From assembly GCA_015478725.1 (NCBI GenBank), contig JADMIG010000001.1, positions 412,748-476,747 on the forward strand: a DNA stretch of 64,000 nt, given 5' to 3'. Both the position numbers and the translations under genes were made by a program. Below are positions 1-64,000 of the stretch, in pieces. The DNA is from Chloroflexota bacterium. GTDB lineage: Bacteria; Chloroflexota; Limnocylindria; Limnocylindrales; CSP1-4. Under the pieces are notes generated by a model that made no database searches, was not told where the DNA came from, and saw only the letters and a list, made by a program, of their open reading frames with translations. Numbering within the stretch: the stretch's first letter is position 1; every line of letters begins with the position of its first letter.

Positions 1-387
1 CGTGAACTCGCGGGTCGTGGTCCCGCTCGCGACCTCGACGCGTCCCGGTGCGACGATCCGTCCCGATCCGTGGATCGTGGCCGCGCCGGCTGCCTCGAGG
101 GCGCGAATGTGGCCGGAGTCGTCCGGCTCGCTCGCCTCCGGAGCACGATTCACCATGTAGTCGCGTCGCGCCGACGCTCGCGGCCAGTCGTAGGCGGCAC
201 CCTCCGCGAGGTGGCAGGCGGCCGAGTTGAGCAGCGCCTTCGAGGGGACGCAACCGATGTGGGGACACGACCCGCCAAACCATTCGCGATCGAGGATGAG
301 GACGGATGCATCCCGCCGCCGCGCCTCGTGGGCGGCGGCCTCGCCGGCCGGGCCGGCGCCGATGATGACGAAGTCGTATGACTCCAT
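1..387 (-). CDS. Pyridine nucleotide-disulfide oxidoreductase, N-terminal part (runs off the window)
   Basis: This is the N-terminal ~129 residues of a flavoprotein; the rest lies beyond position 1. The start MESYDFVIIGAGPAGEAA is a Rossmann GxGxxG FAD-binding motif. Near residue 40 comes FGGSCPHIGCVPSKALL, which carries the CxxxxC redox-active disulfide of class I disulfide oxidoreductases (dihydrolipoamide dehydrogenase, mercuric reductase and relatives). The NAD(P) and dimerisation domains are not visible, so the substrate cannot be assigned. An alternative in-frame ATG four codons upstream (399) is possible. The gene is followed on the same strand by two methyltransferase genes. Confidence 0.85.
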   Translation of the reverse strand, partial: MESYDFVIIGAGPAGEAAAHEARRRDASVLILDREWFGGSCPHIGCVPSKALLNSAACHLAEGAAYDWPRASARRDYMVNRAPEASEPDDSGHIRALEAAGAATIHGSGRIVAPGRVEVASGTTTREFT

Positions 388-422
388 GAGCGACCCCATG
401 AACGCCGTTCGCGCGCTGCCGC

Positions 423-1280
423 CTATGGTGCCGCAACCGGCAGGTCGCGGTGTGGCCGTCCGGCGATGGTTGCGCTCCGCTGGCGGAGCGCCTCGTAGAA
501 CAGGACGGCAGCGGCCGCCGAGACGTTGAGGCTGTCCGCCGCGCCGCGCATCGGCAGGCGTAGGGCGACGACATCGGCTCCGTGCCAGGTCGGAGTGAGC
601 CCGGCCGACTCGGAACCGAGGATCACGGCCACCGCTCCGCGGAGGTCCGTGTCCCATGGATCGGCCGTGCCGTCCACTCGGGCGGCGACGATCCGCAACC
701 CGCGATCCCGCAGCCAGGCGAGGGTCTCGAGAGCCGTCGCGGCGACGACGGGCCGGGCGAAGATCGTCCCGATACTGGCCCGGATGGTGTTCGGATTGAC
801 GAGGTCGGTGGCGGGGTCCGCCGCGATGACCGCGTCGATGCCGGCGCCATCCGCCGAGCGGAGGATCGCCCCCAGGTTGCCGGGCTTCTCGACGCCCTCG
901 ACGACCGCGACGAGTGGCCGGGGCGGCAGCTCGATGTCGGCGAGCCGCTGGACGCGCGGCCGGACGACCGCGACGATGCCGTCGCTCCGGTCGCCGAACG
1001 CGAGCTTGTCGAGGACGGCGCGACTGACGGGCGTGAGCCGCGGGCCTCGCGCCGCGGAGAGGCGCGTCCGGACGTCGCGGGCGTCGTCGCTCTCGACGCG
1101 TGGGTCGCACACGTACGCCTCGACGATCTCGATGCCGGCGTCGAGGGCACGGCCGATCTCGCGTGCTCCGTCCACGATCGTGAGGCCGGTCGCGTCGCGA
1201 TGCCGTCGGTCGCGGAGGCGGACCGCTTCCCTGATGCGGGGATTGGCGAGGCTTGTGATCGGATGGCCGTCGTCGATCAC
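423..1280 (-). CDS. TrmH/SpoU-family RNA 2'-O-ribose methyltransferase
   Basis: A 285-residue SPOUT enzyme predicted to transfer a methyl group from SAM to a ribose 2'-OH in rRNA or tRNA. An N-terminal ~100-residue substrate-binding domain precedes the knotted catalytic domain. The three SpoU motifs are present: GNLGAILRSADGAG with the catalytic Asn/Arg, VILGSESAGL, and LPMRGAADSLNVSAAAAVLF at the C terminus. The length fits the RlmB/TsnR-like branch, but the target nucleotide cannot be told from sequence. The GTG start overlaps the stop of the upstream methyltransferase gene (GTGA, 1277-1280), so the two are co-transcribed and probably coupled. Confidence 0.92.
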   Translation of the reverse strand: MIDDGHPITSLANPRIREAVRLRDRRHRDATGLTIVDGAREIGRALDAGIEIVEAYVCDPRVESDDARDVRTRLSAARGPRLTPVSRAVLDKLAFGDRSDGIVAVVRPRVQRLADIELPPRPLVAVVEGVEKPGNLGAILRSADGAGIDAVIAADPATDLVNPNTIRASIGTIFARPVVAATALETLAWLRDRGLRIVAARVDGTADPWDTDLRGAVAVILGSESAGLTPTWHGADVVALRLPMRGAADSLNVSAAAAVLFYEALRQRSATIAGRPHRDLPVAAP

Positions 1281-2167
1281 GGCCGCTCCCGTGTCCAGAA
1301 CACGGACCAGCCGAGCCAGAGGCTCACTCCGGACGCGCTCGTCAGCTCCATCTCACGGACATCGGGATGACCCGGACCGACCGTCGATGCCAGCCACGTG
1401 TGGAGCTCGGAAGCGCCGATCCCCGGCGTGTGGGTGGTCACGACGAGGAACGCAGCGGGTCCGTCGGCGAGCAGTCTGGCGCAGATCGAGAGCAGGTCCG
1501 GCAGATCGCGCTCGAGGCGCCATTCCGTGCCGCCCGGACCGTGTCCGTAGGTGGGTGGATCGAGCACGATCCCGTCGTAGCGACGGCCGCGGCGCGCCTC
1601 CCGCCGGGCGAACGAGATGGCGTCATCGGCGATCCAGCGGATGGGCCGATCGCCGAGCCCGCTCAGCTCGGCGTTCCGCCGTGCCCAGGCGACCGCCGGC
1701 CGGGACCCATCCACATGCGTCGTGACGGCGCCCGCGTGCGCTGCGGCGAGCGTGCTCCCTCCGGTGTGCCCGAAGAGGTTGAGGATCCGTGAGGGTTCAG
1801 TCGGCTCGCTCTCGCGTGGACCGCGATCAAGGCGACCGGCGATCCAGCGCCGGTTCGGTGCCTGCTCGGGGAAGACGCCCACCTGGCCGGACGGGGCGAG
1901 CCGGAGCTCGAACGTCAGGGCGTCCTCGCTGAGCGTCCACGGCTCGATCGGCTCGATCGGCTCGCCGTTCCGCGTGATCCAGCGGGCATGGATGACATCG
2001 CCACCAGCCTCCCGCTCGAATCGGGCGTCGGCGGCGGCCCAGGCGGCGGCTTCGCGCCGGGGTCCGATGGCGGTCGGAGCCGGTCGGTCGAGCACGACCC
2101 CCCCGAACCGCTCGAGCCGGCGCTCGTCGCCGGCATCGAGGAGAGCGTAGTCCGGCGTCGTCTGCAC
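1277..2167 (-). CDS. Class I SAM-dependent methyltransferase, RlmI/RlmK-like
   Basis: A 296-residue Rossmann methyltransferase. Motif I reads NLFGHTGGSTLAAAHAGA and is followed by an acidic loop with HVDGS. Motif IV is VLDPPTYGHGPGG, the DPP-Y signature of N- or C5-methylating enzymes of the RlmI/RlmK type that act on 23S rRNA cytosine or guanine. No PUA domain is visible at the N terminus, unlike E. coli RlmI. Its partner downstream is another RNA methyltransferase joined by a GTGA overlap, which supports an rRNA-modification role. The start used is GTG; the exact substrate is unknown. Confidence 0.85.
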   Translation of the reverse strand: MQTTPDYALLDAGDERRLERFGGVVLDRPAPTAIGPRREAAAWAAADARFEREAGGDVIHARWITRNGEPIEPIEPWTLSEDALTFELRLAPSGQVGVFPEQAPNRRWIAGRLDRGPRESEPTEPSRILNLFGHTGGSTLAAAHAGAVTTHVDGSRPAVAWARRNAELSGLGDRPIRWIADDAISFARREARRGRRYDGIVLDPPTYGHGPGGTEWRLERDLPDLLSICARLLADGPAAFLVVTTHTPGIGASELHTWLASTVGPGHPDVREMELTSASGVSLWLGWSVFWTRERP

Positions 2168-2239
2168 CCGGTCATCATCGCCGGATGGCGATGATGACGC
2201 AGGCTGGCCGGTCGCAAAGGGCGCGCCGGGCGCGAGGGC

Positions 2240-3760
2240 CTACGGGACGACGAGGTGGACCGGGTTGCCGAGGATGTCGACCCGCCAGGTCGTGCGGTCA
2301 TGCGCCGCGCCGCCCGAGTAGTTGTACTGGATCTTCCACCAGCCGTTTCCCGGCGCGGTGTACGCGCTCGGGATGACCGCCCGAAGGACGACCCAGTGCC
2401 CGTTGTAGTAGCGGGTGCCGCTCGAGGTGGTCACGAGGGTCGTCGTCGGGCCGCTCTGTGGGGGCGTTGCGGTGCCGTTCACGCCGGCGTCAAAGTAGGT
2501 GAAGCTGACTGGCGCGTACGTATTCGCTCCGGTGGGGATCAGGACGCCGAGGGACGCGTTCCCATTCGCATCGCCCGGGTCGAAGAGGCGGATCTCGACG
2601 GTCTTGCCAGCATAGTTCGCGGCGATCTGGGCGAGGTACAGGTTCGTGATGCCCGAGTTCATGTTCGCGTAGATGGACATCGATCCGAGACCGTAGAGCT
2701 CCGGCTGCGGCCCGCTCGACGCGACGGCGCGGATCGAGAACTGGTTCGAGAGGTTGCCGACGAGGGTGGTCTGGACGTTGATCCTGTAGAGGCCGGGTTT
2801 TGGCGCCGCGATCGTGTAGAACGAGATCCACTTGCCGACGTAGTCGCCGGTCACGGGGTCGATGCTCACATACGTGCTGCTGCACGATGCCGGGTACGTG
2901 GTGGACTGCAGCGCGACGTCATCGGCGTAGGTGAGCGGCGTCGGGGAGACGTCGTAGAGGGTGAACGTCGTGTCCACCTGGCTGCCCCCGCCTCCCGGGT
3001 AGAGGTTGGAAACGTCGCCCGTGTCGTTGAACTGCGAGCTTCGTCCGCAGAACTCCGGGTCGTACAGGGAGACCGTGATCGGTCCGCTGCCCGCCGCGAC
3101 CTTGATGCCATAGTTGTAGGCGCCGGGAACGCCCGGTGACGGGGCGATGTACTCGGGATTGGCGACGCCGCTCGGGGTCATCACCTTGGTGGCGTAGGGG
3201 TCGCCGTTCTCCTTGGCGGTGTTCGTGCCCTGGATGGCCGCCCAGAAATTGAGCTTGTTCCCGTTGAGGTCCGTGGCGTTCGGGTCGCCGAAGTAGTTCA
3301 GCGGACTGCCCATCGGAACGGGGAGCACGTACTCCGCGCTCGAGTTGCGCGACACGGTGATCGTGCTGATGCCGAACACCCGCATGAAGAACGTGTCGAT
3401 CGGGGCGCTGAGCGTGACATCCAGGCGGCGTGGGTTCGTGACATTGGGGCTGTCCGTCAGGACGACGCCGCCCGTGCCGCTGACGTAACCGTTTTTCTTT
3501 GCCTCGGCCTTCGCCAATGTGTCCGCAGTGATCGGGTCGCCTGGCAGGTAGACAACCCCCGCGAGGGCGGCCGCGTCGGCGGCGCGCTGGACCCGCAGGG
3601 TGTTCGCCCAATACCACGAGATGTCGACGACGATCGCCATGAGCCCGATGAAGAAGATGAGGCCGCCGGCGAACATGACGATGACCTGGCCGCGCGAGCG
3701 TTCACCATTGGTGCGGTGGGTCCGCCGCGAGCGGGTCGCGACGACGGAGGCGGCGTTCAC
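2240..3760 (-). CDS. TadG-like pseudopilin with large ectodomain (paralogue 2)
   Basis: A 506-residue envelope protein. A short basic N terminus (RSRRTHRTNGERSRGQ) precedes the hydrophobic segment VIVMFAGGLIFFIGLMAIVV, then an amphipathic helix with WYWANTLRVQRAADAAALAG, the TadG/TadE-type pilin-like module. The remaining ~430 residues are a Ser/Thr/Gly/Tyr-rich extracellular region in at least two beta-rich parts. A segment beginning LYGLGSMSIYAN is followed by IRLFDPGDANGNASL, and the protein ends TWRVDILGNPVHLVVP. The same layout and closing motif occur in the gene just upstream, so the pair is a tandem duplication. The GTG start at 3760 overlaps the upstream stop as GTGA; starts further upstream would run into the previous coding region. 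Confidence 0.82.
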   Translation of the reverse strand: MNAASVVATRSRRTHRTNGERSRGQVIVMFAGGLIFFIGLMAIVVDISWYWANTLRVQRAADAAALAGVVYLPGDPITADTLAKAEAKKNGYVSGTGGVVLTDSPNVTNPRRLDVTLSAPIDTFFMRVFGISTITVSRNSSAEYVLPVPMGSPLNYFGDPNATDLNGNKLNFWAAIQGTNTAKENGDPYATKVMTPSGVANPEYIAPSPGVPGAYNYGIKVAAGSGPITVSLYDPEFCGRSSQFNDTGDVSNLYPGGGGSQVDTTFTLYDVSPTPLTYADDVALQSTTYPASCSSTYVSIDPVTGDYVGKWISFYTIAAPKPGLYRINVQTTLVGNLSNQFSIRAVASSGPQPELYGLGSMSIYANMNSGITNLYLAQIAANYAGKTVEIRLFDPGDANGNASLGVLIPTGANTYAPVSFTYFDAGVNGTATPPQSGPTTTLVTTSSGTRYYNGHWVVLRAVIPSAYTAPGNGWWKIQYNYSGGAAHDRTTWRVDILGNPVHLVVP

Positions 3761-5490
3761 GGGACCACCAGGTGGACCGGGTTGCCGCGAATGTTGACCA
3801 TCCATGTCGTTGTGTCGTTGCCTCCCTGGACGTTGTATTCGATCTTCCACCAGCCGGGCTGCGTCTCTCCGGGCGGCGTCAAGCCCCCGGCACCGTAGGT
3901 CGAGTCGAGGGGGATGAGGATCCGGACCCAGGTGTTGTTGAAGCTGCTCGAGCCGCTCTTCGCGGTCTGGAGCGTCGTCCGGTTCGTTCCGGAGCACGCG
4001 TCGCTCCGTCCGGCGATGCAGTTCGAGCCGGTCGTGTTGAGGTTGAACGTGGTGTAGTTGAACTCCGCGTAGTTGTACGCGTTGCCGTCCGGGCTCAGGA
4101 TGCGGAGGTACGCGTTGCCGCCGACGTCGCCCGGATCGAACAGGTCGATCTCCAGCGTCTTGCCCGCCGCGGTCTTGTCGATCTGGGCGAGGTAGAAGCT
4201 CTGGATGCCGCTCGGCAGGATGTTGTAGGCGGCCATCTTGCCGAGGCCATAGACGCGCGGGGAAGCGCCGCCGGTGCCCGTGGGCCCGGTGACCTCGATC
4301 CCGAAGTCGTTCTCCGCCTGGGCCTTCCAGTTCGTCGCGACCTTGACCGTCGCCGAGAGGACGTTGAGGCGGTAGACCCCGGCGGGCAGGTTCGTCGCGA
4401 TCGGCCACCAGCGATCGTGCCAGTAGCCGCCGACCGCGGGGTTCGTGATCTTGCCGTCCGAGCAGTCGATCGCGGCGACGCCGTCGATGCTCTTGGTCCC
4501 GAGCGCCACCTTGAAGCCCGGCGAGCCGTACTTGCCGCTGTAGTCGAACTGGTACTCGTTCGCAAAGAGGCTCCCGGATGAGGCGACGAGCGTGTCGTCG
4601 CCGGTCGTGAAGAGGGTGTTGTTCGTGTTGTAGAGCGAGTAGAAGCTGCCCATCGAGTAGTTCTGGCCGGGCTGGCCCCACTGGCGGCCTGCGTCGGTGT
4701 TGTAGTGGTCGCCCGATCCATAGCTGCCACCGACCGGGCAGAACGTCGGGTCGAAGACGTAGACGGAGCCGCCGTTCGCCGGGACCTCGACCGCGTAGTC
4801 GTAGCCCTTGCCGGTGTAGTCCGGGTTCGTCCCGCCGGCGGGATTGGTCCCGGGGTTCAACGTGTCGTTGTACGGCATGAACGCGTCGCCCTCATTGTGG
4901 ACGTCGCCGGAGGACTGGAAGGCCCCCCAGAAGCCCTTCGAGGCGAGCGTCCCGACACCCGTCGCGTTCGGCACGGCTGTCGTGGAGTCGCAGTTCCTGT
5001 CCGCCGGGGTCGTCAGGCAGTAGATGCCGTAGTAGTTCTCGGGACTGCCCATCGGGACGGGCTGGACATAGACCGCCTTGGCCATGCGGCTGGCGGTGAT
5101 CGTGTCGATCCCGAAGACGCGCATGAAGAACGTCCCGACCGGCGCCGAGACCGTGACATCGAGCTGGCGGGGATCGAGGGTGTCCTGGGCCGGGGTGACG
5201 GCGATGCCGCCGCCGGTGGTGTAGCCGTTCTTCGTCGCCTCGGCGATGGCGTACGACTTCGCCGAGCTCACGTCTCCCGGCAGGTAGACCGCCCCGGCGA
5301 GGGCCGCCGCGTCGGCGGCCCGCTGGACCCGCAGCGTGTTCGCCCAGTACCACGAGATGTCGACGACGATCGCCATGAGCCCGATGAAGAAGATGAGGCC
5401 GCCGGCGAACATGACGATGACCTGGCCGCGCGAACGCGGACGATGCCTGCGGCCGGATCCGTGACGCTCGGCTGATCCGAGGATGAACAT
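3757..5490 (-). CDS. TadG-like pseudopilin with large ectodomain (paralogue 1)
   Basis: A 577-residue paralogue of the following gene. The N-terminal ~70 residues are nearly identical to it: a basic stretch, SRGQVIVMFAGGLIFFIGL, then WYWANTLRVQRAADAAALAG. This is the pilin-like anchor of the TadG (putative Flp pilus assembly) family. The ectodomain is longer and has Cys residues absent from the partner (CLTTPADRNCDS and a C..C pair around NCIAGRSDACSG), which may form disulfides outside the cell. The C-terminal half shares VYGLGKMAAYN, IDLFDPGDVGGNAYL and the ending NIRGNPVHLVVP with its neighbour. No Tad ATPase, secretin or prepilin peptidase gene lies nearby, so assembly would rely on loci elsewhere. 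Confidence 0.85.
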   Translation of the reverse strand: MFILGSAERHGSGRRHRPRSRGQVIVMFAGGLIFFIGLMAIVVDISWYWANTLRVQRAADAAALAGAVYLPGDVSSAKSYAIAEATKNGYTTGGGIAVTPAQDTLDPRQLDVTVSAPVGTFFMRVFGIDTITASRMAKAVYVQPVPMGSPENYYGIYCLTTPADRNCDSTTAVPNATGVGTLASKGFWGAFQSSGDVHNEGDAFMPYNDTLNPGTNPAGGTNPDYTGKGYDYAVEVPANGGSVYVFDPTFCPVGGSYGSGDHYNTDAGRQWGQPGQNYSMGSFYSLYNTNNTLFTTGDDTLVASSGSLFANEYQFDYSGKYGSPGFKVALGTKSIDGVAAIDCSDGKITNPAVGGYWHDRWWPIATNLPAGVYRLNVLSATVKVATNWKAQAENDFGIEVTGPTGTGGASPRVYGLGKMAAYNILPSGIQSFYLAQIDKTAAGKTLEIDLFDPGDVGGNAYLRILSPDGNAYNYAEFNYTTFNLNTTGSNCIAGRSDACSGTNRTTLQTAKSGSSSFNNTWVRILIPLDSTYGAGGLTPPGETQPGWWKIEYNVQGGNDTTTWMVNIRGNPVHLVVP

Positions 5491-5500
5491 CGGGCGACCT

Positions 5501-6130
5501 CTAGTTGGTCGGGTTGAGGGCCATGACGGTGAGATCGCTCATCGGCAGCGTGGCGGGACCGCCACCCCCGCCGAAGAACCCGAAGATCGCGGACATCGGC
5601 GTGACGAGCGTGTAGGTGTACTTGATGCTCACGCCGATCGAGTCGACCGGCGGAGTCGAGTTGTTCCGGGCGCACGCCGTCCAGTTCTGCGCGCCGCTCT
5701 GGCTGAAGACGAGCGCCTGGCCGTCCACGACTGGTCCGGTACCCGGTCCGGTGTACGTCCACGTGTTCGTCTTGGCCGCGCTCACCGGTGCGCCGCTCGC
5801 CGTCGCCGAATAGATCTGGATCTGGCTTACCGAGGAGATGTTGCCGGCGATCGGCGAGCCGGGGCTCGTGAGCACCCGCTCGACGGCGGCGATGATGTTC
5901 GGATCCGGGTCGAACGTCCCGCTCGGGCAGTTCGACGATCCGCCGTTCGCCAGTGCGGCGCCGGTCCGGGCGCCCTCGCGGGTCGAGTACTCGAGGGTGA
6001 GGTTGTGCTGGAAGATGAGGCCGAACTCGAGCATCCCGAAAAGGATGAGGAGGAACATCGGGACGAGGACGGCGTACTCGACGAGCGCCTGACCCCGCTC
6101 GCGGCGCCGGCACCCGTGGGGCCCGTTCAC
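5501..6130 (-). CDS. TadE-like pseudopilin
   Basis: A 209-residue membrane-anchored protein. After a short basic N terminus, RRRERGQALVEYAVLVPMFL and a hydrophobic run form the classical TadE motif (GQALVEYA), with Glu five residues into the hydrophobic segment as in type IV-like prepilins. The C-terminal ~170 residues are polar and extracellular and end in a Gly/Pro-rich stretch. The GTG at 6130 was chosen because it overlaps the upstream stop as GTGA and places the basic segment directly before the membrane helix; starts further upstream would lie inside the previous gene. It is the second gene of a four-gene pseudopilin operon. Confidence 0.85.
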   Translation of the reverse strand: MNGPHGCRRRERGQALVEYAVLVPMFLLILFGMLEFGLIFQHNLTLEYSTREGARTGAALANGGSSNCPSGTFDPDPNIIAAVERVLTSPGSPIAGNISSVSQIQIYSATASGAPVSAAKTNTWTYTGPGTGPVVDGQALVFSQSGAQNWTACARNNSTPPVDSIGVSIKYTYTLVTPMSAIFGFFGGGGGPATLPMSDLTVMALNPTN

Positions 6131-6792
6131 AGGACCGGCTCCATGCGCATCGCGTTGGACGGCGTGAACGTCCAGGTGAACGGCAGCCCGGTGAGATTCT
6201 GGAGCGGCGTGTGCCATGGATAGTCGTACGTGATCCGGACGCCGATCGTATCGAGGCCCGGGTGATTCCGGCCCACGCTGTCAGTCCCGCACCCGGCGAG
6301 GATGTTGCAGCGATCCTTCTCGAGGTAACCGGCCGGGACCGGGGGATCCGTGTACGGGACGGTCATGTTCACGCCGTTCACCGTGCAGCTCTTCGTACCG
6401 CCTCGCGTGTAGGTGTTGATCGCCCCGGCGATCGGCTGGCCCGTCGTCTGGTTCGCCCAGTAGATCTCCACCGTCTTGATCTGCGCGGCATCGGCCGGCG
6501 CGGTCACGTCCTGCTCGACCTTCTGGAGGATCACGCAGTCGCCGCCGGACGTGTCGCCCGCCTCGGCCGCAATGAGCGCCGCGTCGCGCGAGGCGAACGT
6601 CGAGGCGAGGAGCGCGTTGAAGAGGAAGCCGAACTCGATGACCGCGGTCATGACGACGAGGAACAGCGGCACGACAAGGGCGAACTCGACGAGCGACTGG
6701 CCGCGCGAGTGGCGCCGCGACAGACGGACGGGATGTGACCGGACGGGCCGGCGACCCAGTCGCGTGCGGTTCGCTGCGTTCTGTGGGCTCAT
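6127..6792 (-). CDS. TadE-like pseudopilin, first gene of the tad-like operon
   Basis: A 221-residue protein starting MSPQNAANRTRLG. The prepilin-like segment reads RRHSRGQSLVEFALVVPLFL, then more hydrophobic residues and an amphipathic helix. The ectodomain has four Cys residues (GGDCVILQ, KSCTVNG, DRCNILAGC) that could make disulfides after export. Longer in-frame starts exist up to 6993 but encode an Arg/Pro-rich stretch with no conserved look, so ATG 6792 is preferred. The four genes 6792-2240 are spaced by 4-bp overlaps or a gap of about 10 bp and must share one transcript. Confidence 0.83.
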   Translation of the reverse strand: MSPQNAANRTRLGRRPVRSHPVRLSRRHSRGQSLVEFALVVPLFLVVMTAVIEFGFLFNALLASTFASRDAALIAAEAGDTSGGDCVILQKVEQDVTAPADAAQIKTVEIYWANQTTGQPIAGAINTYTRGGTKSCTVNGVNMTVPYTDPPVPAGYLEKDRCNILAGCGTDSVGRNHPGLDTIGVRITYDYPWHTPLQNLTGLPFTWTFTPSNAMRMEPVL

Positions 6793-7039
6793 CGATGTGC
6801 AGTGCCTCAAGGCTGGGCCCCTCGACGAGAGGCCGACCGGACGTGGATTGTCCCGGCCGGACCTTGCGGCGCACATTGCAGAATCGACACATTCGCGGGC
6901 GCCGATCGTACGGGGACGACCCGCCATCCGTACCAGCCGGGCGTCCCGCCGGACATCCCGCCGGGCGGCGATCCGCGGCCGGCGGTTCGGCATGCGCTAT
7001 CATCCAGCGGCGGCGCGACGGAACCGCGTCGCACCCCAT

Positions 7040-7116
7040 GGGCGGCTAGCTCAGCTGGTTAGAGCACTTGCTTGACATGCAAGAGGTCACTGGTTCGAGT
7101 CCAGTGTCGCCCACCA
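7040..7116 (+). tRNA. tRNA-Val (anticodon GAC), CCA encoded
   Basis: A 77-nt tRNA. The acceptor stem GGGCGGC pairs with GTCGCCC, leaving discriminator A and an encoded CCA. The D arm is GCTC..GAGC. The anticodon stem CTTGC/GCAAG encloses the loop TTGACAT with anticodon GAC (Val). The T arm is ACTGG/CCAGT around TTCGAGT. A possible -10 hexamer TATCAT lies at 6998-7003. The thrS start codon is only 30 nt downstream. Confidence 0.96.
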
Positions 7117-7146
7117 CGCGGTCGCACGCGCGAGCGGGAGGACCCG

Positions 7147-9057
7147 ATGACCTCTCGTCCTCCTGACGGACGAGAGGTTTCGCGATTCCGGAGGTCGATG
7201 GTGGAGGACGCGCGCCCGGTGGAGAAGGTCGGATCCCAGATCACAGACGACGAGGCTCTTGAGGTCGCTGACTCGGTCCGCGGCTCGGCGGAGGAGCTCC
7301 TTGACGCCGGCGCCCACACCGAGCTCGATGCGATGCGCCACAGCACGGCCCATGTCATGGCGGAGGCCGTCGTGACGCTCTTCCCCGGCGCCAAGCTCGG
7401 GATCGGGCCGGCGATCGACGACGGGTTCTACTACGACTTCGCTCTGTCGCGGCCGCTGACGCCGGAGGACCTGGCGGCCATCGAGGCGCGCATGTCGGAG
7501 AGCGTGGCCGCTGACCATCCGTTCGTGCGGCGCGAGCTGTCCCCGGCGGACGGACGAGCGTTCTTCGTCGCACGCGAGCAGCCGTTCAAGGTGGAGATCC
7601 TCGACGACCTCGCTGCGCGTGCCGAGGCCGACGGGACGCCGATGCCGGCCACGTCCGTCTACGAGCACGGTCCGTTCGTCGACCTGTGCAAGGGCCCCCA
7701 CGTCGCCTCGACCGGACGGATCGGGCCGTTCACACTGCTCTCCGTGGCCGGTGCGTACTGGCGCGGCGACGAGCGGCGGCCGATGCTCCAGCGGATCTAC
7801 GGCACGGTCTGGCCGACGCAGGAGGAGCTCGACCGGTATCTCTGGCGGCGAGCCGAGGCGAAGAAGCGCGACCACCGCCGGCTCGGCGTCCAGCTCGACC
7901 TGTTCAGCTTCCATGATGTGTCGCCCGGGTCGGCTTTCTGGCACCCGAAGGGCCAGCGGCTCTGGCGGACCCTCGAAGCCGCGATGCGCAGCCTCCAGGA
8001 CCGCCGCGGCTATGAGGAGATCAGCACGCCCATCGTCGTATCCGAGAAGCTCTGGCGACAGTCCGGCCACTGGGATCTGTACCGCGACAACATGTTCCTC
8101 ATCGAGTCGGAGGGGCTGACCTACAGCCTCAAGCCGATGAACTGCCCGGAATCGTCGATCGTCTATCGAACCCATCTCCGCTCGTACCGCGATCTGCCGC
8201 TGCGGTACGCCGAGTACGGCCGCCTCCACCGCAACGAGCGATCCGGGACGCTGTCCGGGCTGACCAGGGTGCGCCAGTTCGTCCAGGACGACGCCCACAT
8301 CTACGTCCGCCCGGACCAGCTCGCCGACGAGGTCGAGGCGCTGCTCGGCGAAGTCCGGGAGGCGTACTCGTGGGTGGGGTTCACGCCGCGGTTCGCCTTC
8401 GCGACCCGGCCGGACAAGGCGCTCGGCGACCCGGCGATCTGGGAGCGGGCGGAAGGGCTCATCCGGGCGGCCCTTGATCGATCGGGCGTCTCGTATGTCG
8501 TGAAGCCGAAGGACGGGACGTTCTACGCCCCGAAGATCGACATCTACATCGACGACGCGCTCGGCCGGGAGTGGCAGATGGCGACGATCCAGGTGGATCT
8601 CGTCATGCTACCCGAGCGCTTCGACCTCACCTACATCGACGAGGACGGGCGGCCGCAGCGGCCGATCGCCATCCATCGGGCCATCTACGGCTCGCTCGAG
8701 CGGTTCATCGGGATCCTTGTCGAGCACTTCGCCGGTGCGTTCCCACTCTGGCTCGCGCCCGTGCAGGCGGTCGTCGTTCCCATCGCCGACCGGCACGTCG
8801 AGCCGGGCAGGGAGCTCGCCGCGCTCCTCCGCGAGCATGGCCTCCGCGTCGAGGTCGACGAGACAGATGGCCGGATGCAGAACAAGATCCGTCTCGCGCA
8901 GGAACAGAAAGTCCCGGTCATGCTCGTCCTTGGGGACCGGGAGGTGGAGGCGCGGACGGCGGCGCCACGCCTCAGGTCGGGGGAGCAGCTGCCGGCGGAG
9001 GGATGGGACGAGCTTGCGGACCGGCTCGCGGCGGAGGTGGCAGCCCGCCATCCGTAG
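7147..9057 (+). CDS. thrS: Threonine-tRNA ligase
   Basis: A 636-residue class II aminoacyl-tRNA synthetase charging tRNA-Thr. The editing (SAD-like) domain has HSTAHVMAEAV near residue 65 and the later CKGPHV. The catalytic core has motif 2 around YRDLPLRYAEYGRLHRNERSG, the zinc ligand in MNCPES, and motif 3 ending in RAIYGSLERFIGILVEHFAG. The C-terminal anticodon-binding domain covers VVPIADRHVEPGRELAALL onward. The first ~60 residues are too short and too dissimilar for the usual N-terminal TGS domain. ATG 7147 has a good GGGAGG five nt upstream; ATG 7198 is the alternative because a strong hairpin covers the first start. Confidence 0.96.
   Translation: MTSRPPDGREVSRFRRSMVEDARPVEKVGSQITDDEALEVADSVRGSAEELLDAGAHTELDAMRHSTAHVMAEAVVTLFPGAKLGIGPAIDDGFYYDFALSRPLTPEDLAAIEARMSESVAADHPFVRRELSPADGRAFFVAREQPFKVEILDDLAARAEADGTPMPATSVYEHGPFVDLCKGPHVASTGRIGPFTLLSVAGAYWRGDERRPMLQRIYGTVWPTQEELDRYLWRRAEAKKRDHRRLGVQLDLFSFHDVSPGSAFWHPKGQRLWRTLEAAMRSLQDRRGYEEISTPIVVSEKLWRQSGHWDLYRDNMFLIESEGLTYSLKPMNCPESSIVYRTHLRSYRDLPLRYAEYGRLHRNERSGTLSGLTRVRQFVQDDAHIYVRPDQLADEVEALLGEVREAYSWVGFTPRFAFATRPDKALGDPAIWERAEGLIRAALDRSGVSYVVKPKDGTFYAPKIDIYIDDALGREWQMATIQVDLVMLPERFDLTYIDEDGRPQRPIAIHRAIYGSLERFIGILVEHFAGAFPLWLAPVQAVVVPIADRHVEPGRELAALLREHGLRVEVDETDGRMQNKIRLAQEQKVPVMLVLGDREVEARTAAPRLRSGEQLPAEGWDELADRLAAEVAARHP
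7150..7178 (+). promoter_or_regulatory. Perfect 11-bp hairpin over the thrS start
   Basis: ACCTCTCGTCC (7150-7160) is perfectly complementary to GGACGAGAGGT (7168-7178), separated by a 7-nt loop and followed by TTTCGCG. It sits 33 nt after the tRNA-Val gene and begins right after the preferred thrS ATG (7147-7149). It could act as a weak intrinsic terminator or processing signal for the tRNA, or as a translational control hairpin for thrS. If it is a terminator, thrS translation may start at ATG 7198 instead. Confidence 0.6.
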
Positions 9058-9357
9058 CGCCGTCTGCGGTCCCATGGGAGCGGCTGTCCGAATCGTCCCG
9101 CGGGTTCCGCCGATCGGTGCCCGCGCCGATCCGAAGTCGACATCGAGCGGATCCTGTCACTTGCTCACCAGGCGCGCGCTGGTCGGCGGGTTGCGGACAG
9201 ACGCTCACGGCAGCGGATATCACGATCGCGGCCGGCGTCCCCGGCGCGCTGTCGTCGATTCGGACCGTATGCTATCCTCCGCGGGCGGTCGCGCCCTGCC
9301 GCCGCTCGGTCGCGCCACGCACGACCGCCGCGCCGCCACAGACGAAGGGGATAGACC
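9058..9357 (+). other. Untranslated region between thrS and infC; probable infC promoter and leader
   Basis: These 300 nt show no convincing coding sequence. A -10-like TATCCT lies at 9273-9278, about 80 nt before the infC start, giving a structured leader. A short hairpin ACCAG/CTGGT around a GCGCGCG loop occurs near 9169-9185 after thrS but lacks a T tract. In Bacillus the infC-rpmI-rplT leader is bound by L20; I cannot identify that structure here by eye. Confidence 0.5.
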
Positions 9358-10128
9358 ATCAGTCGAGACCTGCGCATCAACCAGATGATCCGGATCCCAC
9401 AGGTGCGGGTCGTCGATGAAGAGGGAGCCCAGCTGGGGGTCATGCCCACGGCCCAGGCTCTCGCGATGGCGCAGGAGCGAGGGTACGACCTCGTCGAGGT
9501 CGCGCCGATGGCCGCTCCACCGGTGGCCCGGTTCCTCGACTTCGGCCAGTACAAGTACGAGCTGACGAAGCGCGAGAAGGAAGCCAAGCGCAAGCAGCGG
9601 TCCGTGACCTTCAAGGAGGTCCGACTCAAGCCGAAGATCGGCGGCGGCGACTTCGACACGAAGGTCCGGCGGGCGATCGAGTTCCTCGAGGAAGGTGATC
9701 GGATCAAGGTCGCCGTCCAGTTCCGGGGACGCGAGCTCACCCATCCGGAGATCGGCCGAGCGCTCATCGAACGGTTCACGGACAGGATCAAGGACCACGG
9801 CGTCGTCGAGCGGGCGCCGCTCCTCGAAGGCAAGTCCATGCATATCACCGTCGCTTCAACGCACAAACCGACGTCACACGACGGACCGCCCGCGGCAGGG
9901 AGTTCGGCGGTCCCGCGCGAGCCGTCCCCCGCGCCGGCCGGCCCGGCGATCGAGGCGGTGGCAGCTACCGCCGAACCGGCGGCATCGACGGCCGAGCCGG
10001 ACGGCCGGGAGCCAGTCGGCGCACCCGTGACCGCGGTCGACGGAGCGCCGGCGGCAGCGCCTCGTGCGACACCGCGACCTCGGACCAGATCAGCCCCCGC
10101 CGCGACGCCGGCACCGACAGGAGAATGA
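9358..10128 (+). CDS. infC: Translation initiation factor IF-3, with ATC start and long C-terminal tail
   Basis: A 256-residue factor that binds the 30S subunit and checks start-codon selection. The conserved N terminus (SRDLRINQMIRIPQVRVVDEEG) is complete only if translation starts at ATC 9358, preceded by GGGG eight to nine nt upstream. ATG 9385 would remove nine conserved residues. Rare AUU or AUC starts are a known feature of infC and serve autoregulation by IF-3. The two IF-3 domains and basic linker (KREKEAKRKQRSVTFKEVRLKP) end near residue 175. An Ala/Pro-rich low-complexity tail of about 80 residues follows, comparable to the extended IF-3 of Myxococcus. It is first in the conserved infC-rpmI-rplT operon. 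Confidence 0.93.
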   Translation: MSRDLRINQMIRIPQVRVVDEEGAQLGVMPTAQALAMAQERGYDLVEVAPMAAPPVARFLDFGQYKYELTKREKEAKRKQRSVTFKEVRLKPKIGGGDFDTKVRRAIEFLEEGDRIKVAVQFRGRELTHPEIGRALIERFTDRIKDHGVVERAPLLEGKSMHITVASTHKPTSHDGPPAAGSSAVPREPSPAPAGPAIEAVAATAEPAASTAEPDGREPVGAPVTAVDGAPAAAPRATPRPRTRSAPAATPAPTGE

Positions 10129-10132
10129 AGCG

Positions 10133-10330
10133 ATGCCGAAGATGAAGACCCACAAGGCGGCTCAGAAACGCATCGGGACGACCGGGACCGGCAAGATCGT
10201 CCGGGTCCGCGCGTGGAGTGGCCACCACCTCCAGATCAAGTCATCCCGCCGGACGCGCCGGTACGCCGGCAAGAGCGTCCTTGGGAGCGAGCACGCGAAG
10301 CAGGTTCGACGCCTGCTGCCGTACCTGTAG
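10133..10330 (+). CDS. rpmI: Large ribosomal subunit protein bL35
   Basis: A 65-residue, very basic ribosomal protein of normal length for the family. It starts [13 protein letters not shown], the bL35 signature, and ends [13 protein letters not shown] purine-rich GGAGAATGAAG precedes the ATG. It lies 4 bp after infC and 13 bp before rplT, in the canonical order of the translation operon. Confidence 0.97.
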
Positions 10331-10343
10331 GAGCGAATCTTCC

Positions 10344-10694
10344 ATGCCACGAGTCAAGCGCGGAGTCACCTCCCACAAGCGTCACAAGCGTCTTCTCGAT
10401 GCCGCCGAGGGCCGGCGCGGGACGCGGTCGCGGCTCGTCAAGCCCGCCCGCGAGGCACTCCTCCACGCGATGGCGTATGCGACGCGCGACCGGAAGCAGC
10501 GGAAGCGCCAGTTCCGCCAGCTGTGGATCGTCCGGATCAACGCCGCCGCCCGCCAGCATGGACTGAGCTATGGCCGCTTCATCACCGGACTCAAGCAGGC
10601 GGACGTCGAGCTCGATCGGAAGATGCTTGCCGATCTCGCCGTTCGTGACGCGGCGACCTTCGGCCGGATCGTCGACGTCGCCAGGGGCGCCTGA
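10344..10694 (+). CDS. rplT: Large ribosomal subunit protein bL20
   Basis: A 116-residue basic protein that binds 23S rRNA early in 50S assembly. It starts [21 protein letters not shown] and contains [22 protein letters not shown] split over the family's conserved long helix, then [14 protein letters not shown]. Length and termini match the bL20 family. In other bacteria L20 represses this operon through the infC leader; whether that happens here is unknown. Confidence 0.97.
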
Positions 10695-10769
10695 CGCCCG
10701 GCACGTGACCGTTCGCCGCCGGACCATCCGGCATCCCGTCGTCGTGCCAGACGGCCGCTCGCGTCGCAT

Positions 10770-11825
10770 GTGACCGCACCGAGCATGGATCTCCCGAGCC
10801 TGCAGGCCGATCTCGAACGTCTCCGCGCGCGTGCCGCCGACGCGTCTCGCGCGGCCGAGGATCTCGCCGCGATCGAGGCGCTCGACGTCGAACTCCTCGG
10901 CAAGAAGGGCGAGCTCACGTCCGTCCTCCGGGGGATCGGCTCGCTCGCGCCCGCAGACCGTCCGCTCGTCGGCGCCATCGCCAACGACGTCCGGACGGCG
11001 ATCGAGGCGACGATCTCCGAGCGTCGCACCGAGCTTGCGGCGAGGTCGCTGTCCGGTCGCCTCGCGGCGGAAGCGACGGACGTCACGACGCCCGGGCGAC
11101 GGCCGGCGCGCGGACGGCTCCACCCGCTCGTCGAGACCGCGCGCGAGATCGCCCGGATCTTCGGCCAGTTCGGCTTCGTCGACTACGAGGGACCGGAGAT
11201 CGAGGACGACGTCACGAACTTCCAGATGCTCAACATCCCGCCGGATCACCCGGCACGGGACCTCTGGGACACGCTCTACGTTGACATCGACGGGTACCTG
11301 CTGCGGACGCACACGTCGCCCGGTCAGATCCGGGTCATGCACGCGGAGGCGCCGCCGATCCGAGCGCTGCTTCCCGGGCGGGTCTATCGCTATGAAGCCA
11401 TCGACGCGAGCCATCAGACCGAGTTCTTCCAGGTCGAGGGACTCATGGTGGACGAGGGGACGACGCTGGGCCACCTGCGCGGCCTGCTCGACGAGTTCGC
11501 CCGGGCGATGTTCGGGGCCGGACGAAGGACCCGCTTCCGGCCCGGCTACTACCCGTTCACGGAGCCGTCCGTGGCGTTCGACGTCGAGTGCCTCGTCTGC
11601 GGCAGGGTCGGCTGCCCGGCGTGCTCGCGGAGCGGCTGGATGACGATCCTCGGCGCGGGCATGGTCCACCCGGTCGTCCTCCAGTACGGCGGGCTCGATC
11701 CGGAGCGGTACCAGGGATTCGCCTTCGGGATGGGCGTCGAACGGATCGCCAACCTTCGCTACGGCGTCGCCGATCTGCGCTCGTATCTCGAGAACGACCT
11801 CCGGTTCCTCGAGCAGTTCCGATGA
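10770..11825 (+). CDS. pheS: Phenylalanine-tRNA ligase alpha subunit
   Basis: A 351-residue catalytic subunit of the (alpha-beta)2 enzyme. An N-terminal coiled coil of ~85 residues binds tRNA. Motif 2 lies around PGRVYRYEAIDASHQTEFFQ and motif 3 in FAFGMGVERIANLRYGV. Family-typical pieces include HPLVETAREIARIFGQFGF and FTEPSVAFDVEC. A Cys-rich CLVCGRVGCPACSRSGW loop resembles the zinc-like knuckle of many bacterial PheS. The start is GTG 10770, or ATG 10785 five codons later. Its stop overlaps pheT as ATGA. Confidence 0.96.
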   Translation: MTAPSMDLPSLQADLERLRARAADASRAAEDLAAIEALDVELLGKKGELTSVLRGIGSLAPADRPLVGAIANDVRTAIEATISERRTELAARSLSGRLAAEATDVTTPGRRPARGRLHPLVETAREIARIFGQFGFVDYEGPEIEDDVTNFQMLNIPPDHPARDLWDTLYVDIDGYLLRTHTSPGQIRVMHAEAPPIRALLPGRVYRYEAIDASHQTEFFQVEGLMVDEGTTLGHLRGLLDEFARAMFGAGRRTRFRPGYYPFTEPSVAFDVECLVCGRVGCPACSRSGWMTILGAGMVHPVVLQYGGLDPERYQGFAFGMGVERIANLRYGVADLRSYLENDLRFLEQFR

Positions 11826-14302
11826 GGGTCCCGCTCGGCTGGCTCGCCGACTATGTCGATCTCGACCTCACGCCGGAGGCACTCGCCGAGCGGCTGACCG
11901 TCCTCGGGATGGAGGTGCGGGGGATCGAACGATGGGGAGCCGCGTGGCAGGACGTCGTCGTCGGGGAACTGCTCACCGTGGCGAAGCATCCGAACGCCGA
12001 CCGCCTCTCGCTCACGACGGTCCTGGTGGGGGAGGACGAGCCACTCTCGATCGTCTGCGGGGCGACGAACATCGCGCCCGGCCAGCGCGTCCCGGTCGCC
12101 CTGCCGGGGGCGACGCTGCCCGGCGGGCGACGGATCGAGCGGACGGAGAAGATGGGGATCGTCAGCAACGGCATGCTCTGCTCCGGTGCAGAGCTCGGGA
12201 TGACGGCCGATGCCGAGGGCATCCTCATCCTGGGGCAGGACGCACCGGTCGGTCGTCCGCTCGCGGACCTGTACGGCGACACCGTTCTCGACGTCGACGT
12301 GAAACCCAATCGCGGTGACGCGCTTTCGCTCGTCGGCCTCGCCCGCGAGGTCGCGGCGGCGACCGGGGCGACCGTGCGCTTCCCGTCGTTCACTGTCGAG
12401 GAGGTGGGCGCCGGGGTGGCGGAACGGCTCATCGTCGAGGTCCGCGAGCCGGACCTCTGTCCGCGCTTCGTCGCCCGGTACGTCGGCGGCGTGCGGATCG
12501 GACCGTCGCCCGACGCGATCCAGATGCGACTCCAGGCCGCCGGCATGCGACCGATCGACAACGTCGTCGATGCGAGCAACTTCGTCATGCTCGAACTCGG
12601 CAAGCCCACCCACACCTTCGACGCCGCACACATCGAGGGTGGTCGCCTCATCGTCCGTCGGGCGCTCGATGGCGAGCGACTGGCGACCCTCGACCATGTC
12701 GACCGCACGCTCGACCCATCGACGCTCGTCATCGCCGACGCACGCCGGGTCCTCGCGATCGCCGGCATCATCGGCGGCGCCGAGAGCGAGGTCTCCGACG
12801 CCACGCGTGACGTCGTCGTCGAATCGGCCATCTTCGACCCGGTCGCGATCCGCCGGACGGGGCACCGCTACGCCCTCCGCTCGGAGGCGAGCCTCCGCTT
12901 CGAGAAGGGACAGGAGTCTCGCCTCGCGCGGATCGGCGCGGATCGGGTCGCGGCGCTCGTCTCGAGCTGGGCCGGAGGCTCGGTCGCGCCCGGCCGTATC
13001 GACACCACTCCCGTCGAGCCCGAGGAGCACCGCGTCCGGTTCCGGCCCGCCCGCGTCGATCGACTGCTCGGCACCCGCCTCGGCGCCTCGACGCAGGCGA
13101 CGCTCCTCGGCCGGGTCGGCATCGCGACGATGGCGGCGAGTGGCGACCGTCCGGTCGTCGTGTCGAGCGGCACCCGCCCGCTCGAGGTCGCAGCGCACGG
13201 CGAGGAGGTCCTCGAGGCGATCATCCCGACGTGGCGGCATGACCTCGCGGTCGAGGCCGACCTCGCCGAGGAGGTCGCGCGCGTGGCCGGCTACGAGACG
13301 ATCGCGGAGGTCCTGCCCGACACCGCGATGCCGCATCACCGGCCGGCGCCGCTCGGTGTCCGGGACGCGGTTCGGTCGATCCTCGCCGGGGCGGGACTCC
13401 GCGAGGTCGTCACCTACGCGCTCATCGCGCCCGCGCGCGGGGGCGCGATGAGCTGGCCCGGCGATGCGGGGCGGGCGCCGGACGGAGAGGCGGACGCGGC
13501 CGGAACGCCGATCAGTGCGACGAACCCGCTCTCGCTCGATCACTCGGTCCTCCGCCAACAGCTCGTCGGGAGCCTCCTCGAGGTCGTCGACACGAACCTT
13601 CGCCAGGGACGGCCGGATATCGCGATCTTCGAGGTCGGCAAGGGATACGGGCGCGTCGATGATGCGCCACACGAATGGTGGCGCCTCGCGTTCGCGCTCA
13701 CGGGACCGTCGACGCCGGCGACCTGGGATCGCCCGCCGACGACCTACGACCTTGCCGATGCGAAAGGGGTCATCGAGACGCTCGCCGAGGCGCTCGGGCT
13801 GCCGCCGGTCGACTTCACCCCCTGGACTGACGGGTATCCCTTTCATCCGGGACGCGCCGCCGTGGCGAACGCGGGCGCAGGCCTGGTCGGGCGGGTGGGG
13901 GAGTGTCACCCGAGCCTGCTCGCTGCCCTCGACCTGAGAGCGGACCGGATCGTCGTCGCCGAACTCGCTATCGCGGGCCTCACCCGGGGGATCGTGACCT
14001 CGCCGCGGATCCGCCCCGTGCCGCGCCACCCGGCGGTGGAGCGCGACATCGCGATCGTCGTGCCGGAGGATCGTCCGGTGGCTGATGTCGCGGCGACGAT
14101 CCGGGCGGCGGCCGGCACGCTGCTCGTGGACGCCAGGCTGTTCGACATCTATCGGGGTGCGCCGCTCGGGGCGGACGACAAGAGTGTCGCCTTCCGGCTC
14201 ACATTCCAGGCGGAGCGGACGCTCACGGAACCGGAGATCGACAGAGCGTTCGCCGCGATCGCGACCGGCCTCGTGGCCTCGGGGGCGCGCCTTCGTACCT
14301 GA
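11822..14302 (+). CDS. pheT: Phenylalanine-tRNA ligase beta subunit
   Basis: An 826-residue subunit. It has an N-terminal EMAP/OB tRNA-binding domain (VGELLTVAKHPNADRLSL, residues ~45-150), then the B3/B4 editing domain (PIDNVVDASNFVMLELGKPTH). The B5 DNA-binding-like domain and the inactive catalytic-like core follow. The C-terminal ferredoxin-fold anticodon-binding domain runs from PRHPAVERDIAIVVPEDRPV to the end. Length and domain order are normal. ATG 11822 overlaps the pheS stop (ATGA), coupling the two subunits. Confidence 0.96.
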   Translation: MRVPLGWLADYVDLDLTPEALAERLTVLGMEVRGIERWGAAWQDVVVGELLTVAKHPNADRLSLTTVLVGEDEPLSIVCGATNIAPGQRVPVALPGATLPGGRRIERTEKMGIVSNGMLCSGAELGMTADAEGILILGQDAPVGRPLADLYGDTVLDVDVKPNRGDALSLVGLAREVAAATGATVRFPSFTVEEVGAGVAERLIVEVREPDLCPRFVARYVGGVRIGPSPDAIQMRLQAAGMRPIDNVVDASNFVMLELGKPTHTFDAAHIEGGRLIVRRALDGERLATLDHVDRTLDPSTLVIADARRVLAIAGIIGGAESEVSDATRDVVVESAIFDPVAIRRTGHRYALRSEASLRFEKGQESRLARIGADRVAALVSSWAGGSVAPGRIDTTPVEPEEHRVRFRPARVDRLLGTRLGASTQATLLGRVGIATMAASGDRPVVVSSGTRPLEVAAHGEEVLEAIIPTWRHDLAVEADLAEEVARVAGYETIAEVLPDTAMPHHRPAPLGVRDAVRSILAGAGLREVVTYALIAPARGGAMSWPGDAGRAPDGEADAAGTPISATNPLSLDHSVLRQQLVGSLLEVVDTNLRQGRPDIAIFEVGKGYGRVDDAPHEWWRLAFALTGPSTPATWDRPPTTYDLADAKGVIETLAEALGLPPVDFTPWTDGYPFHPGRAAVANAGAGLVGRVGECHPSLLAALDLRADRIVVAELAIAGLTRGIVTSPRIRPVPRHPAVERDIAIVVPEDRPVADVAATIRAAAGTLLVDARLFDIYRGAPLGADDKSVAFRLTFQAERTLTEPEIDRAFAAIATGLVASGARLRT

Positions 14303-14434
14303 CGCCCGGTGCGGTCCGGCCTGGTCCGGGCGGTTGCGGCGGCGCGAGAGGCACTGCTACCCTAGGCCGCTGGGTCGGCGTCCCGCCGGCCCGGTGTCGC
14401 GCGGCGCGGGTTCGGACGCACATCGGGAGAATGG

Positions 14435-15013
14435 GTGGACATCGTCGGCTTCATCGAGAGCTTTCGGCTCTTCGACCTCATCGTCCTGCTCATCCTCGGC
14501 GTCGCGTTCGTCATCGGCTTCTTCCAGGGGACGATCCGCCGCATCCTCGGGATCGGTTCGATCCTCGTCTCGTTCCTCCTGGCGGCCAATCTCCGCGCCC
14601 CCCTGGGGGGGTTCTTCGCGAGCAACTGGCGTCAGTTCCCGACCGAGTACAGCTACATGATCGCGTTCGGGGTCGTCTTCGTCATCGCAAGCCTCGCCTT
14701 GAGCCTCGTCGTCCAGGGGTTCTACAAGCATCAACCGCTGTTCGCGAAGGCGACGGTGGTCGATCAGGTCCTTGGCGGGGTCCTCGGCGTCACCCAGGCG
14801 ATGCTCATCATCGGCTTCGCGATCGTCATCCTCGACTCCTACTTCCGGGCGCCCGGTGTCTCCCAGGGCACCGGCGAGCTCCTCATCCTTCGCGACCTGT
14901 GGATGGGATTCGATACTTCGGGCACGGTCCATGCATTCCGCGACACACTGATCCCCGGCTTCTTCACGGTCTTCGGGGCACTCGTCCCGACCGACGTACG
15001 CGGGATCGTCTGA
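14435..15013 (+). CDS. CvpA family membrane protein
   Basis: A 192-residue inner-membrane protein with four hydrophobic helices (about residues 10-30, 35-55, 75-98 and 112-133). The CvpA-type first segment is IVLLILGVAFVIGFFQGTIR. CvpA proteins are linked to colicin V production and envelope robustness, but their biochemical role is unsettled. The start is GTG 14435 after GGGAG. Its stop overlaps the CTG start of mpg as CTGA at 15010-15013. Confidence 0.85.
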   Translation: MDIVGFIESFRLFDLIVLLILGVAFVIGFFQGTIRRILGIGSILVSFLLAANLRAPLGGFFASNWRQFPTEYSYMIAFGVVFVIASLALSLVVQGFYKHQPLFAKATVVDQVLGGVLGVTQAMLIIGFAIVILDSYFRAPGVSQGTGELLILRDLWMGFDTSGTVHAFRDTLIPGFFTVFGALVPTDVRGIV

Positions 15014-15708
15014 GCGCGTTCGACCGGGCCCTCCTCCTCGGATCGCCGGTCGACGCCGCCCGCGCCCTCCTCGGCGCCCGCCTCGTTCGCGCCGAGCCTG
15101 ATCGCGATCGTCGGATCGGCCGGATCGTGGAGGTCGAGGCCTACGGTGGCTCCGAGGACCGCGCTTCGCATGCCCGCTTCGGCCGCACCCCGCGCACCAG
15201 CACGATGTTCGGGCGCGCCGGCCGTGCCTACGTGTACCGTGTCTACGGCATGTACACATGTCTCAACGTCGTGACCGGTCCCGACGGCGATGCCGGCGCC
15301 GTGCTCGTCCGAGCGGTCGAACCCGTCGCCGGTCTCGAGGCGATTCGCGAGGCGCGCGTTCACCACGATCTCGAGCGAAGCCGTCTGACGCGGGGCGCGG
15401 GAGCGACCCCTGCCGTGCGCGATGCTGCCCATCGGCGGATCGCGGCCCTGCCGAGGGAGCGGCTCGCGCAGGGACCCGGGCTCGTCGGAGCCGCGTTCTC
15501 CATCGTCCCCGGCGATGACGGCGTCGACCTCTGCGACGCCGGCTCGACCATCCGGCTCGCCGGTCCGGATCCGGCCGTGAAGGGCACGATCGTCGCTGCG
15601 ACGACACGGATCGGTATCGGTTTCGCAGGCGAGCCCTGGGTCTCCCTCCCATGGCGCTTCATCCTCGTCGAGGACCGCGCGGCGGCGACTCCGACCAGCC
15701 GCTCCTGA
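15010..15708 (+). CDS. mpg: DNA-3-methyladenine glycosylase (AAG/MPG family), CTG start
   Basis: A 232-residue base-excision glycosylase removing alkylated purines. Family motifs are IGRIVEVEAYGGSEDRASHA with the catalytic Glu, MFGRAGRAYVYRVYGMY, and a C-terminal GPGLVGAAFSI region. No ATG, GTG or TTG occurs in this frame between the preceding in-frame region and GTG 15127, which already lies inside the catalytic motif. CTG 15010 gives LSAFDRALLLGSPVDAAR, matching where family members begin. It overlaps the previous stop as CTGA. I therefore infer a CTG start driven by translational coupling. Confidence 0.88.
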   Translation: MSAFDRALLLGSPVDAARALLGARLVRAEPDRDRRIGRIVEVEAYGGSEDRASHARFGRTPRTSTMFGRAGRAYVYRVYGMYTCLNVVTGPDGDAGAVLVRAVEPVAGLEAIREARVHHDLERSRLTRGAGATPAVRDAAHRRIAALPRERLAQGPGLVGAAFSIVPGDDGVDLCDAGSTIRLAGPDPAVKGTIVAATTRIGIGFAGEPWVSLPWRFILVEDRAAATPTSRS

Positions 15709-15725
15709 GCGAGGATCGCCGGCCG

Positions 15726-18131
15726 ATGGACGATCGTTCGCTCGCCCTCCTCGAGTTTCCGTCGATCGTCGAGCGGGTCGCCGGGGCGACCGCCTTCGGG
15801 CCCGGCCGCCGGCTCGCGGAGGCACTCACGCCGTCGAGCGACCCGGTCCTCGTCGCTCGCGCCCTGGACGAGACGGACGAGGCGCGGGCGCTCCTCTCGG
15901 AGCGGCCCGGCGTCGGGATCGGCGCGGCACACGACATCGGTCCGTGGGTCGCCCGCGCCATCCGCGGCGGCCGGCTCGAGGCGGCCGCCTTCCCCGAGAT
16001 CGGCGAGACACTCGACGCCGGGGCGCGACTCGCGACCGCGCTGTCCGGCGAGCGCCGGCCGCTCCTTCGCGACCTCGGACGGGAGCTCCACGCGCTGCCC
16101 GCCCTGCGGACGACGATCGCTCGCAGCGTCGACCCGAGCGGCGAGCTCCTCGACAGCGCCTCACCGCGGCTCGGTGGGCTGCGGGCCGCCGTCCGCGTGG
16201 CGTACGAGCGCCTTCGGCGGCGCCTCGACGCGCTCGTGGGCTCGGAGCTCGGCGGTGCTCTCCAGGAGCCGATCGTCACGCTCCGCAATGGTCGCTATGT
16301 GGTGCCGGTGAAAACGGAGGCGCGGAGTCGCGTCAAGGGGATCGTCCACGACGCGTCGGGCAGCGGCCAGACGCTCTTCGTCGAGCCCCTCATCGCGGTG
16401 GAGCTCGGCAACGTGTGGCGTGAGGCGCAGGTCGCCGAACAGGTCGAGGTCGAACGGATCCTCGATGCGCTGTCGAGCCTCGTGGCGACCCATGCCGGAC
16501 CATTGCGCGAGACACTCGACGCCCTTGCCCGGTTCGACTTCTGGACCGCCAAGGCGACGGTCGCAGCGGACCTCGACGCGGTCCGGGCGGAGACGATGGA
16601 GCGACCCGAGGTCGTCCTCCTCGGCGCCAGGCATCCAGGTCTCGGCGCCGGAGTCGTGCCCATCGACATCCGCCTCGGCGACGGGTATTCGGCGCTCGTC
16701 GTCACGGGACCGAACACGGGTGGCAAGACGGTCACCCTGCGGACGCTCGGCCTCCTCGCGCTCATGCACCAGGCGGGCCTCCACGTCCCCGCGGAGGCGG
16801 GCAGCCGCCTGCCGGTCTTCCGGGATGTGTTCGCCGACATCGGCGACGAACAGTCGATTGCCCAGAGCCTGTCCACGTTCAGCGGACACCTCCGGCGGAT
16901 CACGACGATCGTCGCGGCCGCCGGGCCGGGCGTCCTCATCCTGCTCGACGAGCTCGGTGCCGGGACCGACCCGACGGAGGGCTCGGCGCTCGCCCAGGCC
17001 CTGCTCGACCATTTCATTCGAGCCGGGGCGCTCGTCGCCGCGACGACCCACTACGCCGAGCTCAAGGCGTACGCGCACACGACACCAGGAGCCCGCAACG
17101 CGGCTGTCCAGTTCGATCTCGAGACGCTGAGCCCTACGTACCGCCTCACGATCGGCCTCCCGGGCGGAAGCCAGGCCTTCGCGATCGCCGAGCGACTGGG
17201 ACTGCCGGACGCGATCGTCAGCGACGCGCGATCCCGGCTCAGCGAGGCGCAGCGGACCTTCGAGGCGACCCTCGCGAGCATCCAGGCGGCGGAGGGCCAG
17301 ACGGCGGAGGCCCTCGAGCGGGCGCGCGCGGCTGAGACGCGCGCCGCCGAGAGTCTCCGAGCGGCGCGCGAGGAGCGTGCACGTGCCCGACGGGAGCGGG
17401 AAGGGACACTGAACGCCGCCCGCGCGGAGGCGGATCGGATCGTCGGGTCGGTCCGCGAGGAGGTGGCCGCGACGCGGCGCCTGCTCGAGCGGGAGACGAT
17501 GACCACCCAGGCACTCGATCAGGCGATCGGCCGGATCGACGCGCGCCTCGAGCAGGCGGCCGATCCCGAGGCTCTCGCACCGGGTCCGACGGAGCCGCCA
17601 CCGCCGATCCGCTCGTGGCGCCTCGGCGACCGGGCGCGCAGCCGGTCGGCCGGCTGGGAGGGTCGGATCGGCGCCCTCGAACGGGGCGGAGCGCGGGTCA
17701 CGCTCGAGACGGGCGGGATGCGGGTGACCGTCGGTGTCGACGACCTGGAACCTGCCCTCGAGCCCGCAGGAGGGTCATCCGGAACCGCATCCACCGGCGC
17801 CGGCAGCACGATCGGCGACGCGCTGCGCCGGCAGGCGCAGGTCGACGCTGACGGATCGATCGGCCGTCTCCGGCGCGACCGGGTCCGCTCGGTCCCGGCG
17901 TCGCTCGACCTGCGTGGGGCCCGGGTGGAGGAGGCGCTCGATGCGCTCGATCGGTACCTCGACGACGCGGCGGTCGCCGGGCTCGACCAGGTGACGGTCA
18001 TCCACGGCCTCGGGACGGGGGCACTCCGCGATGCGGTCCGCTCCGCGGCCGCCGCTCACCCGCTGGGTCGCGACGTCCGGGCGGGCGAGCGCGGGGAAGG
18101 CGGGGACGGCGCGACGATCATCCGGCTCTGA
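15726..18131 (+). CDS. mutS2: Endonuclease MutS2
   Basis: An 801-residue MutS paralogue without the mismatch-recognition domain. The core and clamp regions come first. The ATPase has a Walker A in TGPNTGGKTVTLRTLGL (near residue 325), Walker B LLDELGAGTDPTEGSALAQ, and the MutS2 signature STFSGHLRRI. A long coiled coil rich in Glu/Arg/Ala follows, then a C-terminal Smr nuclease domain with LDLRGARVEEALDALDRYL and HGLGTGALRDAV. Family members are implicated in suppressing recombination and in ribosome rescue. The stop overlaps the end of the convergent penicillin-binding protein gene by 14 bp. Confidence 0.95.
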   Translation: MDDRSLALLEFPSIVERVAGATAFGPGRRLAEALTPSSDPVLVARALDETDEARALLSERPGVGIGAAHDIGPWVARAIRGGRLEAAAFPEIGETLDAGARLATALSGERRPLLRDLGRELHALPALRTTIARSVDPSGELLDSASPRLGGLRAAVRVAYERLRRRLDALVGSELGGALQEPIVTLRNGRYVVPVKTEARSRVKGIVHDASGSGQTLFVEPLIAVELGNVWREAQVAEQVEVERILDALSSLVATHAGPLRETLDALARFDFWTAKATVAADLDAVRAETMERPEVVLLGARHPGLGAGVVPIDIRLGDGYSALVVTGPNTGGKTVTLRTLGLLALMHQAGLHVPAEAGSRLPVFRDVFADIGDEQSIAQSLSTFSGHLRRITTIVAAAGPGVLILLDELGAGTDPTEGSALAQALLDHFIRAGALVAATTHYAELKAYAHTTPGARNAAVQFDLETLSPTYRLTIGLPGGSQAFAIAERLGLPDAIVSDARSRLSEAQRTFEATLASIQAAEGQTAEALERARAAETRAAESLRAAREERARARREREGTLNAARAEADRIVGSVREEVAATRRLLERETMTTQALDQAIGRIDARLEQAADPEALAPGPTEPPPPIRSWRLGDRARSRSAGWEGRIGALERGGARVTLETGGMRVTVGVDDLEPALEPAGGSSGTASTGAGSTIGDALRRQAQVDADGSIGRLRRDRVRSVPASLDLRGARVEEALDALDRYLDDAAVAGLDQVTVIHGLGTGALRDAVRSAAAAHPLGRDVRAGERGEGGDGATIIRL

Positions 18132-20898
18132 TCGTGGGTCGACGACGTCGCCGGCGGACCGGGCGGCGCGGTCGTGGCTTCCGCGACGGCTGCTGCGTGA
18201 CGATGGGTTGGCTCGGCGGCGGCGCGGTCGGCGCTCCGGACGGCGGTGCGGACGGGCTCGGGCAACCGAAGATGGGATCACAGGAGGCCGATGGCGAGGG
18301 GAACGTCGGCACGCACGTCTCGGTCGGCGCGAACGGTGCGCCCCAGGTTGCACCGAAGGGCAAGATGTAGCCAAAACCCCAATACGCTGTCACGTTGCGC
18401 ATGGGACCGCCGCGGACGCCCGGACCCTTCCTCGCTCGGGCGATCCACGCCTGGTCGGCCGCCTGCCAGGCCGGGAATGCCGCGTCCTGGTTCGAGAGGT
18501 CGAGGAATCCCTTCTGGACCTGGGGGCCGGTGCAGCCGTCCATCCAGAGGAGGCCGGTCGCGGAGTCGATCGCGACGGCCACCTTCGTGTCGTCCACCTG
18601 GGTCGGCTGCGTTCCGGCGATGAAGTGCTCGGTGAACGTCCTCGTGGTGAACGGTCCCGGGAGCATCCCGCTGTTCGCGTCCACCGCGACGTCCACGATG
18701 CCCGGCGGTTGCTGGAAGTCGGCGATCGGGGTGCCCTTCGTCACCTCCGTCAGGAACGCCTGCCAGAGCGTCGCCGCCGACTCGAGGGCGAGCGTCCCGT
18801 TGGGCGGGATGCTGTTGTCGCTGTTGCCCATCCACGCCCCGACGGCGAGCGCCGGTGCGTTGGGGTCCTTCGGCGGAGCGAGGTAGCCGAAGGCCGCGTT
18901 GTCGATCTCGTTGTTCGTCGTGCCGGTCTTGAGGGTCGCCGGACGACGCGTGCCCTTGTCGTAGATCGCGCGGAGTCCCCACCACGGGTTCTGGGACGGG
19001 TCCGTGTTCGAAGCAAGGATGGAGGTCATGATGTACGCCGCCTGCGGGCTGACGATGGGGCTGCCCGTGGCCGGGGTGCTCCCCGGCGCCGGATAGATCT
19101 GCTTCCCGGCACCGTCGCGGACCTGGAGGATGAACGTCCGCGGCATGAGCACGCCGCCGTTCGCGACGGCGCCGTATGCGCCGAGCAGTTCGGCGTAGTG
19201 GAGCTCGAGGGTGCCGATCCCGATCGAGGCCCCGGCCGTGTTCGTCGGTTGCTGGAAGTGGATGCCGAACTTCTGCGCCTCGGCGAAGACGCGGTCAGGT
19301 CCCACCTCGATGGCGTTCTTGACGGCCGGGATGTTGATCGACAGCTGGATCGCCTGCCGCATCCGGACGGGTCCGCGCTCGGCGAGGTCCGCGTCCGTCG
19401 GAAGGTAGTTCCCGCCGAAGTCGGTCACCACGTCCATGAACATGCTCGCCGCGGTCATCGTGTGGTCATCGATACCGGTGATGTAGTTGACGAGCTTGAA
19501 CGCCGAACCCGGCTGACGCCAGCCATCCGAGAGAACGTCGAACTGCGGCTGGAATTTCGTGCCATGTGCCGGCGCGTAGTAGTCGGCGCTGCCGACGTAC
19601 GCGTCGACCTGTCCCGTCCGGTAGTCGAGGGCCTCGAGCGCGGCATTGAAGATCCCCCGCCCGACGAGATCCTGGATCCACTGCTGGTTCGGGATGTTGT
19701 GGGCCTTGAGATAGGCTGTCGGATTCGGTGCGTTCGGGGCGATCCCGGCCCCCTTGACCCACTTCTCGGCAGACAGCTGCATCTTCCAGTTGAGGGTCGT
19801 CGTGACCTGGTAGCCGGCGGTGTCGATCGCCGGGCAGTTGTCGGCGTTCGCCGCACCGCAGAGGATCGTCCCGAGCTGCTTGCGGACCTGCCAGACGAAA
19901 TGCGGGGCCCGCCAGTCGGGATTCGCCGTCGGGGCGAGGATGACCGGGTCGTTCTCCGCCGCCCGGATCTGAGCGTCCGTGAGGAGCGCGCTCGGGACCG
20001 CGAGCGGGTCCCCGGCCAGGGTGAGATGACGGCTCGTGATCATCCGTTCGAGGATGGCGTTGCGACGTACGACGATCGGCGCATCGGTCGGCACGACGAG
20101 GAACGTGGTCTTCCCGTCCGGCGAGGTCTGCTGCACCGCGTTCTTGCGCAGGTCGTACGTGCTCGGTGACTGCGGGATCGCGGCGAGGATCGCGGCCTCC
20201 GCGATCGTGAGCTTGTTCAGGTCCGTGACGCCGAAGTAATCGCGGGCGGCAGCGGCGATGCCGTAGCTCTGATCGCCGTAGTAGTTCTGATTGAGGTAGG
20301 CGACGAGCATCCGCTGCTTGCCCTCGACCCCCGGGAACTCCTGGGTGAGGCGGATCGACTGGATGATCTCGCGGATCTTCCGCTCGTACACACTGCCGGC
20401 GAACGCGCTCGCCGGCAGGAGCCGGGCCCGGACGAGCTGTTGGGTGATGGTCGAGGCGCCCCGATCGCGTCCGGTCGCCGTCTCGATTGCCGCGGCCACG
20501 ATGCCGAGCGGGTCGAAGCCTGCGTTGCTCCAGAAGGTCTTGTCCTCGGTGGAGGTCGTGGCGTCCACGACGACCGGTGGAAGCGCGGAGAACGAGCCGA
20601 CGACCTGGCGCTGGGTCGATCCGAACCGCGCGAGCTCCACCTTGCCGGTGCGGTCGTAGACGACCGTCTGCTCGCTGAAGCTGAGATTCTGGAACGCCTG
20701 GAGCGGATCCGGCAGACCCTGGCTGTAAACGTTGTAGGCGCCGACGATGGCAACGAGGCCGACGACCCCGAGCAGGACGAATGTCCCGAAGAGGAAGAGC
20801 GGCAGGGCGATGACGACGGTCCGGGCCGAATGTCCGCCCCCCCGTCGCCCGCTTCCGTTCCGCCGATGGCGCTGTCGCCGGGCGAGGGTGGTGTTCAT
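18118..20898 (-). CDS. Class A penicillin-binding protein (transglycosylase/transpeptidase)
   Basis: A 926-residue bifunctional peptidoglycan synthase. A basic cytoplasmic tail is followed by one membrane helix (residues ~27-52). The GT51 domain has STEDKTFWSNAGFDPLG and GASTITQQLVRARLL. The transpeptidase domain has the SxxK nucleophile in RQPGSAFKLVNYI, an SxN equivalent near SINIPAVKNAI, and the KTGTTNNEIDNAAFGY motif. The last ~70 residues are a Pro/Ser-rich then Arg-rich tail typical of PBP1a-like proteins of Gram-positive-type walls. It is divergent from tyrS and convergent with mutS2 (tail-to-tail overlap). Confidence 0.95.
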   Translation of the reverse strand: MNTTLARRQRHRRNGSGRRGGGHSARTVVIALPLFLFGTFVLLGVVGLVAIVGAYNVYSQGLPDPLQAFQNLSFSEQTVVYDRTGKVELARFGSTQRQVVGSFSALPPVVVDATTSTEDKTFWSNAGFDPLGIVAAAIETATGRDRGASTITQQLVRARLLPASAFAGSVYERKIREIIQSIRLTQEFPGVEGKQRMLVAYLNQNYYGDQSYGIAAAARDYFGVTDLNKLTIAEAAILAAIPQSPSTYDLRKNAVQQTSPDGKTTFLVVPTDAPIVVRRNAILERMITSRHLTLAGDPLAVPSALLTDAQIRAAENDPVILAPTANPDWRAPHFVWQVRKQLGTILCGAANADNCPAIDTAGYQVTTTLNWKMQLSAEKWVKGAGIAPNAPNPTAYLKAHNIPNQQWIQDLVGRGIFNAALEALDYRTGQVDAYVGSADYYAPAHGTKFQPQFDVLSDGWRQPGSAFKLVNYITGIDDHTMTAASMFMDVVTDFGGNYLPTDADLAERGPVRMRQAIQLSINIPAVKNAIEVGPDRVFAEAQKFGIHFQQPTNTAGASIGIGTLELHYAELLGAYGAVANGGVLMPRTFILQVRDGAGKQIYPAPGSTPATGSPIVSPQAAYIMTSILASNTDPSQNPWWGLRAIYDKGTRRPATLKTGTTNNEIDNAAFGYLAPPKDPNAPALAVGAWMGNSDNSIPPNGTLALESAATLWQAFLTEVTKGTPIADFQQPPGIVDVAVDANSGMLPGPFTTRTFTEHFIAGTQPTQVDDTKVAVAIDSATGLLWMDGCTGPQVQKGFLDLSNQDAAFPAWQAADQAWIARARKGPGVRGGPMRNVTAYWGFGYILPFGATWGAPFAPTETCVPTFPSPSASCDPIFGCPSPSAPPSGAPTAPPPSQPIVTQQPSRKPRPRRPVRRRRRRPTIRAG

Positions 20899-20908
20899 GC
20901 CGGGTCGG

Positions 20909-20914
20909 ACGATA
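20909..20914 (-). promoter_or_regulatory. -10-like hexamer for the penicillin-binding protein gene
   Basis: The minus strand reads TATCGT here, 10 nt before the ATG at 20898, with an overlapping TATGCT just upstream. Transcription would start only a few nt before the start codon. No convincing -35 is visible. Confidence 0.4.
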
Positions 20915-20973
20915 GCATAGGTAGCTGTGACCTCCCTCCGAACCTACCGCCCCGCCGTCGAGACGGCCACGCG

Positions 20974-22344
20974 ATGTCCACTGTGACGTCAGCCGTGCCC
21001 TCGGCGCGCCGCGGCCCCGAGGGGCTCCTCGAGGAGCTCCAGTGGCGAGGTCTGCTGCACGACGCGACGCCCGGCCTCGCGGATCGGCTCGCCTCGGGCG
21101 CGCCGATCTCGGGCTACATCGGCTTCGACCCGTCCGGATCGTCGCTCCATGTGGGCCACCTCGTCCCGGTCTTCGGACTCCTCCATCTCCAGCGGTTCGG
21201 CGGCCGACCCATCGCCCTCGTCGGAGGCGCGACCGGGATGATCGGCGATCCGTCGGGCACATCGGCCGAACGGAACCTCCTCGATCGCGACACCATCGCC
21301 GCGAACGTCGCCGGGATCCGCAGCCAGCTCGAGCGGTTCCTCGACTTCTCGGCGGGACCGTCCGGCGCGTCGATCGTCAACAACCTCGACTGGCTCGGCG
21401 AAGTGCGGATGCTCGACTTCCTTCGCGACGTGGGGAAGCACTTCACGATCCCGTACATGCTCGACAAGGAGTCGGTGCGGACGCGACTCGACAGCGGGCT
21501 CTCGTTCACCGAGTTCAGCTACATGCTCCTCCAGGCGGCTGACTTCCGGCATCTGAACCGGTCGCTGGGGGTCGAGCTCCAGATGGGCGGCGCCGACCAG
21601 TGGGGGAACATCACGGCCGGCCTCGAATTGATCCGCCGGACCGCGGGCGGCGCGGATGGCTCCGGGCCTCGAGGCGGGGAGGCGGGCGACCCTCGGTCCG
21701 CGCCCGCCGCGTTCGCATTGAGCTATCCGCTCCTCCTCGACTCGAGCGGCAGGAAGTTCGGCAAGACCGCTGCCGGGACCGCCGTGTGGCTGGATCCGGC
21801 TCGGACGTCGCCGTACGCGTTCTACCAGTTCTTCGTCGACACCCCGGATGCCGAGGTGCCTGGGCTCCTCCGCCGCTTCACCGTGCTCGGGCGCGCCGAG
21901 GTCGACGCGCTCGAGGCCGAGCAGGCCGCCCATCCCGAGCGGCGACCCGCGCAGCGAGCGCTCGCCCTCGAGCTTACGACGCGGGTCCACGGCCTCTCCG
22001 AGGCGGAACGTGCCGTCGCCGTCAGCCGAGCGGCCTTCGACAGCGCGCCCATCCGCGATCCCGCGGTCCTCGCCGCGATGTACGACGTCCTCGACCATAG
22101 CGAGCTCGCGGCCGAGGACCTTTCCGGCGGTGTCATCCGCCTCGCGGTCGCGGCCGGGCTCGTCGCCTCCAACGGCGAGGCGCGCCGGTCGATCGCCCAG
22201 GGCGGGCTGTCGATCAACGGCATCCGGATCGCCACGCCGGACGATCCGATCCCCGAGCCGATCGCGGGCCGCTGGCTCATCCTCCGCGTCGGACGCAAGC
22301 GGATCGTCGTCGTTCGCGTCCTCGGGCCCGCGGGCCGCCGCTGA
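20974..22344 (+). CDS. tyrS: Tyrosine-tRNA ligase
   Basis: A 456-residue class I synthetase. The HIGH-type motif is HVGHLVP after YIGFDPSGSSL. The tyrosine pocket lies around GGADQWGNITAGLELI. The KMSKS-like motif is GRKFGKTAAGTAVWLDP. The C-terminal S4 RNA-binding domain covers ~60 residues ending RVGRKRIVVVRVLG. A Gly/Ala/Asp-rich insertion of ~25 residues (21640-21710) sits just before the KFGKT loop and is not usual for the family. ATG 20974 was chosen because it precedes the conserved N-terminal helix (LLEELQWRGLLHDAT). Confidence 0.95.
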   Translation: MSTVTSAVPSARRGPEGLLEELQWRGLLHDATPGLADRLASGAPISGYIGFDPSGSSLHVGHLVPVFGLLHLQRFGGRPIALVGGATGMIGDPSGTSAERNLLDRDTIAANVAGIRSQLERFLDFSAGPSGASIVNNLDWLGEVRMLDFLRDVGKHFTIPYMLDKESVRTRLDSGLSFTEFSYMLLQAADFRHLNRSLGVELQMGGADQWGNITAGLELIRRTAGGADGSGPRGGEAGDPRSAPAAFALSYPLLLDSSGRKFGKTAAGTAVWLDPARTSPYAFYQFFVDTPDAEVPGLLRRFTVLGRAEVDALEAEQAAHPERRPAQRALALELTTRVHGLSEAERAVAVSRAAFDSAPIRDPAVLAAMYDVLDHSELAAEDLSGGVIRLAVAAGLVASNGEARRSIAQGGLSINGIRIATPDDPIPEPIAGRWLILRVGRKRIVVVRVLGPAGRR

Positions 22345-22368
22345 CCGCGGACACGGCCGGGGCGCGGG

Positions 22369-23022
22369 TCAGGCGCGGTGGCGTGACCGGAGCACGTCGA
22401 TGACCTCCGTCGGCGGGAGTCCCCGCTCGGCGAGGAGGACGAGCGCGTGGTAGAGCAGGTCCGCCGTCTCGCCGGCGAGCGCAGTCCGCGTCGCGGAGCG
22501 TGTGCCGGGTTCCGCGGCGGCATCGTCCTTCGCCGCGATGAGGACCTCGGTCGCCTCCTCGACGACCTTCCGACCGACGGCGTCCACCCCGCCCGCGAGT
22601 AGCGAGCCCGTGTAGGAACCGAGCGGCCGCGATCGAGTCCGCTCGTCGACCGTTCGCCACAGCGTCTCGAGCCAGGCGAACCCCTGCGCCGTTGGCACGC
22701 CCTGCGGCTCGTCGACCGTCGCCGCGGCATCGAAGCAGCTCCGCGTCCCGCGATGACAGGTCGGGCCGGCCGGATCCACGGTGAGGAGGATGGCGTCCTC
22801 GTCGCAGTCGAGGGAGAGATCGCGGAGACGGAGCGTGTTGCCGCTGGTCTCGCCCTTGCGCCAGAGCCGACCGCGCGATCGCGAATGGAAATGGACTTCG
22901 CCCGTCGCGAGGGTGGCCGCGAGCGCCTCGGCGTCGACATAGCCGAGCATGAGGACGCGCCCGTCGGCCGCGTCCTGGACGATCGCCGGCGCGAGTCCGT
23001 CCGGGCCATAGGACGGCGTCAC
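22369..23022 (-). CDS. hisIE: Bifunctional phosphoribosyl-AMP cyclohydrolase / phosphoribosyl-ATP pyrophosphatase
   Basis: A 217-residue fusion performing histidine steps 2 and 3. The HisI half (residues 1-~115) has [33 protein letters not shown], the metal motif DCDEDAILL, and [11 protein letters not shown]. The HisE half has [34 protein letters not shown] and [17 protein letters not shown]. The GTG start at 23022 overlaps the hisF stop (GTGA). It is the last gene of the his operon and converges on tyrS. Confidence 0.95.
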
Positions 23023-23804
23023 GTCGGGCCCTCCATGACGCGCCGGATCGGGAGTCCCGCCGCGGCGAGGCTCGCCTTGACGGCGGCGATCGAGTGGATC
23101 CGGCGGTGGAACATGCTCGCGGCGAGGACGGCGTCCGCGCCGCCGGTCACGATCGCCGCGATGAGGTCGTCGGGGCCCGCGGCACCGCCGGAGGCGATGA
23201 CGGGCACGCGGACGGCCGAGGTCACCGCTCGCAGGAGCTCGAGGTCGTAGCCGCCCTGCGTGCCGTCGCGGTCGATCGAGGTGACAAGGAGCTCGCCCGC
23301 CCCGGATGCCACGGCCTCGCGCGCCCACGCGACCGCGTCTCGCCCGGTGGGTTCCCGCCCGCCGACGACGACGACCTCCCAGCCCGCCTCCGGACCCGGA
23401 CCGCGCCGTCGGGCGTCGATCGCCACGACGACCGCCTGGACCCCGTAGCGATCCGCGCACGCCCGGATGAGTCGCGGATCCCGGACCGCGGCGGTGTTGA
23501 GTGCGACCTTGTCCGCACCGGCTCGCAGCACGGCGCCCATCTCGTCGACGGATCGCACGCCGCCGCCGACCGTCAGCGGGATGAACGCACGCCGGGCCGT
23601 CCGCTCGACGATGCCGAGGAGGGTCGAACGCCCTTCCGGCGCGGCGGCGATGTCGAGGAACACCAGCTCATCCACGCCCTCGCGGGCGTACCGCTCGGCC
23701 AGCTCGGGCGGGTCGCCCTCGTCGACGAGATCGATGAAGCGGGTGCCCTTGACGACTCGACCGTTCGCCACGTCGAGGCACGGGATGATCCGCCGTCGGA
23801 GCAT
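23019..23804 (-). CDS. hisF: Imidazole glycerol phosphate synthase cyclase subunit
   Basis: A 261-residue TIM barrel that uses ammonia from HisH to form imidazole glycerol phosphate and AICAR. It starts [20 protein letters not shown] with the catalytic Asp. Conserved loops are [33 protein letters not shown] split over strand 3, [16 protein letters not shown], and [17 protein letters not shown] 23804 shares its A with the hisH stop (TGATG), consistent with stoichiometric synthesis of the two subunits. Longer starts would lie inside hisH. Confidence 0.97.
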
Positions 23805-24505
23805 CAGGCGACCCCGAGGGCTGCGGTCCGGTTTCGACTCGCGGCGGCGAGTCGAACGACGTTCTCGAGCAGCCGCAGGCCGTCGAGGCCGCTCCGTTCG
23901 GGATGGAACTGGACGCCGAGGCATCGGCCACGGGCGACCGCGCTGACGAAGCGCTCGCCATGCTCGGTCTCGGCGAGCACGATATCGGTCTCCTCAGGCG
24001 CGGGCCGCACCACGTAGGAGTGGACGAAGTACAGATCCACCCCATCCGCCATGCCCTCGAAGATCGGGTGCTCGCGCCGTCGCTCCACCTGGTTCCATCC
24101 GATGTGCGGGAGCGTCGGCGCGGCGAGGAGGGGGACCGTTCGACCGGCGAACACGCCGAGGGTCGTGGCGCCGTCCTCGTCGCTCGTCTCGAACAGGAGC
24201 TGGAGACCGAGACAGATGCCGAGGAACGGACGGTCGGCGGCGATCCAGTCGCGGAGCGGATCGGCGAGGCCGCGTTCCTCGAGACGGGCCATCGCCGGCG
24301 CGGCGGCGCCGACGCCCGGCAGCACCACGAGGTCCGCCTGCTCGAGCTCCTCCGGCGTTGCGGCGAGAACAGGGCGTGCGCCGACGATTTCGAGCGCCTG
24401 GGCGATGCTCACGAGGTTGCCGGCCCCGTGGTCCACGATTGCGACCGCGACGGCCGTCTCGGCCGGATCCGCCCGGTCGGGCGACCCTCCGAGCGCGATC
24501 GTCAT
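23804..24505 (-). CDS. hisH: Imidazole glycerol phosphate synthase glutaminase subunit
   Basis: A 233-residue class I glutamine amidotransferase partner of HisF. The nucleophile is in [13 protein letters not shown], and the His-Glu pair is in [15 protein letters not shown]. The N-terminal strand [19 protein letters not shown] is preceded by ~18 extra residues, so a start a little downstream of ATG 24505 is possible. The ATGA overlap with hisB supports the annotated start. Confidence 0.96.
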
Positions 24506-25128
24506 CCGGGCGTCCCCTTCGTGGAGGCGACACCGGATCGTCGCGGATCGACCGCGCAGGCGCCGCGGAGGGATCGGCCGAGTGCCTTGAAGGCGGCCTC
24601 GGCGAGGTGGTGGTCGTTGCGTCCCGAGCCTCGCAGGTGGAGCGTCGCGCCGGCGGTCCTCGCGAACGCCTCGAGCGCGTGGTCGACGAGCTGGAGCGGA
24701 AGTCCGCCGACTCGCTCGCCGCGGAACTCCAGATCGACGACAGCGTACGGCCGTCCACCGAGATCGACGATCGCGGTGGCGAGCGCCTCGTCCATCGGGA
24801 CCGACGCCTCGCCGAAACGGACGATCCCCGTCCGTTCACCAAGCGCCGCCGCGAAGGCCGCCCCGAGCACGAGGGCGACGTCCTCGACCGTGTGGTGCTC
24901 GTCGACGTGGAGGTCGCCGTCCGCCCGGATGTCGAGATCGAAGAGGCCATGGTGGGCGAGGGACCCGAGGAGATGGTCGTAGAAGCCCACGCCGGTCGCG
25001 ATGGAAGCGAGGCCGGACCCGTCGAGGTCGAGCCGGACGGAGACACGCGTCTCGCGCGTCTCGCGGCTGACCGCGGCGGTACGCGGAGCGCCCACGTCGA
25101 CGACGAGCTGCCCGATGGGGCTCGTCAT
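24502..25128 (-). CDS. hisB: Imidazoleglycerol-phosphate dehydratase
   Basis: A 208-residue monofunctional IGPD, without the phosphatase domain of the enterobacterial fusion. The manganese-binding His clusters are FYDHLLGSLAHHGLFDL and HVDEHHTVEDVALVLG in the first half, and HLRGSGRNDHHLAEAAFK in the second. Length and motif order are normal. It overlaps hisC upstream and hisH downstream, each by 4 bp (ATGA). Confidence 0.96.
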   Translation of the reverse strand: MTSPIGQLVVDVGAPRTAAVSRETRETRVSVRLDLDGSGLASIATGVGFYDHLLGSLAHHGLFDLDIRADGDLHVDEHHTVEDVALVLGAAFAAALGERTGIVRFGEASVPMDEALATAIVDLGGRPYAVVDLEFRGERVGGLPLQLVDHALEAFARTAGATLHLRGSGRNDHHLAEAAFKALGRSLRGACAVDPRRSGVASTKGTPG

Positions 25129-26279
25129 GTCGTCCCGCCCGGGGCGGCGACCCGTTGCCCGCGGACCGCCTCGAGGAGTCGATCGTCCTGTTCGCGCGAG
25201 CGGACGGTGATCCGGAGGTGATCGGCGAGTGGATGCCCCCGTCCGAACGTCCGCGGGACGAGGCCACGCCGAAGGAGCGCCTCGGCGACGGCCGCCGTCG
25301 CGGACGGAGAGGCGAATCGCACGAGCACGAAGTTCGTCACGCTCGGCAGGACGAGCCCGCCCGCGTCCGCCAGGCCAGCGCTCAGGCGTTCGCGTTCGGC
25401 GTGCATCGCGGCTACCCGCGGGCCGAGCCAGCCGTCCGCCTCGAGAGCGGCGGTCACGACGGTGACAGAGACGACCGAGACCGAACCGGGAGGCCGATAC
25501 GGTTCGATCTCGGCGAGCGTCTCGCGGACGCCGATGGCGAAGCCGACGCGCAGTCCCGCGAGGCCGTACGCCTTGCTCGCTGTGCGGACGACGATGAGTC
25601 GGGGGTAGTCGGCGCGGAGCCCGACGAGACTCGAACCGACGAACTCGGCGTACGCCTCATCGAGGACGACGATGGGGGCCGGGCGATCGGATCTCCGGGC
25701 GTCGTCGCGGAGGGTCGCCAGCAGACCGGCGATCCCCCCGTCGGGCTCGGGCAGGGCCGTCGGATTGTTCGGGCTGCAGAGCCAGACGAGGTCGGCCGCA
25801 CGCGCGGCGGACCGGACCGCGGGAAGGTCGAGGGCAAACCCGTCGTCCGGGCCGAGGCGGGGGACGCGCCGGACGGTCGCGCCACGCTGCTCGGTGAGGA
25901 CGCGGTACATCGCGTACGTCGGTGTCGGGATGACGGCGACCGAGCCGGGCCGGAGGCAGGCTTTGGCGACGAGGTCGAGGATCTCGTCCGCGCCCGCCCC
26001 CACGACGATCTCGTCGGGACGGACGCCGTACCGAAGGGCCGCCGCTTCGGCAAGGCGCCGATAGTCGGCCGGCGGGTACTCGGACAACCCGGGCTCGAAC
26101 CGGCCGGCGGCGATGACGGACGCCGCGAGCGACGGCGGCTCCGGGGCGGTGTTGAGATCGAAGCGCACGATCGCCGTGAGCGGCAGCCCGTACCGCGCGG
26201 CGACCTCCTCACTCGTCGCTTCCCACGAGTAACTGGGGGGTGCTGTCGGCATCGTCATCGTCACGGCGGTCGGGCTCAT
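25125..26279 (-). CDS. hisC: Histidinol-phosphate aminotransferase
   Basis: A 384-residue fold-type I PLP enzyme. Typical elements are VRFDLNTAPEPPSL, VVGAGADEILDLVAKA, VWLCSPNNPTALP, VVLDEAYAEFVG, and the PLP lysine in RTASKAYGLAGLRVGFAIG. The C-terminal Arg for substrate carboxylate is in HLRITVRSREQDDRLL. It begins with ATG 26279 overlapping the hisD stop (ATGA). Confidence 0.95.
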   Translation of the reverse strand: MSPTAVTMTMPTAPPSYSWEATSEEVAARYGLPLTAIVRFDLNTAPEPPSLAASVIAAGRFEPGLSEYPPADYRRLAEAAALRYGVRPDEIVVGAGADEILDLVAKACLRPGSVAVIPTPTYAMYRVLTEQRGATVRRVPRLGPDDGFALDLPAVRSAARAADLVWLCSPNNPTALPEPDGGIAGLLATLRDDARRSDRPAPIVVLDEAYAEFVGSSLVGLRADYPRLIVVRTASKAYGLAGLRVGFAIGVRETLAEIEPYRPPGSVSVVSVTVVTAALEADGWLGPRVAAMHAERERLSAGLADAGGLVLPSVTNFVLVRFASPSATAAVAEALLRRGLVPRTFGRGHPLADHLRITVRSREQDDRLLEAVRGQRVAAPGGTT

Positions 26280-27634
26280 CCGGCGGCTCCCGGGACTCCG
26301 ACGGCGTCGGCGAAGCGGATCTCCACCGCATCGCGATGGGCGACGAGGCCCTCGGCGGCCGCGATCGTCCCGACCGCTTCCCGGATCGCGGCGAGGCCCT
26401 GGCGATCGATGCGCTGGACCTGGATGAACTTGCCGAAGGCCTCGACAGCGAGGGCTCCGGAGCTCCGCGCGAGGCCGCCCGTGGGGAGGACGTGGTTTGC
26501 CCCCGACGCGTAGTCCCCGGCGCTCTCCGGCGCGTACCGTCCCACGAACACCGAGCCGGCGTTGCGGATCCGGGCGACCGCATCCTCGACGTCCTCGACG
26601 ACGACCGTCAGGTGTTCCGGCGCGTACGCGTCGACGAATGCGATGGCCGTATCGAGATCGGGCGCGAGGACGATGAGGCCGGCCGCGGCGAGGCTTCGCT
26701 CGAGAATCTCCCGTCGGCCCGCACTCACGAGCCGGCGACCGATCGCCTCCTCGACGGCGGCGGCGAACGCGGGGTCGGCCGTCACGAGGAGCGCCGGCGA
26801 GTCCGGTCCATGCTCCGCCTGGCTGAGAAGATCCGCCGCGACGTACTCCGGGTCGGCGGTGCCGTCGGCGAGGACGAGCACCTCCGACGGCCCGGCCGGA
26901 AGGTCGATCCCGACTTCCCCGAAGATCTCGAGCTTGGCCGCAGTGACCCACGCGTTGCCCGGCCCCACGATCCGGTCGACGGGCGCGAGACCTTCGTCCT
27001 TCAGGCCGCAGGCGAGGGCACCGATAGCCTGGGCGCCACCGGCGACGACGAAGGCGTCGACGTCGACAAGGCCGGCAGCGCCGAGGAGCGTCGCATCGAG
27101 CCGGCCGTCCCGATCGGCAGGCGAGGCGACGACGAATGCGCCCACCCCGGCGACCTTCGCCGGGATCGCACACATGAGGAGCGAGCTCGGGTAGGCCGCC
27201 GTTCCGCCGGGAACGTATGCGCCGGCCCGAGCGAGGGGGACCCAGCGACGTTCGATCTCGATGCCGGGCACGATCGTGGTCCGGACCGTGGCGGGTCGCT
27301 GGGTCGTCGCGAAGCGCATGAGGTTGGCGATCATCGTCTCGAGTCCCGCCCGGACGGGGCGGGGGAGGGCATCGCGCGCGGCGAGGAGCTCGTTCCGATC
27401 GAGCGTCAACCGGCCATCCGGCAGCCCACCTCCGTGGCGAGCGTTCGCCTCGCGGACGGCCACGTCGCCCCGGAGACGGACATCGTCGAGGATCGCCCGG
27501 GCGGCCGACCTGACGGCCCGATCGGGGACCGCGCCGCGGCGCACGAGGGCGTCCCGCCGCGCCACGACGGTCGGATCGGTCGCAGCCGCGGCCAGGTCGA
27601 GCCGCTCCAGGCGGATCGGCGACGACGCGGTCAC
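26276..27634 (-). CDS. hisD: Histidinol dehydrogenase
   Basis: A 452-residue zinc enzyme oxidising histidinol to histidine in two NAD-dependent steps. Conserved regions are ARAGAYVPGGTAAYPSSLLM, AGGAQAIGALACG, RIVGPGNAWVTAAK, DLPAGPSEVLVLAD, and HGPDSPALLVT. The metal-site regions are SAGDYASGANHVLPTGG and the C-terminal EGLVAHRDAVEIR. The GTG start at 27634 overlaps the hisG stop as GTGA; upstream in-frame residues have no family resemblance. Confidence 0.96.
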   Translation of the reverse strand: MTASSPIRLERLDLAAAATDPTVVARRDALVRRGAVPDRAVRSAARAILDDVRLRGDVAVREANARHGGGLPDGRLTLDRNELLAARDALPRPVRAGLETMIANLMRFATTQRPATVRTTIVPGIEIERRWVPLARAGAYVPGGTAAYPSSLLMCAIPAKVAGVGAFVVASPADRDGRLDATLLGAAGLVDVDAFVVAGGAQAIGALACGLKDEGLAPVDRIVGPGNAWVTAAKLEIFGEVGIDLPAGPSEVLVLADGTADPEYVAADLLSQAEHGPDSPALLVTADPAFAAAVEEAIGRRLVSAGRREILERSLAAAGLIVLAPDLDTAIAFVDAYAPEHLTVVVEDVEDAVARIRNAGSVFVGRYAPESAGDYASGANHVLPTGGLARSSGALAVEAFGKFIQVQRIDRQGLAAIREAVGTIAAAEGLVAHRDAVEIRFADAVGVPGAAG

Positions 27635-28491
27635 GGGACGATCTTCTCGATGGGCAGGACGAGGATCCCGGAGGCGCCCGCCATCTTGAGACGGGGCAGC
27701 AGGCCCCACACGGCATCCGCGTCGACGACTGCGTGGATCGCGATCATGCCGGCATGGGCGAGCGGGATCACGGAGGGGCTCTCGAGGCCGGGCAGGATCG
27801 CCTCGAGCTCGGGAAGGTGGCTCGCCGGCGCGTTCATCATGAGGTACTTCTTGTCGCGCGCGGCGATGACCGCGGCCAGCATGGTATCGATGGCCCCGAG
27901 CTCTGCGGGCCGTGCCTCCAGGGCGGCGGGATCGGCCACGAGCAGCGCCTCGGAGGCGAGGACGTCGCCGATCGGGCGGAGGCCGTTCATCGCGAGCGTC
28001 GAGCCCGTGGACACCAGGTCGACGATCGCCTCGGCGAGCCCGAGACGGGGCGCGACCTCGACGGCGCCGGAGATCGGGATGATGTCGACGGCGATGCGGC
28101 GCGCGGCGAAGTAGCGTCGGGTCGTCTCCGGGTGGGCGGTCGCGACCCGCAGCCCGGCGAGATCCTCCACCGTCCGCTGCGGCGCGTCCGAGGGAACGGC
28201 TGCGGCGAGGCGGCAGCGGCCATATCCCAGCGCGCGAAGGACCGGCAACTCCGCCCCGGCCTCCGCGAGCAGGTCCTGGCCGGTGATCCCGAGGTCGGCC
28301 ACACCGTCGCCGACGAACTCGATGATGTCGTTCGTCCGGACGAAGAGGACGTCGAGGGGAAGGTTCTGGACCCGTGCCACGAGGCTCCGGTCGTGCTCCT
28401 CGAACACGAGCCCGGCGTCGTGGAGGAGGGCCAGGGTCGGCTCGACCAGGCGACCCTTGTTCGGGATCGCCAGCCGCAGACGCTCCCTCAT
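27631..28491 (-). CDS. hisG: ATP phosphoribosyltransferase, long form
   Basis: A 286-residue first enzyme of histidine synthesis. The catalytic bilobed domain starts LRLAIPNKGRLVEPTLALL and includes DIIEFVGDGVADLGITGQDLL, AVEVAPRLGLAEAIVDLVSTGSTL split across the PRPP-binding loop, and YLMMNAP. The C-terminal ~75 residues are the histidine-sensing domain of HisG-L, so it should not need HisZ. The ATG overlaps the yerC stop (ATGA). Confidence 0.96.
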   Translation of the reverse strand: MRERLRLAIPNKGRLVEPTLALLHDAGLVFEEHDRSLVARVQNLPLDVLFVRTNDIIEFVGDGVADLGITGQDLLAEAGAELPVLRALGYGRCRLAAAVPSDAPQRTVEDLAGLRVATAHPETTRRYFAARRIAVDIIPISGAVEVAPRLGLAEAIVDLVSTGSTLAMNGLRPIGDVLASEALLVADPAALEARPAELGAIDTMLAAVIAARDKKYLMMNAPASHLPELEAILPGLESPSVIPLAHAGMIAIHAVVDADAVWGLLPRLKMAGASGILVLPIEKIVP

Positions 28492-28847
28492 CGCTCGGCG
28501 GCCGGGGGGTACGGACGCGAGCTGTCGCGAGCGGTCGCAGCGAGTCGCTCGAGCGCCGCCCGGTAGCCATCCTCGCCGTGGTGGAGCCACGAGGCGATCC
28601 GGGTGATCGTCGCGGTGCTCGCTCCGGTGAGCCGGGAGATCTCGGCGTAATGAAGGCGCGCGTCCAGGAGCCGCACGACGGCCCACCGCTGCGCCATGTC
28701 GTGGAGCTCGCCGACCGTGCAGAGGTCGCGAAAGAATCGGGCGGCCCCCTCGACATCGTCGAGACCGAGGATCGCTTCGTAGAGCGCCGTCAGATCGTCC
28801 CCGTCCGCTGTCGAAGCGCGGCGGGTGAGCTCGTCGCCGGTGGTCAT
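28488..28847 (-). CDS. TrpR-like transcriptional regulator, YerC/HisR type
   Basis: A 119-residue all-helical repressor of the TrpR superfamily (YerC/YecD branch). It starts MTTGDELTRRAS. The body has LTALYEAILGLDDVEGAARFF, GELHDMAQRWAVVRLLD, and the HTH IAEISRL-like ARLHYAEISRLTGASTATI, then RIASWLHHGEDGYRAAL. In Gram-positive bacteria this branch has been associated with histidine-gene control. Its position as first gene of the his operon, overlapping hisG, makes that role likely here. ATG 28847 is preferred over starts up to 28925 because those would fall inside the repeat-rich operator. Confidence 0.88.
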   Translation of the reverse strand: MTTGDELTRRASTADGDDLTALYEAILGLDDVEGAARFFRDLCTVGELHDMAQRWAVVRLLDARLHYAEISRLTGASTATITRIASWLHHGEDGYRAALERLAATARDSSRPYPPAAER

Positions 28848-28873
28848 CGGTGCTCCTGGATCTGGACCGAACC

Positions 28874-28923
28874 GCATGCTGACATGCCAGCATGCTACTG
28901 TGCTAACGTAGTAGCACGCTAAC
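28874..28923. promoter_or_regulatory. Candidate operator between yerC-his operon and hisA, 8-bp-phased half-sites
   Basis: Two inverted repeats are visible: GCATGCTG/CAGCATGC (28874-28881 and 28888-28895) and GTGCTA/TAGCAC (28900-28905 and 28912-28917). Related octamers ATGCTGAC, ATGCTACT, GTGCTAAC and ACGCTAAC begin at 28876, 28892, 28900 and 28916, all multiples of 8 bp apart. The array lies between the divergent regulator operon and hisA, and is much richer in A/T than its surroundings. Binding by the TrpR-like regulator is inferred. Confidence 0.65.
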
Positions 28924-28947
28924 ACGTCAAGGGGTGCCGCGTCAACG

Positions 28948-29685
28948 ATGCCATTCGAGCTCTATGCGGCGATCGATCTCGGCGGTGGGGCGGTGGTTCG
29001 GCTTCGCCAAGGAGACTTCGATCGGGCGACTGTGTATCCCGGTGACCCCGCGACGATCGGCCGGGCGTTCGTGGCCGAGGGAGCGCGGTGGATCCACGTC
29101 GTGGACCTCGACGGGGCGCGGTCGGGGGAGCCGATGCAGGTCGCCGCGATCCGCTCTGTCATCGATGCTGTCGCCGGACGGGCGCGGATCCAGGTCGCCG
29201 GCGGACTGCGGACGGAGGCGGCCGTGGGCTCGGCCCTGGACTCCGGCGCGAGCCGCGTGGTCGTGGGTACCGCAGCCCTCCGGGATCCGTCGTTCGGCAC
29301 ACGGATCGTCGAGGCGCATGGACCGGACGCCATCGCGGTCGCACTCGATGTTCGCGACGGCGTCGCGATCGGCGAGGCATGGCGCTCGGGAGCGGACGGC
29401 GCCGCCGTCGACGACGCTCTCCGACGGTTGGCCGGTGCCGGCGTGGAGACGTTCGTCGTCACCGCCATCGAGCGAGACGGTCTGCTCGAGGGACCGGATC
29501 TCGGGCTTCTCGCCCGCCTCGTGCTGCTCGACCGGGGAGCGATTGTCGCCTCGGGAGGGATCGCGTCGCTCGACGACCTCCGGGCGGTCCGGGCCATCGG
29601 CTGTCGCGGCGCGATCGTCGGACGCGCAGTCTACGAAGGCAGGATCCGCCTCGACGAGGCGATCACCGCGATCCAAGCGTTCTGA
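28948..29685 (+). CDS. hisA: Phosphoribosylformimino-AICAR ribotide isomerase
   Basis: A 245-residue TIM-barrel isomerase for histidine step 4. It has FELYAAIDLGGGAVVRLRQG with the catalytic Asp, HVVDLDGARSG, IQVAGGLRTEAAV, ALDVRDGVA in place of the usual second catalytic Asp strand, TAIERDGLLEGPDL and VASGGIASLDDL. It is separated from the other his genes and transcribed divergently from them across the shared operator region. Elsewhere hisA usually lies between hisH and hisF. Confidence 0.94.
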   Translation: MPFELYAAIDLGGGAVVRLRQGDFDRATVYPGDPATIGRAFVAEGARWIHVVDLDGARSGEPMQVAAIRSVIDAVAGRARIQVAGGLRTEAAVGSALDSGASRVVVGTAALRDPSFGTRIVEAHGPDAIAVALDVRDGVAIGEAWRSGADGAAVDDALRRLAGAGVETFVVTAIERDGLLEGPDLGLLARLVLLDRGAIVASGGIASLDDLRAVRAIGCRGAIVGRAVYEGRIRLDEAITAIQAF

Positions 29686-29691
29686 GGACGC

Positions 29692-31782
29692 TCAGTGCCC
29701 GCCGGCAGCCTCGACGTGCCGGCGGTGCGCCTCGACGATCTTGTCGGCGACGGTCGCCGGGACCTCCTCGTAGTGGTCCAGGGTGGCCCTGAAGCTGCCC
29801 CGACCGTGGGTCAGCGATCGGAGCTCCGTCGCGTAGCTGAAGAGCTCCGCCTGCGGGACGTGGGCGGCCACGACCTGCAGCCCGTCTCCTCCGGCGTCCA
29901 TGCCGAGGACGCGTCCGCGCCGCGTGTTGAGATCGCGGTTCACGTCACCCATGTACCGCTCCGGGACCCGGACCTCGACGGACATGATCGGCTCGAGGAG
30001 GGCCGGCCGACAGTCGAGGACGCCCTTCCTGAGCGCCATCGACGCCGCGATCTTGAATGAGAGCTCGTTGCTGTCGACCGTGTGGAACGAGCCGTCGTAG
30101 AGGGTGGCCCTGAAATCGGATAGCGGATAGCCGGCGATGACGCCTTCGGCCGCGGCTTCCCGGACACCCTTCTCGACCCCCGGGAAGAAGCCCTTCGGCA
30201 CGGACCCGCCGACGACCTTCTCGGCGAACTCGACGCCGCCGCCCGGGTTCGGTTCGATCTCGAGCCAGACGTGCCCGAACATCCCGTGGCCGCCGGTCTG
30301 CTTCTTGTACTTGCCCTCGACCTGGGTCCGTCCCCGGATCGTCTCCCGATACGGGACCCGCGGGGTGCGCGTGACGATCGTCGCCCCGAACTTCCGCTTG
30401 AGCCGTTCCGCGATCACCGCGATATGGGCCTCGCCGGTCGCGACGAGGAGCTGCTCGCCCGTCGCGCTCCGCTCGAGGCGGACGCACGGCTCCTCCTCGA
30501 GCATCCGGTTCAGGGCGGCACCCATCTTGTCGAGGTCGGCCTTGGTCTGCGGTTCGATCGCCACCGGGAGGGTCGGCTCGGGAAAAACGAGCGGGTCGAG
30601 GAGCAACGGATGCTCGCGGCTCGAGAGGGTATCGCCGGTCGCGGTGACGGACAGTTTCGCGACGGCGCCGATCTCGCCGGCCTTGAGCTCGCCCACGGGC
30701 TCCTGGTCCTTGCCGTGGATGAGCAGGAGCTGGCCGATTCGCTCGTCCTCGCCGCGCCCGGCGTTCCACGCGTGGCCCTGCGAGTGGATCGTCCCCGACA
30801 GCACCCGGAGGTAGGTGAGGCGCCCGACAAAGGGGTCGGCGGCCGTCTTGAAGACGCGGGCGAGCAATGGTCCCGCCGGATCGGGGGGAACGCTCACGGC
30901 ATCCCCGGACTTCGGTTCGCGAGCGGTCGCCGGACCCTCGTCGGTCGGCGAGGGCAGGTAGCGGACGAACGCATCGAGGAGACCGCGGAGCCCGATCCCC
31001 CTGACAGCGCTCCCGACAAGGACAGGGGCGAGGATGGACTCCTTCACGCCCTTCCGCAGGCACGCCTCGAGCTCCGGGTCGCTGACTTCCTCACCCTCGA
31101 GGTACTTCGCCAGGACGTCATCGTCCGCCTCGGCGGCCGCCTCGAGGAGCTGATCGCGCCGCCTCGCGACCTCCGCGGCGAGCCCCTCGGGGACGGGGAT
31201 CTCGACCTCCTGGCTGCCATCCCAGTGCCACGCCCGCCGGTGGACCAGGTCGACGTAGCCGGCGAAGCCATCTCCGCTGCCGATCGCCAGCTGGAGCGGG
31301 GCGACCTTCGTCCCGAATGTCGTCCGCAGGGCGTCGAGCGCCGCGCTGGGATCCGCGTTCTCGCGATCGCACTTGTTGATGAAGAAGCAGGCGGCACGAC
31401 CTGTCGATCGGCCGAGCGCGACCGCACTCTCGAGGCCGGAGTCGACGCCGCCGGAGGCGTCCATGACGAAAAGCGCCCCGTCGACGCCGGCGAACCCCTC
31501 GATCACCTCGGCGACGAGATCCGGATAGCCGGGCGTGTCGATGAGGGTCACCCGGGTCCCATCGTCGTCGAGGGTGGCGACGGCCAGGGACAGCGATTCG
31601 TGGCGCTTCTGCTCCTCCGGCTCGTGGTCGAGCGTGCTCGTCCCGTCGTCGACCCGACCGAGCCGCTGCGTCGCTCCGGTGCGGAAGAGGAGCTGTTCCG
31701 CGAGCGTCGTCTTGCCGGAGCCGGCGTGTCCGGCGAGGACGACGCTCCGAAGGTGGGGGAGGTCAACGCTCTTCGTCGTCAT
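29692..31782 (-). CDS. Elongation factor G-like translational GTPase
   Basis: A 696-residue five-domain GTPase. G1 is [17 protein letters not shown]3 is [10 protein letters not shown] and G4 is FINKCDREN. Domain II follows residue ~300. Domain IV carries [20 protein letters not shown], and domain V starts near [18 protein letters not shown]. The sequence is the EF-G-like (EF-G2) type rather than canonical EF-G: the Switch I region ([24 protein letters not shown]) matches that branch. Its cellular role is not settled in the family. It ends 7 bp after the convergent hisA stop and is divergent from yebC. Confidence 0.9.
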
Positions 31783-31875
31783 CGACTCGTCTGTCCTCTC
31801 GTGGTGGGCGGTGGAGGGGGACGGTGCGGGGACGCGTGCAGGGGCGGGCGAGGCCGTCCGAGCATCATAGTCGCG

Positions 31876-31881
31876 TATACT
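31876..31881 (+). promoter_or_regulatory. -10 hexamer TATACT of yebC (leaderless candidate)
   Basis: TATACT, extended as CGTATACT, lies 8 nt before the yebC ATG at 31890. Initiation 7-8 nt downstream of the hexamer would place +1 at or next to the start codon. The -35 region is not recognisable. Confidence 0.55.
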
Positions 31882-31889
31882 CCCGGGCG

Positions 31890-32642
31890 ATGTCCGGTCA
31901 CTCCAAGTGGTCTCAGATCAAGCGCCAGAAGGGCGTCAATGACGTCAAGCGCGGCGCGGTCTTCACCAAGGTCGCCCGGGAGATCGCGATCGCGGCCCGG
32001 GCCGGTGGCGGCGATCCAGACGGCAATTTTCGGCTTCGCCTCGCGATCGAGAAGGCACGCTCCGTCAACATGCCGGCGGACAACATCAAGCGGGCGATCG
32101 AGCGCGCGGCGGGGGCCGGGGAGAGTGACCAGTTCGAGGAGATCGTCTACGAGGGCTACGGCCCCGGCGGCGTGGCGATCCTCGTCGAAGCAGCGACGGA
32201 CAACCGGAACCGGACGGCGGCCGAAGTCCGCTCCCGGTTCGCCAAGTCGGGCGGCCAGCTCGCCGCGTCGGGCGCCGTCGCCTGGCAGTTCGAGGCACGC
32301 GGGCTCATCACCGTCGCCCGCTCCTCGGGGATCGACGCGGACGCGGTCGTCCTCGCCGCGATCGACGCCGGGGCGGCGGACGTCGACACGGAGGCGGACC
32401 CGCTCGAGATCTACACGGACCCGGGCGACCTCGAGGCTGTCCGGCGCGCCCTCGACGGGGCAGGGATCCCGGTGGACCAGGCCGAGTCGGCCATGATCGC
32501 CCGGCAGACCGTCGAGCTCGACGCCTCGAAGGCGCGCCAGGCCCTCCGGCTCGTCGAGGAGCTCGAGGATCTCGAGGACGTCCAGCGGGTGACCGCGAAC
32601 TTCGACATTCCGGAGGAAGTCTTCGCCGAGGTCGCCGGGTGA
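31890..32642 (+). CDS. yebC: YebC/PmpR family protein
   Basis: A 250-residue protein of the YebC family, known as DNA-binding regulators in some bacteria and more recently as factors helping ribosomes through proline stretches. It starts [18 protein letters not shown], the family signature, followed by [21 protein letters not shown] and [23 protein letters not shown] split over domain 2. Length is typical. The neighbour order yebC-ruvC-ruvA-ruvB is widely conserved. It has a close -10 and no clear Shine-Dalgarno. Confidence 0.95.
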
Positions 32643-32667
32643 CGGTCGCCGCCGTGGGGTCGCCGCG

Positions 32668-33288
32668 ATGATCGTCCTCGGCATCGACCCTGGCACCGCC
32701 GCCCTCGGCTACGGCGTCGTGGAGCGGACGGGCGGTCGCCTTCGCGCGGTCGACGACGGCTGCATCTCGACGAGCCCGTCCGACCCGCTGCCGGAACGCC
32801 TCCTCCAGATCCATACGGCCGTCCGCGATCTCATCGCGACCCACCGACCGGCGCTCCTTGCCGTCGAGCGGCTCTTCTTCAGCCGGAACGCACAGACGGC
32901 CTTCGCCGTGGGCCAGGCACGCGGTGTGGTCCTGCTCGCAGCGGCGGAGGCGGATGTGGCGGTCCGCGAGGCCACGCCGAGCGAGGTGAAGTCGGCCGTG
33001 GCCGGCCACGGCGGTGCCGACAAGGAGCAGGTCGCGCGGATGGTCGCGATCATCCTCGGGCTCGACGCACCGCCGCGACCCGACGACGCGGCGGACGCGC
33101 TCGCCATCGCGATCTGGGCGGCGAACCGGGAGCGCGCCGGTGAGATGCTCCAGTCGGCGGTCCTCGACCGGGCCGCGGTCGCGCCGCTCGCCGGTGGGAG
33201 CACCCCGTACGAGCGTGCCGTCCGAGAGGCGCTCGGTGCCGAACGGATCGCCGCCGCGTCCAGATCAGGACGGAACGGCGGACGGTGA
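32668..33288 (+). CDS. ruvC: Crossover junction endodeoxyribonuclease RuvC
   Basis: A 206-residue Holliday-junction resolvase with an RNase H fold. The four acidic residues are visible in [16 protein letters not shown] (Asp7), [15 protein letters not shown] (Glu), and the C-terminal [13 protein letters not shown] (two Asp). About 35 extra residues follow the conserved core. The stop overlaps ruvA as GTGA, giving a compact ruvCAB unit. Confidence 0.97.
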
Positions 33289-33869
33289 TCGCCTCCGTCG
33301 AGGGGATCGTCGGGACGGTCGGCCTCGATTCCGTCGTCATCGACGTCGGGGGCGTCGGCTACCGGGTGTACGCGGCTCCGGCTGTTCTCGTCGCCGCACG
33401 CCCGGGTGCGCGGCTCCGACTCCACACGCATCACCTCGTCGCGGAGGACCGCCAGGCGCTGTTCGGATTCGCGACCTCCGAGGAGCTCGGCTTCTTCCAC
33501 CTCCTCCTCACCGTCACCGGCGTGGGTCCGAAAGTCGCCCTCGCGATCGTCGGCAGTCGGCCGGTCGCGGACCTCCAGCTCGCCATCCTCCAGCAGGATC
33601 AGGCCGCCCTCACCGCCATACCCGGGATCGGCAGGAAGCTCGCCGAACGGGTCGTCTTCGAACTCAAGGAGAAGGTCGCCGCTGCGGGGACCGCCGCAGG
33701 CGGCGGTACGGGCGGCGGCGAGACGGAGGTGGTCGCGGCGCTCCAGGCGCTCGGCTATTCCGCGATCGAGGCCCGCGAGGCTTCCCGCGCCGCCGGCGCG
33801 GATCTCACGAACGGCGACAGTCTCGAGGATCGCGTGAAGGCCGCCCTGCGGACCCTGCTCCGCGACTGA
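33285..33869 (+). CDS. ruvA: Holliday junction branch migration protein RuvA
   Basis: A 194-residue junction-binding subunit. It has an OB-fold domain I ([20 protein letters not shown]), tandem helix-hairpin-helix motifs ([18 protein letters not shown] and [19 protein letters not shown]), a Gly/Ala-rich flexible linker (GTAAGGGTGGG), and domain III ([19 protein letters not shown]) that contacts RuvB. The GTG start overlaps the ruvC stop. Confidence 0.96.
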
Positions 33870-33918
33870 GGCCGGCCGCCGGGCTTAGAACGGACGTGCT
33901 AAATGACGCGGGCCGTGA

Positions 33919-33924
33919 TATCCT
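33919..33924 (+). promoter_or_regulatory. -10 hexamer TATCCT of ruvB (leaderless candidate)
   Basis: GATATCCT lies in the 62-bp ruvA-ruvB gap, with the hexamer ending 7 nt before ATG 33932. This spacing fits a transcript starting at or beside the ATG. ruvB would then have its own promoter in addition to read-through from ruvCA. Confidence 0.5.
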
Positions 33925-33931
33925 CGCCGGG

Positions 33932-35032
33932 ATGACGGACGACGCGTCGCAGGTCCTCGCCGCACAGCTCCTCGACGAGGCGGATCTCGCCGTCGAGGGC
34001 TCACTCCGGCCCCACACGCTCGGCGAGTACATCGGCCAACGCGAGGTGAAAGGCAACCTCTCGATCCTCCTCACTGCGGCACGCGGCAGGGGAGAGGCGG
34101 CGGACCATGTGCTCCTCTACGGACCGCCGGGCCTCGGCAAGACGACCCTCGCGACGATCGTCGCCCGAGAGCTCGGGGTGAACATCCGCTACACCAGTGG
34201 GCCGGCGATCGAGCGTGCCGGAGATCTGGCGGCGATCCTCACCGCGCTCGACGAGCGCGACGTCCTCTTCATCGACGAGATCCATCGGCTCAATCGGGCC
34301 GTCGAGGAGATCCTCTATCCGGCGATGGAGGACTACGCCCTGGACGTCATGATCGGCAAGGGGCCCTCCGCCCGATCGCTGCGGCTCAGCCTCAAGCCGT
34401 TCACCGTCGTCGGCGCGACGACGCGGGCCGGCCGTATCAGCGCTCCGCTCCGCGACCGCTTCGGGGCCACGTACCGGCTCGACTTCTACGACGAGACGGA
34501 CCTGACCGCGATCGTCGTGCGGTCGGCCGGGATCCTCGGCGTGGAGATCGCTCCGGACGCCTCGGCCGCCATCGCACGACGCGGGCGCGGGACGCCGCGG
34601 ATCGTCAATCGGCTCCTCAAGCGTGTCCGCGATCACGCCCAGGTCCACGGCACCGGCGCCGTCACGAGGGCTTCGGCGGAGGAGGCCATGCGCCGGATGG
34701 AGATCGACGAGGAGGGCCTCGATTCCACCGACCGCAAGCTCCTCTCCGCGATCATCCAGAAGTTCGGATCCGGACCGGTCGGCGTGCAGGCCCTGGCGGC
34801 GGTCCTGTCCGAGGAGGTCGAGACGATCGAGGACGTCTACGAGCCGTTCCTCCTCCGGCTCGCCTTCATCGATCGCACTCCCCAGGGCAGGATCGCGACG
34901 GAGGCGGCGCGCCAGCATCTCGCGTCGCTCGGCTACGAGATCCCGCCACCCCGGCGACCCGAGCCGGGGATCTCGTCGCTGTGGGATGGGTCGGTCGTAG
35001 ATGAAGCCGTGGTACGGGACGGGGACGCGTGA
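33932..35032 (+). CDS. ruvB: Holliday junction branch migration ATPase RuvB
   Basis: A 366-residue AAA+ motor. Walker A is [19 protein letters not shown], Walker B is [10 protein letters not shown], sensor 1 lies in [18 protein letters not shown], and the Arg-finger region follows. The winged-helix domain has [26 protein letters not shown] split over its core. It starts [19 protein letters not shown]. The stop overlaps the GTG of tgt (GTGA). Confidence 0.97.
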
Positions 35033-36189
35033 CCGGCGCGGCACGGTTCGATGTCATCGTCCCACCGCCGACGGACGGCACGACGCGCGCCCGCCTCGGG
35101 CGACTCAGCCTCCCGCACGGCATCGTCGAGAGCCCGCAGTTCATGCCGGTCGGAACGAACGCGACGGTGAAGGGCCTCCACCCGGCGGATCTCGTCGAGG
35201 TCGGTGCATCGATCGTCCTCGCGAACACCTACCACCTGTATCTCCGCCCCGGCCACGAACGGATCGCCCGCCTCGGCGGCCTCCATCGGTTCATGGCGTG
35301 GGACCGCCCGATCCTCACCGACTCGGGCGGCTTCCAGGTCGTCTCGCTCGGCGACCTGCGGATCGTCGACGACGACGGGGTGACGTTCCGCAGTCACCTC
35401 GATGGGTCGGTCCACCGGTTCACCCCGGAGCTCGCGATCGGCGTCCAGCAGGCGCTCGGTGCGGACGTCGCCGTCGCCTTCGATCAGCCGGTGCCGCCGT
35501 CCTCGCCGCGCCCGGTCGTCGCCGAGGCGACAGAACGGACCGCCCGCTGGGCCGAGCGATCGTATCGAGCCCACGATCGAGCGGACCAGGCGCTCTTCGG
35601 GATCGTCCAGGGTGGACTGGAACCCGACCTTCGGGCGGCTTCCGTGGCGGCGATCGCAGGCCTGCCGTTCGACGGCCTGTGCATCGGCGGGCTCGCCGGC
35701 GACGAGACGGCCGAACAGCGCGAGGCGACGCTCGATATCACGGTCGACCTGCTCGCCGCGGATCCCCGGCCGCGCTACCTCATGGGCCTCGGGTCGCCGG
35801 CGGACATCCTCGAGGCGGTCCACCGCGGCGTTGACCTGTTCGATTCGGTCCTCCCCGCGCGCGTCGCCCGGAACGGCCAGCTGTGGGTCCCCGGCGGTCA
35901 CCTCAACATCCGGAACGCCCGCTACCTCGACGACCCGGAGCCGGTCCAGGCGGACTGTCCGTGCCTCGCCTGTCGCGGCTTCTCACGCGCCTACCTCGCC
36001 CATCTCTTCCGGGCCCGCGAGCTCCTCGCCTACCGCCTCGCGACTTGTCACAACCTCACCTTCACCCTAGACTTCCTCGCGAGGATCCGCACCGCGCTCA
36101 GATCCGGCACCTTCCCGGCGGCACTCCCCGAGCTTCGGCTGCGCGCCGGCAGGATGAGCGGCAGTGAAGTCGCGGTGCAGTCCGCGTGA
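35029..36189 (+). CDS. tgt: tRNA-guanine transglycosylase
   Basis: A 386-residue TIM-barrel enzyme that exchanges guanine-34 for preQ1 in queuosine tRNAs. It has [12 protein letters not shown], the general Asp in [26 protein letters not shown], the nucleophile region [14 protein letters not shown], and the zinc site [18 protein letters not shown]. No queA or preQ1 genes occur in the window. The GTG start is coupled to ruvB by overlap. Confidence 0.96.
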
Positions 36190-36234
36190 ATGCCCCGTCC
36201 GTACCATCCAGCAGCCGATGTGGAGGAGCAGCAG

Positions 36235-36396
36235 ATGGGTTCACGAGATCGCCCCTCCAGGGAAGCGAAGAAGAAGCCGAAGGACAGCGGCGCGAAGCAG
36301 AAGCTCCAACCGCTCCTCGAGCCACCGCAGAACGTCGAGCTCATCCGCAAGGAGCGGAAGCCGCGGACGCCGCGCGAGGAGTCGGACGAGAGCTGA
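36235..36396 (+). CDS. Small lysine-rich hypothetical protein
   Basis: A 53-residue, highly charged protein ([19 protein letters not shown]... ending PREESDES) with no predicted membrane segment or fold that I recognise. A strong GGAGGA seven nt before ATG 36235 favours this start over 36190. It lies between tgt and recA on the same strand, 45 bp after tgt and 61 bp before recA. I cannot assign a function. The basic centre and acidic end suggest a disordered nucleic-acid- or ribosome-associated peptide. Confidence 0.6.
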
Positions 36397-36457
36397 GCAA
36401 ACGGCCGCACCGCCGTCGGCGATCACCCGCCGGGACACCACAGGAGCGAGGATCACG

Positions 36458-37528
36458 ATGGCGATGACAGGCGAGCGCGGCGTGGACGAACGGACCCTCG
36501 ATCGAGCGACGGCCGAACGCGGGCGAGCCGTGGATGCAGCGATCCTCGCGATCGAGAAGCAGTTCGGTCGCGGTTCGATCATGAAGCTCGGCTCGGCCGA
36601 ACGGCAGCAGGTCGACACGATCCCGACCGGATCGATCGCCCTTGACCTTGCGCTCGGTGTCGGCGGCATCCCGCGCGGGCGGATCACGGAGATCTTCGGC
36701 CCGGAGTCGTCCGGGAAGACGACGGTCTGCCAGCATGTCCTCGCCGAGGCGCAGCGTCGGGGCGGCGTCGTCGCCTTCATCGACGTCGAACATGCCCTCG
36801 ACCCGGGCTACGCGCGGGCGTGCGGTGTCAACGTCGACGAGCTCCTCGTGAGCCAGCCGGACACCGGGGAGCAGGCGCTCGAGATCACGGAGACACTCAT
36901 CCGCTCGGGCGGGATCGACTGCGTCGTCCTCGACTCGGTCGCCGCACTCGTGCCGCGCGCGGAGATCGAGGGCGAGATGGGCGACAGCTTCGTCGGCATC
37001 CAGGCCCGCCTCATGAGTCAGGCACTTCGCAAGCTCACCGGCGCCGTCTCGAGGAGCAACACCGCCCTGGTGTTCACGAATCAGCTCCGCGAGAAGATCG
37101 GGGTGATGTTCGGCAATCCGGAGATCACGCCAGGCGGACGGGCGCTGAAGTTCTACGCGAGCGTTCGGCTCGACATCCGGCGCATCGAGACGATCAAGTC
37201 GGGCACCGAGTCGATCGGCAACCGCGTCCGAGTGAAGGTCGTGAAGAACAAGGTGGCACCGCCCTTCCGCGTCGCGGAGTTCGACGTCATGTACGGCGAG
37301 GGCATCTCCCGGGAAGGGGGCCTCCTCGATGTCGGTGTGGCGATGGACGTCGTGACGAAGACCGGCGCGTGGTTCACGTTCGGCGAGTCTCGCCTCGGGC
37401 AGGGTCGTGAGGCGGCGAAGGAATTCCTCAAGGCGAACGCGGAGATCGTCGCCGAGGTCGAACGGCAGATCCGGACGAAGATGTCGACCGTCACGGTCCC
37501 GGTCGAGGGGATCGAAGAGGCCGAGTGA
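36458..37528 (+). CDS. recA: Recombinase RecA
   Basis: A 356-residue DNA recombinase. The N-terminal helix leads into [11 protein letters not shown]. Walker A is [14 protein letters not shown], followed by [13 protein letters not shown]. Loop L1 lies near [14 protein letters not shown] and L2 near [20 protein letters not shown]. The C-terminal domain is of normal length and ends GIEEAE. ATG 36458 is preceded by a purine-rich AGGAGCGAGG. recX follows after 10 bp. No LexA/SOS box is evident to me upstream. Confidence 0.98.
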
Positions 37529-37538
37529 CCGCTCCGCG

Positions 37539-38189
37539 ATGAGCGGCCGCGACGGTCCGGGCAGCGAGCGACGGCAGCGGCCCTCGCCGACCGAACGGCG
37601 CGCCCTCAGGACGGAGGAGACAGACCCGGAGATCGTCCTCGCTGCCGCGGTGCGGTTCCTCGAGACCCGCCCGCGCTCGGTCGCGGAGGTACGCCGCCGT
37701 CTCCGCACGGCCGGCTATCCAAGTCCGCTCATCGAGGGCGCGGTCGGGCGGCTCCTGGATCTCGGCTATCTCGACGACGCGTCCTTCGCGCGGGCCTGGG
37801 TCGAGTCCCGCGATCGGGCCCGCCCGCGCGGCGAGCGGGCGCTCCGGGCGGAGCTCGGACAGAAGGGCGTCGGGCGCGATGTCGCGGATGCGATCCTCGC
37901 CGACCGAAGGAGCGGGGACGCGGACCCGCCGTCCGGTGGCGGGTCTGCCGAGCCTGAGGAGCGCTCAGCGGACGAGGCCGCGGCGGCGCGACTGCTCGAG
38001 CGCAGGTCTCGCACCCTCGATCGGATCCCGGACGTCCGGGTGCGCCGCCAGCGGGCGTATGCGCTGCTGGCGCGGAACGGGTTCGATCCGTCCGTGAGCG
38101 CCCGCGTGGCCGCCCGCCATGTCGATCGCGAACTCGGGGACGTCGCGACGCCAGTGACCCGGTTTGACCCTCCGTCCGACGGGCCCTAG
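37539..38189 (+). CDS. recX: RecX family regulatory protein
   Basis: A 216-residue helical-repeat protein that modulates RecA. Recognisable repeats are AAVRFLETRPRSVAEVRRRL, VGRLLDLGYLDDASFARAWV, RARPRGERALRAELGQKGVG and the third module RRQRAYALLARNGFDPSV. A ~30-residue Gly/Ser/Asp insertion (DRRSGDADPPSGGGSAEPEE) separates the middle and last modules. The basic N-terminal ~25 residues are not conserved. It is co-transcribed with recA. Confidence 0.9.
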   Translation: MSGRDGPGSERRQRPSPTERRALRTEETDPEIVLAAAVRFLETRPRSVAEVRRRLRTAGYPSPLIEGAVGRLLDLGYLDDASFARAWVESRDRARPRGERALRAELGQKGVGRDVADAILADRRSGDADPPSGGGSAEPEERSADEAAAARLLERRSRTLDRIPDVRVRRQRAYALLARNGFDPSVSARVAARHVDRELGDVATPVTRFDPPSDGP

Positions 38190-38192
38190 GCT
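38164..38192 (+). promoter_or_regulatory. Promoter for rny
   Basis: TTGACC (38164-38169) and TAGGCT (38187-38192) are separated by exactly 17 bp, overlapping the end of recX. This leaves a ~170-nt leader before the rny ATG, which has GGGAGGA 9-15 nt upstream. A second TTGACG occurs near 38326. Confidence 0.55.
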
Positions 38193-38369
38193 ACGCGGCA
38201 GAGGATCGTGCGTCACCTCGGGTGACGCGGAGTGCCCATCGCGACTCGTTCATGGCCACGGGGACCCGATCCCCGGTCTCGCCGGCGACGGCGAGCTGCC
38301 CACGAACGGGTCCGACCTGAACCGTTTTGACGCGTCCGGCGTGATCCGTCGGATGGGAGGACCGGATCG

Positions 38370-39902
38370 ATGGTTGATCTGACCGTCGCCGCCGCCGTGG
38401 CCGTCGTGGCCGTCGGCGCCGGCGCTGCCGCTGGATTCGTCCTTCGGGGCATGCGCGCGAGCGCCCGCATGAAGCAGGCCGAGGAGAAGGCCGCACTCAT
38501 CATCGAGAAGGCGTACAACCAGCAGAAGGATCTCATCCTCGAGGCGAAGGACGAGAAGCTTCGACTCCAGCGCGAGGCGGAGGACGAGGCGCGAGCGAAA
38601 CGCTCCGAGCTCGCCAACCTCGAACGCCGGCTCCTCCAGCGCGACGACCAGCTCGACCAGCGCGGCGACATGCTCGAGCAGCGCGATCGCAAGCTCATCG
38701 ATCGCGAGCGCGAGATCGAGCGCGCGCGGGAGGAGGTCGCCCGCGCGCACGCCGAGCAGGTTGCCGCGCTCGAACGAGTGAGCGGCATGTCCGGTGAGGA
38801 CGCCAAGGCCATCCTGCTCGATGCAGTCCGCGAGGAGGCCGAGCATGACGCCGTCCGCATCGCCCGGGCGATCGAACGGGCCGCTCGAGACGAGGCCCAG
38901 GACAAGGCCCGTGATGTCATCGTCACGGCCATACAACGGATCGCCGCCGACCATACGGCCGAGCACACGGTGAGCGTCATCCACCTCCCGAGCGACGAGA
39001 TGAAGGGCCGGATCATCGGTCGTGAGGGCCGCAACATCCGGGCGCTCGAACAGGCGACGGGCGTCGACCTCATCATCGACGACACGCCCGAGACGGTCGT
39101 CATCTCGGGCTTCGACCCGGTCCGCCGCGAGATCGCCCGGATCGCCATCACGAAACTCGTCAGCGACGGCCGGATCCACCCCGGACGCATCGAGGAGGTC
39201 GTCGCCAAGGCCCGGGCGGAGGTCGATCTCGTGATCCGCCAGGCCGGCGAACAGGCGGCCTACGAGGCGGGCGTCCCGGGTCTCCCGCCGGAGATCGTCA
39301 AGCTCCTCGGGCGCCTCAAATACCGCACGAGCTACGGCCAGAACGTCCTCAACCACGTCGTCGAGACGAGCCGTCTGGCGGCGATCATCGCGGCCGAGGT
39401 GGGGGCCGACATCCAGATCGCGAAGATGGGCGGCCTCCTCCACGACATCGGCAAGGCGGTCGACCATGAGGTCGAGGGTCCCCACGCGGCGATCGGCGCC
39501 CAGATCGCGCAGCGACACAACCTGCCGATGAAGGTCGTCAACGGCATCGCCGCTCACCACCAGGAAGTCGAATACGCCTGTATCGAGGCCCCGATCGTGC
39601 AGATCGCGGATGCGATCAGCGCCTCGCGGCCGGGCGCGCGGGGTGAGGCGATGGATACCTACGTGAAGCGGCTTGAGGATCTCCAGGCGATCGCCGCGAG
39701 CTTCGCCGGTGTCGAGCGCTCGTTCGCGGTCCAGGCGGGTCGCGAGGTCCGCATCCTCGTTCGACCTGAGGAGATCGACGATCTGGCGTCGATGCGCCTC
39801 GCCCGCGACATCGTCCGCAAGATCGAGGAGACGCTCACCTATCCAGGTCAGATCAGGGTGACGGTCATCCGCGAGACGCGGGCCGTGGAGTACGCGAAGT
39901 AG
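38370..39902 (+). CDS. rny: Ribonuclease Y
   Basis: A 510-residue membrane-anchored endoribonuclease initiating mRNA decay. An N-terminal hydrophobic helix ([20 protein letters not shown]) is followed by a ~150-residue charged coiled coil with many Arg/Glu/Gln heptads. A KH domain comes next ([20 protein letters not shown]), then an HD domain with [14 protein letters not shown] and [22 protein letters not shown]. Length and domain order are normal. RNase Y is common in Firmicutes-like lineages and rare in actinobacteria, which helps place the organism. Confidence 0.96.
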
Positions 39903-40000
39903 CACCGCCGCCCGGCAGGACGGTCCAGGTTGGCCGGACCGTCCTCGGCAACCCGGCGAACGCGGGCCTGCCCCGGCCGCACGGGGCGTGTCGGGTCCTC

Positions 40001-40780
40001 ATGATCGGCGACATCATCGGCAAGCCCGGACGCCTCGCCGTCGAGGCCACCCTGCCGGACCTCCGAACCGAGCGGGGGGTCGACTTCGTCACGGCCAACG
40101 GCGAGAACGTCGCGGGCGGCATGGGCCTGACCGCATCGACCGCCGAGGCGCTTCTCGGCGCCGGGGTGGACGTCATCACCTCCGGCAATCACATCTGGGA
40201 CAAGAAGGAGATCTACCCGGTCCTCGAGCGCAGCGATCGGATCCTCCGGCCACACAATTACGGAACGCACGATGTGCCCGGTCGGGGCTGGGTGACCCAC
40301 GCCGGGCTCGACGGCTCGGAGATCGCCGTGATCAACCTCCAGGGGCGGACGTACATGGCGCAGATCGAGAACCCGTTCACCGATGCCGACGATCTTCTCG
40401 ACGGCGCCTCCGAACCGCTCCCGCCGATCCGCCTCGTCGACTTTCACTGCGAGCTCACCTCCGAGAAGAACGCCCTCGGGCTGTATCTCGACGGCCGGGT
40501 GAGCGCGGTCGTCGGGACGCATACCCACGTCGTCACCGGCGATGAGCGGATCCTCCCGGGCGGCACGGCCTACCAGACGGACCTGGGGATGACCGGCCCG
40601 CTGTGGAGCGTCATCGGCTTCGCCCCCTCGACGGTCCTGCCGCGGTTCATCAACGCCCTCCCGACCCGGTTCGAGGTCGGCGACGGAGCGGTGATCTTCA
40701 ATGCCACGCAGATCGACATCGACCCGGCGACCGGGCGCGCCCTCGCGATCGAGCGGGTCCAGCGCCTCGTCGAGGTCTGA
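40001..40780 (+). CDS. ymdB: YmdB-like metallophosphoesterase (TIGR00282 family)
   Basis: A 259-residue calcineurin-like phosphoesterase; Bacillus YmdB hydrolyses 2',3'-cyclic nucleotides and influences RNA decay and biofilm choice. The metal motifs are IGDIIGKPGR, NGENVAGGMGLT, GNHIWDKKEI, VDFHCELTSEKNALGLYLDG and GTHTHVVTGDERIL. In family members the first strand starts about three residues earlier. The codons before ATG 40001 read RVL, so a non-standard upstream start (for example in-frame CTG 39968) cannot be excluded. It directly follows rny, the same pairing as in Bacillus. Confidence 0.93.
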   Translation: MIGDIIGKPGRLAVEATLPDLRTERGVDFVTANGENVAGGMGLTASTAEALLGAGVDVITSGNHIWDKKEIYPVLERSDRILRPHNYGTHDVPGRGWVTHAGLDGSEIAVINLQGRTYMAQIENPFTDADDLLDGASEPLPPIRLVDFHCELTSEKNALGLYLDGRVSAVVGTHTHVVTGDERILPGGTAYQTDLGMTGPLWSVIGFAPSTVLPRFINALPTRFEVGDGAVIFNATQIDIDPATGRALAIERVQRLVEV

Positions 40781-40784
40781 GGCC

Positions 40785-41732
40785 GTGGTCCGCAGCCGTC
40801 ACGATCGCGGAACGCCGGTCGTTCCACCCCGGCCGTCGCTCGTCGATCTCCACAGCCACACGACGCGGTCCGATGGGACCGTGGAGCCGGCGGAGCTCGT
40901 CCGGGCGGCGGCCGCGGCCGGCGTGCGGATCCTCGCCATCACCGACCACGACAACCTCGCCGCGCCGCGCGAACTGCTCGCCGATCCACGGGGCCTGGCG
41001 GCGGGATTCGAGCTCGTCCCCGGCCTGGAGATCAACACCGTGGTGGACGGCGGCGGGCCACGGTGGGGCGGTGAACTCCACGTCCTCGGCCTCGGCGTCG
41101 ACCCGGGCGACGACGCATTCGAGGCGATTCTCGCCGCACAGCGGGACCGTCGACGCGAACGGTTCGTCCGGACGCTCGATCGACTGCGAGCCGCCGGGAT
41201 GCCGCTCGACGACCTCGTTGCGGCGTTGCCACCGGACGAGCGGACGGCGCTCGGCAGGCCGACGGTCGCCCGGCTCCTCGTCGCGAAGGGCCACGCCCGA
41301 AGCGTCCAGGACGCCTTCGAGCGGATCGTCGGCGCCGGCATGCCGGGTTACGTTCCGCGCGACGGGATCGGGCCGGCCGCTGCGATCGCCGCGATCCGGG
41401 CGGCGGGCGGCCTCCCGGTCCTCGCCCACACGGCGGACGCGGCGGAGCGCCGACCCCGGATCGAGGAGCTTCGCGCACTCGGGCTCGGCGGCCTCGAGGT
41501 CCACTACCGCCGCTACGACGCCGAGACGGTCGCCTCCGTGGCGGCGGTGGCGACGGCCCTCCGCCTCGTTCCGACCGGTGGCAGCGATTTCCACGGCGAC
41601 GGTGAGACATATGCCGAGGCCCACGCGGCGATCTGGGTCCCCGTCGACGATCTCGACGCGTTGCACGCGGCCCTCGAGGAGCGGGCCTACATCGACGAGG
41701 CGCGGACCGTCACTGCGTGGGGCGGACGATGA
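40785..41732 (+). CDS. PHP-domain phosphoesterase
   Basis: A 315-residue polymerase-and-histidinol-phosphatase domain enzyme of the TrpH/RNase AM-like branch. It has metal-binding SLVDLHSHTTRSDGT, ITDHDNLAAPRELLA, VPGLEINT and, at the end, PTGGSDFHGDG. Enzymes of this group release mononucleotides from 3',5'-bisphosphates or short RNAs. The location after rny and ymdB suggests a late step in RNA turnover, which is inference. The GTG start lies 4 bp after ymdB. The stop overlaps miaB as ATGA. Confidence 0.88.
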   Translation: MVRSRHDRGTPVVPPRPSLVDLHSHTTRSDGTVEPAELVRAAAAAGVRILAITDHDNLAAPRELLADPRGLAAGFELVPGLEINTVVDGGGPRWGGELHVLGLGVDPGDDAFEAILAAQRDRRRERFVRTLDRLRAAGMPLDDLVAALPPDERTALGRPTVARLLVAKGHARSVQDAFERIVGAGMPGYVPRDGIGPAAAIAAIRAAGGLPVLAHTADAAERRPRIEELRALGLGGLEVHYRRYDAETVASVAAVATALRLVPTGGSDFHGDGETYAEAHAAIWVPVDDLDALHAALEERAYIDEARTVTAWGGR

Positions 41733-43345
41733 CCATTCGCGCGCTGCCGGTCCTCGACGTCCCGGTCCCACCGGTTCCGACGTCGCCGCGGGCGCCCGCC
41801 GCGCCCGGCGACGAGCGGCTCACCGAATACCGACCGGAGTCGCTCTCGCTGCCGGCGTTCAGCATCTGGACCCTCGGCTGCCAGATGAATCGGAGCGACT
41901 CGGAGGAGATGGCGGGTCGCCTCCTCGGCGCCGGGTGCCCCGAGGCACCGTCTCTCGAATCGGCCGACCTCATCGTCATCAACACGTGCGCCATCCGCGA
42001 GGCGGCGGAACAGAAGGTGATCGGCCGCCAGGGCGCCCTCCAGCGGCTGCGGGCCGCGAACCCCGGACTTCGGGTCGTCCTCACCGGCTGCGCAGTCCGC
42101 GAGGCGGATCGCGCCGGTCTCGCGCGCCGCTATCCGGCGGTCGACCTGTTCCTTCGGCCCGACGAGGAACCGGAGCTCCTCGAGCGCCTCGGCCTCGCCT
42201 CCGCGCAGGCGCCGATCGGCACGACCGGGACCACCGGCATCGTCGGCCAGGCCCTCGTGGGGATCGCCGATGGCTTGCCGGCAACCCGAGCCACGGCCGT
42301 CGCCGGGGGCACGATCGCGCGTGGATCGACGATGAGCGCCTGGCTCCCGATCGTCTACGGCTGCGACAAGACCTGCACCTACTGCATCGTCCCGTTCAGT
42401 CGCGGGCCCGAGCGGAGTCGACCGTTCGACGACATCGTCGCCGAGGCGGGCGCCCTCGCCGCGGCCGGTTATCGCGAGGTGACCCTCCTCGGCCAGAACG
42501 TCAATTCGTACGGCCACGACCTGCCGCCCGAGCCGCGATTCGGCCACATCGCGACCGAGCGGACGACGGGCCGCCGGGTGGACCTCCACGGCCGCCCGGA
42601 TCTCGCCGAGCTCATCCGCACCATCGATCACCTGCGGACCGCCGATGGCGCGCCGGCGATCCCGCGCCTCCGGTTCGTCACCTCCCACCCGTGGGACCTC
42701 TCCGACCGCCTCGTCGCCGCGCTCGCCGAGTGTTCGACCGTCTGCGAGCATCTCCACCTGCCGGTCCAGTCCGGCTCGGATCCGGTCCTCCGGCGGATGG
42801 GCCGGCAGTACACGACCGAACACTACCTCGAACGGCTCGCCGCGATCAGGGCGGCGGTCCCGGGCATCGCCGTGAGCACGGACGTCATCGTCGGCTTCTG
42901 CGGCGAGACCGAGCTGCAGTTCGAGGAGACACTCGATCTCCTCCGTCGAGTCCGCTACGACCAGGTCTTCGCGGCGGCCTTCTCACCGCGCCCCGGAACG
43001 CCGGCGGCGCACCTTGCGGACGACGTCCCTGCGGTGGAGAAGCGACGCCGCCTCAACGTCCTCCTCGAGCTCCAGGAGTCGATCGGGCTGGAGCGCAATC
43101 GGGCCCTCGTCGGCCGCACGCTCGACGTCCTCATCGATCGCGTCACGCCACCACGGTCGCACGATCACGACGAGCCGCCGGGGGAGGGGAGGGCGGAGGA
43201 GAGCGACCCGTCGCTCGCCGGTCGGACTCGCGGCAACAAGCTCGTCCACGTTCGCGGCGACAGCACGCTCATCGGGCGGATCGTCGAGGTGCGGATCGAG
43301 CACGCCGGCCCGTACGCGCTGCGGGGGTCGCTCACACGGACCTGA
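41729..43345 (+). CDS. miaB: tRNA-2-methylthio-N6-dimethylallyladenosine synthase
   Basis: A 538-residue radical-SAM methylthiotransferase acting at A37. The N-terminal UPF0004 domain has WTLGCQMNRSDSEE, VINTCAIREAAEQK and LTGCAV, giving three Cys for the auxiliary cluster. The radical SAM motif is YGCDKTCTYCIVPFSRGPE. Later motifs are LLGQNVNSYG and VQSGSDPVLRRMGRQYT. The C-terminal TRAM domain contains a ~25-residue Asp/Glu/Gly-rich insertion (43150-43225). The first ~45 residues are a Pro-rich extension. It is followed by miaA, the enzyme one step earlier, with a CTGA junction. Confidence 0.94.
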   Translation: MTIRALPVLDVPVPPVPTSPRAPAAPGDERLTEYRPESLSLPAFSIWTLGCQMNRSDSEEMAGRLLGAGCPEAPSLESADLIVINTCAIREAAEQKVIGRQGALQRLRAANPGLRVVLTGCAVREADRAGLARRYPAVDLFLRPDEEPELLERLGLASAQAPIGTTGTTGIVGQALVGIADGLPATRATAVAGGTIARGSTMSAWLPIVYGCDKTCTYCIVPFSRGPERSRPFDDIVAEAGALAAAGYREVTLLGQNVNSYGHDLPPEPRFGHIATERTTGRRVDLHGRPDLAELIRTIDHLRTADGAPAIPRLRFVTSHPWDLSDRLVAALAECSTVCEHLHLPVQSGSDPVLRRMGRQYTTEHYLERLAAIRAAVPGIAVSTDVIVGFCGETELQFEETLDLLRRVRYDQVFAAAFSPRPGTPAAHLADDVPAVEKRRRLNVLLELQESIGLERNRALVGRTLDVLIDRVTPPRSHDHDEPPGEGRAEESDPSLAGRTRGNKLVHVRGDSTLIGRIVEVRIEHAGPYALRGSLTRT

Positions 43346-44343
43346 CGGCCGCCGGAACCGAGGCGTCGCCGGCGGTCTCACGCACGTCGGCCCCGCCGCT
43401 CCTCGTCATCGTCGGTGCGACGGCGACCGGCAAGACCGGGCTCTCGCTCGACATCGCCGACCGCCTCACGGCGCAGGGCGGGTGCGTCGAGATCGTGTCC
43501 GCGGACTCGCGCCAGGTGTACCGCGGCCTCGACATCGGAACGGCGAAGGTCGGGGCTGCGGACCGCGCCCGGATCCGTCACCACGGTCTCGACCTCGTCG
43601 ACCCCGATGCGCCGTTCTCCCTCTCGACCTACGTGGATGCCGTGACAGCGGCGCTGGCCGGGATCGCCGCGCGGGGCGGCGTCGCGATCCTCGTCGGCGG
43701 GACGGGGCTGTACCTCCGTGCGGTGGCCCGCGGTATCCCGACCGCCGAACTGCCCGCGGATCCGAGCGTCCGCGCGGAGATCGAACGATCGATCGCCACG
43801 GCCGGGCTCGCCACGGCGGTCGCGCGACTCAGCGCGCTCGCCCCGACGCTCGCCGCGCGGACCGATCCACGGAATCCGCGCCGGGTCGCCCGAGCCCTCG
43901 AGATCGCCACACTCCAGGGCGACCGACCACTGCCGGCGCCGCGCGGCTATCCGGGACCCGTGGCCTGGCTCGGACTGGCCCTTGAGACGGACCGCCACCG
44001 GCGCTGGATCGCGGCTCGCGCGCGCGGCCAGTTCGAGGGCGGACTCCTCGCCGAGGCGGCCGACCTCCGGACGCGCTTCGAGCCCGGGCTCCGGGCCTTC
44101 AGTGCGATCGGCTATCGAGAGGCGTGGGGCGTCCTCGACGGCGTCCTCTCGAAGGAGGAGGCGGTCGATCTCGACGCCCGCCGCAACGTCGCCTTCGCCG
44201 CACGACAGCGGACGTGGTTCCGTCGCGAGCCAGATGTCGAGTGGCGCGACGCGTCGGATCCGGCGGCTGCTCTCGCCGCGGGTCTCGCGCTCGTCGCCAC
44301 GCTCATCGAACGTTCACCCTCGCGCGGTCGGGGGCCCTCGTGA
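43342..44343 (+). CDS. miaA: tRNA dimethylallyltransferase, CTG start
   Basis: A 333-residue enzyme adding dimethylallyl to A37 of tRNAs reading UNN codons. It has the P-loop VGATATGKTGLSLDIA, VSADSRQVYRGLDIGTAKV, ILVGGTGLYLRAV, and RVARALEIATLQG. The C-terminal part has FSAIGYREAWGVLDG and RRNVAFAARQRTWFRR. Between the miaB stop and the P-loop there is no ATG, GTG or TTG in frame, and none in the ~80 nt before it. CTG 43342 overlaps the miaB stop as CTGA and gives a short N-terminal extension, so a coupled CTG start is the best reading. Confidence 0.93.
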   Translation: MTAAGTEASPAVSRTSAPPLLVIVGATATGKTGLSLDIADRLTAQGGCVEIVSADSRQVYRGLDIGTAKVGAADRARIRHHGLDLVDPDAPFSLSTYVDAVTAALAGIAARGGVAILVGGTGLYLRAVARGIPTAELPADPSVRAEIERSIATAGLATAVARLSALAPTLAARTDPRNPRRVARALEIATLQGDRPLPAPRGYPGPVAWLGLALETDRHRRWIAARARGQFEGGLLAEAADLRTRFEPGLRAFSAIGYREAWGVLDGVLSKEEAVDLDARRNVAFAARQRTWFRREPDVEWRDASDPAAALAAGLALVATLIERSPSRGRGPS

Positions 44344-44363
44344 GCATCCCGCGGACGGCCGGG

Positions 44364-44369
44364 TATCCT
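44364..44369 (+). promoter_or_regulatory. -10 hexamer TATCCT of hflX (leaderless candidate)
   Basis: GGTATCCT sits 6 nt before ATG 44376, only 20 nt after the miaA stop. An alternative in-frame GTG at 44340 overlaps the miaA stop as GTGA, so hflX may have both a coupled and a leaderless start. Confidence 0.45.
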
Positions 44370-44375
44370 CACGTC

Positions 44376-45725
44376 ATGCCGCGCAGCCAGCTTATCGATG
44401 TCGCCGCTCCCGCCGAGAAGGCCTTCCTCGTCGCCGTCGATGCCGGCGACGACAGTGGCTGGAGCGCAGAGGACTCGCTCGCCGAGCTTGCCAGCCTCGC
44501 CGTGACCGCCGGGGCGGTCGTCGTGGGCGCGGAGTGGCAGAACCGGCGCCACATCGATCCGAACTGGTACGTCGGCCGCGGCAAGGCGGAGGAGCTCCTC
44601 GCCGCGAAGAGCGAGACCGGGTTCGATCTCCTCGTCGCCGACGATGAGCTGAGTCCAGCCCAGCAGAAGGCGCTCGAAGGCCTGCTCGATGTCAAGGTCA
44701 TCGACCGGAGCCGGCTCATCCTCGACATCTTCGCCCAGCACGCCCAGACCCACGAGGGCCGGCTCCAGGTCGAGCTCGCCCAGCTCGAGTACCAGCTGCC
44801 GCGACTGACCCGCCTGTGGACGCACCTGAGCCGGACCGGCGGCGGGATCGGGACGCGTGGTCCCGGTGAGAGCCAGCTCGAGACGGACCGGCGGATCATC
44901 CGCGATCGGATCAAGCGCATGAAGGAGCGGGTCGAGCAGGTCCGCCAGCAGCGCTCGACTGCTGCGCGGGGCCGGGATCGCCGGCTCTGGCCGACCGTCG
45001 GCATCGTCGGCTACACGAACGCCGGGAAGTCGACGCTCCTCAACGCCCTCGTGGGCTCGGAGGTCGCGAAGGCGGAGGACAGGCTCTTCGCGACGCTCGA
45101 CCCGACGAGCCGGCAGGTCCGCCTCGGAGAGGGCCAGACGGCCATCGTCACCGACACCGTCGGCTTCATCCACAAGCTCCCGCACCAGTTCGTCGACGCG
45201 TTCCGGGCGACCCTCGAGGAGGTGACCAGGGCAGACGTCCTCCTCGAGGTCGTCGACGCGTCCGACCGCCATGCGATCGAACATCGGGCCACGGTGCGGG
45301 CCGTCCTCGCCGAGCTCGGGGCGGGGGAGAAACCTCGACTTGTCGTCTACAACAAGGTGGACCTCGTCGAGGCACTGGCCCGCGACGGCACCGCGCCGGC
45401 GCCAGTCGTCGGCGGTTCGGTCGCGATCAGTGCCCGGTCGGGCTTCGGCCTCGAGGCGTTGCGAGCCGAGCTCTCGGCGCTCCTTGCGACGCTGTGGGTC
45501 GAGCTCGACGTCGCCGTCCCCTACGCCGCCGGCGAACTGCTTGCCCGGGTCCGCGAACGGGCGACGGTGGAGCTCGACTACCGGGAACGCGACGTCCGGG
45601 TCCACGGCCGGATGGCGCCGTCCCTCGCCGGAGAGCTCACGTCCGTCGCCGAACGGTGGGCCGCGACGCTCGACGGTGATGCTGCGCTGGACGCCGACCT
45701 TCCGTCGCGCAACGGACGCGGATGA
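44376..45725 (+). CDS. hflX: GTPase HflX
   Basis: A 449-residue ribosome-associated GTPase that splits stalled ribosomes. The N-terminal HflX domain has DPNWYVGRGKAEELL and DDELSPAQQKALE, followed by the coiled linker with GGGIGTRGPGESQLETDRR. The G domain has G1 VGYTNAGKSTLLNAL, G3 DTVGFIHKLPHQFVDAFRAT split around the switch, and G4 VYNKVDLVEAL. A ~60-residue C-terminal domain ends the protein. ATG 44376 gives the family-typical start (MPRSQLIDV). The stop overlaps the next gene as ATGA. Confidence 0.94.
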   Translation: MPRSQLIDVAAPAEKAFLVAVDAGDDSGWSAEDSLAELASLAVTAGAVVVGAEWQNRRHIDPNWYVGRGKAEELLAAKSETGFDLLVADDELSPAQQKALEGLLDVKVIDRSRLILDIFAQHAQTHEGRLQVELAQLEYQLPRLTRLWTHLSRTGGGIGTRGPGESQLETDRRIIRDRIKRMKERVEQVRQQRSTAARGRDRRLWPTVGIVGYTNAGKSTLLNALVGSEVAKAEDRLFATLDPTSRQVRLGEGQTAIVTDTVGFIHKLPHQFVDAFRATLEEVTRADVLLEVVDASDRHAIEHRATVRAVLAELGAGEKPRLVVYNKVDLVEALARDGTAPAPVVGGSVAISARSGFGLEALRAELSALLATLWVELDVAVPYAAGELLARVRERATVELDYRERDVRVHGRMAPSLAGELTSVAERWAATLDGDAALDADLPSRNGRG

Positions 45726-46300
45726 CACCGCCGGGTGGCTGGCTTCGGCGGGCCGGCGCCGGCCACGCCGAGGATGGATCGCTCCTCCTCTGGTCCGTCG
45801 CCGAAGGCGATCGCGGCCGGCGATGGCGGTCCGTGGCGCCGGCCGCGGCCGGGATCGGCGCGGCGCTTCTCTTCGAGGTGACGCGGGGCGGGCGTCCCCT
45901 CCGGGTCGAGTATTCGACCACGGCCGGGATGCTCACCCTGCATCCCTCCGGCGACGAGCGGACACTCCATGGGAACGTCGTCTACGCCGCCGGTGTCCGC
46001 CCGGTCAGCGTGCGCTGGAGTCCGGAGTCCGCGATCGATGTCGACGGTTCGCCGATCCCCACCGCGGCGATGGTGGAACGCCTCGCGCGGACGGTCGCCG
46101 TGGGGGAGGGGGAGACGGTGCCGATCATCGTTGTCGACGCCGCCCTCGACGTCCAGATCTCGAGCCGCCTCGTCCGTCGTGTCGCCGAGCGACGCTGGCT
46201 GATCGCAGACCTCGGCGCCCGACGAGAGTGGGCGATCGAGCTCGACGAGCGCGGGATCCCGGTGCTCGATGGCGGGGTGGAGTGGCCGCTCGAGACCTGA
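45722..46300 (+). CDS. Hypothetical protein coupled to hflX
   Basis: A 192-residue protein I do not recognise. It has no signal peptide or membrane helix and looks like a soluble alpha/beta protein with repeated beta-rich stretches (IGAALLFEVTRGGRPLRVEY, TLHGNVVYAAGVRPVSVRW) and one helix (AAMVERLARTVA). The ATG overlaps the hflX stop (ATGA), so it is translated with the GTPase. The composition matches the chromosome core. It ends the long plus-strand operon before the accessory island. Confidence 0.7.
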   Translation: MTPPGGWLRRAGAGHAEDGSLLLWSVAEGDRGRRWRSVAPAAAGIGAALLFEVTRGGRPLRVEYSTTAGMLTLHPSGDERTLHGNVVYAAGVRPVSVRWSPESAIDVDGSPIPTAAMVERLARTVAVGEGETVPIIVVDAALDVQISSRLVRRVAERRWLIADLGARREWAIELDERGIPVLDGGVEWPLET

Positions 46301-46342
46301 CGGGCCACGATCGGCGTCAGTCGCGGGCGCTGCCAGGCCGAT

Positions 46343-46416
46343 GTGGACGGCCGTCGTGGACAGGACGTGGACAAGGCCGTCGAATCCGCTCGACCTTTCC
46401 CGAAACTCGTGGATAA
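46343..46416 (-). other. Cluster of four DnaA-box-like octamers
   Basis: GTGGACGG (46343), GTGGACAG (46356), GTGGACAA (46367) and GTGGATAA (46409) all read the same way. On the minus strand the last two are TTGTCCAC and TTATCCAC, good matches to the DnaA box core; the others are degenerate. Spacings are 13, 11 and 42 bp. No dnaA or dnaN gene is nearby, so this is more likely a DnaA-titrating or regulatory cluster than an origin. Confidence 0.35.
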
Positions 46417-46492
46417 CCCTCTCGACCGCCGTCCCGCCCGTCGCATATCGTAGGTCTTGCCCGAAGGGGCCGTGACGGATCGAAGTGAAGGC

Positions 46493-46563
46493 GCAGGTAC
46501 TTGTATCAGCGTCGGAGCTCCGGACCGGGGTCGTCGGAACCAGACCGCAGGTGCTTGCATCGG
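46493..46563 (+). repeat. Imperfect 17-bp direct repeat pair
   Basis: GCAGGTACTTGTATCAG (46493-46509) and GCAGGTGCTTGCATCGG (46547-46563) match at 14 of 17 positions and start 54 bp apart. All three differences are purine or pyrimidine transitions. They flank the border of the accessory island. Their function is unknown. Confidence 0.5.
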
Positions 46564-46650
46564 TGGCGCTGGGCTGGCAGCCGATCGGTTCCTTCGGGCG
46601 TTTGGATTCCCGCCGCCCGACCGCCGCGCCACCGCTCCCTGTGGGAGGTG

Positions 46651-46667
46651 CGTTGTAGTATGCAACG
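46651..46667 (+). promoter_or_regulatory. Inverted repeat around a -10-like box before the HTH antitoxin gene
   Basis: CGTTG (46651-46655) and CAACG (46663-46667) flank TAGTATG. The -10-like TAGTAT at 46656-46661 lies between the arms. The arrangement is typical of an autoregulated antitoxin promoter; the -35 is not clear. Confidence 0.45.
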
Positions 46668-46688
46668 ACATCATGCGGAGGTGCGGCG

Positions 46689-46886
46689 ATGATGACCGTT
46701 CCGGAAGCCGCCCGTCGGGCGCAACGCAACCCGGAGACCATCCGCCGATGGATCCGGGAGGGCCGTCTGCGTGCGACGAAGGTCGGGACGCAGCACGTGC
46801 TCGACGAGAAGGACCTCGACGAAGTCCTTGGCCGGTTCGCCGACACGGTCGACCTGCCGGCCGAGTCGTCGTCGATGCGAGCGTGA
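46689..46886 (+). CDS. Excisionase/MerR-type HTH antitoxin-like protein
   Basis: A 65-residue DNA-binding protein starting MMTVPEAARRAQRNPETIRRW. It has the helix-turn-helix of the excisionase (helix_turn_helix_17) family followed by REGRLRATKVGTQHVLDEKDL and a short acidic tail. GGAGGT lies six nt upstream. Such proteins are common antitoxins of PIN-domain toxins, and the following frame indeed carries a damaged PIN gene. It may persist as a solitary regulator. Confidence 0.8.
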   Translation: MMTVPEAARRAQRNPETIRRWIREGRLRATKVGTQHVLDEKDLDEVLGRFADTVDLPAESSSMRA

Positions 46887-47093
46887 TCCTCCAGGTCAGC
46901 ATAGCCGGCGGCGCACTGGGTCCCTTGGCAGGGCACGACATGATCGCTGGGCTGGGCCAAGTCGTACGACGCCGAGTACGTCGTCCTGGCGCAGATCCAC
47001 GACGCACCGCTCCTGACGATCGACGAGCGCATGCGGCGCGGTGCCGGCCATGTCGTGGCGATGCCGACCCCGCAGGAGCTCGTCGGGCGCTGA
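46865..47093 (+). pseudogene. PIN-domain toxin remnant with internal deletion
   Basis: One frame encodes the start of a VapC-like PIN domain (VVVDASVILQVSIAGGALGP... about 28 codons to ~46950). A different frame then encodes the normal end (WAKSYDAEYVVLAQIHDAPL followed by TIDERMRRGAG, 46953-47093). About 55 codons expected between them are missing, and the join shifts the frame. No ATG, GTG or TTG precedes the first part in frame. The toxin is therefore inactive, while its HTH antitoxin next door is intact. Confidence 0.8.
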
Positions 47094-47172
47094 TGGCCGG
47101 GAGAGACCTTCCCAACTACTTCCGATAAGGTAAGTTATGTCGCCACCATGGCCGACCGAACGGGTTTGCGGG

Positions 47173-47616
47173 TCATGTGGTCGGCGACCGACCGTGCGTG
47201 TCTGGTAGCGAGAGGACCACGACACCCACGGCGCGCGCCGCGACCGCCAGAGCAGGGTCCGATGTCGCGAGCGGCTCGTTCAACGACATCGCGCTCGCGA
47301 GAGCAACGCAATCCGCCATCGAGAGCGGGCTCAGCCGCCGATCGTAGAACCGTGCGTGAAGTCGCCCAGCCTCCAGGCCGAGGTCACCGTCCACCGGGAC
47401 GACCTGCAGACCTCCGGCGTCAAGCAGCTGGAGCGCCGCTCGGACCTCATCCGGCGCCTGCCCGAACACCCGGGTCATCACGTCCACGATCTCCGCGAGG
47501 TTGATCGCGCTGATCCACGAGCCGCGCGTCGGGTCACGCAGCTCGTCTTCGACGGCCCCAGCCGCCGGTTCGTCCAGCAGCAGCGCGATGATCGCCTGTG
47601 CATCGAAGACCGTCAG
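47173..47616 (-). CDS. PIN-domain ribonuclease toxin (VapC-like), CTG start
   Basis: A 147-residue PIN nuclease. The first conserved Asp is in LTVFDAQAIIALLLDEPAAG, then SAINLAEIVDVMTR with a conserved Glu, RLSPLSMADCVALASAMS with Asp, and ATSDPALAVAARAVG with the last Asp. The only conventional in-frame start (GTG 47487) would remove the first catalytic Asp and 43 residues. CTG 47616 overlaps the antitoxin stop as CTGA and has AGGGGA upstream. It forms an AbrB-VapC type module on the minus strand. Confidence 0.87.
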   Translation of the reverse strand: MTVFDAQAIIALLLDEPAAGAVEDELRDPTRGSWISAINLAEIVDVMTRVFGQAPDEVRAALQLLDAGGLQVVPVDGDLGLEAGRLHARFYDRRLSPLSMADCVALASAMSLNEPLATSDPALAVAARAVGVVVLSLPDTHGRSPTT

Positions 47617-47876
47617 CGCCGTGTTCCCCTGCGCTTGGCGTCTGCCTCCGCCTCTTCTTCACGAGAGCTCTTTCGAACGTCATCCGATGTGGTACCAGGC
47701 GCGCCTGAACGCATGGCCAACGAGCCGCGTGCGGCGGCGAGCGGATCGTCCGGGATCGGGCGTAACACCAGTTCATTCCCCCGGTCGTCGATGAACAGTC
47801 GACTCGTACGCCACCGATGCCGTACCTCGGCCGGGATCGAAACCTGCCCGCCCTTCGAGATGGTCGCGTGCTTCAT
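47613..47876 (-). CDS. AbrB/MazE-type antitoxin
   Basis: An 87-residue antitoxin. The N-terminal swapped-hairpin DNA-binding domain is MKHATISKGGQVSIPAEVRH, typical of SpoVT/AbrB proteins. A C-terminal charged helix (SREEEAEADAKRRGTRR) probably binds the PIN toxin. ATG 47876 was chosen since it begins the domain and lies 7 nt after the -10 box; longer starts would include the promoter. Its stop overlaps the toxin's CTG. Confidence 0.87.
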   Translation of the reverse strand: MKHATISKGGQVSIPAEVRHRWRTSRLFIDDRGNELVLRPIPDDPLAAARGSLAMRSGAPGTTSDDVRKSSREEEAEADAKRRGTRR

Positions 47877-47883
47877 GGGCGAT

Positions 47884-47911
47884 ACCATATCCCATGGGAC
47901 AACACTGTAAA
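47884..47911 (-). promoter_or_regulatory. Promoter with palindromic operator of the AbrB-PIN module
   Basis: On the minus strand TTTACA (47911-47906) and TATGGT (47889-47884) are 16 bp apart. The spacer contains the perfect 10-bp palindrome TCCCATGGGA (47890-47899). The -10 ends 7 nt before ATG 47876, consistent with a leaderless, autoregulated transcript. Confidence 0.55.
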
Positions 47912-47964
47912 GCATGACAATGCTCGCAACTTATGATCGCACGGCCGCTGACGGGTCCTCTCGC

Positions 47965-48366
47965 TCACGCGGCAACCACCTTCATGACCTCGTCGCCGTA
48001 GTGGTTGATGACCTTGATCGCGATCTTGCCGGTCGAGGGGCGCGGGAACGGGCGCGACACCGTCGAGTTGACCGTCGCCCAGGCCTCGTCGCTGATGTCG
48101 ACGCGGAGGGCGCGACGGAGCTTGTCGTAGGGGTCGTCGGCGCCGGTGAAGTAGGCGTGGCGGACGAAGAACGCGTCGCCGTCGTAGTTGGTGTCGAGGA
48201 ACCAGGCGGCGATGTCGTCGACGGACGATGAGCGAAGCACGCCGGTCGTGGGGTCGTAGACGTCGAGGCCGCGGACCTCGACGCTGATCTGGTTGTCCCC
48301 CGCTGGGCGGACATCGATGTCGGGCTCGCCGAAGACCATGAAGGGGTTGCCGGTGCCGGTCTTCTT
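47965..48366 (-). repeat. 402-bp direct repeat, copy 1 (mod 3' end)
   Basis: Aligned with 49793-50194 at a constant offset of 1828 bp. The match starts at the KKTGTGN codons and extends to the stop codon. Differences are mostly synonymous, with several at the last four codons. Confidence 0.88.
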
Positions 48367-48372
48367 GGTCAT
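47965..48372 (-). pseudogene. Second copy of the mod 3' end (135 codons)
   Basis: This frame encodes the last ~133 residues of the type III methyltransferase Mod (KKTGTGN... DEVMKV...). It matches positions 49793-50194 without indels, roughly 90% identical by eye. It has acquired ATG 48372, which overlaps the stop of the PIN gene as ATGA, so it may still be translated. It lacks the SAM-binding and catalytic motifs and cannot methylate. I read it as the original 3' end of mod, displaced when a PIN cassette arrived with a new copy of that end. Confidence 0.85.
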
Positions 48373-48800
48373 GCCTGATCGCCACGAAGAAGGGCGCGCT
48401 TTCCGGCTTGGACGAACGCGTGGTCGAATGCAAGAGCCTCGTCGATTTTGAGGCGATCCATGATCACTAGCGAGATGCAGTCGGTCAGGGACCAGTCTTT
48501 GTCTGGCCTATCTGCGTACAGACCGATGGCGTCGTTCAGGACGTCACGCGTCTGAGGTTCCACGCGACTAGCAGGACTTGAGAGTAGAAGCCTAACCAGA
48601 GAGACCGCCGCAGAACGCGACGATTCGCCCCGGCGAGCGAACCAGTTGAGTACCTCGGCCAACACCGCATCCGTGGTGATGAGAACCACTGTCCGATCCT
48701 GCTCAATCAAGTCAGCGTAAGTGACCGCATCTTCGTGATGCTTGTCGCTCTTGCTAATCAGCGCAACGAAGTACTCCGTGTCCGCAAACACCATGCTCAA
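48369..48800 (-). CDS. PIN-domain toxin in the mod-inserted cassette
   Basis: A 143-residue PIN nuclease. Acidic positions are in MVFADTEYFVALISKSDKH, VLAEVLNWFARRG, KDWSLTDCISLVIMDR and EALAFDHAFVQAGK. G+C falls to about 52-58% in parts of the gene (48421-48540 by hand count), well below the ~70% of the neighbourhood, indicating recent transfer. ATG 48800 overlaps the stop of the 311-residue gene (ATGA). Its own stop overlaps the start of the mod 3' copy. Confidence 0.88.
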   Translation of the reverse strand: MSMVFADTEYFVALISKSDKHHEDAVTYADLIEQDRTVVLITTDAVLAEVLNWFARRGESSRSAAVSLVRLLLSSPASRVEPQTRDVLNDAIGLYADRPDKDWSLTDCISLVIMDRLKIDEALAFDHAFVQAGKRALLRGDQA

Positions 48801-49732
48801 TGCGGGTCCCCGTAAAGATAGTCATCGAGGAGTTCGCTAGCATCAGCAGGGAGTCCTTCGATGGACTTGGTCCGCCCGAGATCGGCGAGTGCTGCCCAGA
48901 GGGTTCGAGAGTCTTCAGGGCCGGGCTCGTCGATCCCGACGGTTCGGATTCGGGTTACCAAGGCCACACGGAAGGGTTGACCCGAGGCCTCATAGATAGC
49001 TCGGCCCGCGATCTCAACCGTTAGTGAGTCGTGATCCCGCAGGGCGGTCGTAATCTGACGCTCCTGAGCACTATTGAATGTTCCTGGCAGCTCTCGGCCG
49101 TCGTGATCGTGCAGGACGAACCGCCCATTCGCGACATCCGCCGCCATCACATGCCCTGTCACGTTGATTTCGTCCTCGTAGCGCCCGGGCACCAGCGCGG
49201 CAATCCGGTCTCGGACTTCGCCCGACACGACGGGCACGCCGGCTGTGTCATCCCACCGCTCGGGGCGGATCGAGAGCTCCTCAGCTGAACCAAGGGTTGT
49301 TCCGAGCGAGCCAAGGCGGCGAATCGAGGTAGCGGGCAGATCATCCGGTAACCGTTCGCCTCGGCTCGCGGCGATCACGCTACGAGAGGCTAAGTCGACA
49401 GCTGCAATTACTGACGCATAGATTGCGTCACGATCTTCCTCGGAGTCGAAGAGCGCGCCTTGCATCGCCTGAGTGGTCCGAGCCTCCAGCGGGACAGCGG
49501 AGCTCCCAACGTCGACGTGGTCGAAGCGGAGCTGCGTGGCTGTTTCGAAGCCTTTCGGCAAGCGAATGCGCGTCGGGTTGCCCTTCCGCCAGAGTGATCC
49601 AGCCAATTCGGTGAGCAATGCTTGAAATGCTTCAAGCTCCTCAAGATCGCTGATCCTAAGGGACCCGTCGAAACGGGAACCACGCAGTGCGAGGGTCACA
49701 ACGCGGCGCCATGAATTGTCGCGTAACTCCAT
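48797..49732 (-). CDS. Hypothetical protein paired with PIN toxin (putative large antitoxin)
   Basis: A 311-residue protein, far larger than usual PIN antitoxins. An N-terminal ~110 residues (ELRDNSWRRVVTLALRGSRF) is followed by a helical part. A beta-rich, OB-like segment follows (EINVTGHVMAADVANGRFVL, then HDHDGRELPGTFNSAQE). The short acidic tail LPADASELLDDYLYG resembles toxin-wrapping ends. It is translationally coupled to the PIN gene (ATGA) and shares its low G+C (~53% at 49021-49080). Antitoxin function is inferred from context only. Confidence 0.7.
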   Translation of the reverse strand: MELRDNSWRRVVTLALRGSRFDGSLRISDLEELEAFQALLTELAGSLWRKGNPTRIRLPKGFETATQLRFDHVDVGSSAVPLEARTTQAMQGALFDSEEDRDAIYASVIAAVDLASRSVIAASRGERLPDDLPATSIRRLGSLGTTLGSAEELSIRPERWDDTAGVPVVSGEVRDRIAALVPGRYEDEINVTGHVMAADVANGRFVLHDHDGRELPGTFNSAQERQITTALRDHDSLTVEIAGRAIYEASGQPFRVALVTRIRTVGIDEPGPEDSRTLWAALADLGRTKSIEGLPADASELLDDYLYGDPH

Positions 49733-49792
49733 CAGCTCCTCCCGGTTCCGATTCGCGAAAGGTCGACGATTGTACCCGCGTACGTCGTTGCG

Positions 49793-50194
49793 TCAGACAC
49801 CGAACACCTTCATGACCTCGTCGCCGTAGTGGTTGATCACCTTCACGGCGACCTTGCCCGTTGACGGACGCGGGAACGGCCGCGAGACGTTGGAGTTCAC
49901 CGTGGCCCAGGCCTCGTCGCTGATGTCGACGCGGAGGGCGCGGCGGAGCTTGTCGTAGGGGTCGTCGGCGCCGGTGAAGTAGGCGTGACGGACGAAGAAG
50001 GCCTCGCCGTCGTAGTTGGTGTCGAGGAACCAGGCGGCGATGTCGTCGACGGACGACGAGCGCAGCACACCGGTGGTCGGGTCGTAGACGTCGAGGCCGC
50101 GGACTTCGACGCTGATCTGGCCGTCCCCCGCCGGGCGAACGTCGATGTCGGGCTCGCCGAAGACCATGAACAGGTTGCCGGTGCCGGTCTTCTT
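49793..50194 (-). repeat. 402-bp direct repeat, copy 2 (mod 3' end, in frame with full-length mod)
   Basis: This copy forms the 3' end of the intact mod gene. Its partner lies at 47965-48366. The intervening 1426 bp contain the PIN cassette. Confidence 0.88.
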
Positions 50195-52423
50195 GAGGAG
50201 TTCGTCCCCCATCGCGAGGTCGGGGTTCATGCGGGCCTGGAGGATCGTGAGGCGGCCGAGCTGAGATGCCTCCTCCCCCGCCAGGGGATCGAACGCGAAG
50301 CCGCACACGACGAGGAGATCGGCGAACTTCACGGCCTCCTTGGCGGCGTCGCGGATGAGCTCCGGGCCAACGGTCCCGAACTCGGGGCCGATCGCGATCG
50401 CGACGGTCCTGGCCTGCCCGCTCACGGTGTCCTCCCCCACTCCCTGGACGAAGACGCCCGGGTACGGATCGAGGCGGGTAAACGTGAGGCGCTCCTCGCG
50501 CTTCGTGTTCTGGACGCCGGCCCGGCGGAGGTTGTCCAGGATGGTCGTCACGAAGGCGCCGGCATCGACGGACGGGATCGACTCGCCGGCGGCGGCATCC
50601 TCGGGTCCGGTGACGAGCACCCGATGGGGCGACAGGCTCTCGACGGTGAACGGACCCGACACGCGGACGATCTTCCGATCCTCGTAGGGCCGATCGAACA
50701 GGGTCTCGGTCTCGGCATGGCGGGCGATCGCCGCGTCGATCTCCTCGCGCGTCATGCCCTCGCGGATGTCCGGGTTCTGGGCGATCGACTTCAGGGTCAC
50801 GTGCGGCACACGCTCGTACACGAAGCCGCGGCGGACGTCGTTGGTGGTCGCCGGGATCGGGCTCGGCGGCGCGTGGCCCGTGACGTCGGCTTCCTTGCGG
50901 ATCCCGGCCTCCGAGTCCGCGAGGAGGTAGTACGGGTACTTCGCGGCCATCAGCCGCGACCGCGCGAGGGCGAGCGCGACGCGACTCGTGTCGATCGTGA
51001 TCCAACGCCTGCCCCATTGCTCAGCGACGTACGCGGTCGTACCGGAACCACACGTCGGATCGAGGACCAAGTCGCCCGGGTCCGTTGTCATGAGCAAGCA
51101 TCGAGCGACGGCGGCCGTGGCTGTTTGGACGGCGAAGATCTTGTCAGGATCCGTGCCAATGTCGGTCCAAACGTTGTTCAGGCCCATGACGGCAAAGTCG
51201 TCGAAATACCGGCGGTACCGAAGAGTCTGCGATGCAACGAGGAGCCGACCGGCGTGCGCAAGGCGCGTGAGCCCTTGGGGTGTCGTCTTCCAATGGCTGC
51301 CGGTCGGCGGCGTAAAGGTCCTGGCGCCGAACTCGAAACCCACCGACAACGCGTCACTGTGGCCCTGCGAGATCAAGTTGTCGGCCTGATATGCCCGTCC
51401 ACCGCGCGGCATGGGAACGCGGCCCGTGACCTCGTCTTCAGTCATTGGGCGCGAGCTCCCGTCCGGGAATTGGATGAGACGATAGTGATCCCCTCCGGCC
51501 TCATCCAAGGTCTTCCGGTCGTAAAGAGCGCGGTATTTCACTCGTTCGAGGTCTCGAGCGTACCAGACGATCATGTCAGCTGACGAAGGGAGCGTGTTGG
51601 TCCGAGCAACCGGGCTGTTCAGGCCAGAGGTCTTTCGGTAGACGATCGTGTTCACGAAGTTCTGGGCCCCGAAGAGTTCATCCATGACCGACCGGACGAG
51701 ATGTTCGTTTTCGACATTCATCTGGACGAACACCGACCCTGACTCGGTAAGCAGATCTCGCGCAGCCGAGAGCCGGTCGCGGAGGTACGCCAGATACGAG
51801 TGGATCCCGAGCTCCCACGTGTCGCGATAGGCGCGCACTTGCTCGGGCTGGCGCGTGAGGTCGGTGTCCTTACCGTCGCGGACGTCCCGTTTCCGCGTGG
51901 AGACCTGCCAGTTACTTCCGAATTTGATGCCGTAGGGCGGGTCGATGTAGATGGTCTGGACCTGGCCCTTGAGGCCCTCCTTCTCGGCGAGGCTCGTCAT
52001 GACGAGGAGCGAGTCGCCGAGGATCATCCGGTTCGACCATTTGCCGGGGTGGCGGTAGAAGTCGACCTTCTCCTCGAACGTGAGGTTCGTGTACGGCGCG
52101 AAGAAGCCCAGCTGCTGCTCGGCGCGTCGGCCCTCGCTCTCGGCCCGGAGCTCCTCGACGAGCGCGAGCGGGTCGATCGTCTCCTGGATGTAGATCGGGA
52201 CGGCCGGGACCTCGAGGTCGGCCGCGTCCTGCTCGTCCTTGCCCTTCCAGACGAGCTGCGGATCTCTGTCCGTGTCGCGGGGGTAGCGCACGATCGCGGG
52301 CCTCTTCTCCTCCGGGCGGGCGAACGACTCGAGCTCGGCGGTCGGGATGTTCGAGCGAGTGTCGCGGGGATGGTCGATCGCCCGCACCGGCGTCGCGGCC
52401 TTCGGGCGCATCTTCTCAGCCAT
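49793..52423 (-). CDS. mod: Type III restriction-modification methyltransferase (Mod)
   Basis: An 876-residue beta-class DNA N6-adenine methyltransferase. Catalytic motif IV is IYIDPPYGIKFGSN (near residue 180) and SAM motif I is VLDPTCGSGTTAYVAEQWG (near residue 450). The segment between them is the target-recognition domain. The C-terminal ~400 residues probably bind Res. G+C in the middle (about 51180-51240 and 51480-51660) is 55-58% by hand count against ~68-73% at both ends, a mosaic typical of swapped recognition domains. The gene overlaps the GNAT toxin gene by 8 bp and follows res at a distance of ~950 bp. Confidence 0.92.
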   Translation of the reverse strand: MAEKMRPKAATPVRAIDHPRDTRSNIPTAELESFARPEEKRPAIVRYPRDTDRDPQLVWKGKDEQDAADLEVPAVPIYIQETIDPLALVEELRAESEGRRAEQQLGFFAPYTNLTFEEKVDFYRHPGKWSNRMILGDSLLVMTSLAEKEGLKGQVQTIYIDPPYGIKFGSNWQVSTRKRDVRDGKDTDLTRQPEQVRAYRDTWELGIHSYLAYLRDRLSAARDLLTESGSVFVQMNVENEHLVRSVMDELFGAQNFVNTIVYRKTSGLNSPVARTNTLPSSADMIVWYARDLERVKYRALYDRKTLDEAGGDHYRLIQFPDGSSRPMTEDEVTGRVPMPRGGRAYQADNLISQGHSDALSVGFEFGARTFTPPTGSHWKTTPQGLTRLAHAGRLLVASQTLRYRRYFDDFAVMGLNNVWTDIGTDPDKIFAVQTATAAVARCLLMTTDPGDLVLDPTCGSGTTAYVAEQWGRRWITIDTSRVALALARSRLMAAKYPYYLLADSEAGIRKEADVTGHAPPSPIPATTNDVRRGFVYERVPHVTLKSIAQNPDIREGMTREEIDAAIARHAETETLFDRPYEDRKIVRVSGPFTVESLSPHRVLVTGPEDAAAGESIPSVDAGAFVTTILDNLRRAGVQNTKREERLTFTRLDPYPGVFVQGVGEDTVSGQARTVAIAIGPEFGTVGPELIRDAAKEAVKFADLLVVCGFAFDPLAGEEASQLGRLTILQARMNPDLAMGDELLKKTGTGNLFMVFGEPDIDVRPAGDGQISVEVRGLDVYDPTTGVLRSSSVDDIAAWFLDTNYDGEAFFVRHAYFTGADDPYDKLRRALRVDISDEAWATVNSNVSRPFPRPSTGKVAVKVINHYGDEVMKVFGV

Positions 52424-52982
52424 CGCTCACCCGCGGGTCATCGGATTCAGCGGCTTGATCGACGGCGGCCCGCTGAATCGCGGCACGGATGTCCTTCATC
52501 AGGAGGACCAGGTGCAGCGGCTCGACGGGCGAAGGCTCAAACGCGGGGTCGATTCGCCGATAGAACGCCGCGGCGGTCGAGGACTCCGCGTGGACCAGGA
52601 GCGCTCGGATGCCGATTGTCCCGGCCGCGGTCGCGGCACGCTTCATCGCATCGCGCAGGACGGCACTGCCGAGCCCGCGGCCCTGTTCGGCAGTGTCGAC
52701 CCCCAGGCGGGTCAGGATCACAACAGGGATTGGGTATCGGCCCGTACCGGCGGCAAGCCTGGCGGAGGCCGCCTCGGGCAGCATCGATCCCGCTGCGAGG
52801 GCGTGATAGGCCGCGACCTTTCGCTCGCCCACGCGACACGCGACGTAGACGCGCGCTGTGCCTGCCTGTTGGGCGATCAGTGCGTAGCGACGGAGCCAGA
52901 TCGTCTGTTGATCGGACCCGCAGTCGAACGTCGATGTCTCATGGTCTGCGTGGAGAAGCTCGACGGGGGCGTATCGACTCAC
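52416..52982 (-). CDS. GNAT acetyltransferase toxin (TacT-like)
   Basis: A 188-residue GCN5-type acetyltransferase. The acetyl-CoA site is TRLGVDTAEQGRGLGSAVL, with RALLVHAESSTAAAFYRRIDP after it. In DUF1778-GNAT systems the toxin acetylates aminoacyl-tRNA and stops translation. GTG 52982 overlaps the antitoxin stop (GTGA), and its own 3' end overlaps mod. It sits inside the R-M operon, so toxin and methylase are expected on one message. Confidence 0.88.
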   Translation of the reverse strand: MSRYAPVELLHADHETSTFDCGSDQQTIWLRRYALIAQQAGTARVYVACRVGERKVAAYHALAAGSMLPEAASARLAAGTGRYPIPVVILTRLGVDTAEQGRGLGSAVLRDAMKRAATAAGTIGIRALLVHAESSTAAAFYRRIDPAFEPSPVEPLHLVLLMKDIRAAIQRAAVDQAAESDDPRVSDG

Positions 52983-53269
52983 TCCAGGTCCTGAACGGAC
53001 GGGCCAGCAAGGAATCGGGCGAGACCCTCGACCGGCTGGACAGGTCGATCCAGGAGCTCCACGAAGGCATCCCATTGCTCCGGGGACAGGACGAACGACG
53101 TGCGGTCGGCGAGCGTCTGTTGGGCGGCCAGCGTCGCGTGCTCGAGCACGAACGCGCTGGTGCTCACGCCGGACGCCTTGGCGGCCTGATCCAGCAGCCG
53201 TCGACGATCGGCTTCGAGTCGCAACTCGAGACGTTCCTCTTTGCGGCGGGTGGTTCGCGCCAGCGCCAC
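52979..53269 (-). CDS. DUF1778 ribbon-helix-helix antitoxin (TacA-like)
   Basis: A 96-residue antitoxin. The RHH domain ERLELRLEADRRRLLDQAAK is followed by SGVSTSAFVLEHATLAAQQ and a C-terminal toxin-binding tail (LSPEQWDAFVELLDRP). GTG 53269 is preferred because AAGGAG lies six nt upstream; TTG 53275 would overlap that ribosome-binding site. It is the first gene of the TacAT pair. Confidence 0.87.
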   Translation of the reverse strand: MALARTTRRKEERLELRLEADRRRLLDQAAKASGVSTSAFVLEHATLAAQQTLADRTSFVLSPEQWDAFVELLDRPVQPVEGLARFLAGPSVQDLE

Positions 53270-53282
53270 GGTCAACTCCTTG

Positions 53283-53300
53283 TACGGCTAATGTACGTAC
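53283..53300 (-). promoter_or_regulatory. Palindromic site upstream of the DUF1778 antitoxin
   Basis: GTACGTAC (53293-53300) is a perfect palindrome, and a further GTAC lies at 53283-53286, just before the AAGGAG of the antitoxin gene. TTGACA occurs on the minus strand at 53327-53322. The sites suit RHH-type autoregulation. Confidence 0.4.
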
Positions 53301-53376
53301 TTTGCCGGTCGCCATGCCGCTTGTCAACCACACTCATTGGAGCTGCCGGCAACCTGGAGCGCGATGCGACGTGGGG

Positions 53377-56300
53377 TCATGGCGCGCCCGCCGACGTCGA
53401 TGCCCGGACCAGGAACGTCTCCCGGATCAGATCGGCGGCGTTCTCCATGTGGGTGACCTCGAGGAACGCCCAGCGGCCGAGGCCACCCCAATGGTTCACC
53501 GCCGGCACCCACAGGTCGCGGGCCGCGGCGACCTTGGCCTGCTTCTCCTTCTTCGCCTCGCCGGAGACTTCGAGGAGCAGGGTCAGGAGATCGTCCGGGC
53601 CGGTCGAGTCGGCGTCCCGGAGTCGGATGAGGAAGTCCGGCACGTAGTTGGCTGCCCGGCCCTCGAACGTGTACGGGATCTTGAGGTTGAGGCCCTGGTT
53701 CTTCGCGTAGCTGACGACCTCGGGCATCGACTCGAGCTTCTGGGCGAGCTCCGACTCCCAGTTCGAGTCCTGGGCCACGGCGTTGATGTGGCTCTTCGTC
53801 GTCGCGAAGCAGGTCTTCGTCGTCTCGAAGACGACGTCGTCGGTCGAGCCGATCGGGTCGTACATCCGGAGGGTGGGGCTGAGGCGCGGCTCGCCGTACG
53901 TGCCCCTGGCGATCGCGCGGTGGATCCGCTCGGCAGCGGCGTGGCTCCACTCGGCGAGGAGCAGGAGCTGCGGGTAGGCGCCGTCGCCGAGGTACGGCAC
54001 GACGCACTCGTCGATCCAGCGCCGGGTGATCGACGCCAGTTGCGGGAACAGCCAGGGCCGCTCGCCGCCGTCCTCGTCGCGGAAGAAGGTGTCGAGGGTC
54101 CGCTTGGCGACCGCGAACACGACGGTGTTGAGCCGCTGCTCACGGAGCGGCAGGTGGAGGAGGTTCATCTCGCCGACGATCGGGTCGAGCTGCGTCTCCG
54201 TGGGCACCTCGCGAGTCGAGAGCTCGAGGATGCTCGACGGATCGAAGGTCGCGGTGAGGCGCTCGGACGGCATCTCGAAGCGGTAGCTGACGACACGTGG
54301 GAACTCGATCCGGAGGTTCGCTCGCTCCGGCAGCGCGCGGACGGTGAGGATCGGCTTGGGCTTCCGCGGCGTGCCGGCCTCGGTCGTGCTGAGGAACGTG
54401 AACGGGACGCCGAGGACCTCCGCGTACTCCGGTTCGAACATGCCCTCGGGCGTCGGGTCGTAGTTCGCCCGACGGAGCGCGCGCCCGACGACCTGCTCGC
54501 AGAGGAGCTGGGTCCCGAACGCCCGGATGCCGAGGATGTGCGTCACCGTGTTGGCGTCCCAGCCCTCGGTGAGCATCGAGACCGACACGACGCAGCGGAT
54601 CTCCGCGCCGAGGCGCCCGGGCTTGCCGACGGTGTTGAGGACTTCGCGGAGGATGTCCTCGTCCTCGATCTCGTCGGCGCTCCGCCCGGGAAAGCGGGTG
54701 ACGTACTCCCGCCGGTACTCCTCGATCTCGCGAGCGGCGGCCTTCTTGAACGCCGGATCGAGGGCGTCGCCCCGGTCCAGCTGCATCGAGTCGATGAGGA
54801 GGCTGACCGGCCGCTGCCGCCAGGCGCCGTCCGCGACGTTGCTGAAGAGCGGCAGGTGGCCCGGCGCCGAGATCGTTGTTCCATTCCGCTGCGGCTTGTC
54901 GTAGCCGGCGATCCAGTCGTAGACGAGCTTGCTCACGCTCGTGTTCGAGCAGACGACGATGAAGACGGGCGGGCGGCCCATGCCGGCGCCCTGCCACTCG
55001 CCGTACGAGCGGTCGTAGTCGGCGTACAGGCTCTCCAGGGCGCCCTCGAGCACCTTGGGGAGGATCGGGTCACCCTCCCCCACGGTCGTGTCCCTGAGGC
55101 CTTTGCGGGGCAGCGCGTCACGAACGTTCGTCCAGAGGTCGCGGTAGCGCGGCAGCTCGCCGACCATGGAGTCGTCCGCCACCGGCACGCGCGGGATCTT
55201 CACGATCCCGGACTCGATCGCATCCATCAGCCCGAAATCGCTGACGACCCACGGAAAGAGCGTGCCCTCTGCGTAGCTCGAGCCCTTGAGGAAGAACGGC
55301 GTGGCGGAGACATCGAAGACCGAGCGGATCCCGATCTTGTCCCGGACCGCCCGCAGGCCGTCGAACCAGACGCGGGCCTCTTCCTCGTTGCGGCGGGCCT
55401 CGCTGCGCTCGTCCGCGTCGAGGGTGCCTTCCTGCGCTGCGTCCCGGGGTGCCGGCGTGTAGCAGTGGTGGGCCTCGTCATTGAGGACCACGACGTCCTT
55501 CGCCGTCCCGAAGACGCGGCAGACGCGGCGGACCATCTCGCCTGGGGTCTCCTTGAAGCGTTCGCTGTCCGTGTCGCCCTGCGACAGGATCCTCTTGGTC
55601 AGCGACGCCGCCTCGATCTTGTCCCGCCGGATGAGGGCGTGGTAGTTGGTGATCTCGATCGTCGCCCCCTGGAGCCGGTCCAGCTGCTCCGGGTTCACGA
55701 GATCCATCGCGAGGAAGAAGGTCTGGGGATCGTTCGGCAGCAGGACGCGGAGGCGGTCCCTGATCGTGATCCCGGGCGTGACGATGAGGAAGCGGCTGCT
55801 GAAGCGCTTGTCGAACGGGTTGGCGAACTTGTTGAGAGCCTGCCAGGCGATGAGCATGCCCATGACCACGGTCTTGCCCGATCCCGTGGCCATCTTGAAG
55901 GCCATCCGCGGCAGGCCGTCGTTGAGGCGCCCGTTCTCGGCGCGGATCGTGTTGAGGGCCTTGCTGTCGCCGATCTTCTCGGCTGCCTCCGTGAGGAAGA
56001 TGGCGGTCTCGGCGGCTTCGATCTGGCAGAAGAAAAGGCGTCGCGTGCGGTCCTCGGCCTGCCAATGCGCCAGCAACTCCCTCGTGAGTGCTGTCGTGTG
56101 CGGGTAGCCCTGGACGCGCCACCGCGCGACGGATTGGCGTATCTCGTTGACGATCTCGTTCGGTTGCTGGCGGACGCCGGCGCCGAACTGGATGGCAAGC
56201 TGAGGTGACGCCTTCCTGGGCTTTGCGACCGGGACAAAGAACTCCGAGAGGCGCCGCCGCGGTTCGATCTCGCCGCTGATCTCCCCATCCCGGCTCGTCG

Positions 56301-56406
56301 CAAAGTGACGGACCGGCTCGTGGTAGGGCGAGTTGATAACCGGGTGCTCGATGGGAACGGCGGTCATGTCGCCCGCTCCGTCGCCACGCTCCCCTCCCCC
56401 GCTCAT
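53377..56406 (-). CDS. res: Type III restriction enzyme helicase/nuclease subunit (Res)
   Basis: A 1009-residue DEAD/DEAH-type translocase. Motif I is MATGSGKTVVMGMLIAWQAL (residues ~165-185) and motif II is VLNDEAHHCY. SATPFFLKGS is motif III, SVSMLTEGWDANTV is motif V-like, and QVVGRALRRANY is motif VI. The C-terminal PD-(D/E)XK-like nuclease region is suggested by YVPDFLIRL followed by LLLEVSGEAKKEKQAK. Together with mod it forms a restriction system, here separated by a TacAT module. ATG 56367 (MTAVPIEHPV) is an alternative start. Confidence 0.92.
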   Translation of the reverse strand: MSGGGERGDGAGDMTAVPIEHPVINSPYHEPVRHFATSRDGEISGEIEPRRRLSEFFVPVAKPRKASPQLAIQFGAGVRQQPNEIVNEIRQSVARWRVQGYPHTTALTRELLAHWQAEDRTRRLFFCQIEAAETAIFLTEAAEKIGDSKALNTIRAENGRLNDGLPRMAFKMATGSGKTVVMGMLIAWQALNKFANPFDKRFSSRFLIVTPGITIRDRLRVLLPNDPQTFFLAMDLVNPEQLDRLQGATIEITNYHALIRRDKIEAASLTKRILSQGDTDSERFKETPGEMVRRVCRVFGTAKDVVVLNDEAHHCYTPAPRDAAQEGTLDADERSEARRNEEEARVWFDGLRAVRDKIGIRSVFDVSATPFFLKGSSYAEGTLFPWVVSDFGLMDAIESGIVKIPRVPVADDSMVGELPRYRDLWTNVRDALPRKGLRDTTVGEGDPILPKVLEGALESLYADYDRSYGEWQGAGMGRPPVFIVVCSNTSVSKLVYDWIAGYDKPQRNGTTISAPGHLPLFSNVADGAWRQRPVSLLIDSMQLDRGDALDPAFKKAAAREIEEYRREYVTRFPGRSADEIEDEDILREVLNTVGKPGRLGAEIRCVVSVSMLTEGWDANTVTHILGIRAFGTQLLCEQVVGRALRRANYDPTPEGMFEPEYAEVLGVPFTFLSTTEAGTPRKPKPILTVRALPERANLRIEFPRVVSYRFEMPSERLTATFDPSSILELSTREVPTETQLDPIVGEMNLLHLPLREQRLNTVVFAVAKRTLDTFFRDEDGGERPWLFPQLASITRRWIDECVVPYLGDGAYPQLLLLAEWSHAAAERIHRAIARGTYGEPRLSPTLRMYDPIGSTDDVVFETTKTCFATTKSHINAVAQDSNWESELAQKLESMPEVVSYAKNQGLNLKIPYTFEGRAANYVPDFLIRLRDADSTGPDDLLTLLLEVSGEAKKEKQAKVAAARDLWVPAVNHWGGLGRWAFLEVTHMENAADLIRETFLVRASTSAGAP

Positions 56407-56572
56407 CGACCTGACCGTCCGATCAACCCTGAGTTTACGTGACCGGACCGCAGACTTCGCCGGTGATCTGGCGGGCCGTCGAGGCTACCGGTTATGACGG
56501 TCATCGCGGATCTCCGCCGATAACTCGGCCTTGATGCTGCGCGTCGTAAGCCGTGGTAAAGCGCACGCGCGC

Positions 56573-56842
56573 ATGATGGCCGCCCGTCGACCCATCCGCG
56601 AGGTCGGCGTGCCCACCCTGCTCCGAATCGGTCCCTACCGGTTCTTCTTCCACTCCCGAGAGCATGACCCGCCGCACGTCCACGTCGAGTCGGCCGACGG
56701 ATCGGCGGTGTTCAACCTGACGCCCGCCGGACTGGAACGCGCCAAGGGATACACTCGTCGGCACCTCGCACGGATCGAGGAGATCGTCACGAATCACGAG
56801 TTAGAGTTCCTGAGACGCTGGCATGAGTACTTTGATGGATAG
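56573..56842 (+). CDS. DUF4160 family protein (putative toxin)
   Basis: An ~89-residue protein with the DUF4160 core LLRIGPYRFFFHSREHDPPH followed by VHVES and a C-terminal helical part with LEFLRRWHEYFDG. DUF4160 genes typically pair with DUF2442 genes, as here, and are regarded as putative toxin-antitoxin modules. Several in-frame starts are possible: ATG 56573 or 56576, earlier TTG 56531 or ATG 56534, later GTG 56609. The 3' end overlaps the next gene by 20 bp. Confidence 0.8.
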   Translation: MMAARRPIREVGVPTLLRIGPYRFFFHSREHDPPHVHVESADGSAVFNLTPAGLERAKGYTRRHLARIEEIVTNHELEFLRRWHEYFDG

Positions 56843-57311
56843 TCGGTGGCGGGACTGGCCCCGGGCCCGCGCCGTCCATGTCGATTCGGACGCTGTTCAC
56901 GTCCATCTTGTCGACGGGCGCCAGTTGACCGTGCCGATCGAGTGGTTCGGGTTCCTGGCTGCCGGCACGGAGGAGCAGCGCCGCGACTTCAGGATCCAGG
57001 GCGATGGCGATGGGATCTGGTGGGACACGCTCGATGAGGGAGTATCGGTCCCGGGGCTCCTCGGCCTGGGCGAGATGCCGCCGCCCGACCCGTCGGCACG
57101 CTCGTACGCCGTCGACTACGTTCCCCAAGACGGTGGATGGACCGCGTCGGTTCGGGGGACCTGGTTGACGAGCTCCGGCTCCACGCTGGCGGCTGCCAAG
57201 CGCGCGGTGCGCTCGAATCTTCGCCGCTACCTCGGCGTGCACTCGCTCGGCTCGGCCGGCATCGAGGTCGTGGACGATATCCAACGTGGAGCGCCGGTCG
57301 AAGTTGGGTAG
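56823..57311 (+). CDS. DUF2442 - HicB-like fusion protein (putative antitoxin)
   Basis: A 162-residue protein in two parts. Residues ~10-90 are DUF2442 (VHVDSDAVHVHLVDGRQLTV, then PIEWFGFLAAGTEEQ and GIWWDTLDEGVSVPGLLG). Residues ~95-140 look like a HicB/partial RNase H-like antitoxin fold (YAVDYVPQDGGWTASVRG, then AAAKRAVRSNLRRYLG). It lies directly after DUF4160. The fusion suggests an antitoxin able to neutralise or regulate more than one partner; this is inference. Confidence 0.75.
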   Translation: MSTLMDSRWRDWPRARAVHVDSDAVHVHLVDGRQLTVPIEWFGFLAAGTEEQRRDFRIQGDGDGIWWDTLDEGVSVPGLLGLGEMPPPDPSARSYAVDYVPQDGGWTASVRGTWLTSSGSTLAAAKRAVRSNLRRYLGVHSLGSAGIEVVDDIQRGAPVEVG

Positions 57312-57554
57312 GTGAACACGCCCGCGCCCCTGCGGGCACAGCAGGACGCGCAGGCGGGCACGACGCTGCGACTCACCCCGGAGGAGACGGAAGCCCTGCG
57401 AGAGACCGCTCGACGCGAGCGCCGCTCGATGCAGGAGGTCGCGCGCGAGGCGATCGCGGCGTACGTGTCGAGCCGCACCCGCCGCCGCGAAGAGCACCTG
57501 GCGCGGATCGTCGCCGAGGATGCCGAGCTGCTTCGGCGCCTCGGCAACATGTGA
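57312..57554 (+). CDS. Ribbon-helix-helix antitoxin of a Doc module
   Basis: An 80-residue protein with an RHH/CopG-type core (TLRLTPEETEALRETARRER, then RSMQEVAREAIAAYV) and a basic-acidic C-terminal helix (REEHLARIVAEDAELLRRLG). The GTG start directly abuts the DUF2442 stop (57311/57312). Its own stop overlaps the Doc start as GTGA. It is likely the DNA-binding antitoxin. Confidence 0.85.
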   Translation: MNTPAPLRAQQDAQAGTTLRLTPEETEALRETARRERRSMQEVAREAIAAYVSSRTRRREEHLARIVAEDAELLRRLGNM

Positions 57555-57934
57555 CCGAGTACCTCGAGCTCGACGACCTGCTCGCGTCCGCCGACGCCGC
57601 CGTGGGCGGTCGAGCCGACGTCCGCGACATCGGCCTGCTCCAGTCGGCCGTCGCCCGACCTCAGGCCACCGCCTTCGGCGAGGAGGCGTACCGGACGCTC
57701 GACGAGAAGGCGGCCGCGCTCCTCCAGTCGATCGTGGCCGGGCATCCGCTCGTCGACGGCAACAAGCGGCTCGGCTGGATCGCCCTTCGCCTCTTCTGCC
57801 GGCTGAACGACGCCGATGTCCGACCGGCGTCAGACGGCGCGTTCGAGCTCGTGGTCTCCGTCGCGAGCGGCGAGCGACGCGATGTGCCCCAGATCGCCGA
57901 GATCCTGGCGCGGTGGCGTACGGCGGTCGAGTAG
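57551..57934 (+). CDS. Doc/Fic-family toxin
   Basis: A 127-residue Fic-fold protein of Doc size. The catalytic loop is HPLVDGNKRLGW, matching HxFx(D/E)GNK. Doc toxins phosphorylate EF-Tu and halt translation. The N terminus (TEYLELDDLLASADAAVGG) and ILARWRT at the end fit the family. GTG 57551 overlaps the antitoxin stop. The two modules 56573-57934 are contiguous on the plus strand. Confidence 0.9.
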   Translation: MTEYLELDDLLASADAAVGGRADVRDIGLLQSAVARPQATAFGEEAYRTLDEKAAALLQSIVAGHPLVDGNKRLGWIALRLFCRLNDADVRPASDGAFELVVSVASGERRDVPQIAEILARWRTAVE

Positions 57935-57959
57935 GCGGCGCGTCGCTCAGTCGGCGTGC

Positions 57960-58237
57960 GTCACGCCGTCTACCCGTCCGTTCGTCGGGCTCGACCTCGG
58001 CGCTGCGCAGGTAGTCCAGCGCGCGCAGGATGTCGTAGTGATACCAGTGCGGGAACGAGAACTGGAGCCAGCTGGGGTCGATCGCTCGTGCTCGAGCAGG
58101 CCCTCGAGGACGTTGATGGTCGTCCCGAACGACGACACCGTCGCGCCGTTCTCCACCTCGCAGTTCCAACCGCCCTCCGGGAGCTGCTCACCGCGGACCG
58201 ATGGATCGGCGTCGAGCAACCAGTCGATGACGGTCAT
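57960..58237 (-). pseudogene. Fragment of a prenyltransferase/squalene-cyclase-like gene
   Basis: One frame gives MTVIDWLLDADPSVRG, then QLPEGGWNCEVENGATVSSF and TTINVLEGLLEHER (58237 to ~58081). A second frame continues DPSWLQFSFPHWYHYDILRA, then LDYLRSAEVEPDERTG (to ~57965). Both resemble the terpene-cyclase-like repeat proteins with QxxxGxW motifs. The frame break and missing flanks show it is a relic, stranded between the Doc and MazF modules. Confidence 0.7.
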
Positions 58238-58247
58238 CTCGCGCCGT

Positions 58248-58595
58248 CTACGAGCGGCCGAGCACGATGTCGATCCCGGCGAGTACAAGTTCCAGCTTGG
58301 GCGGTGCGAGTTGACCGACCGACTCGGACAGCGACGCGCGATCGAGCGTCACGAGCTGGGTGACGTTGGCCACCGAGGCGCGCGGGAGGCTTGTGTCGCG
58401 TTGCGAGAGGGCCACGTTGCCAGGGGTCGTCGCCCATCTCCGATTGCTCGTGAGGGGTACGCAGACGACGGTCCGGATCGCGCTTCGATTGAATGCATCG
58501 GACTGGACGACGATGACTGGGCGCCGAAATCCGGGCGCGGAGCCTGGCGGATCTGGCAGGTCGGCCCACCACACATCGCCCTGGGCGATCACCAC
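58248..58595 (-). CDS. mazF: MazF/PemK-type endoribonuclease toxin
   Basis: A 115-residue toxin that cleaves mRNA at short sequences. It starts MVIAQGDVWWADLPDPPGSAPGF with the conserved Arg in RRPVIVVQSDAFN, then TVVCVPLTSN and the Ser/Thr-containing SLPRASVANVTQLVTLDRA region. Length is typical. The start overlaps the antitoxin stop by 7 bp. Minus strand. Confidence 0.92.
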   Translation of the reverse strand: MVIAQGDVWWADLPDPPGSAPGFRRPVIVVQSDAFNRSAIRTVVCVPLTSNRRWATTPGNVALSQRDTSLPRASVANVTQLVTLDRASLSESVGQLAPPKLELVLAGIDIVLGRS

Positions 58596-58831
58596 TCGCT
58601 CGACGCCATCACGTGGGCAGCCGCCGTCGCGACGAATGTGTCGGTGATAGCGTCGTCATCCAGCTCGGCCATCGATCGGTCTATCGCGTCCGTGAGCTCG
58701 TCGGGTGCGTGCCGGGCGACGTACTCGCGCAGGGCCGTGCTGTACACGTCACTCCGCGATCGACCCTCACGACGCGCGAGACGTTCGGCCCGCTCGAACA
58801 CGTCATCAGGCACGGACACGGCCGTCTTCAT
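58589..58831 (-). CDS. RHH antitoxin of the MazF module
   Basis: An 80-residue ribbon-helix-helix antitoxin starting MKTAVSVPDDVFERAERLAR with REGRSRSDVYSTALREYVAR. The C-terminal acidic part (DAIDRSMAELDDDAITD) is the toxin-wrapping segment. ATG 58831 lies 6 nt after a TATACT -10; starts further upstream would fall inside that promoter. Confidence 0.9.
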   Translation of the reverse strand: MKTAVSVPDDVFERAERLARREGRSRSDVYSTALREYVARHAPDELTDAIDRSMAELDDDAITDTFVATAAAHVMASSEW

Positions 58832-58837
58832 ACCTGG

Positions 58838-58843
58838 AGTATA
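58838..58843 (-). promoter_or_regulatory. -10 hexamer TATACT of the mazEF-like module (leaderless candidate)
   Basis: The minus strand reads TTATACT, ending 6 nt before ATG 58831. A TTGACG occurs only 7 bp upstream of the hexamer, too close to be its -35. Confidence 0.5.
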
Positions 58844-58961
58844 ACCCGCCGTCAAACGCGGGACGGCGACGGAACGAGGGTCTGTACGAGCTCCGAGCCA
58901 AGCCCCTGGCTCCAGCCGAAGCTCGAGCCGGTCGGCGCGACGGCGGCGATCCCCGACATTT

Positions 58962-59435
58962 CTACATGCAGCGGAGCGTTGCGCATCCCAGCGGACCGGC
59001 CTGGCTCCACGTCGACGTGAACCGATCGATCGCTTCGTAGGCGGTCACGGGCAGCCCGTAGTAGTGGTCGCAGGCGGGCGCTCCGAGGATCTCCTCGCAG
59101 TGCTCATGGACGAGGACGCCGTACGCTCGGGCGTAGAAGTCGACGTCGGTCGAATGAAACGCGCGACGACGATTGCGCGGGCGCTCCACGAACTCGTACT
59201 CGTACTCCTCGCGGGTGAACGCATCGGGTGATGGTCCAGGCACCCAGATCTCGGACAACCTGATGATCGCCGGCCCCGGAACATCGGAGCCGGCAAGATC
59301 CGCGGCGAACGTGAACCCGAGATTGGAGGTGTCCTCGTACCGGTCGAGCGTCGGAACAGGGAACGATGCCCCGTAGTTCCAGAGGATCGCGGCAAGTCTG
59401 CCGAGGTGGTTCCTCAGTTCCGTGAACGTCGCCAT
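58962..59435 (-). CDS. Hypothetical protein coupled to an HTH gene (putative toxin)
   Basis: A 157-residue soluble protein I cannot assign. The first half has LRNHLGRLAAILWNYGASFP and a beta-rich LGFTFAADLAGSDVPGPAII. The second half has EYEYEFVERPRNRRRAFHST, then DVDFYARAYGVLVHEHCEEI and a Cys-His pair at APACDHYYG. Clustered His/Cys/Asp residues suggest metal binding. It overlaps the HTH gene (TGATG), the arrangement of an autoregulated toxin-antitoxin pair. Confidence 0.65.
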   Translation of the reverse strand: MATFTELRNHLGRLAAILWNYGASFPVPTLDRYEDTSNLGFTFAADLAGSDVPGPAIIRLSEIWVPGPSPDAFTREEYEYEFVERPRNRRRAFHSTDVDFYARAYGVLVHEHCEEILGAPACDHYYGLPVTAYEAIDRFTSTWSQAGPLGCATLRCM

Positions 59436-59713
59436 CAGCGAGCGGTGGCAGCGGACGCATGGCGCGGCTGCGGCAGAACCTCGCCATCACCGAGTCGAGG
59501 CTGTCGTTTCACGCGGCGGAGCGGGGCCGCCGCAGCGACTCGAAGCATTCCCGTCTTGTACATCTCGAAGCTCGCGCTCGGGACGCGATAGATCCGCGCC
59601 GACACCCGGATCGCCGGCAAGGAACCGGCGTGGATCATTCGGAGGACCGTGGCCGTGCTGATATCCAGTTCCCGGGCTACGTCGGCCGGCGAGATGAACT
59701 GCTTCTTCTGCAT
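59435..59713 (-). CDS. Excisionase-type HTH protein (putative antitoxin)
   Basis: A 92-residue DNA-binding protein. MQKKQFISPADVARELDIST followed by ATVLRMIHAGSLPAIRVSAR is a helix-turn-helix of the excisionase/MerR type. The C-terminal ~35 residues are basic and Pro-rich. ATG 59713 has GGAG 8-9 nt upstream; ATG 59728 is an alternative. An inverted repeat covers its promoter, suggesting autoregulation. Confidence 0.78.
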   Translation of the reverse strand: MQKKQFISPADVARELDISTATVLRMIHAGSLPAIRVSARIYRVPSASFEMYKTGMLRVAAAAPLRRVKRQPRLGDGEVLPQPRHASAATAR

Positions 59714-59731
59714 TGTATGTTGCTCCATGCG

Positions 59732-59768
59732 GTATCACCTACGATACTTCACAGAACGTCCTTGTCAA
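59732..59768 (-). promoter_or_regulatory. Promoter and operator of the HTH-unknown pair
   Basis: On the minus strand, TTGACA (59768-59763) and TATCGT (59746-59741) are 16 bp apart. The inverted repeat GTATC-ACCTAC-GATAC (59732-59747) covers the -10, so a bound repressor would block polymerase. Confidence 0.65.
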
Positions 59769-59799
59769 GCCAGCCCTAGCGAGCGGGCCGCGGAGAGGG

Positions 59800-60336
59800 C
59801 TAGGTTCGAAGGCCGGTCGGCAGTGGCGGCAGCGTGACGTGATGGACAGGCGGCGGAGATGCCGTCACGCCGCTCATCGGGTCATCCGTTGGTCGAAATA
59901 TGGCGAGGACCTGGCCGCCGACGTGTGCTGCCGATGGGGCAAGGATGCCACGGCGACGATCGCGCCAATAGACATGGCCGATGGCCTGCGTCCGGGGCCA
60001 CTGGCGGCGCGAGGGGAAGAGTTCAGGCACGCCGTGCGTCGCCAGGACGCCGGGTGCGGTCAGGTCGGCGATGCCTGCCACGTCCACGAGGATCTGCCAC
60101 GAGTCTCTCGGCAGCCGGGTGTCGGGTGGCACGCCGAGCTCCGAGGTATGCCGGTACCACTCGGCCCAGGCCGTCTCCTCACTGTCGCCCAGATAGAGCG
60201 CCCGGATGTTGTCGCCATCCTGCCAGCGTCCGTCGGCCGGATCCTTCGTCCACGCGAACGGATCAGCGCCGCCGCGAGAGATCCGCCACCACACGCCTGT
60301 GACGCGTATCGACGCGGCCGTTGGGCGGTCGCTCAG
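59800..60336 (-). CDS. RES-domain toxin, probable CTG start
   Basis: A 178-residue RES-family protein; such toxins degrade or modify NAD+. Conserved pieces are VWWRISRGGADPFAW, DGDNIRALYLGDSEETAWAE with the Tyr and Glu of the R-E-S signature, and LTAPGVLATHGVPELF. CTG 60336 overlaps the antitoxin stop as CTGA and adds SDRPTAASIRVTG before the first conserved Trp-Trp-Arg. GTG 60294 is the conventional alternative, which would begin right at that motif. Confidence 0.85.
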   Translation of the reverse strand: MSDRPTAASIRVTGVWWRISRGGADPFAWTKDPADGRWQDGDNIRALYLGDSEETAWAEWYRHTSELGVPPDTRLPRDSWQILVDVAGIADLTAPGVLATHGVPELFPSRRQWPRTQAIGHVYWRDRRRGILAPSAAHVGGQVLAIFRPTDDPMSGVTASPPPVHHVTLPPLPTGLRT

Positions 60337-60674
60337 GAGAACGAGTCGTTCTCCAGCTCTGCGACGAGCTTCGAGACCTCTCGGTAGCGCCCTGCGGCGA
60401 GGGCATCAAGCGGCCTGTCATCGTCGAGCACCCTGAGCGGCTTCTGTAGCCAGAGCGGGACCGTGTCCGGGTCCATCACGGTGACGAGTCGCTCCAGGAG
60501 CGACACGAGTTCGAGGAGGCGCTGTCGGTAGATCCCCGCCGGGCGTCGGCTGGCTCGCGCCCAGGCCGTCACGGTGCCCTGTTCAGCGCCAGTCGCAGAG
60601 GCGATGTCAGCCGTCGCGACGCCAAGTGCGCGAACCCGCCTGACTTCGAGTGCATACGCGGTCGCGGAACTCAA
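60333..60674 (-). CDS. Xre-type antitoxin of the RES module (MbcA/ParS/Xre family)
   Basis: A 113-residue protein with an N-terminal HTH (VATADIASATGAEQGTVTAW) and a C-terminal toxin-binding region with PLWLQKPLRVLDDDRPLDAL followed by AAGRYREVSKLVAEL. The latter is the DUF2384 signature. The TTG start at 60674 has GAGG seven nt upstream and a clear promoter. The pair matches known Xre-RES systems. Confidence 0.88.
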   Translation of the reverse strand: MSSATAYALEVRRVRALGVATADIASATGAEQGTVTAWARASRRPAGIYRQRLLELVSLLERLVTVMDPDTVPLWLQKPLRVLDDDRPLDALAAGRYREVSKLVAELENDSFS

Positions 60675-60697
60675 TTCGTACCTCTTTGCGTCGCAAG

Positions 60698-60726
60698 ATC
60701 GTAGCGAACCTGTAGCGTTCAGTCAA
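60698..60726 (-). promoter_or_regulatory. Promoter of the Xre-RES module
   Basis: TTGACT (60726-60721) and TACGAT (60703-60698) on the minus strand are separated by exactly 17 bp, leaving a ~20-nt leader with a Shine-Dalgarno. CGCTAC occurs twice between -35 and -10 and may be part of the operator. Confidence 0.6.
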
Positions 60727-60761
60727 CCCTGGTCGAGGGTGATGTCGAGGGTTGAGGCCGT

Positions 60762-61139
60762 TCAGGCTGGCAGCACCTCCACGTCGTACGCGGCGAACGC
60801 GCCGTCGCGGGTGACGATGACGGCGTCGAGCCTGCCGGCCTGGGCCACGAGCATCCGGTCGAACGGGTCGCGATGATGTGCCGGCAGGCGGCCAGCCCGC
60901 TCCGCGTCCGTGCCGGTCACCGGCAACGCGTCGAATCCCGCCTCCTCGACAGCCTGGACGAGACTCGTCGGTGCGTCGAGCTTCCCGAGTGCCCGCTTGA
61001 TCTCGATCTCCCAGATGGTCCCCGCCGAGACGAGGACGTCATTCGCCGGATCGGCGATCGCGCGACGGGCCGGGGCACCGAGCAGCGGGTCGTCCGCCAG
61101 CCACCACAGGACGGCGTGAGCATCGAGCAGCAGGATCAT
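60762..61139 (-). CDS. PIN-domain toxin (VapC-like) of the Phd module
   Basis: A 125-residue PIN nuclease of the type usually paired with Phd/YefM antitoxins. It starts MILLLDAHAVLWWLADDPLL with the first Asp. Further acidic sites are in TIWEIEIKRALGK, HHRDPFDRMLVAQAG and VTRDGAFAAY. Length is typical. The ATG overlaps the antitoxin stop (ATGA). Confidence 0.93.
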   Translation of the reverse strand: MILLLDAHAVLWWLADDPLLGAPARRAIADPANDVLVSAGTIWEIEIKRALGKLDAPTSLVQAVEEAGFDALPVTGTDAERAGRLPAHHRDPFDRMLVAQAGRLDAVIVTRDGAFAAYDVEVLPA

Positions 61140-61372
61140 CGCTCGAACGTGTCGAGAAGCTCGTCATCCGTTCGATCGAAGTCAGCAGCGACGCGGACGA
61201 GACCGCGCCACAGACCGGGCACGCGCGGCTGTGACCGTGGCTGGAACGCCACGAGCCGTGCCACCGGGCGACCGGCGCGCGCGATGACCACCTCTTCGCC
61301 TGCCTCGACACGCTCGACGAGCCGGGAAAGGTGGGTCTTCGCCTCGTGGATGTTGACGCTCGGATCAGGCAC
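61136..61372 (-). CDS. Phd/YefM-type antitoxin
   Basis: A 78-residue antitoxin. The N-terminal DNA-binding fold reads NIHEAKTHLSRLVERVEAGE followed by EVVIARAGRPVARLV. The C-terminal segment (DFDRTDDELLDTFER) would bind the PIN toxin. The GTG start lies 7 nt from a -10-like box, and no Shine-Dalgarno is visible. Confidence 0.92.
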   Translation of the reverse strand: MPDPSVNIHEAKTHLSRLVERVEAGEEVVIARAGRPVARLVAFQPRSQPRVPGLWRGLVRVAADFDRTDDELLDTFER

Positions 61373-61379
61373 GTCGTCA

Positions 61380-61409
61380 ACGCTACTGCGCCTAGTCCGA
61401 CTTAGTCAA
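61380..61409 (-). promoter_or_regulatory. Promoter of the Phd-PIN module (leaderless candidate)
   Basis: On the minus strand TTGACT (61409-61404) and TAGCGT (61385-61380) are 18 bp apart. The hexamer ends 7 nt before the GTG start. Confidence 0.45.
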
Positions 61410-61475
61410 CCCGCTTCAGTTGGGGCGAGCTCCCGACGCAGCGGCGCGCGGCTGTCTCGGGTCCGGTCGGCGCGG

Positions 61476-61481
61476 TATCGT
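61476..61481 (+). promoter_or_regulatory. -10 hexamer TATCGT of the YbaK-like gene (leaderless candidate)
   Basis: GGTATCGT ends 7 nt before GTG 61489, the same spacing as at yebC and ruvB. No Shine-Dalgarno lies between it and the start. Confidence 0.5.
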
Positions 61482-61488
61482 TCGCCAC

Positions 61489-62007
61489 GTGAGCTCGGAC
61501 CCGGATCGCATGCGGCTCGAGGCGGCACTCTCGGACCTCGGCACGGGTTGGGAGCTTCTGGCCTGCGATCCGGCGCTCGCCGACACCGCGGCGTTCTGCG
61601 CGGCATACGGCTTCGCCCTCGAGGATTCGGCGAACACGATCGTCGTGGTCGGCAAGGCCGAGCCGCGACGGTATGCCGCGTGCATCGTCCTCGCCACCCA
61701 TCGCCTGGACGTGAACCGTGCCGTCCGCGACCGCCTCGGGACCCGCAAGGCGTCGTTCGCCGGCGCGGACGAGACGCGGTCCATCACCGGGATGGAGATC
61801 GGCGGGGTGACGCCGTTCGGTCTGCCCGCGAGTCTGGCGGTCTGGATCGATGCGGCGGTGATGGCACGCGACCGGATCGTGCTCGGCGGCGGGAGCCGCA
61901 CCTGGAAGGTCGTCGCGCCGCCGGCCATCCTCCGCGCGCTGCCGAACGCCGCGGTCGTGGCCGGCCTCGCCGGCCTGGCCGGCGAGGTGCCCGAGCGGAA
62001 GCCCTGA
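61489..62007 (+). CDS. YbaK/EbsC-family aminoacyl-tRNA deacylase
   Basis: A 172-residue trans-editing domain protein that hydrolyses misacylated tRNA (often Cys- or Ala-tRNA-Pro). Family features are ANTIVVVGKAEPRRYAACIV, HRLDVNRAVRDRLGTRKASF with the conserved Lys, and GMEIGGVTPFGLPASL. The end has IVLGGGSRTWKVVAPP. It marks the return to core-type genes right of the island. Confidence 0.9.
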   Translation: MSSDPDRMRLEAALSDLGTGWELLACDPALADTAAFCAAYGFALEDSANTIVVVGKAEPRRYAACIVLATHRLDVNRAVRDRLGTRKASFAGADETRSITGMEIGGVTPFGLPASLAVWIDAAVMARDRIVLGGGSRTWKVVAPPAILRALPNAAVVAGLAGLAGEVPERKP

Positions 62008-62037
62008 TCGGGACGCGGTGACGGACCGAGCCGCCCC

Positions 62038-63570
62038 CTACGGTCCGCTGGGACTCGTCGGACAGGTCGTGCCGGGCGCCGGCGGGCGGAGGCTGAGGAG
62101 GTAGGTGTCGGCTGCCGCCCGGACGCACGCGCTGAAGGCGTAGCCGGTGTGCCCCTCCCCCGTCCGGGTGATGAGGACGCCCGAGACGAGCTGATGGGCA
62201 AGCGCGACCGCCCAGGCGTACGGCGTCGCCGGATCGCCGGTCGAGCCGACCACGAGGATCGGCGGCGCGCCGGCAGCCGAGGCCGGAGCCGGGACCCGGG
62301 CCGGCGGGACCGGCCAGAACGCGCAGTCGACGTCGTTGTAGGCGAAGAGCGCCCCGAGGCGCGGGGCCAGTGCCGTGAACCGGGGCACCTCCGCCTCGTA
62401 CGCGGCCGCATTCCGCGGCCCCGGGAAGTCCAGGCACGTGACGGCGCTGTTCGCATCGACGAGGTTGGAGTAGCTGCCGTCCGGGTTGCGACCGTTGAGC
62501 GGATCCGCGAGGGCGAGGAGATACGAGCCGTCGCCCTGTTGCGCGAGCGCCAGCGCCTCCGCGAGGAGCGGCCAGCCCTGGGGAGCGTAGAGCGAGCCGA
62601 TGACCGCATCCCAGGCATACGTGGGACCGACCGGGCGCGAGTCCCTGAGGAGGATCGCGGGGAGCGGCCTCGTGTCGATCCGGCGCATCAGCGCGTCGAA
62701 GGCCGGACCCGGCCGGCCGCCGTTGTGGAACGCGCACGTCGCCCGGCGTGCGCAGTCGGCGAGGAAGCGATCGAGCGCACCCTCGAATGCGACCGCCTGG
62801 CCCACCCGAAGATGGGCGAGATCGACGGTCGGGTCGATCGCGCTATCGAGGACCAGCGCCCGGACCCGGTCCGGGAAGAGGTCAGCGTAGATCGAGCCAA
62901 TGAGCGTCCCGTACGAGAAGCCGACGTACGTCAGCGCGGGATCGCCGAGCGCCGCCCGGATGAGGTCGACGTCGCGCGCCACATTCACCGTCCCGACGTA
63001 CGGCAGGAGGTCGCCGTCGCGACGCTCGCAGCCGGCCACGAAGGAGCGTTCCCCGTCGAGGAGCGTGGCCAGCTCGGCCGCTGTGTCCGGGTTCGGGTCG
63101 GCGGCGAGGAAATGGTCGAGGTTGTCCACGCAGCGGATCGGCGTGCTCCGGGCGACGCCCCGCGGGTCGAAGCCGACGATGTCGAATCGCTCCCGGACCG
63201 CGCCCGGAAACAGGCTGGCCGCGTCGTTCCGGACGAAGTCCACGCCCGATGCGCCAGGGCCGCCGGGATTGACGACGAGCGACCCGATGCGGTGGGCCGG
63301 ATCGATGGCCGGAAGTCGGATGAGGGCGAGCAGGATCGTGCCGCCGACGGGGTCCGCATAGTCCCGCGGCACGAGGACCGTGCCGCACTCGAAGCCGTTG
63401 CCGCAGTCGCTCCAGCGCACCGGCGGGACGCTCGGAGCCGGCGGCGGCCCCGACGACGAGGGGATGGCGGCCGTCGACGGGGCGGGCTGTGACGGGGTGA
63501 CCGTGCTGCACGCCGCGACGAGCGTGGCGACGGCGCCGGCGACGAGGAGGCGTTGGACCGTGCCGCTCAG
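62038..63570 (-). CDS. Alpha/beta-hydrolase lipoprotein (TAP-like peptidase), CTG start
   Basis: A 510-residue secreted hydrolase. Read from CTG 63570 the N terminus is LSGTVQRLLVAGAVATLVAA followed by CSTV: a short signal peptide ending in a lipobox (LVAAC), then a Pro/Ser-rich linker. The fold has NPGGPGASG as oxyanion region, the nucleophile in VGFSYGTLIGS, the Asp in VVGSTGDPATP and the His in RTGEGHTGYAF. Two to three Cys pairs suit an exported protein. The family includes mycobacterial and Streptomyces tripeptidyl aminopeptidases. GTG 63420 would drop the lipobox, so CTG is preferred. Confidence 0.85.
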   Translation of the reverse strand: MSGTVQRLLVAGAVATLVAACSTVTPSQPAPSTAAIPSSSGPPPAPSVPPVRWSDCGNGFECGTVLVPRDYADPVGGTILLALIRLPAIDPAHRIGSLVVNPGGPGASGVDFVRNDAASLFPGAVRERFDIVGFDPRGVARSTPIRCVDNLDHFLAADPNPDTAAELATLLDGERSFVAGCERRDGDLLPYVGTVNVARDVDLIRAALGDPALTYVGFSYGTLIGSIYADLFPDRVRALVLDSAIDPTVDLAHLRVGQAVAFEGALDRFLADCARRATCAFHNGGRPGPAFDALMRRIDTRPLPAILLRDSRPVGPTYAWDAVIGSLYAPQGWPLLAEALALAQQGDGSYLLALADPLNGRNPDGSYSNLVDANSAVTCLDFPGPRNAAAYEAEVPRFTALAPRLGALFAYNDVDCAFWPVPPARVPAPASAAGAPPILVVGSTGDPATPYAWAVALAHQLVSGVLITRTGEGHTGYAFSACVRAAADTYLLSLRPPAPGTTCPTSPSGP

Positions 63571-63590
63571 CGGTCCGGTCCGCCGTTCAT
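63567..63590 (-). CDS. Possible 7-codon leader ORF (MNGGPDR)
   Basis: ATG AAC GGC GGA CCG GAC CGC TGA lies directly before the lipoprotein gene, and its stop overlaps the proposed CTG start as CTGA. Ribosomes ending here could re-initiate at the CTG. No strong Shine-Dalgarno precedes it, so this is tentative. Confidence 0.3.
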   Translation of the reverse strand: MNGGPDR

Positions 63591-63603
63591 CCGACCCGTC
63601 GGG

Positions 63604-64000
63604 TCACGAGATCGCCGGTCGGTCGACCGAGATCCACGCCGGAGCGAGCGGCAGGTGGATCACCGTGGGGCCGTCCGCGGCGAGCGCCTCGCGGAGCGTC
63701 GCCTCGAACGTCCGATCGTCGTCGACCCGCACACCGCGTGCGCCAAGGGCGACGGCGACCCCGGCGACGTCGATCGGGCCGAGCTCGGTCCCGACGCCGA
63801 TCCCGGTCCCGCGGGCCTCCTGGTGCATCCGGATCGTCCCGTACCGTCGGTTGTCGAAGACGAGGACGACGAGTCGACAGTGTTCGCGGACGGCGGTCTC
63901 GAGCTCCGCCATCGTCATCGCGAAGCCGCCGTCGCCGGCGAGGGCCACGACCGGCCGTTCTCGGTGCACGATCGAAGCCGCGATGGCCGCCGGGAGTCCG
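63604..64000 (-). CDS. Thiamine-diphosphate enzyme, C-terminal part (acetolactate synthase-like)
   Basis: The last ~131 residues of a ThDP-dependent enzyme whose start lies beyond 64000. The ThDP/Mg motif is VVALAGDGGFAMTMAELETA with VLVFDNRRYGTIRMHQEARG after it. The end (TVIHLPLAPAWISVDRPAIS) fits acetolactate synthase, benzoylformate decarboxylase or indolepyruvate decarboxylase relatives. The substrate cannot be decided from this part. Its stop lies 33 bp before the lipoprotein start. Confidence 0.87.
   Translation of the reverse strand, partial: GLPAAIAASIVHRERPVVALAGDGGFAMTMAELETAVREHCRLVVLVFDNRRYGTIRMHQEARGTGIGVGTELGPIDVAGVAVALGARGVRVDDDRTFEATLREALAADGPTVIHLPLAPAWISVDRPAIS

Follow-up and report, generated by a model that had tools for sequence, protein, structure and literature searches.

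A conserved array of phased 8-bp boxes between hisR and hisA in Chloroflexota, a predicted operator for the histidine regulator HisR

The intergenic gap that separates hisR from the divergent hisA in a Chloroflexota genome was found to hold six 8-bp boxes in a single, unbroken phase, and this phase recurs in about 90 related genomes. The array is very probably a shared operator of the histidine pathway, which tandem dimers of HisR charged with histidine would bind, and which would overlap the hisR promoter and adjoin hisA. All positions given here are those of the window, i.e., the whole 64-kb stretch of DNA that was analysed. A preliminary description of this DNA had noticed four phased octamers in the gap; the observation was confirmed, and proved to be larger than first described.

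Profile matches gave the order of the minus-strand operon as hisR-hisG-hisD-hisC-hisB-hisH-hisF-hisIE, with hisA divergent. This bore out the earlier claim that the regulator is the first gene of the his operon, and provided the linkage to his biosynthesis genes by which HisR regulons are recognized. The regulatory gene, hisR (28491–28847), was identified through TIGR02531 (E = 2.3e-24), the Pfam Trp_repressor family (E = 1.4e-23) and a solved homologue, 3G1C (E = 1.8e-18). It was followed on the minus strand by hisG (27631–28494; ATP phosphoribosyltransferase, long form with the C-terminal domain; TIGR00070 and TIGR03455), hisD (26276–27640, start not refined; histidinol dehydrogenase; TIGR00069, E = 1.6e-133), hisC (25125–26219; histidinol-phosphate aminotransferase; TIGR01141, E = 4.5e-70, below the cut-off), hisB (24502–25128; imidazoleglycerol-phosphate dehydratase; NCBIfam HisB models), hisH (23804–24505; TIGR01855, E = 1.2e-61), hisF (23019–23804, start approximate; TIGR00735, E = 1.5e-96) and hisIE (22369–23016, start approximate; NF002747, E = 9.8e-66). 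On the plus strand, hisA (28948–29685) matched TIGR00007 below its cut-off (E = 2.5e-59) and Pfam His_biosynth above it. The starts of hisR (28847) and hisA (28948) thereby delimit a gap of 100 bp. It had been proposed that one array could control the complete pathway; the operon from hisR to hisIE and hisA do flank it, but histidinol-phosphatase, the sole step of the pathway absent from the cluster, must be excepted. Directly 3' of hisA, and convergent with it, was an elongation factor G-like gene (29692–31782, minus strand).

The regulator belongs to YerC/HisR, a known family of histidine-dependent repressors within the TrpR family. Its protein passed the TIGR02531 (YerC/YecD) model with 85.6 bits (cut-off 42.2) and failed the TrpR model TIGR01321 with 19.8 bits (cut-off 67.25). 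The closest solved relative was 3G1C, a TrpR-like protein from Eubacterium eligens, to which the similarity extended over 90 residues, the helix-turn-helix stretch TGASTATI being identical; the regulator, called TrpR-like in the preliminary description, could, through TIGR02531 and 3G1C, be placed in HisR/YerC. The same protein, 3G1C, was analysed as HisR by Ashniev et al. 2022 (PMC9413887). The HisR of Ruminococcus gnavus binds its site only with histidine, while the consensus for Firmicutes is cacTTTA-N6-TAAAgtg, in which the TA steps are 8 bp apart (PMC9413887). Published HisR regulons come from Firmicutes, Actinobacteria, Synergistetes and Proteobacteria, and their sites are described as single 20-bp palindromes; Chloroflexota were outside that analysis, the phylum being named only in a reference title (PMC9413887). 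The literature searched yielded no data on binding or expression for a HisR from Chloroflexota.

The predicted operator array occupies 28877–28924. Read 5' to 3' on the minus strand, from 28924 down to 28877, its boxes are TGTTAGCG TGCTACTA CGTTAGCA CAGTAGCA TGCTGGCA TGTCAGCA, each of which fits YGCTAGCR at 6–7 of 8 positions; the centre is TA in boxes 1–4, and TG and CA in the last two. The plus-strand octamers of the preliminary description were all present, with ATGCTGAC at 28876, ATGCTACT at 28892, GTGCTAAC at 28900 and ACGCTAAC at 28916, at spacings of 16, 8 and 16 bp, which are multiples of 8 bp as claimed. All four half-sites are real, but this count was too low, as octamers of the same phase lying in between bring the number to six. 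Equally, these octamers had been related to GTGCTAAC, to which their identity is 6/8, 5/8, 8/8 and 6/8, respectively; a better description of the box is YGCTAGCR, a palindromic octamer in which the TA hardly varies.

Both of the inverted repeats that the octamers were said to form could be found. One, GCATGCTG-acatgc-CAGCATGC (28874–28895), involves boxes 5–6 and has a TA/TG-N6-TA/CA geometry as in the published HisR palindrome; the other, GTGCTA-acgtag-TAGCAC (28900–28917), involves boxes 2–3 and has the geometry of cacTTTA-N6-TAAAgtg. Each is a candidate HisR dimer site with a 6-bp centre, and the distance from centre to centre is 24 bp. The TA-N6-TA palindrome that typifies HisR regulons was therefore present as GTGCTA-N6-TAGCAC, together with the TG/CA variant GCTG-N6-CAGC, and the boxes were repeated at exactly 8 bp, as in tandem operators of the TrpR type. 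Outside the TA, the array bases are unlike the published HisR consensus, a consensus that varies with the lineage.

With up to one mismatch, GTGCTAAC occurred 6 times in the window where 13.85 matches were expected, and so was not enriched; 5 exact copies were found in the genome, two of them within the CIRCE element before hrcA. This octamer alone is not rare enough to carry weight, and the signal therefore lies in phase and conservation. In dinucleotide shuffles of the gap (n = 20,000), six boxes never arose, and the longest run, of five, was seen in 7. Four TA steps in a row at 8 bp were confined to this array across the 64-kb window; runs of three were absent from the 64 kb at periods of 6, 7, 10 and 11 bp, and occurred once at 9 bp. 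The CIRCE/HrcA pattern TTAGCACTC-N9-GAGTGCTAA was absent from the his array and occurs at another place in the genome, ahead of hrcA. A perfect CIRCE, GTTAGCACTC-N9-GAGTGCTAAC, stood before an hrcA-like gene (L003 1500–1529, i.e., G000:C24:5166–5195), and it is this element that holds two of the five GTGCTAAC copies.

Phylogenetic footprinting of the hisR-hisG/hisA intergenic regions, a check put forward in the preliminary description, gave strong support. A class-wide search found HisR in 95 of 177 genomes, and the footprint sample comprised 92 upstream regions, from 91 relatives plus the window; those relatives that bear names are without exception Chloroflexota metagenome assemblies. A run of three or more TA steps, spaced at exactly 8 bp, was present upstream of hisR in 82 of these 92 regions (expected 0.4), and the divergent order hisA|hisR-hisG was seen in 83 relatives. 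Among the 91 relatives, pairs of TA steps numbered 260, 157, 72 and 30 at distances of 8, 16, 24 and 32 bp, and 2, 0, 6, 5, 7, 1, 8 and 1 at distances of 7, 9, 15, 17, 23, 25, 31 and 33 bp; an 8-bp peak was not seen in flanking control DNA. Since all 82 aligned 40-mers from the arrays were different, while 8-bp pair counts stay high, the phase has been kept while the sequence drifted. A matrix derived from the relatives, with the window left out, scored the window array at 42.4 and the best unrelated place in the 64 kb at -0.3. The consensus of 298 TA boxes was the palindrome Y-G-C-T-A-G-C-R, nearly all boxes beginning with a pyrimidine and ending with a purine (positions 1 and 8), and this was also true of 133 strictly inner boxes. 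Arrays of 4–7 boxes were common among relatives, and direct repeats such as TGCTACTA TGCTACTA occurred in many; in six class relatives of family f5, the sites resembled CTTTAGCGTGCTAAAG, which fits both the Firmicutes HisR consensus and the 8-bp phase.

Other Chloroflexota families (f44, f19 and f9), in which HisA is ~40% identical to that of the window, again showed the divergent order and arrays of 3–4 boxes. In one genome, G103, hisR was displaced by ~3 kb; the hisG|hisA gap held an array, and so did the DNA preceding hisR, itself followed by hisC. Because arrays occurred at both places, this single genome suggests that the array marks his promoters, and not merely the surroundings of hisR. 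In the distant genome G332, HisR was encoded outside any his cluster and no array was found upstream of hisR; at this distant Chloroflexota locus (L161), hisR lay beside an amino-acid ABC transporter ATPase-like gene.

Promoter matches at the hisR/hisA gap were weak. A putative promoter for hisR was placed on the minus strand at 28916–28945, consisting of TTGACG (28945–28940), an 18-bp spacer and TAGCGT (28921–28916), from the sequence and from the spacing of TTGAC in relatives, where its distance to a following array TA was preferentially 18 bp (+8n) and less frequently 17 bp (+8n). This promoter is treated as putative because TTGACG-N18-TAGCGT went undetected in a sigma-70 scan with strict settings. 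Its -10 would fall inside the array, in boxes 1–2. On the hisA strand, no consistent -35 was found, which left hisA without an assignable promoter; 23 bp lie between the end of the array and the hisA start.

The following mechanism is proposed. HisR charged with L-histidine would bind the array as dimers, each dimer covering two adjacent boxes whose TA steps are separated by 8 bp. Since a box is nearly palindromic (YGCTAGCR), it could belong to two dimer sites at once, as right half-site of the first and left half-site of the second, and a tandem row of dimers could form with a step of 8 bp, like that of TrpR on the trp operator. Once filled, the array would cover the -10 of the hisR-hisGDCBHFIE promoter and block the divergent hisA promoter; given the short distance from the array to the hisA start, tandem HisR dimers would extend over both control regions. 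With both promoters covered, high histidine would silence both arms, hisR included. An operator of the tandem TrpR type, phased at 8 bp and common to the hisR operon and hisA, had been envisaged from the outset, and this prediction is favoured by the conserved phase, the gene order, the HisR family and the geometry of the R. gnavus site.

It is possible, although rather unlikely, that HisR occupancy is limited to one 20-bp palindrome or to two separate ones (28874–28895, 28900–28917) in the manner of Firmicutes, the other phased boxes being weak half-sites without a role. Of all half-site pairs in the window, those that form these two palindromes are the best, and the published HisR sites are described as single 20-bp palindromes (PMC9413887). 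However, column information showed that every inter-box gap is conserved in relatives and that strong and weak gaps do not alternate, while the frequency of 4–7-box arrays, and the persistence of the TA phase at 24 and 32 bp, also speak against isolated sites. Use of the array by some regulator other than HisR is very unlikely, in that the phase equals the known HisR/TrpR half-site spacing, arrays of family f5 include the HisR motif of Firmicutes and, in G103, an array stays at the his promoters with hisR 3 kb away, while another array precedes hisR too; such a regulator might nonetheless be entertained because the array adjoins hisR, which makes their association partly positional, and because the role given to HisR here is deduced from sequence.

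A function in RNA, with the repeats acting as attenuator or leader hairpins in the hisR or hisA transcript, appears highly improbable. No Rfam family was matched (best E = 0.12, far below the gathering score), a terminator-like site was not found, and direct repeats such as those of TGCTACTA in many relatives cannot pair together. The inverted repeats do fold on the hisR side, with a weak signal (z = -2.3), but folding on the hisA side was ordinary (z = -0.8), and with the putative -10 inside the array, part of the array would not be transcribed. The notion that chance or sequence drift produced an array without function can draw on the lack of GTGCTAAC enrichment in the window, but can be practically discounted, being contradicted by conservation within the family and in other families of the phylum, by the left-out matrix test and by the 8-bp TA pair counts.

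The preferred reading, of tandem HisR dimers on a shared his operator, can be extended to the phylum with less assurance, as a probable generalization. Chloroflexota HisR would then use a met-box-like operator of 3–7 near-palindromic octamers, on which overlapping dimers would assemble cooperatively in a row, an extended form of TrpR tandem binding; the operator would act as a single two-way switch over almost all of the histidine pathway, would be an ancestral trait of the phylum and would change in length by whole boxes.

The regulator was already known; for HisR, an operator of this form is new. The described HisR regulons (PMC9413887) involve the same protein family, sites with TA steps 8 bp apart and, in R. 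gnavus, histidine as co-repressor; they differ in that single 20-bp palindromes are described, whereas 3–7 tandem boxes with the consensus YGCTAGCR occur here, and one array would also serve the divergent hisA. The E. coli trp operator, AACTAGTT AACTAGTA, consists of two octamers at 8 bp, and tandem TrpR dimers are documented (PMC8745587). It is like the his array in the TrpR fold of its regulator and in octamers with a CTAG core at exactly 8 bp, but unlike it in ligand, in the bases outside the TA and in having two octamers rather than six. The met boxes of MetJ are a tandem 8-bp palindrome with the consensus AGACGTCT, present in at least two copies and in five at metF (PMC4239095, PMC3274233). 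Their layout is very similar, but sequence and protein fold are unrelated, and the resemblance is an analogy only. MetJ has a ribbon-helix-helix fold.

HisR control of histidine synthesis would thus be extended to Chloroflexota, where it was previously undescribed, with a TrpR-family operator built here as a long phased array. Approximately 80 distinct natural arrays (3–7 boxes), with their cognate repressors, provide a ready data set for examining the influence of operator length and of cooperativity on the tuning of end-product repression, for which TrpR and MetJ have been the main models to date.

An array model matched 89 of the 177 class genomes, largely those with hisR. This co-occurrence was given little weight because the array almost always adjoins hisR, and the association is largely positional. 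One match in a genome without hisR (G086) lay in an allantoinase-like gene. Genomes without hisR were rejected as a negative control, as hisA itself is mostly missing from these assemblies; their TIGR00007 matches, at 105–131 bits, are at the level of HisF (130 bits for the HisF of the present genome). Family members G019, G060, G075, G091, G095, G102, G104 and G105 had neither hisR nor a convincing hisA, only matches at HisF level, which suggests either that the entire locus was lost or that the assemblies have a gap there.

In the present genome, the array model produced three matches, among which the his array was the sole intergenic one. A match inside an allantoinase-like gene scored slightly above it (E = 2.4e-4 vs 3.7e-4) and another was inside a pyruvate-dehydrogenase gene (E = 0.007); both were rejected as regulon members and read as coding coincidences at conserved peptides. 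A phased TA run was observed at one conserved peptide of an allantoinase/hydantoinase-like gene in three genomes (L124 1501–1540, in the present genome; L131; L145). Phased TA runs were also seen at a recurrent carB-like position in several relatives (L133, L134, L139, L140, L141 and L143), where they are probably a coding coincidence.
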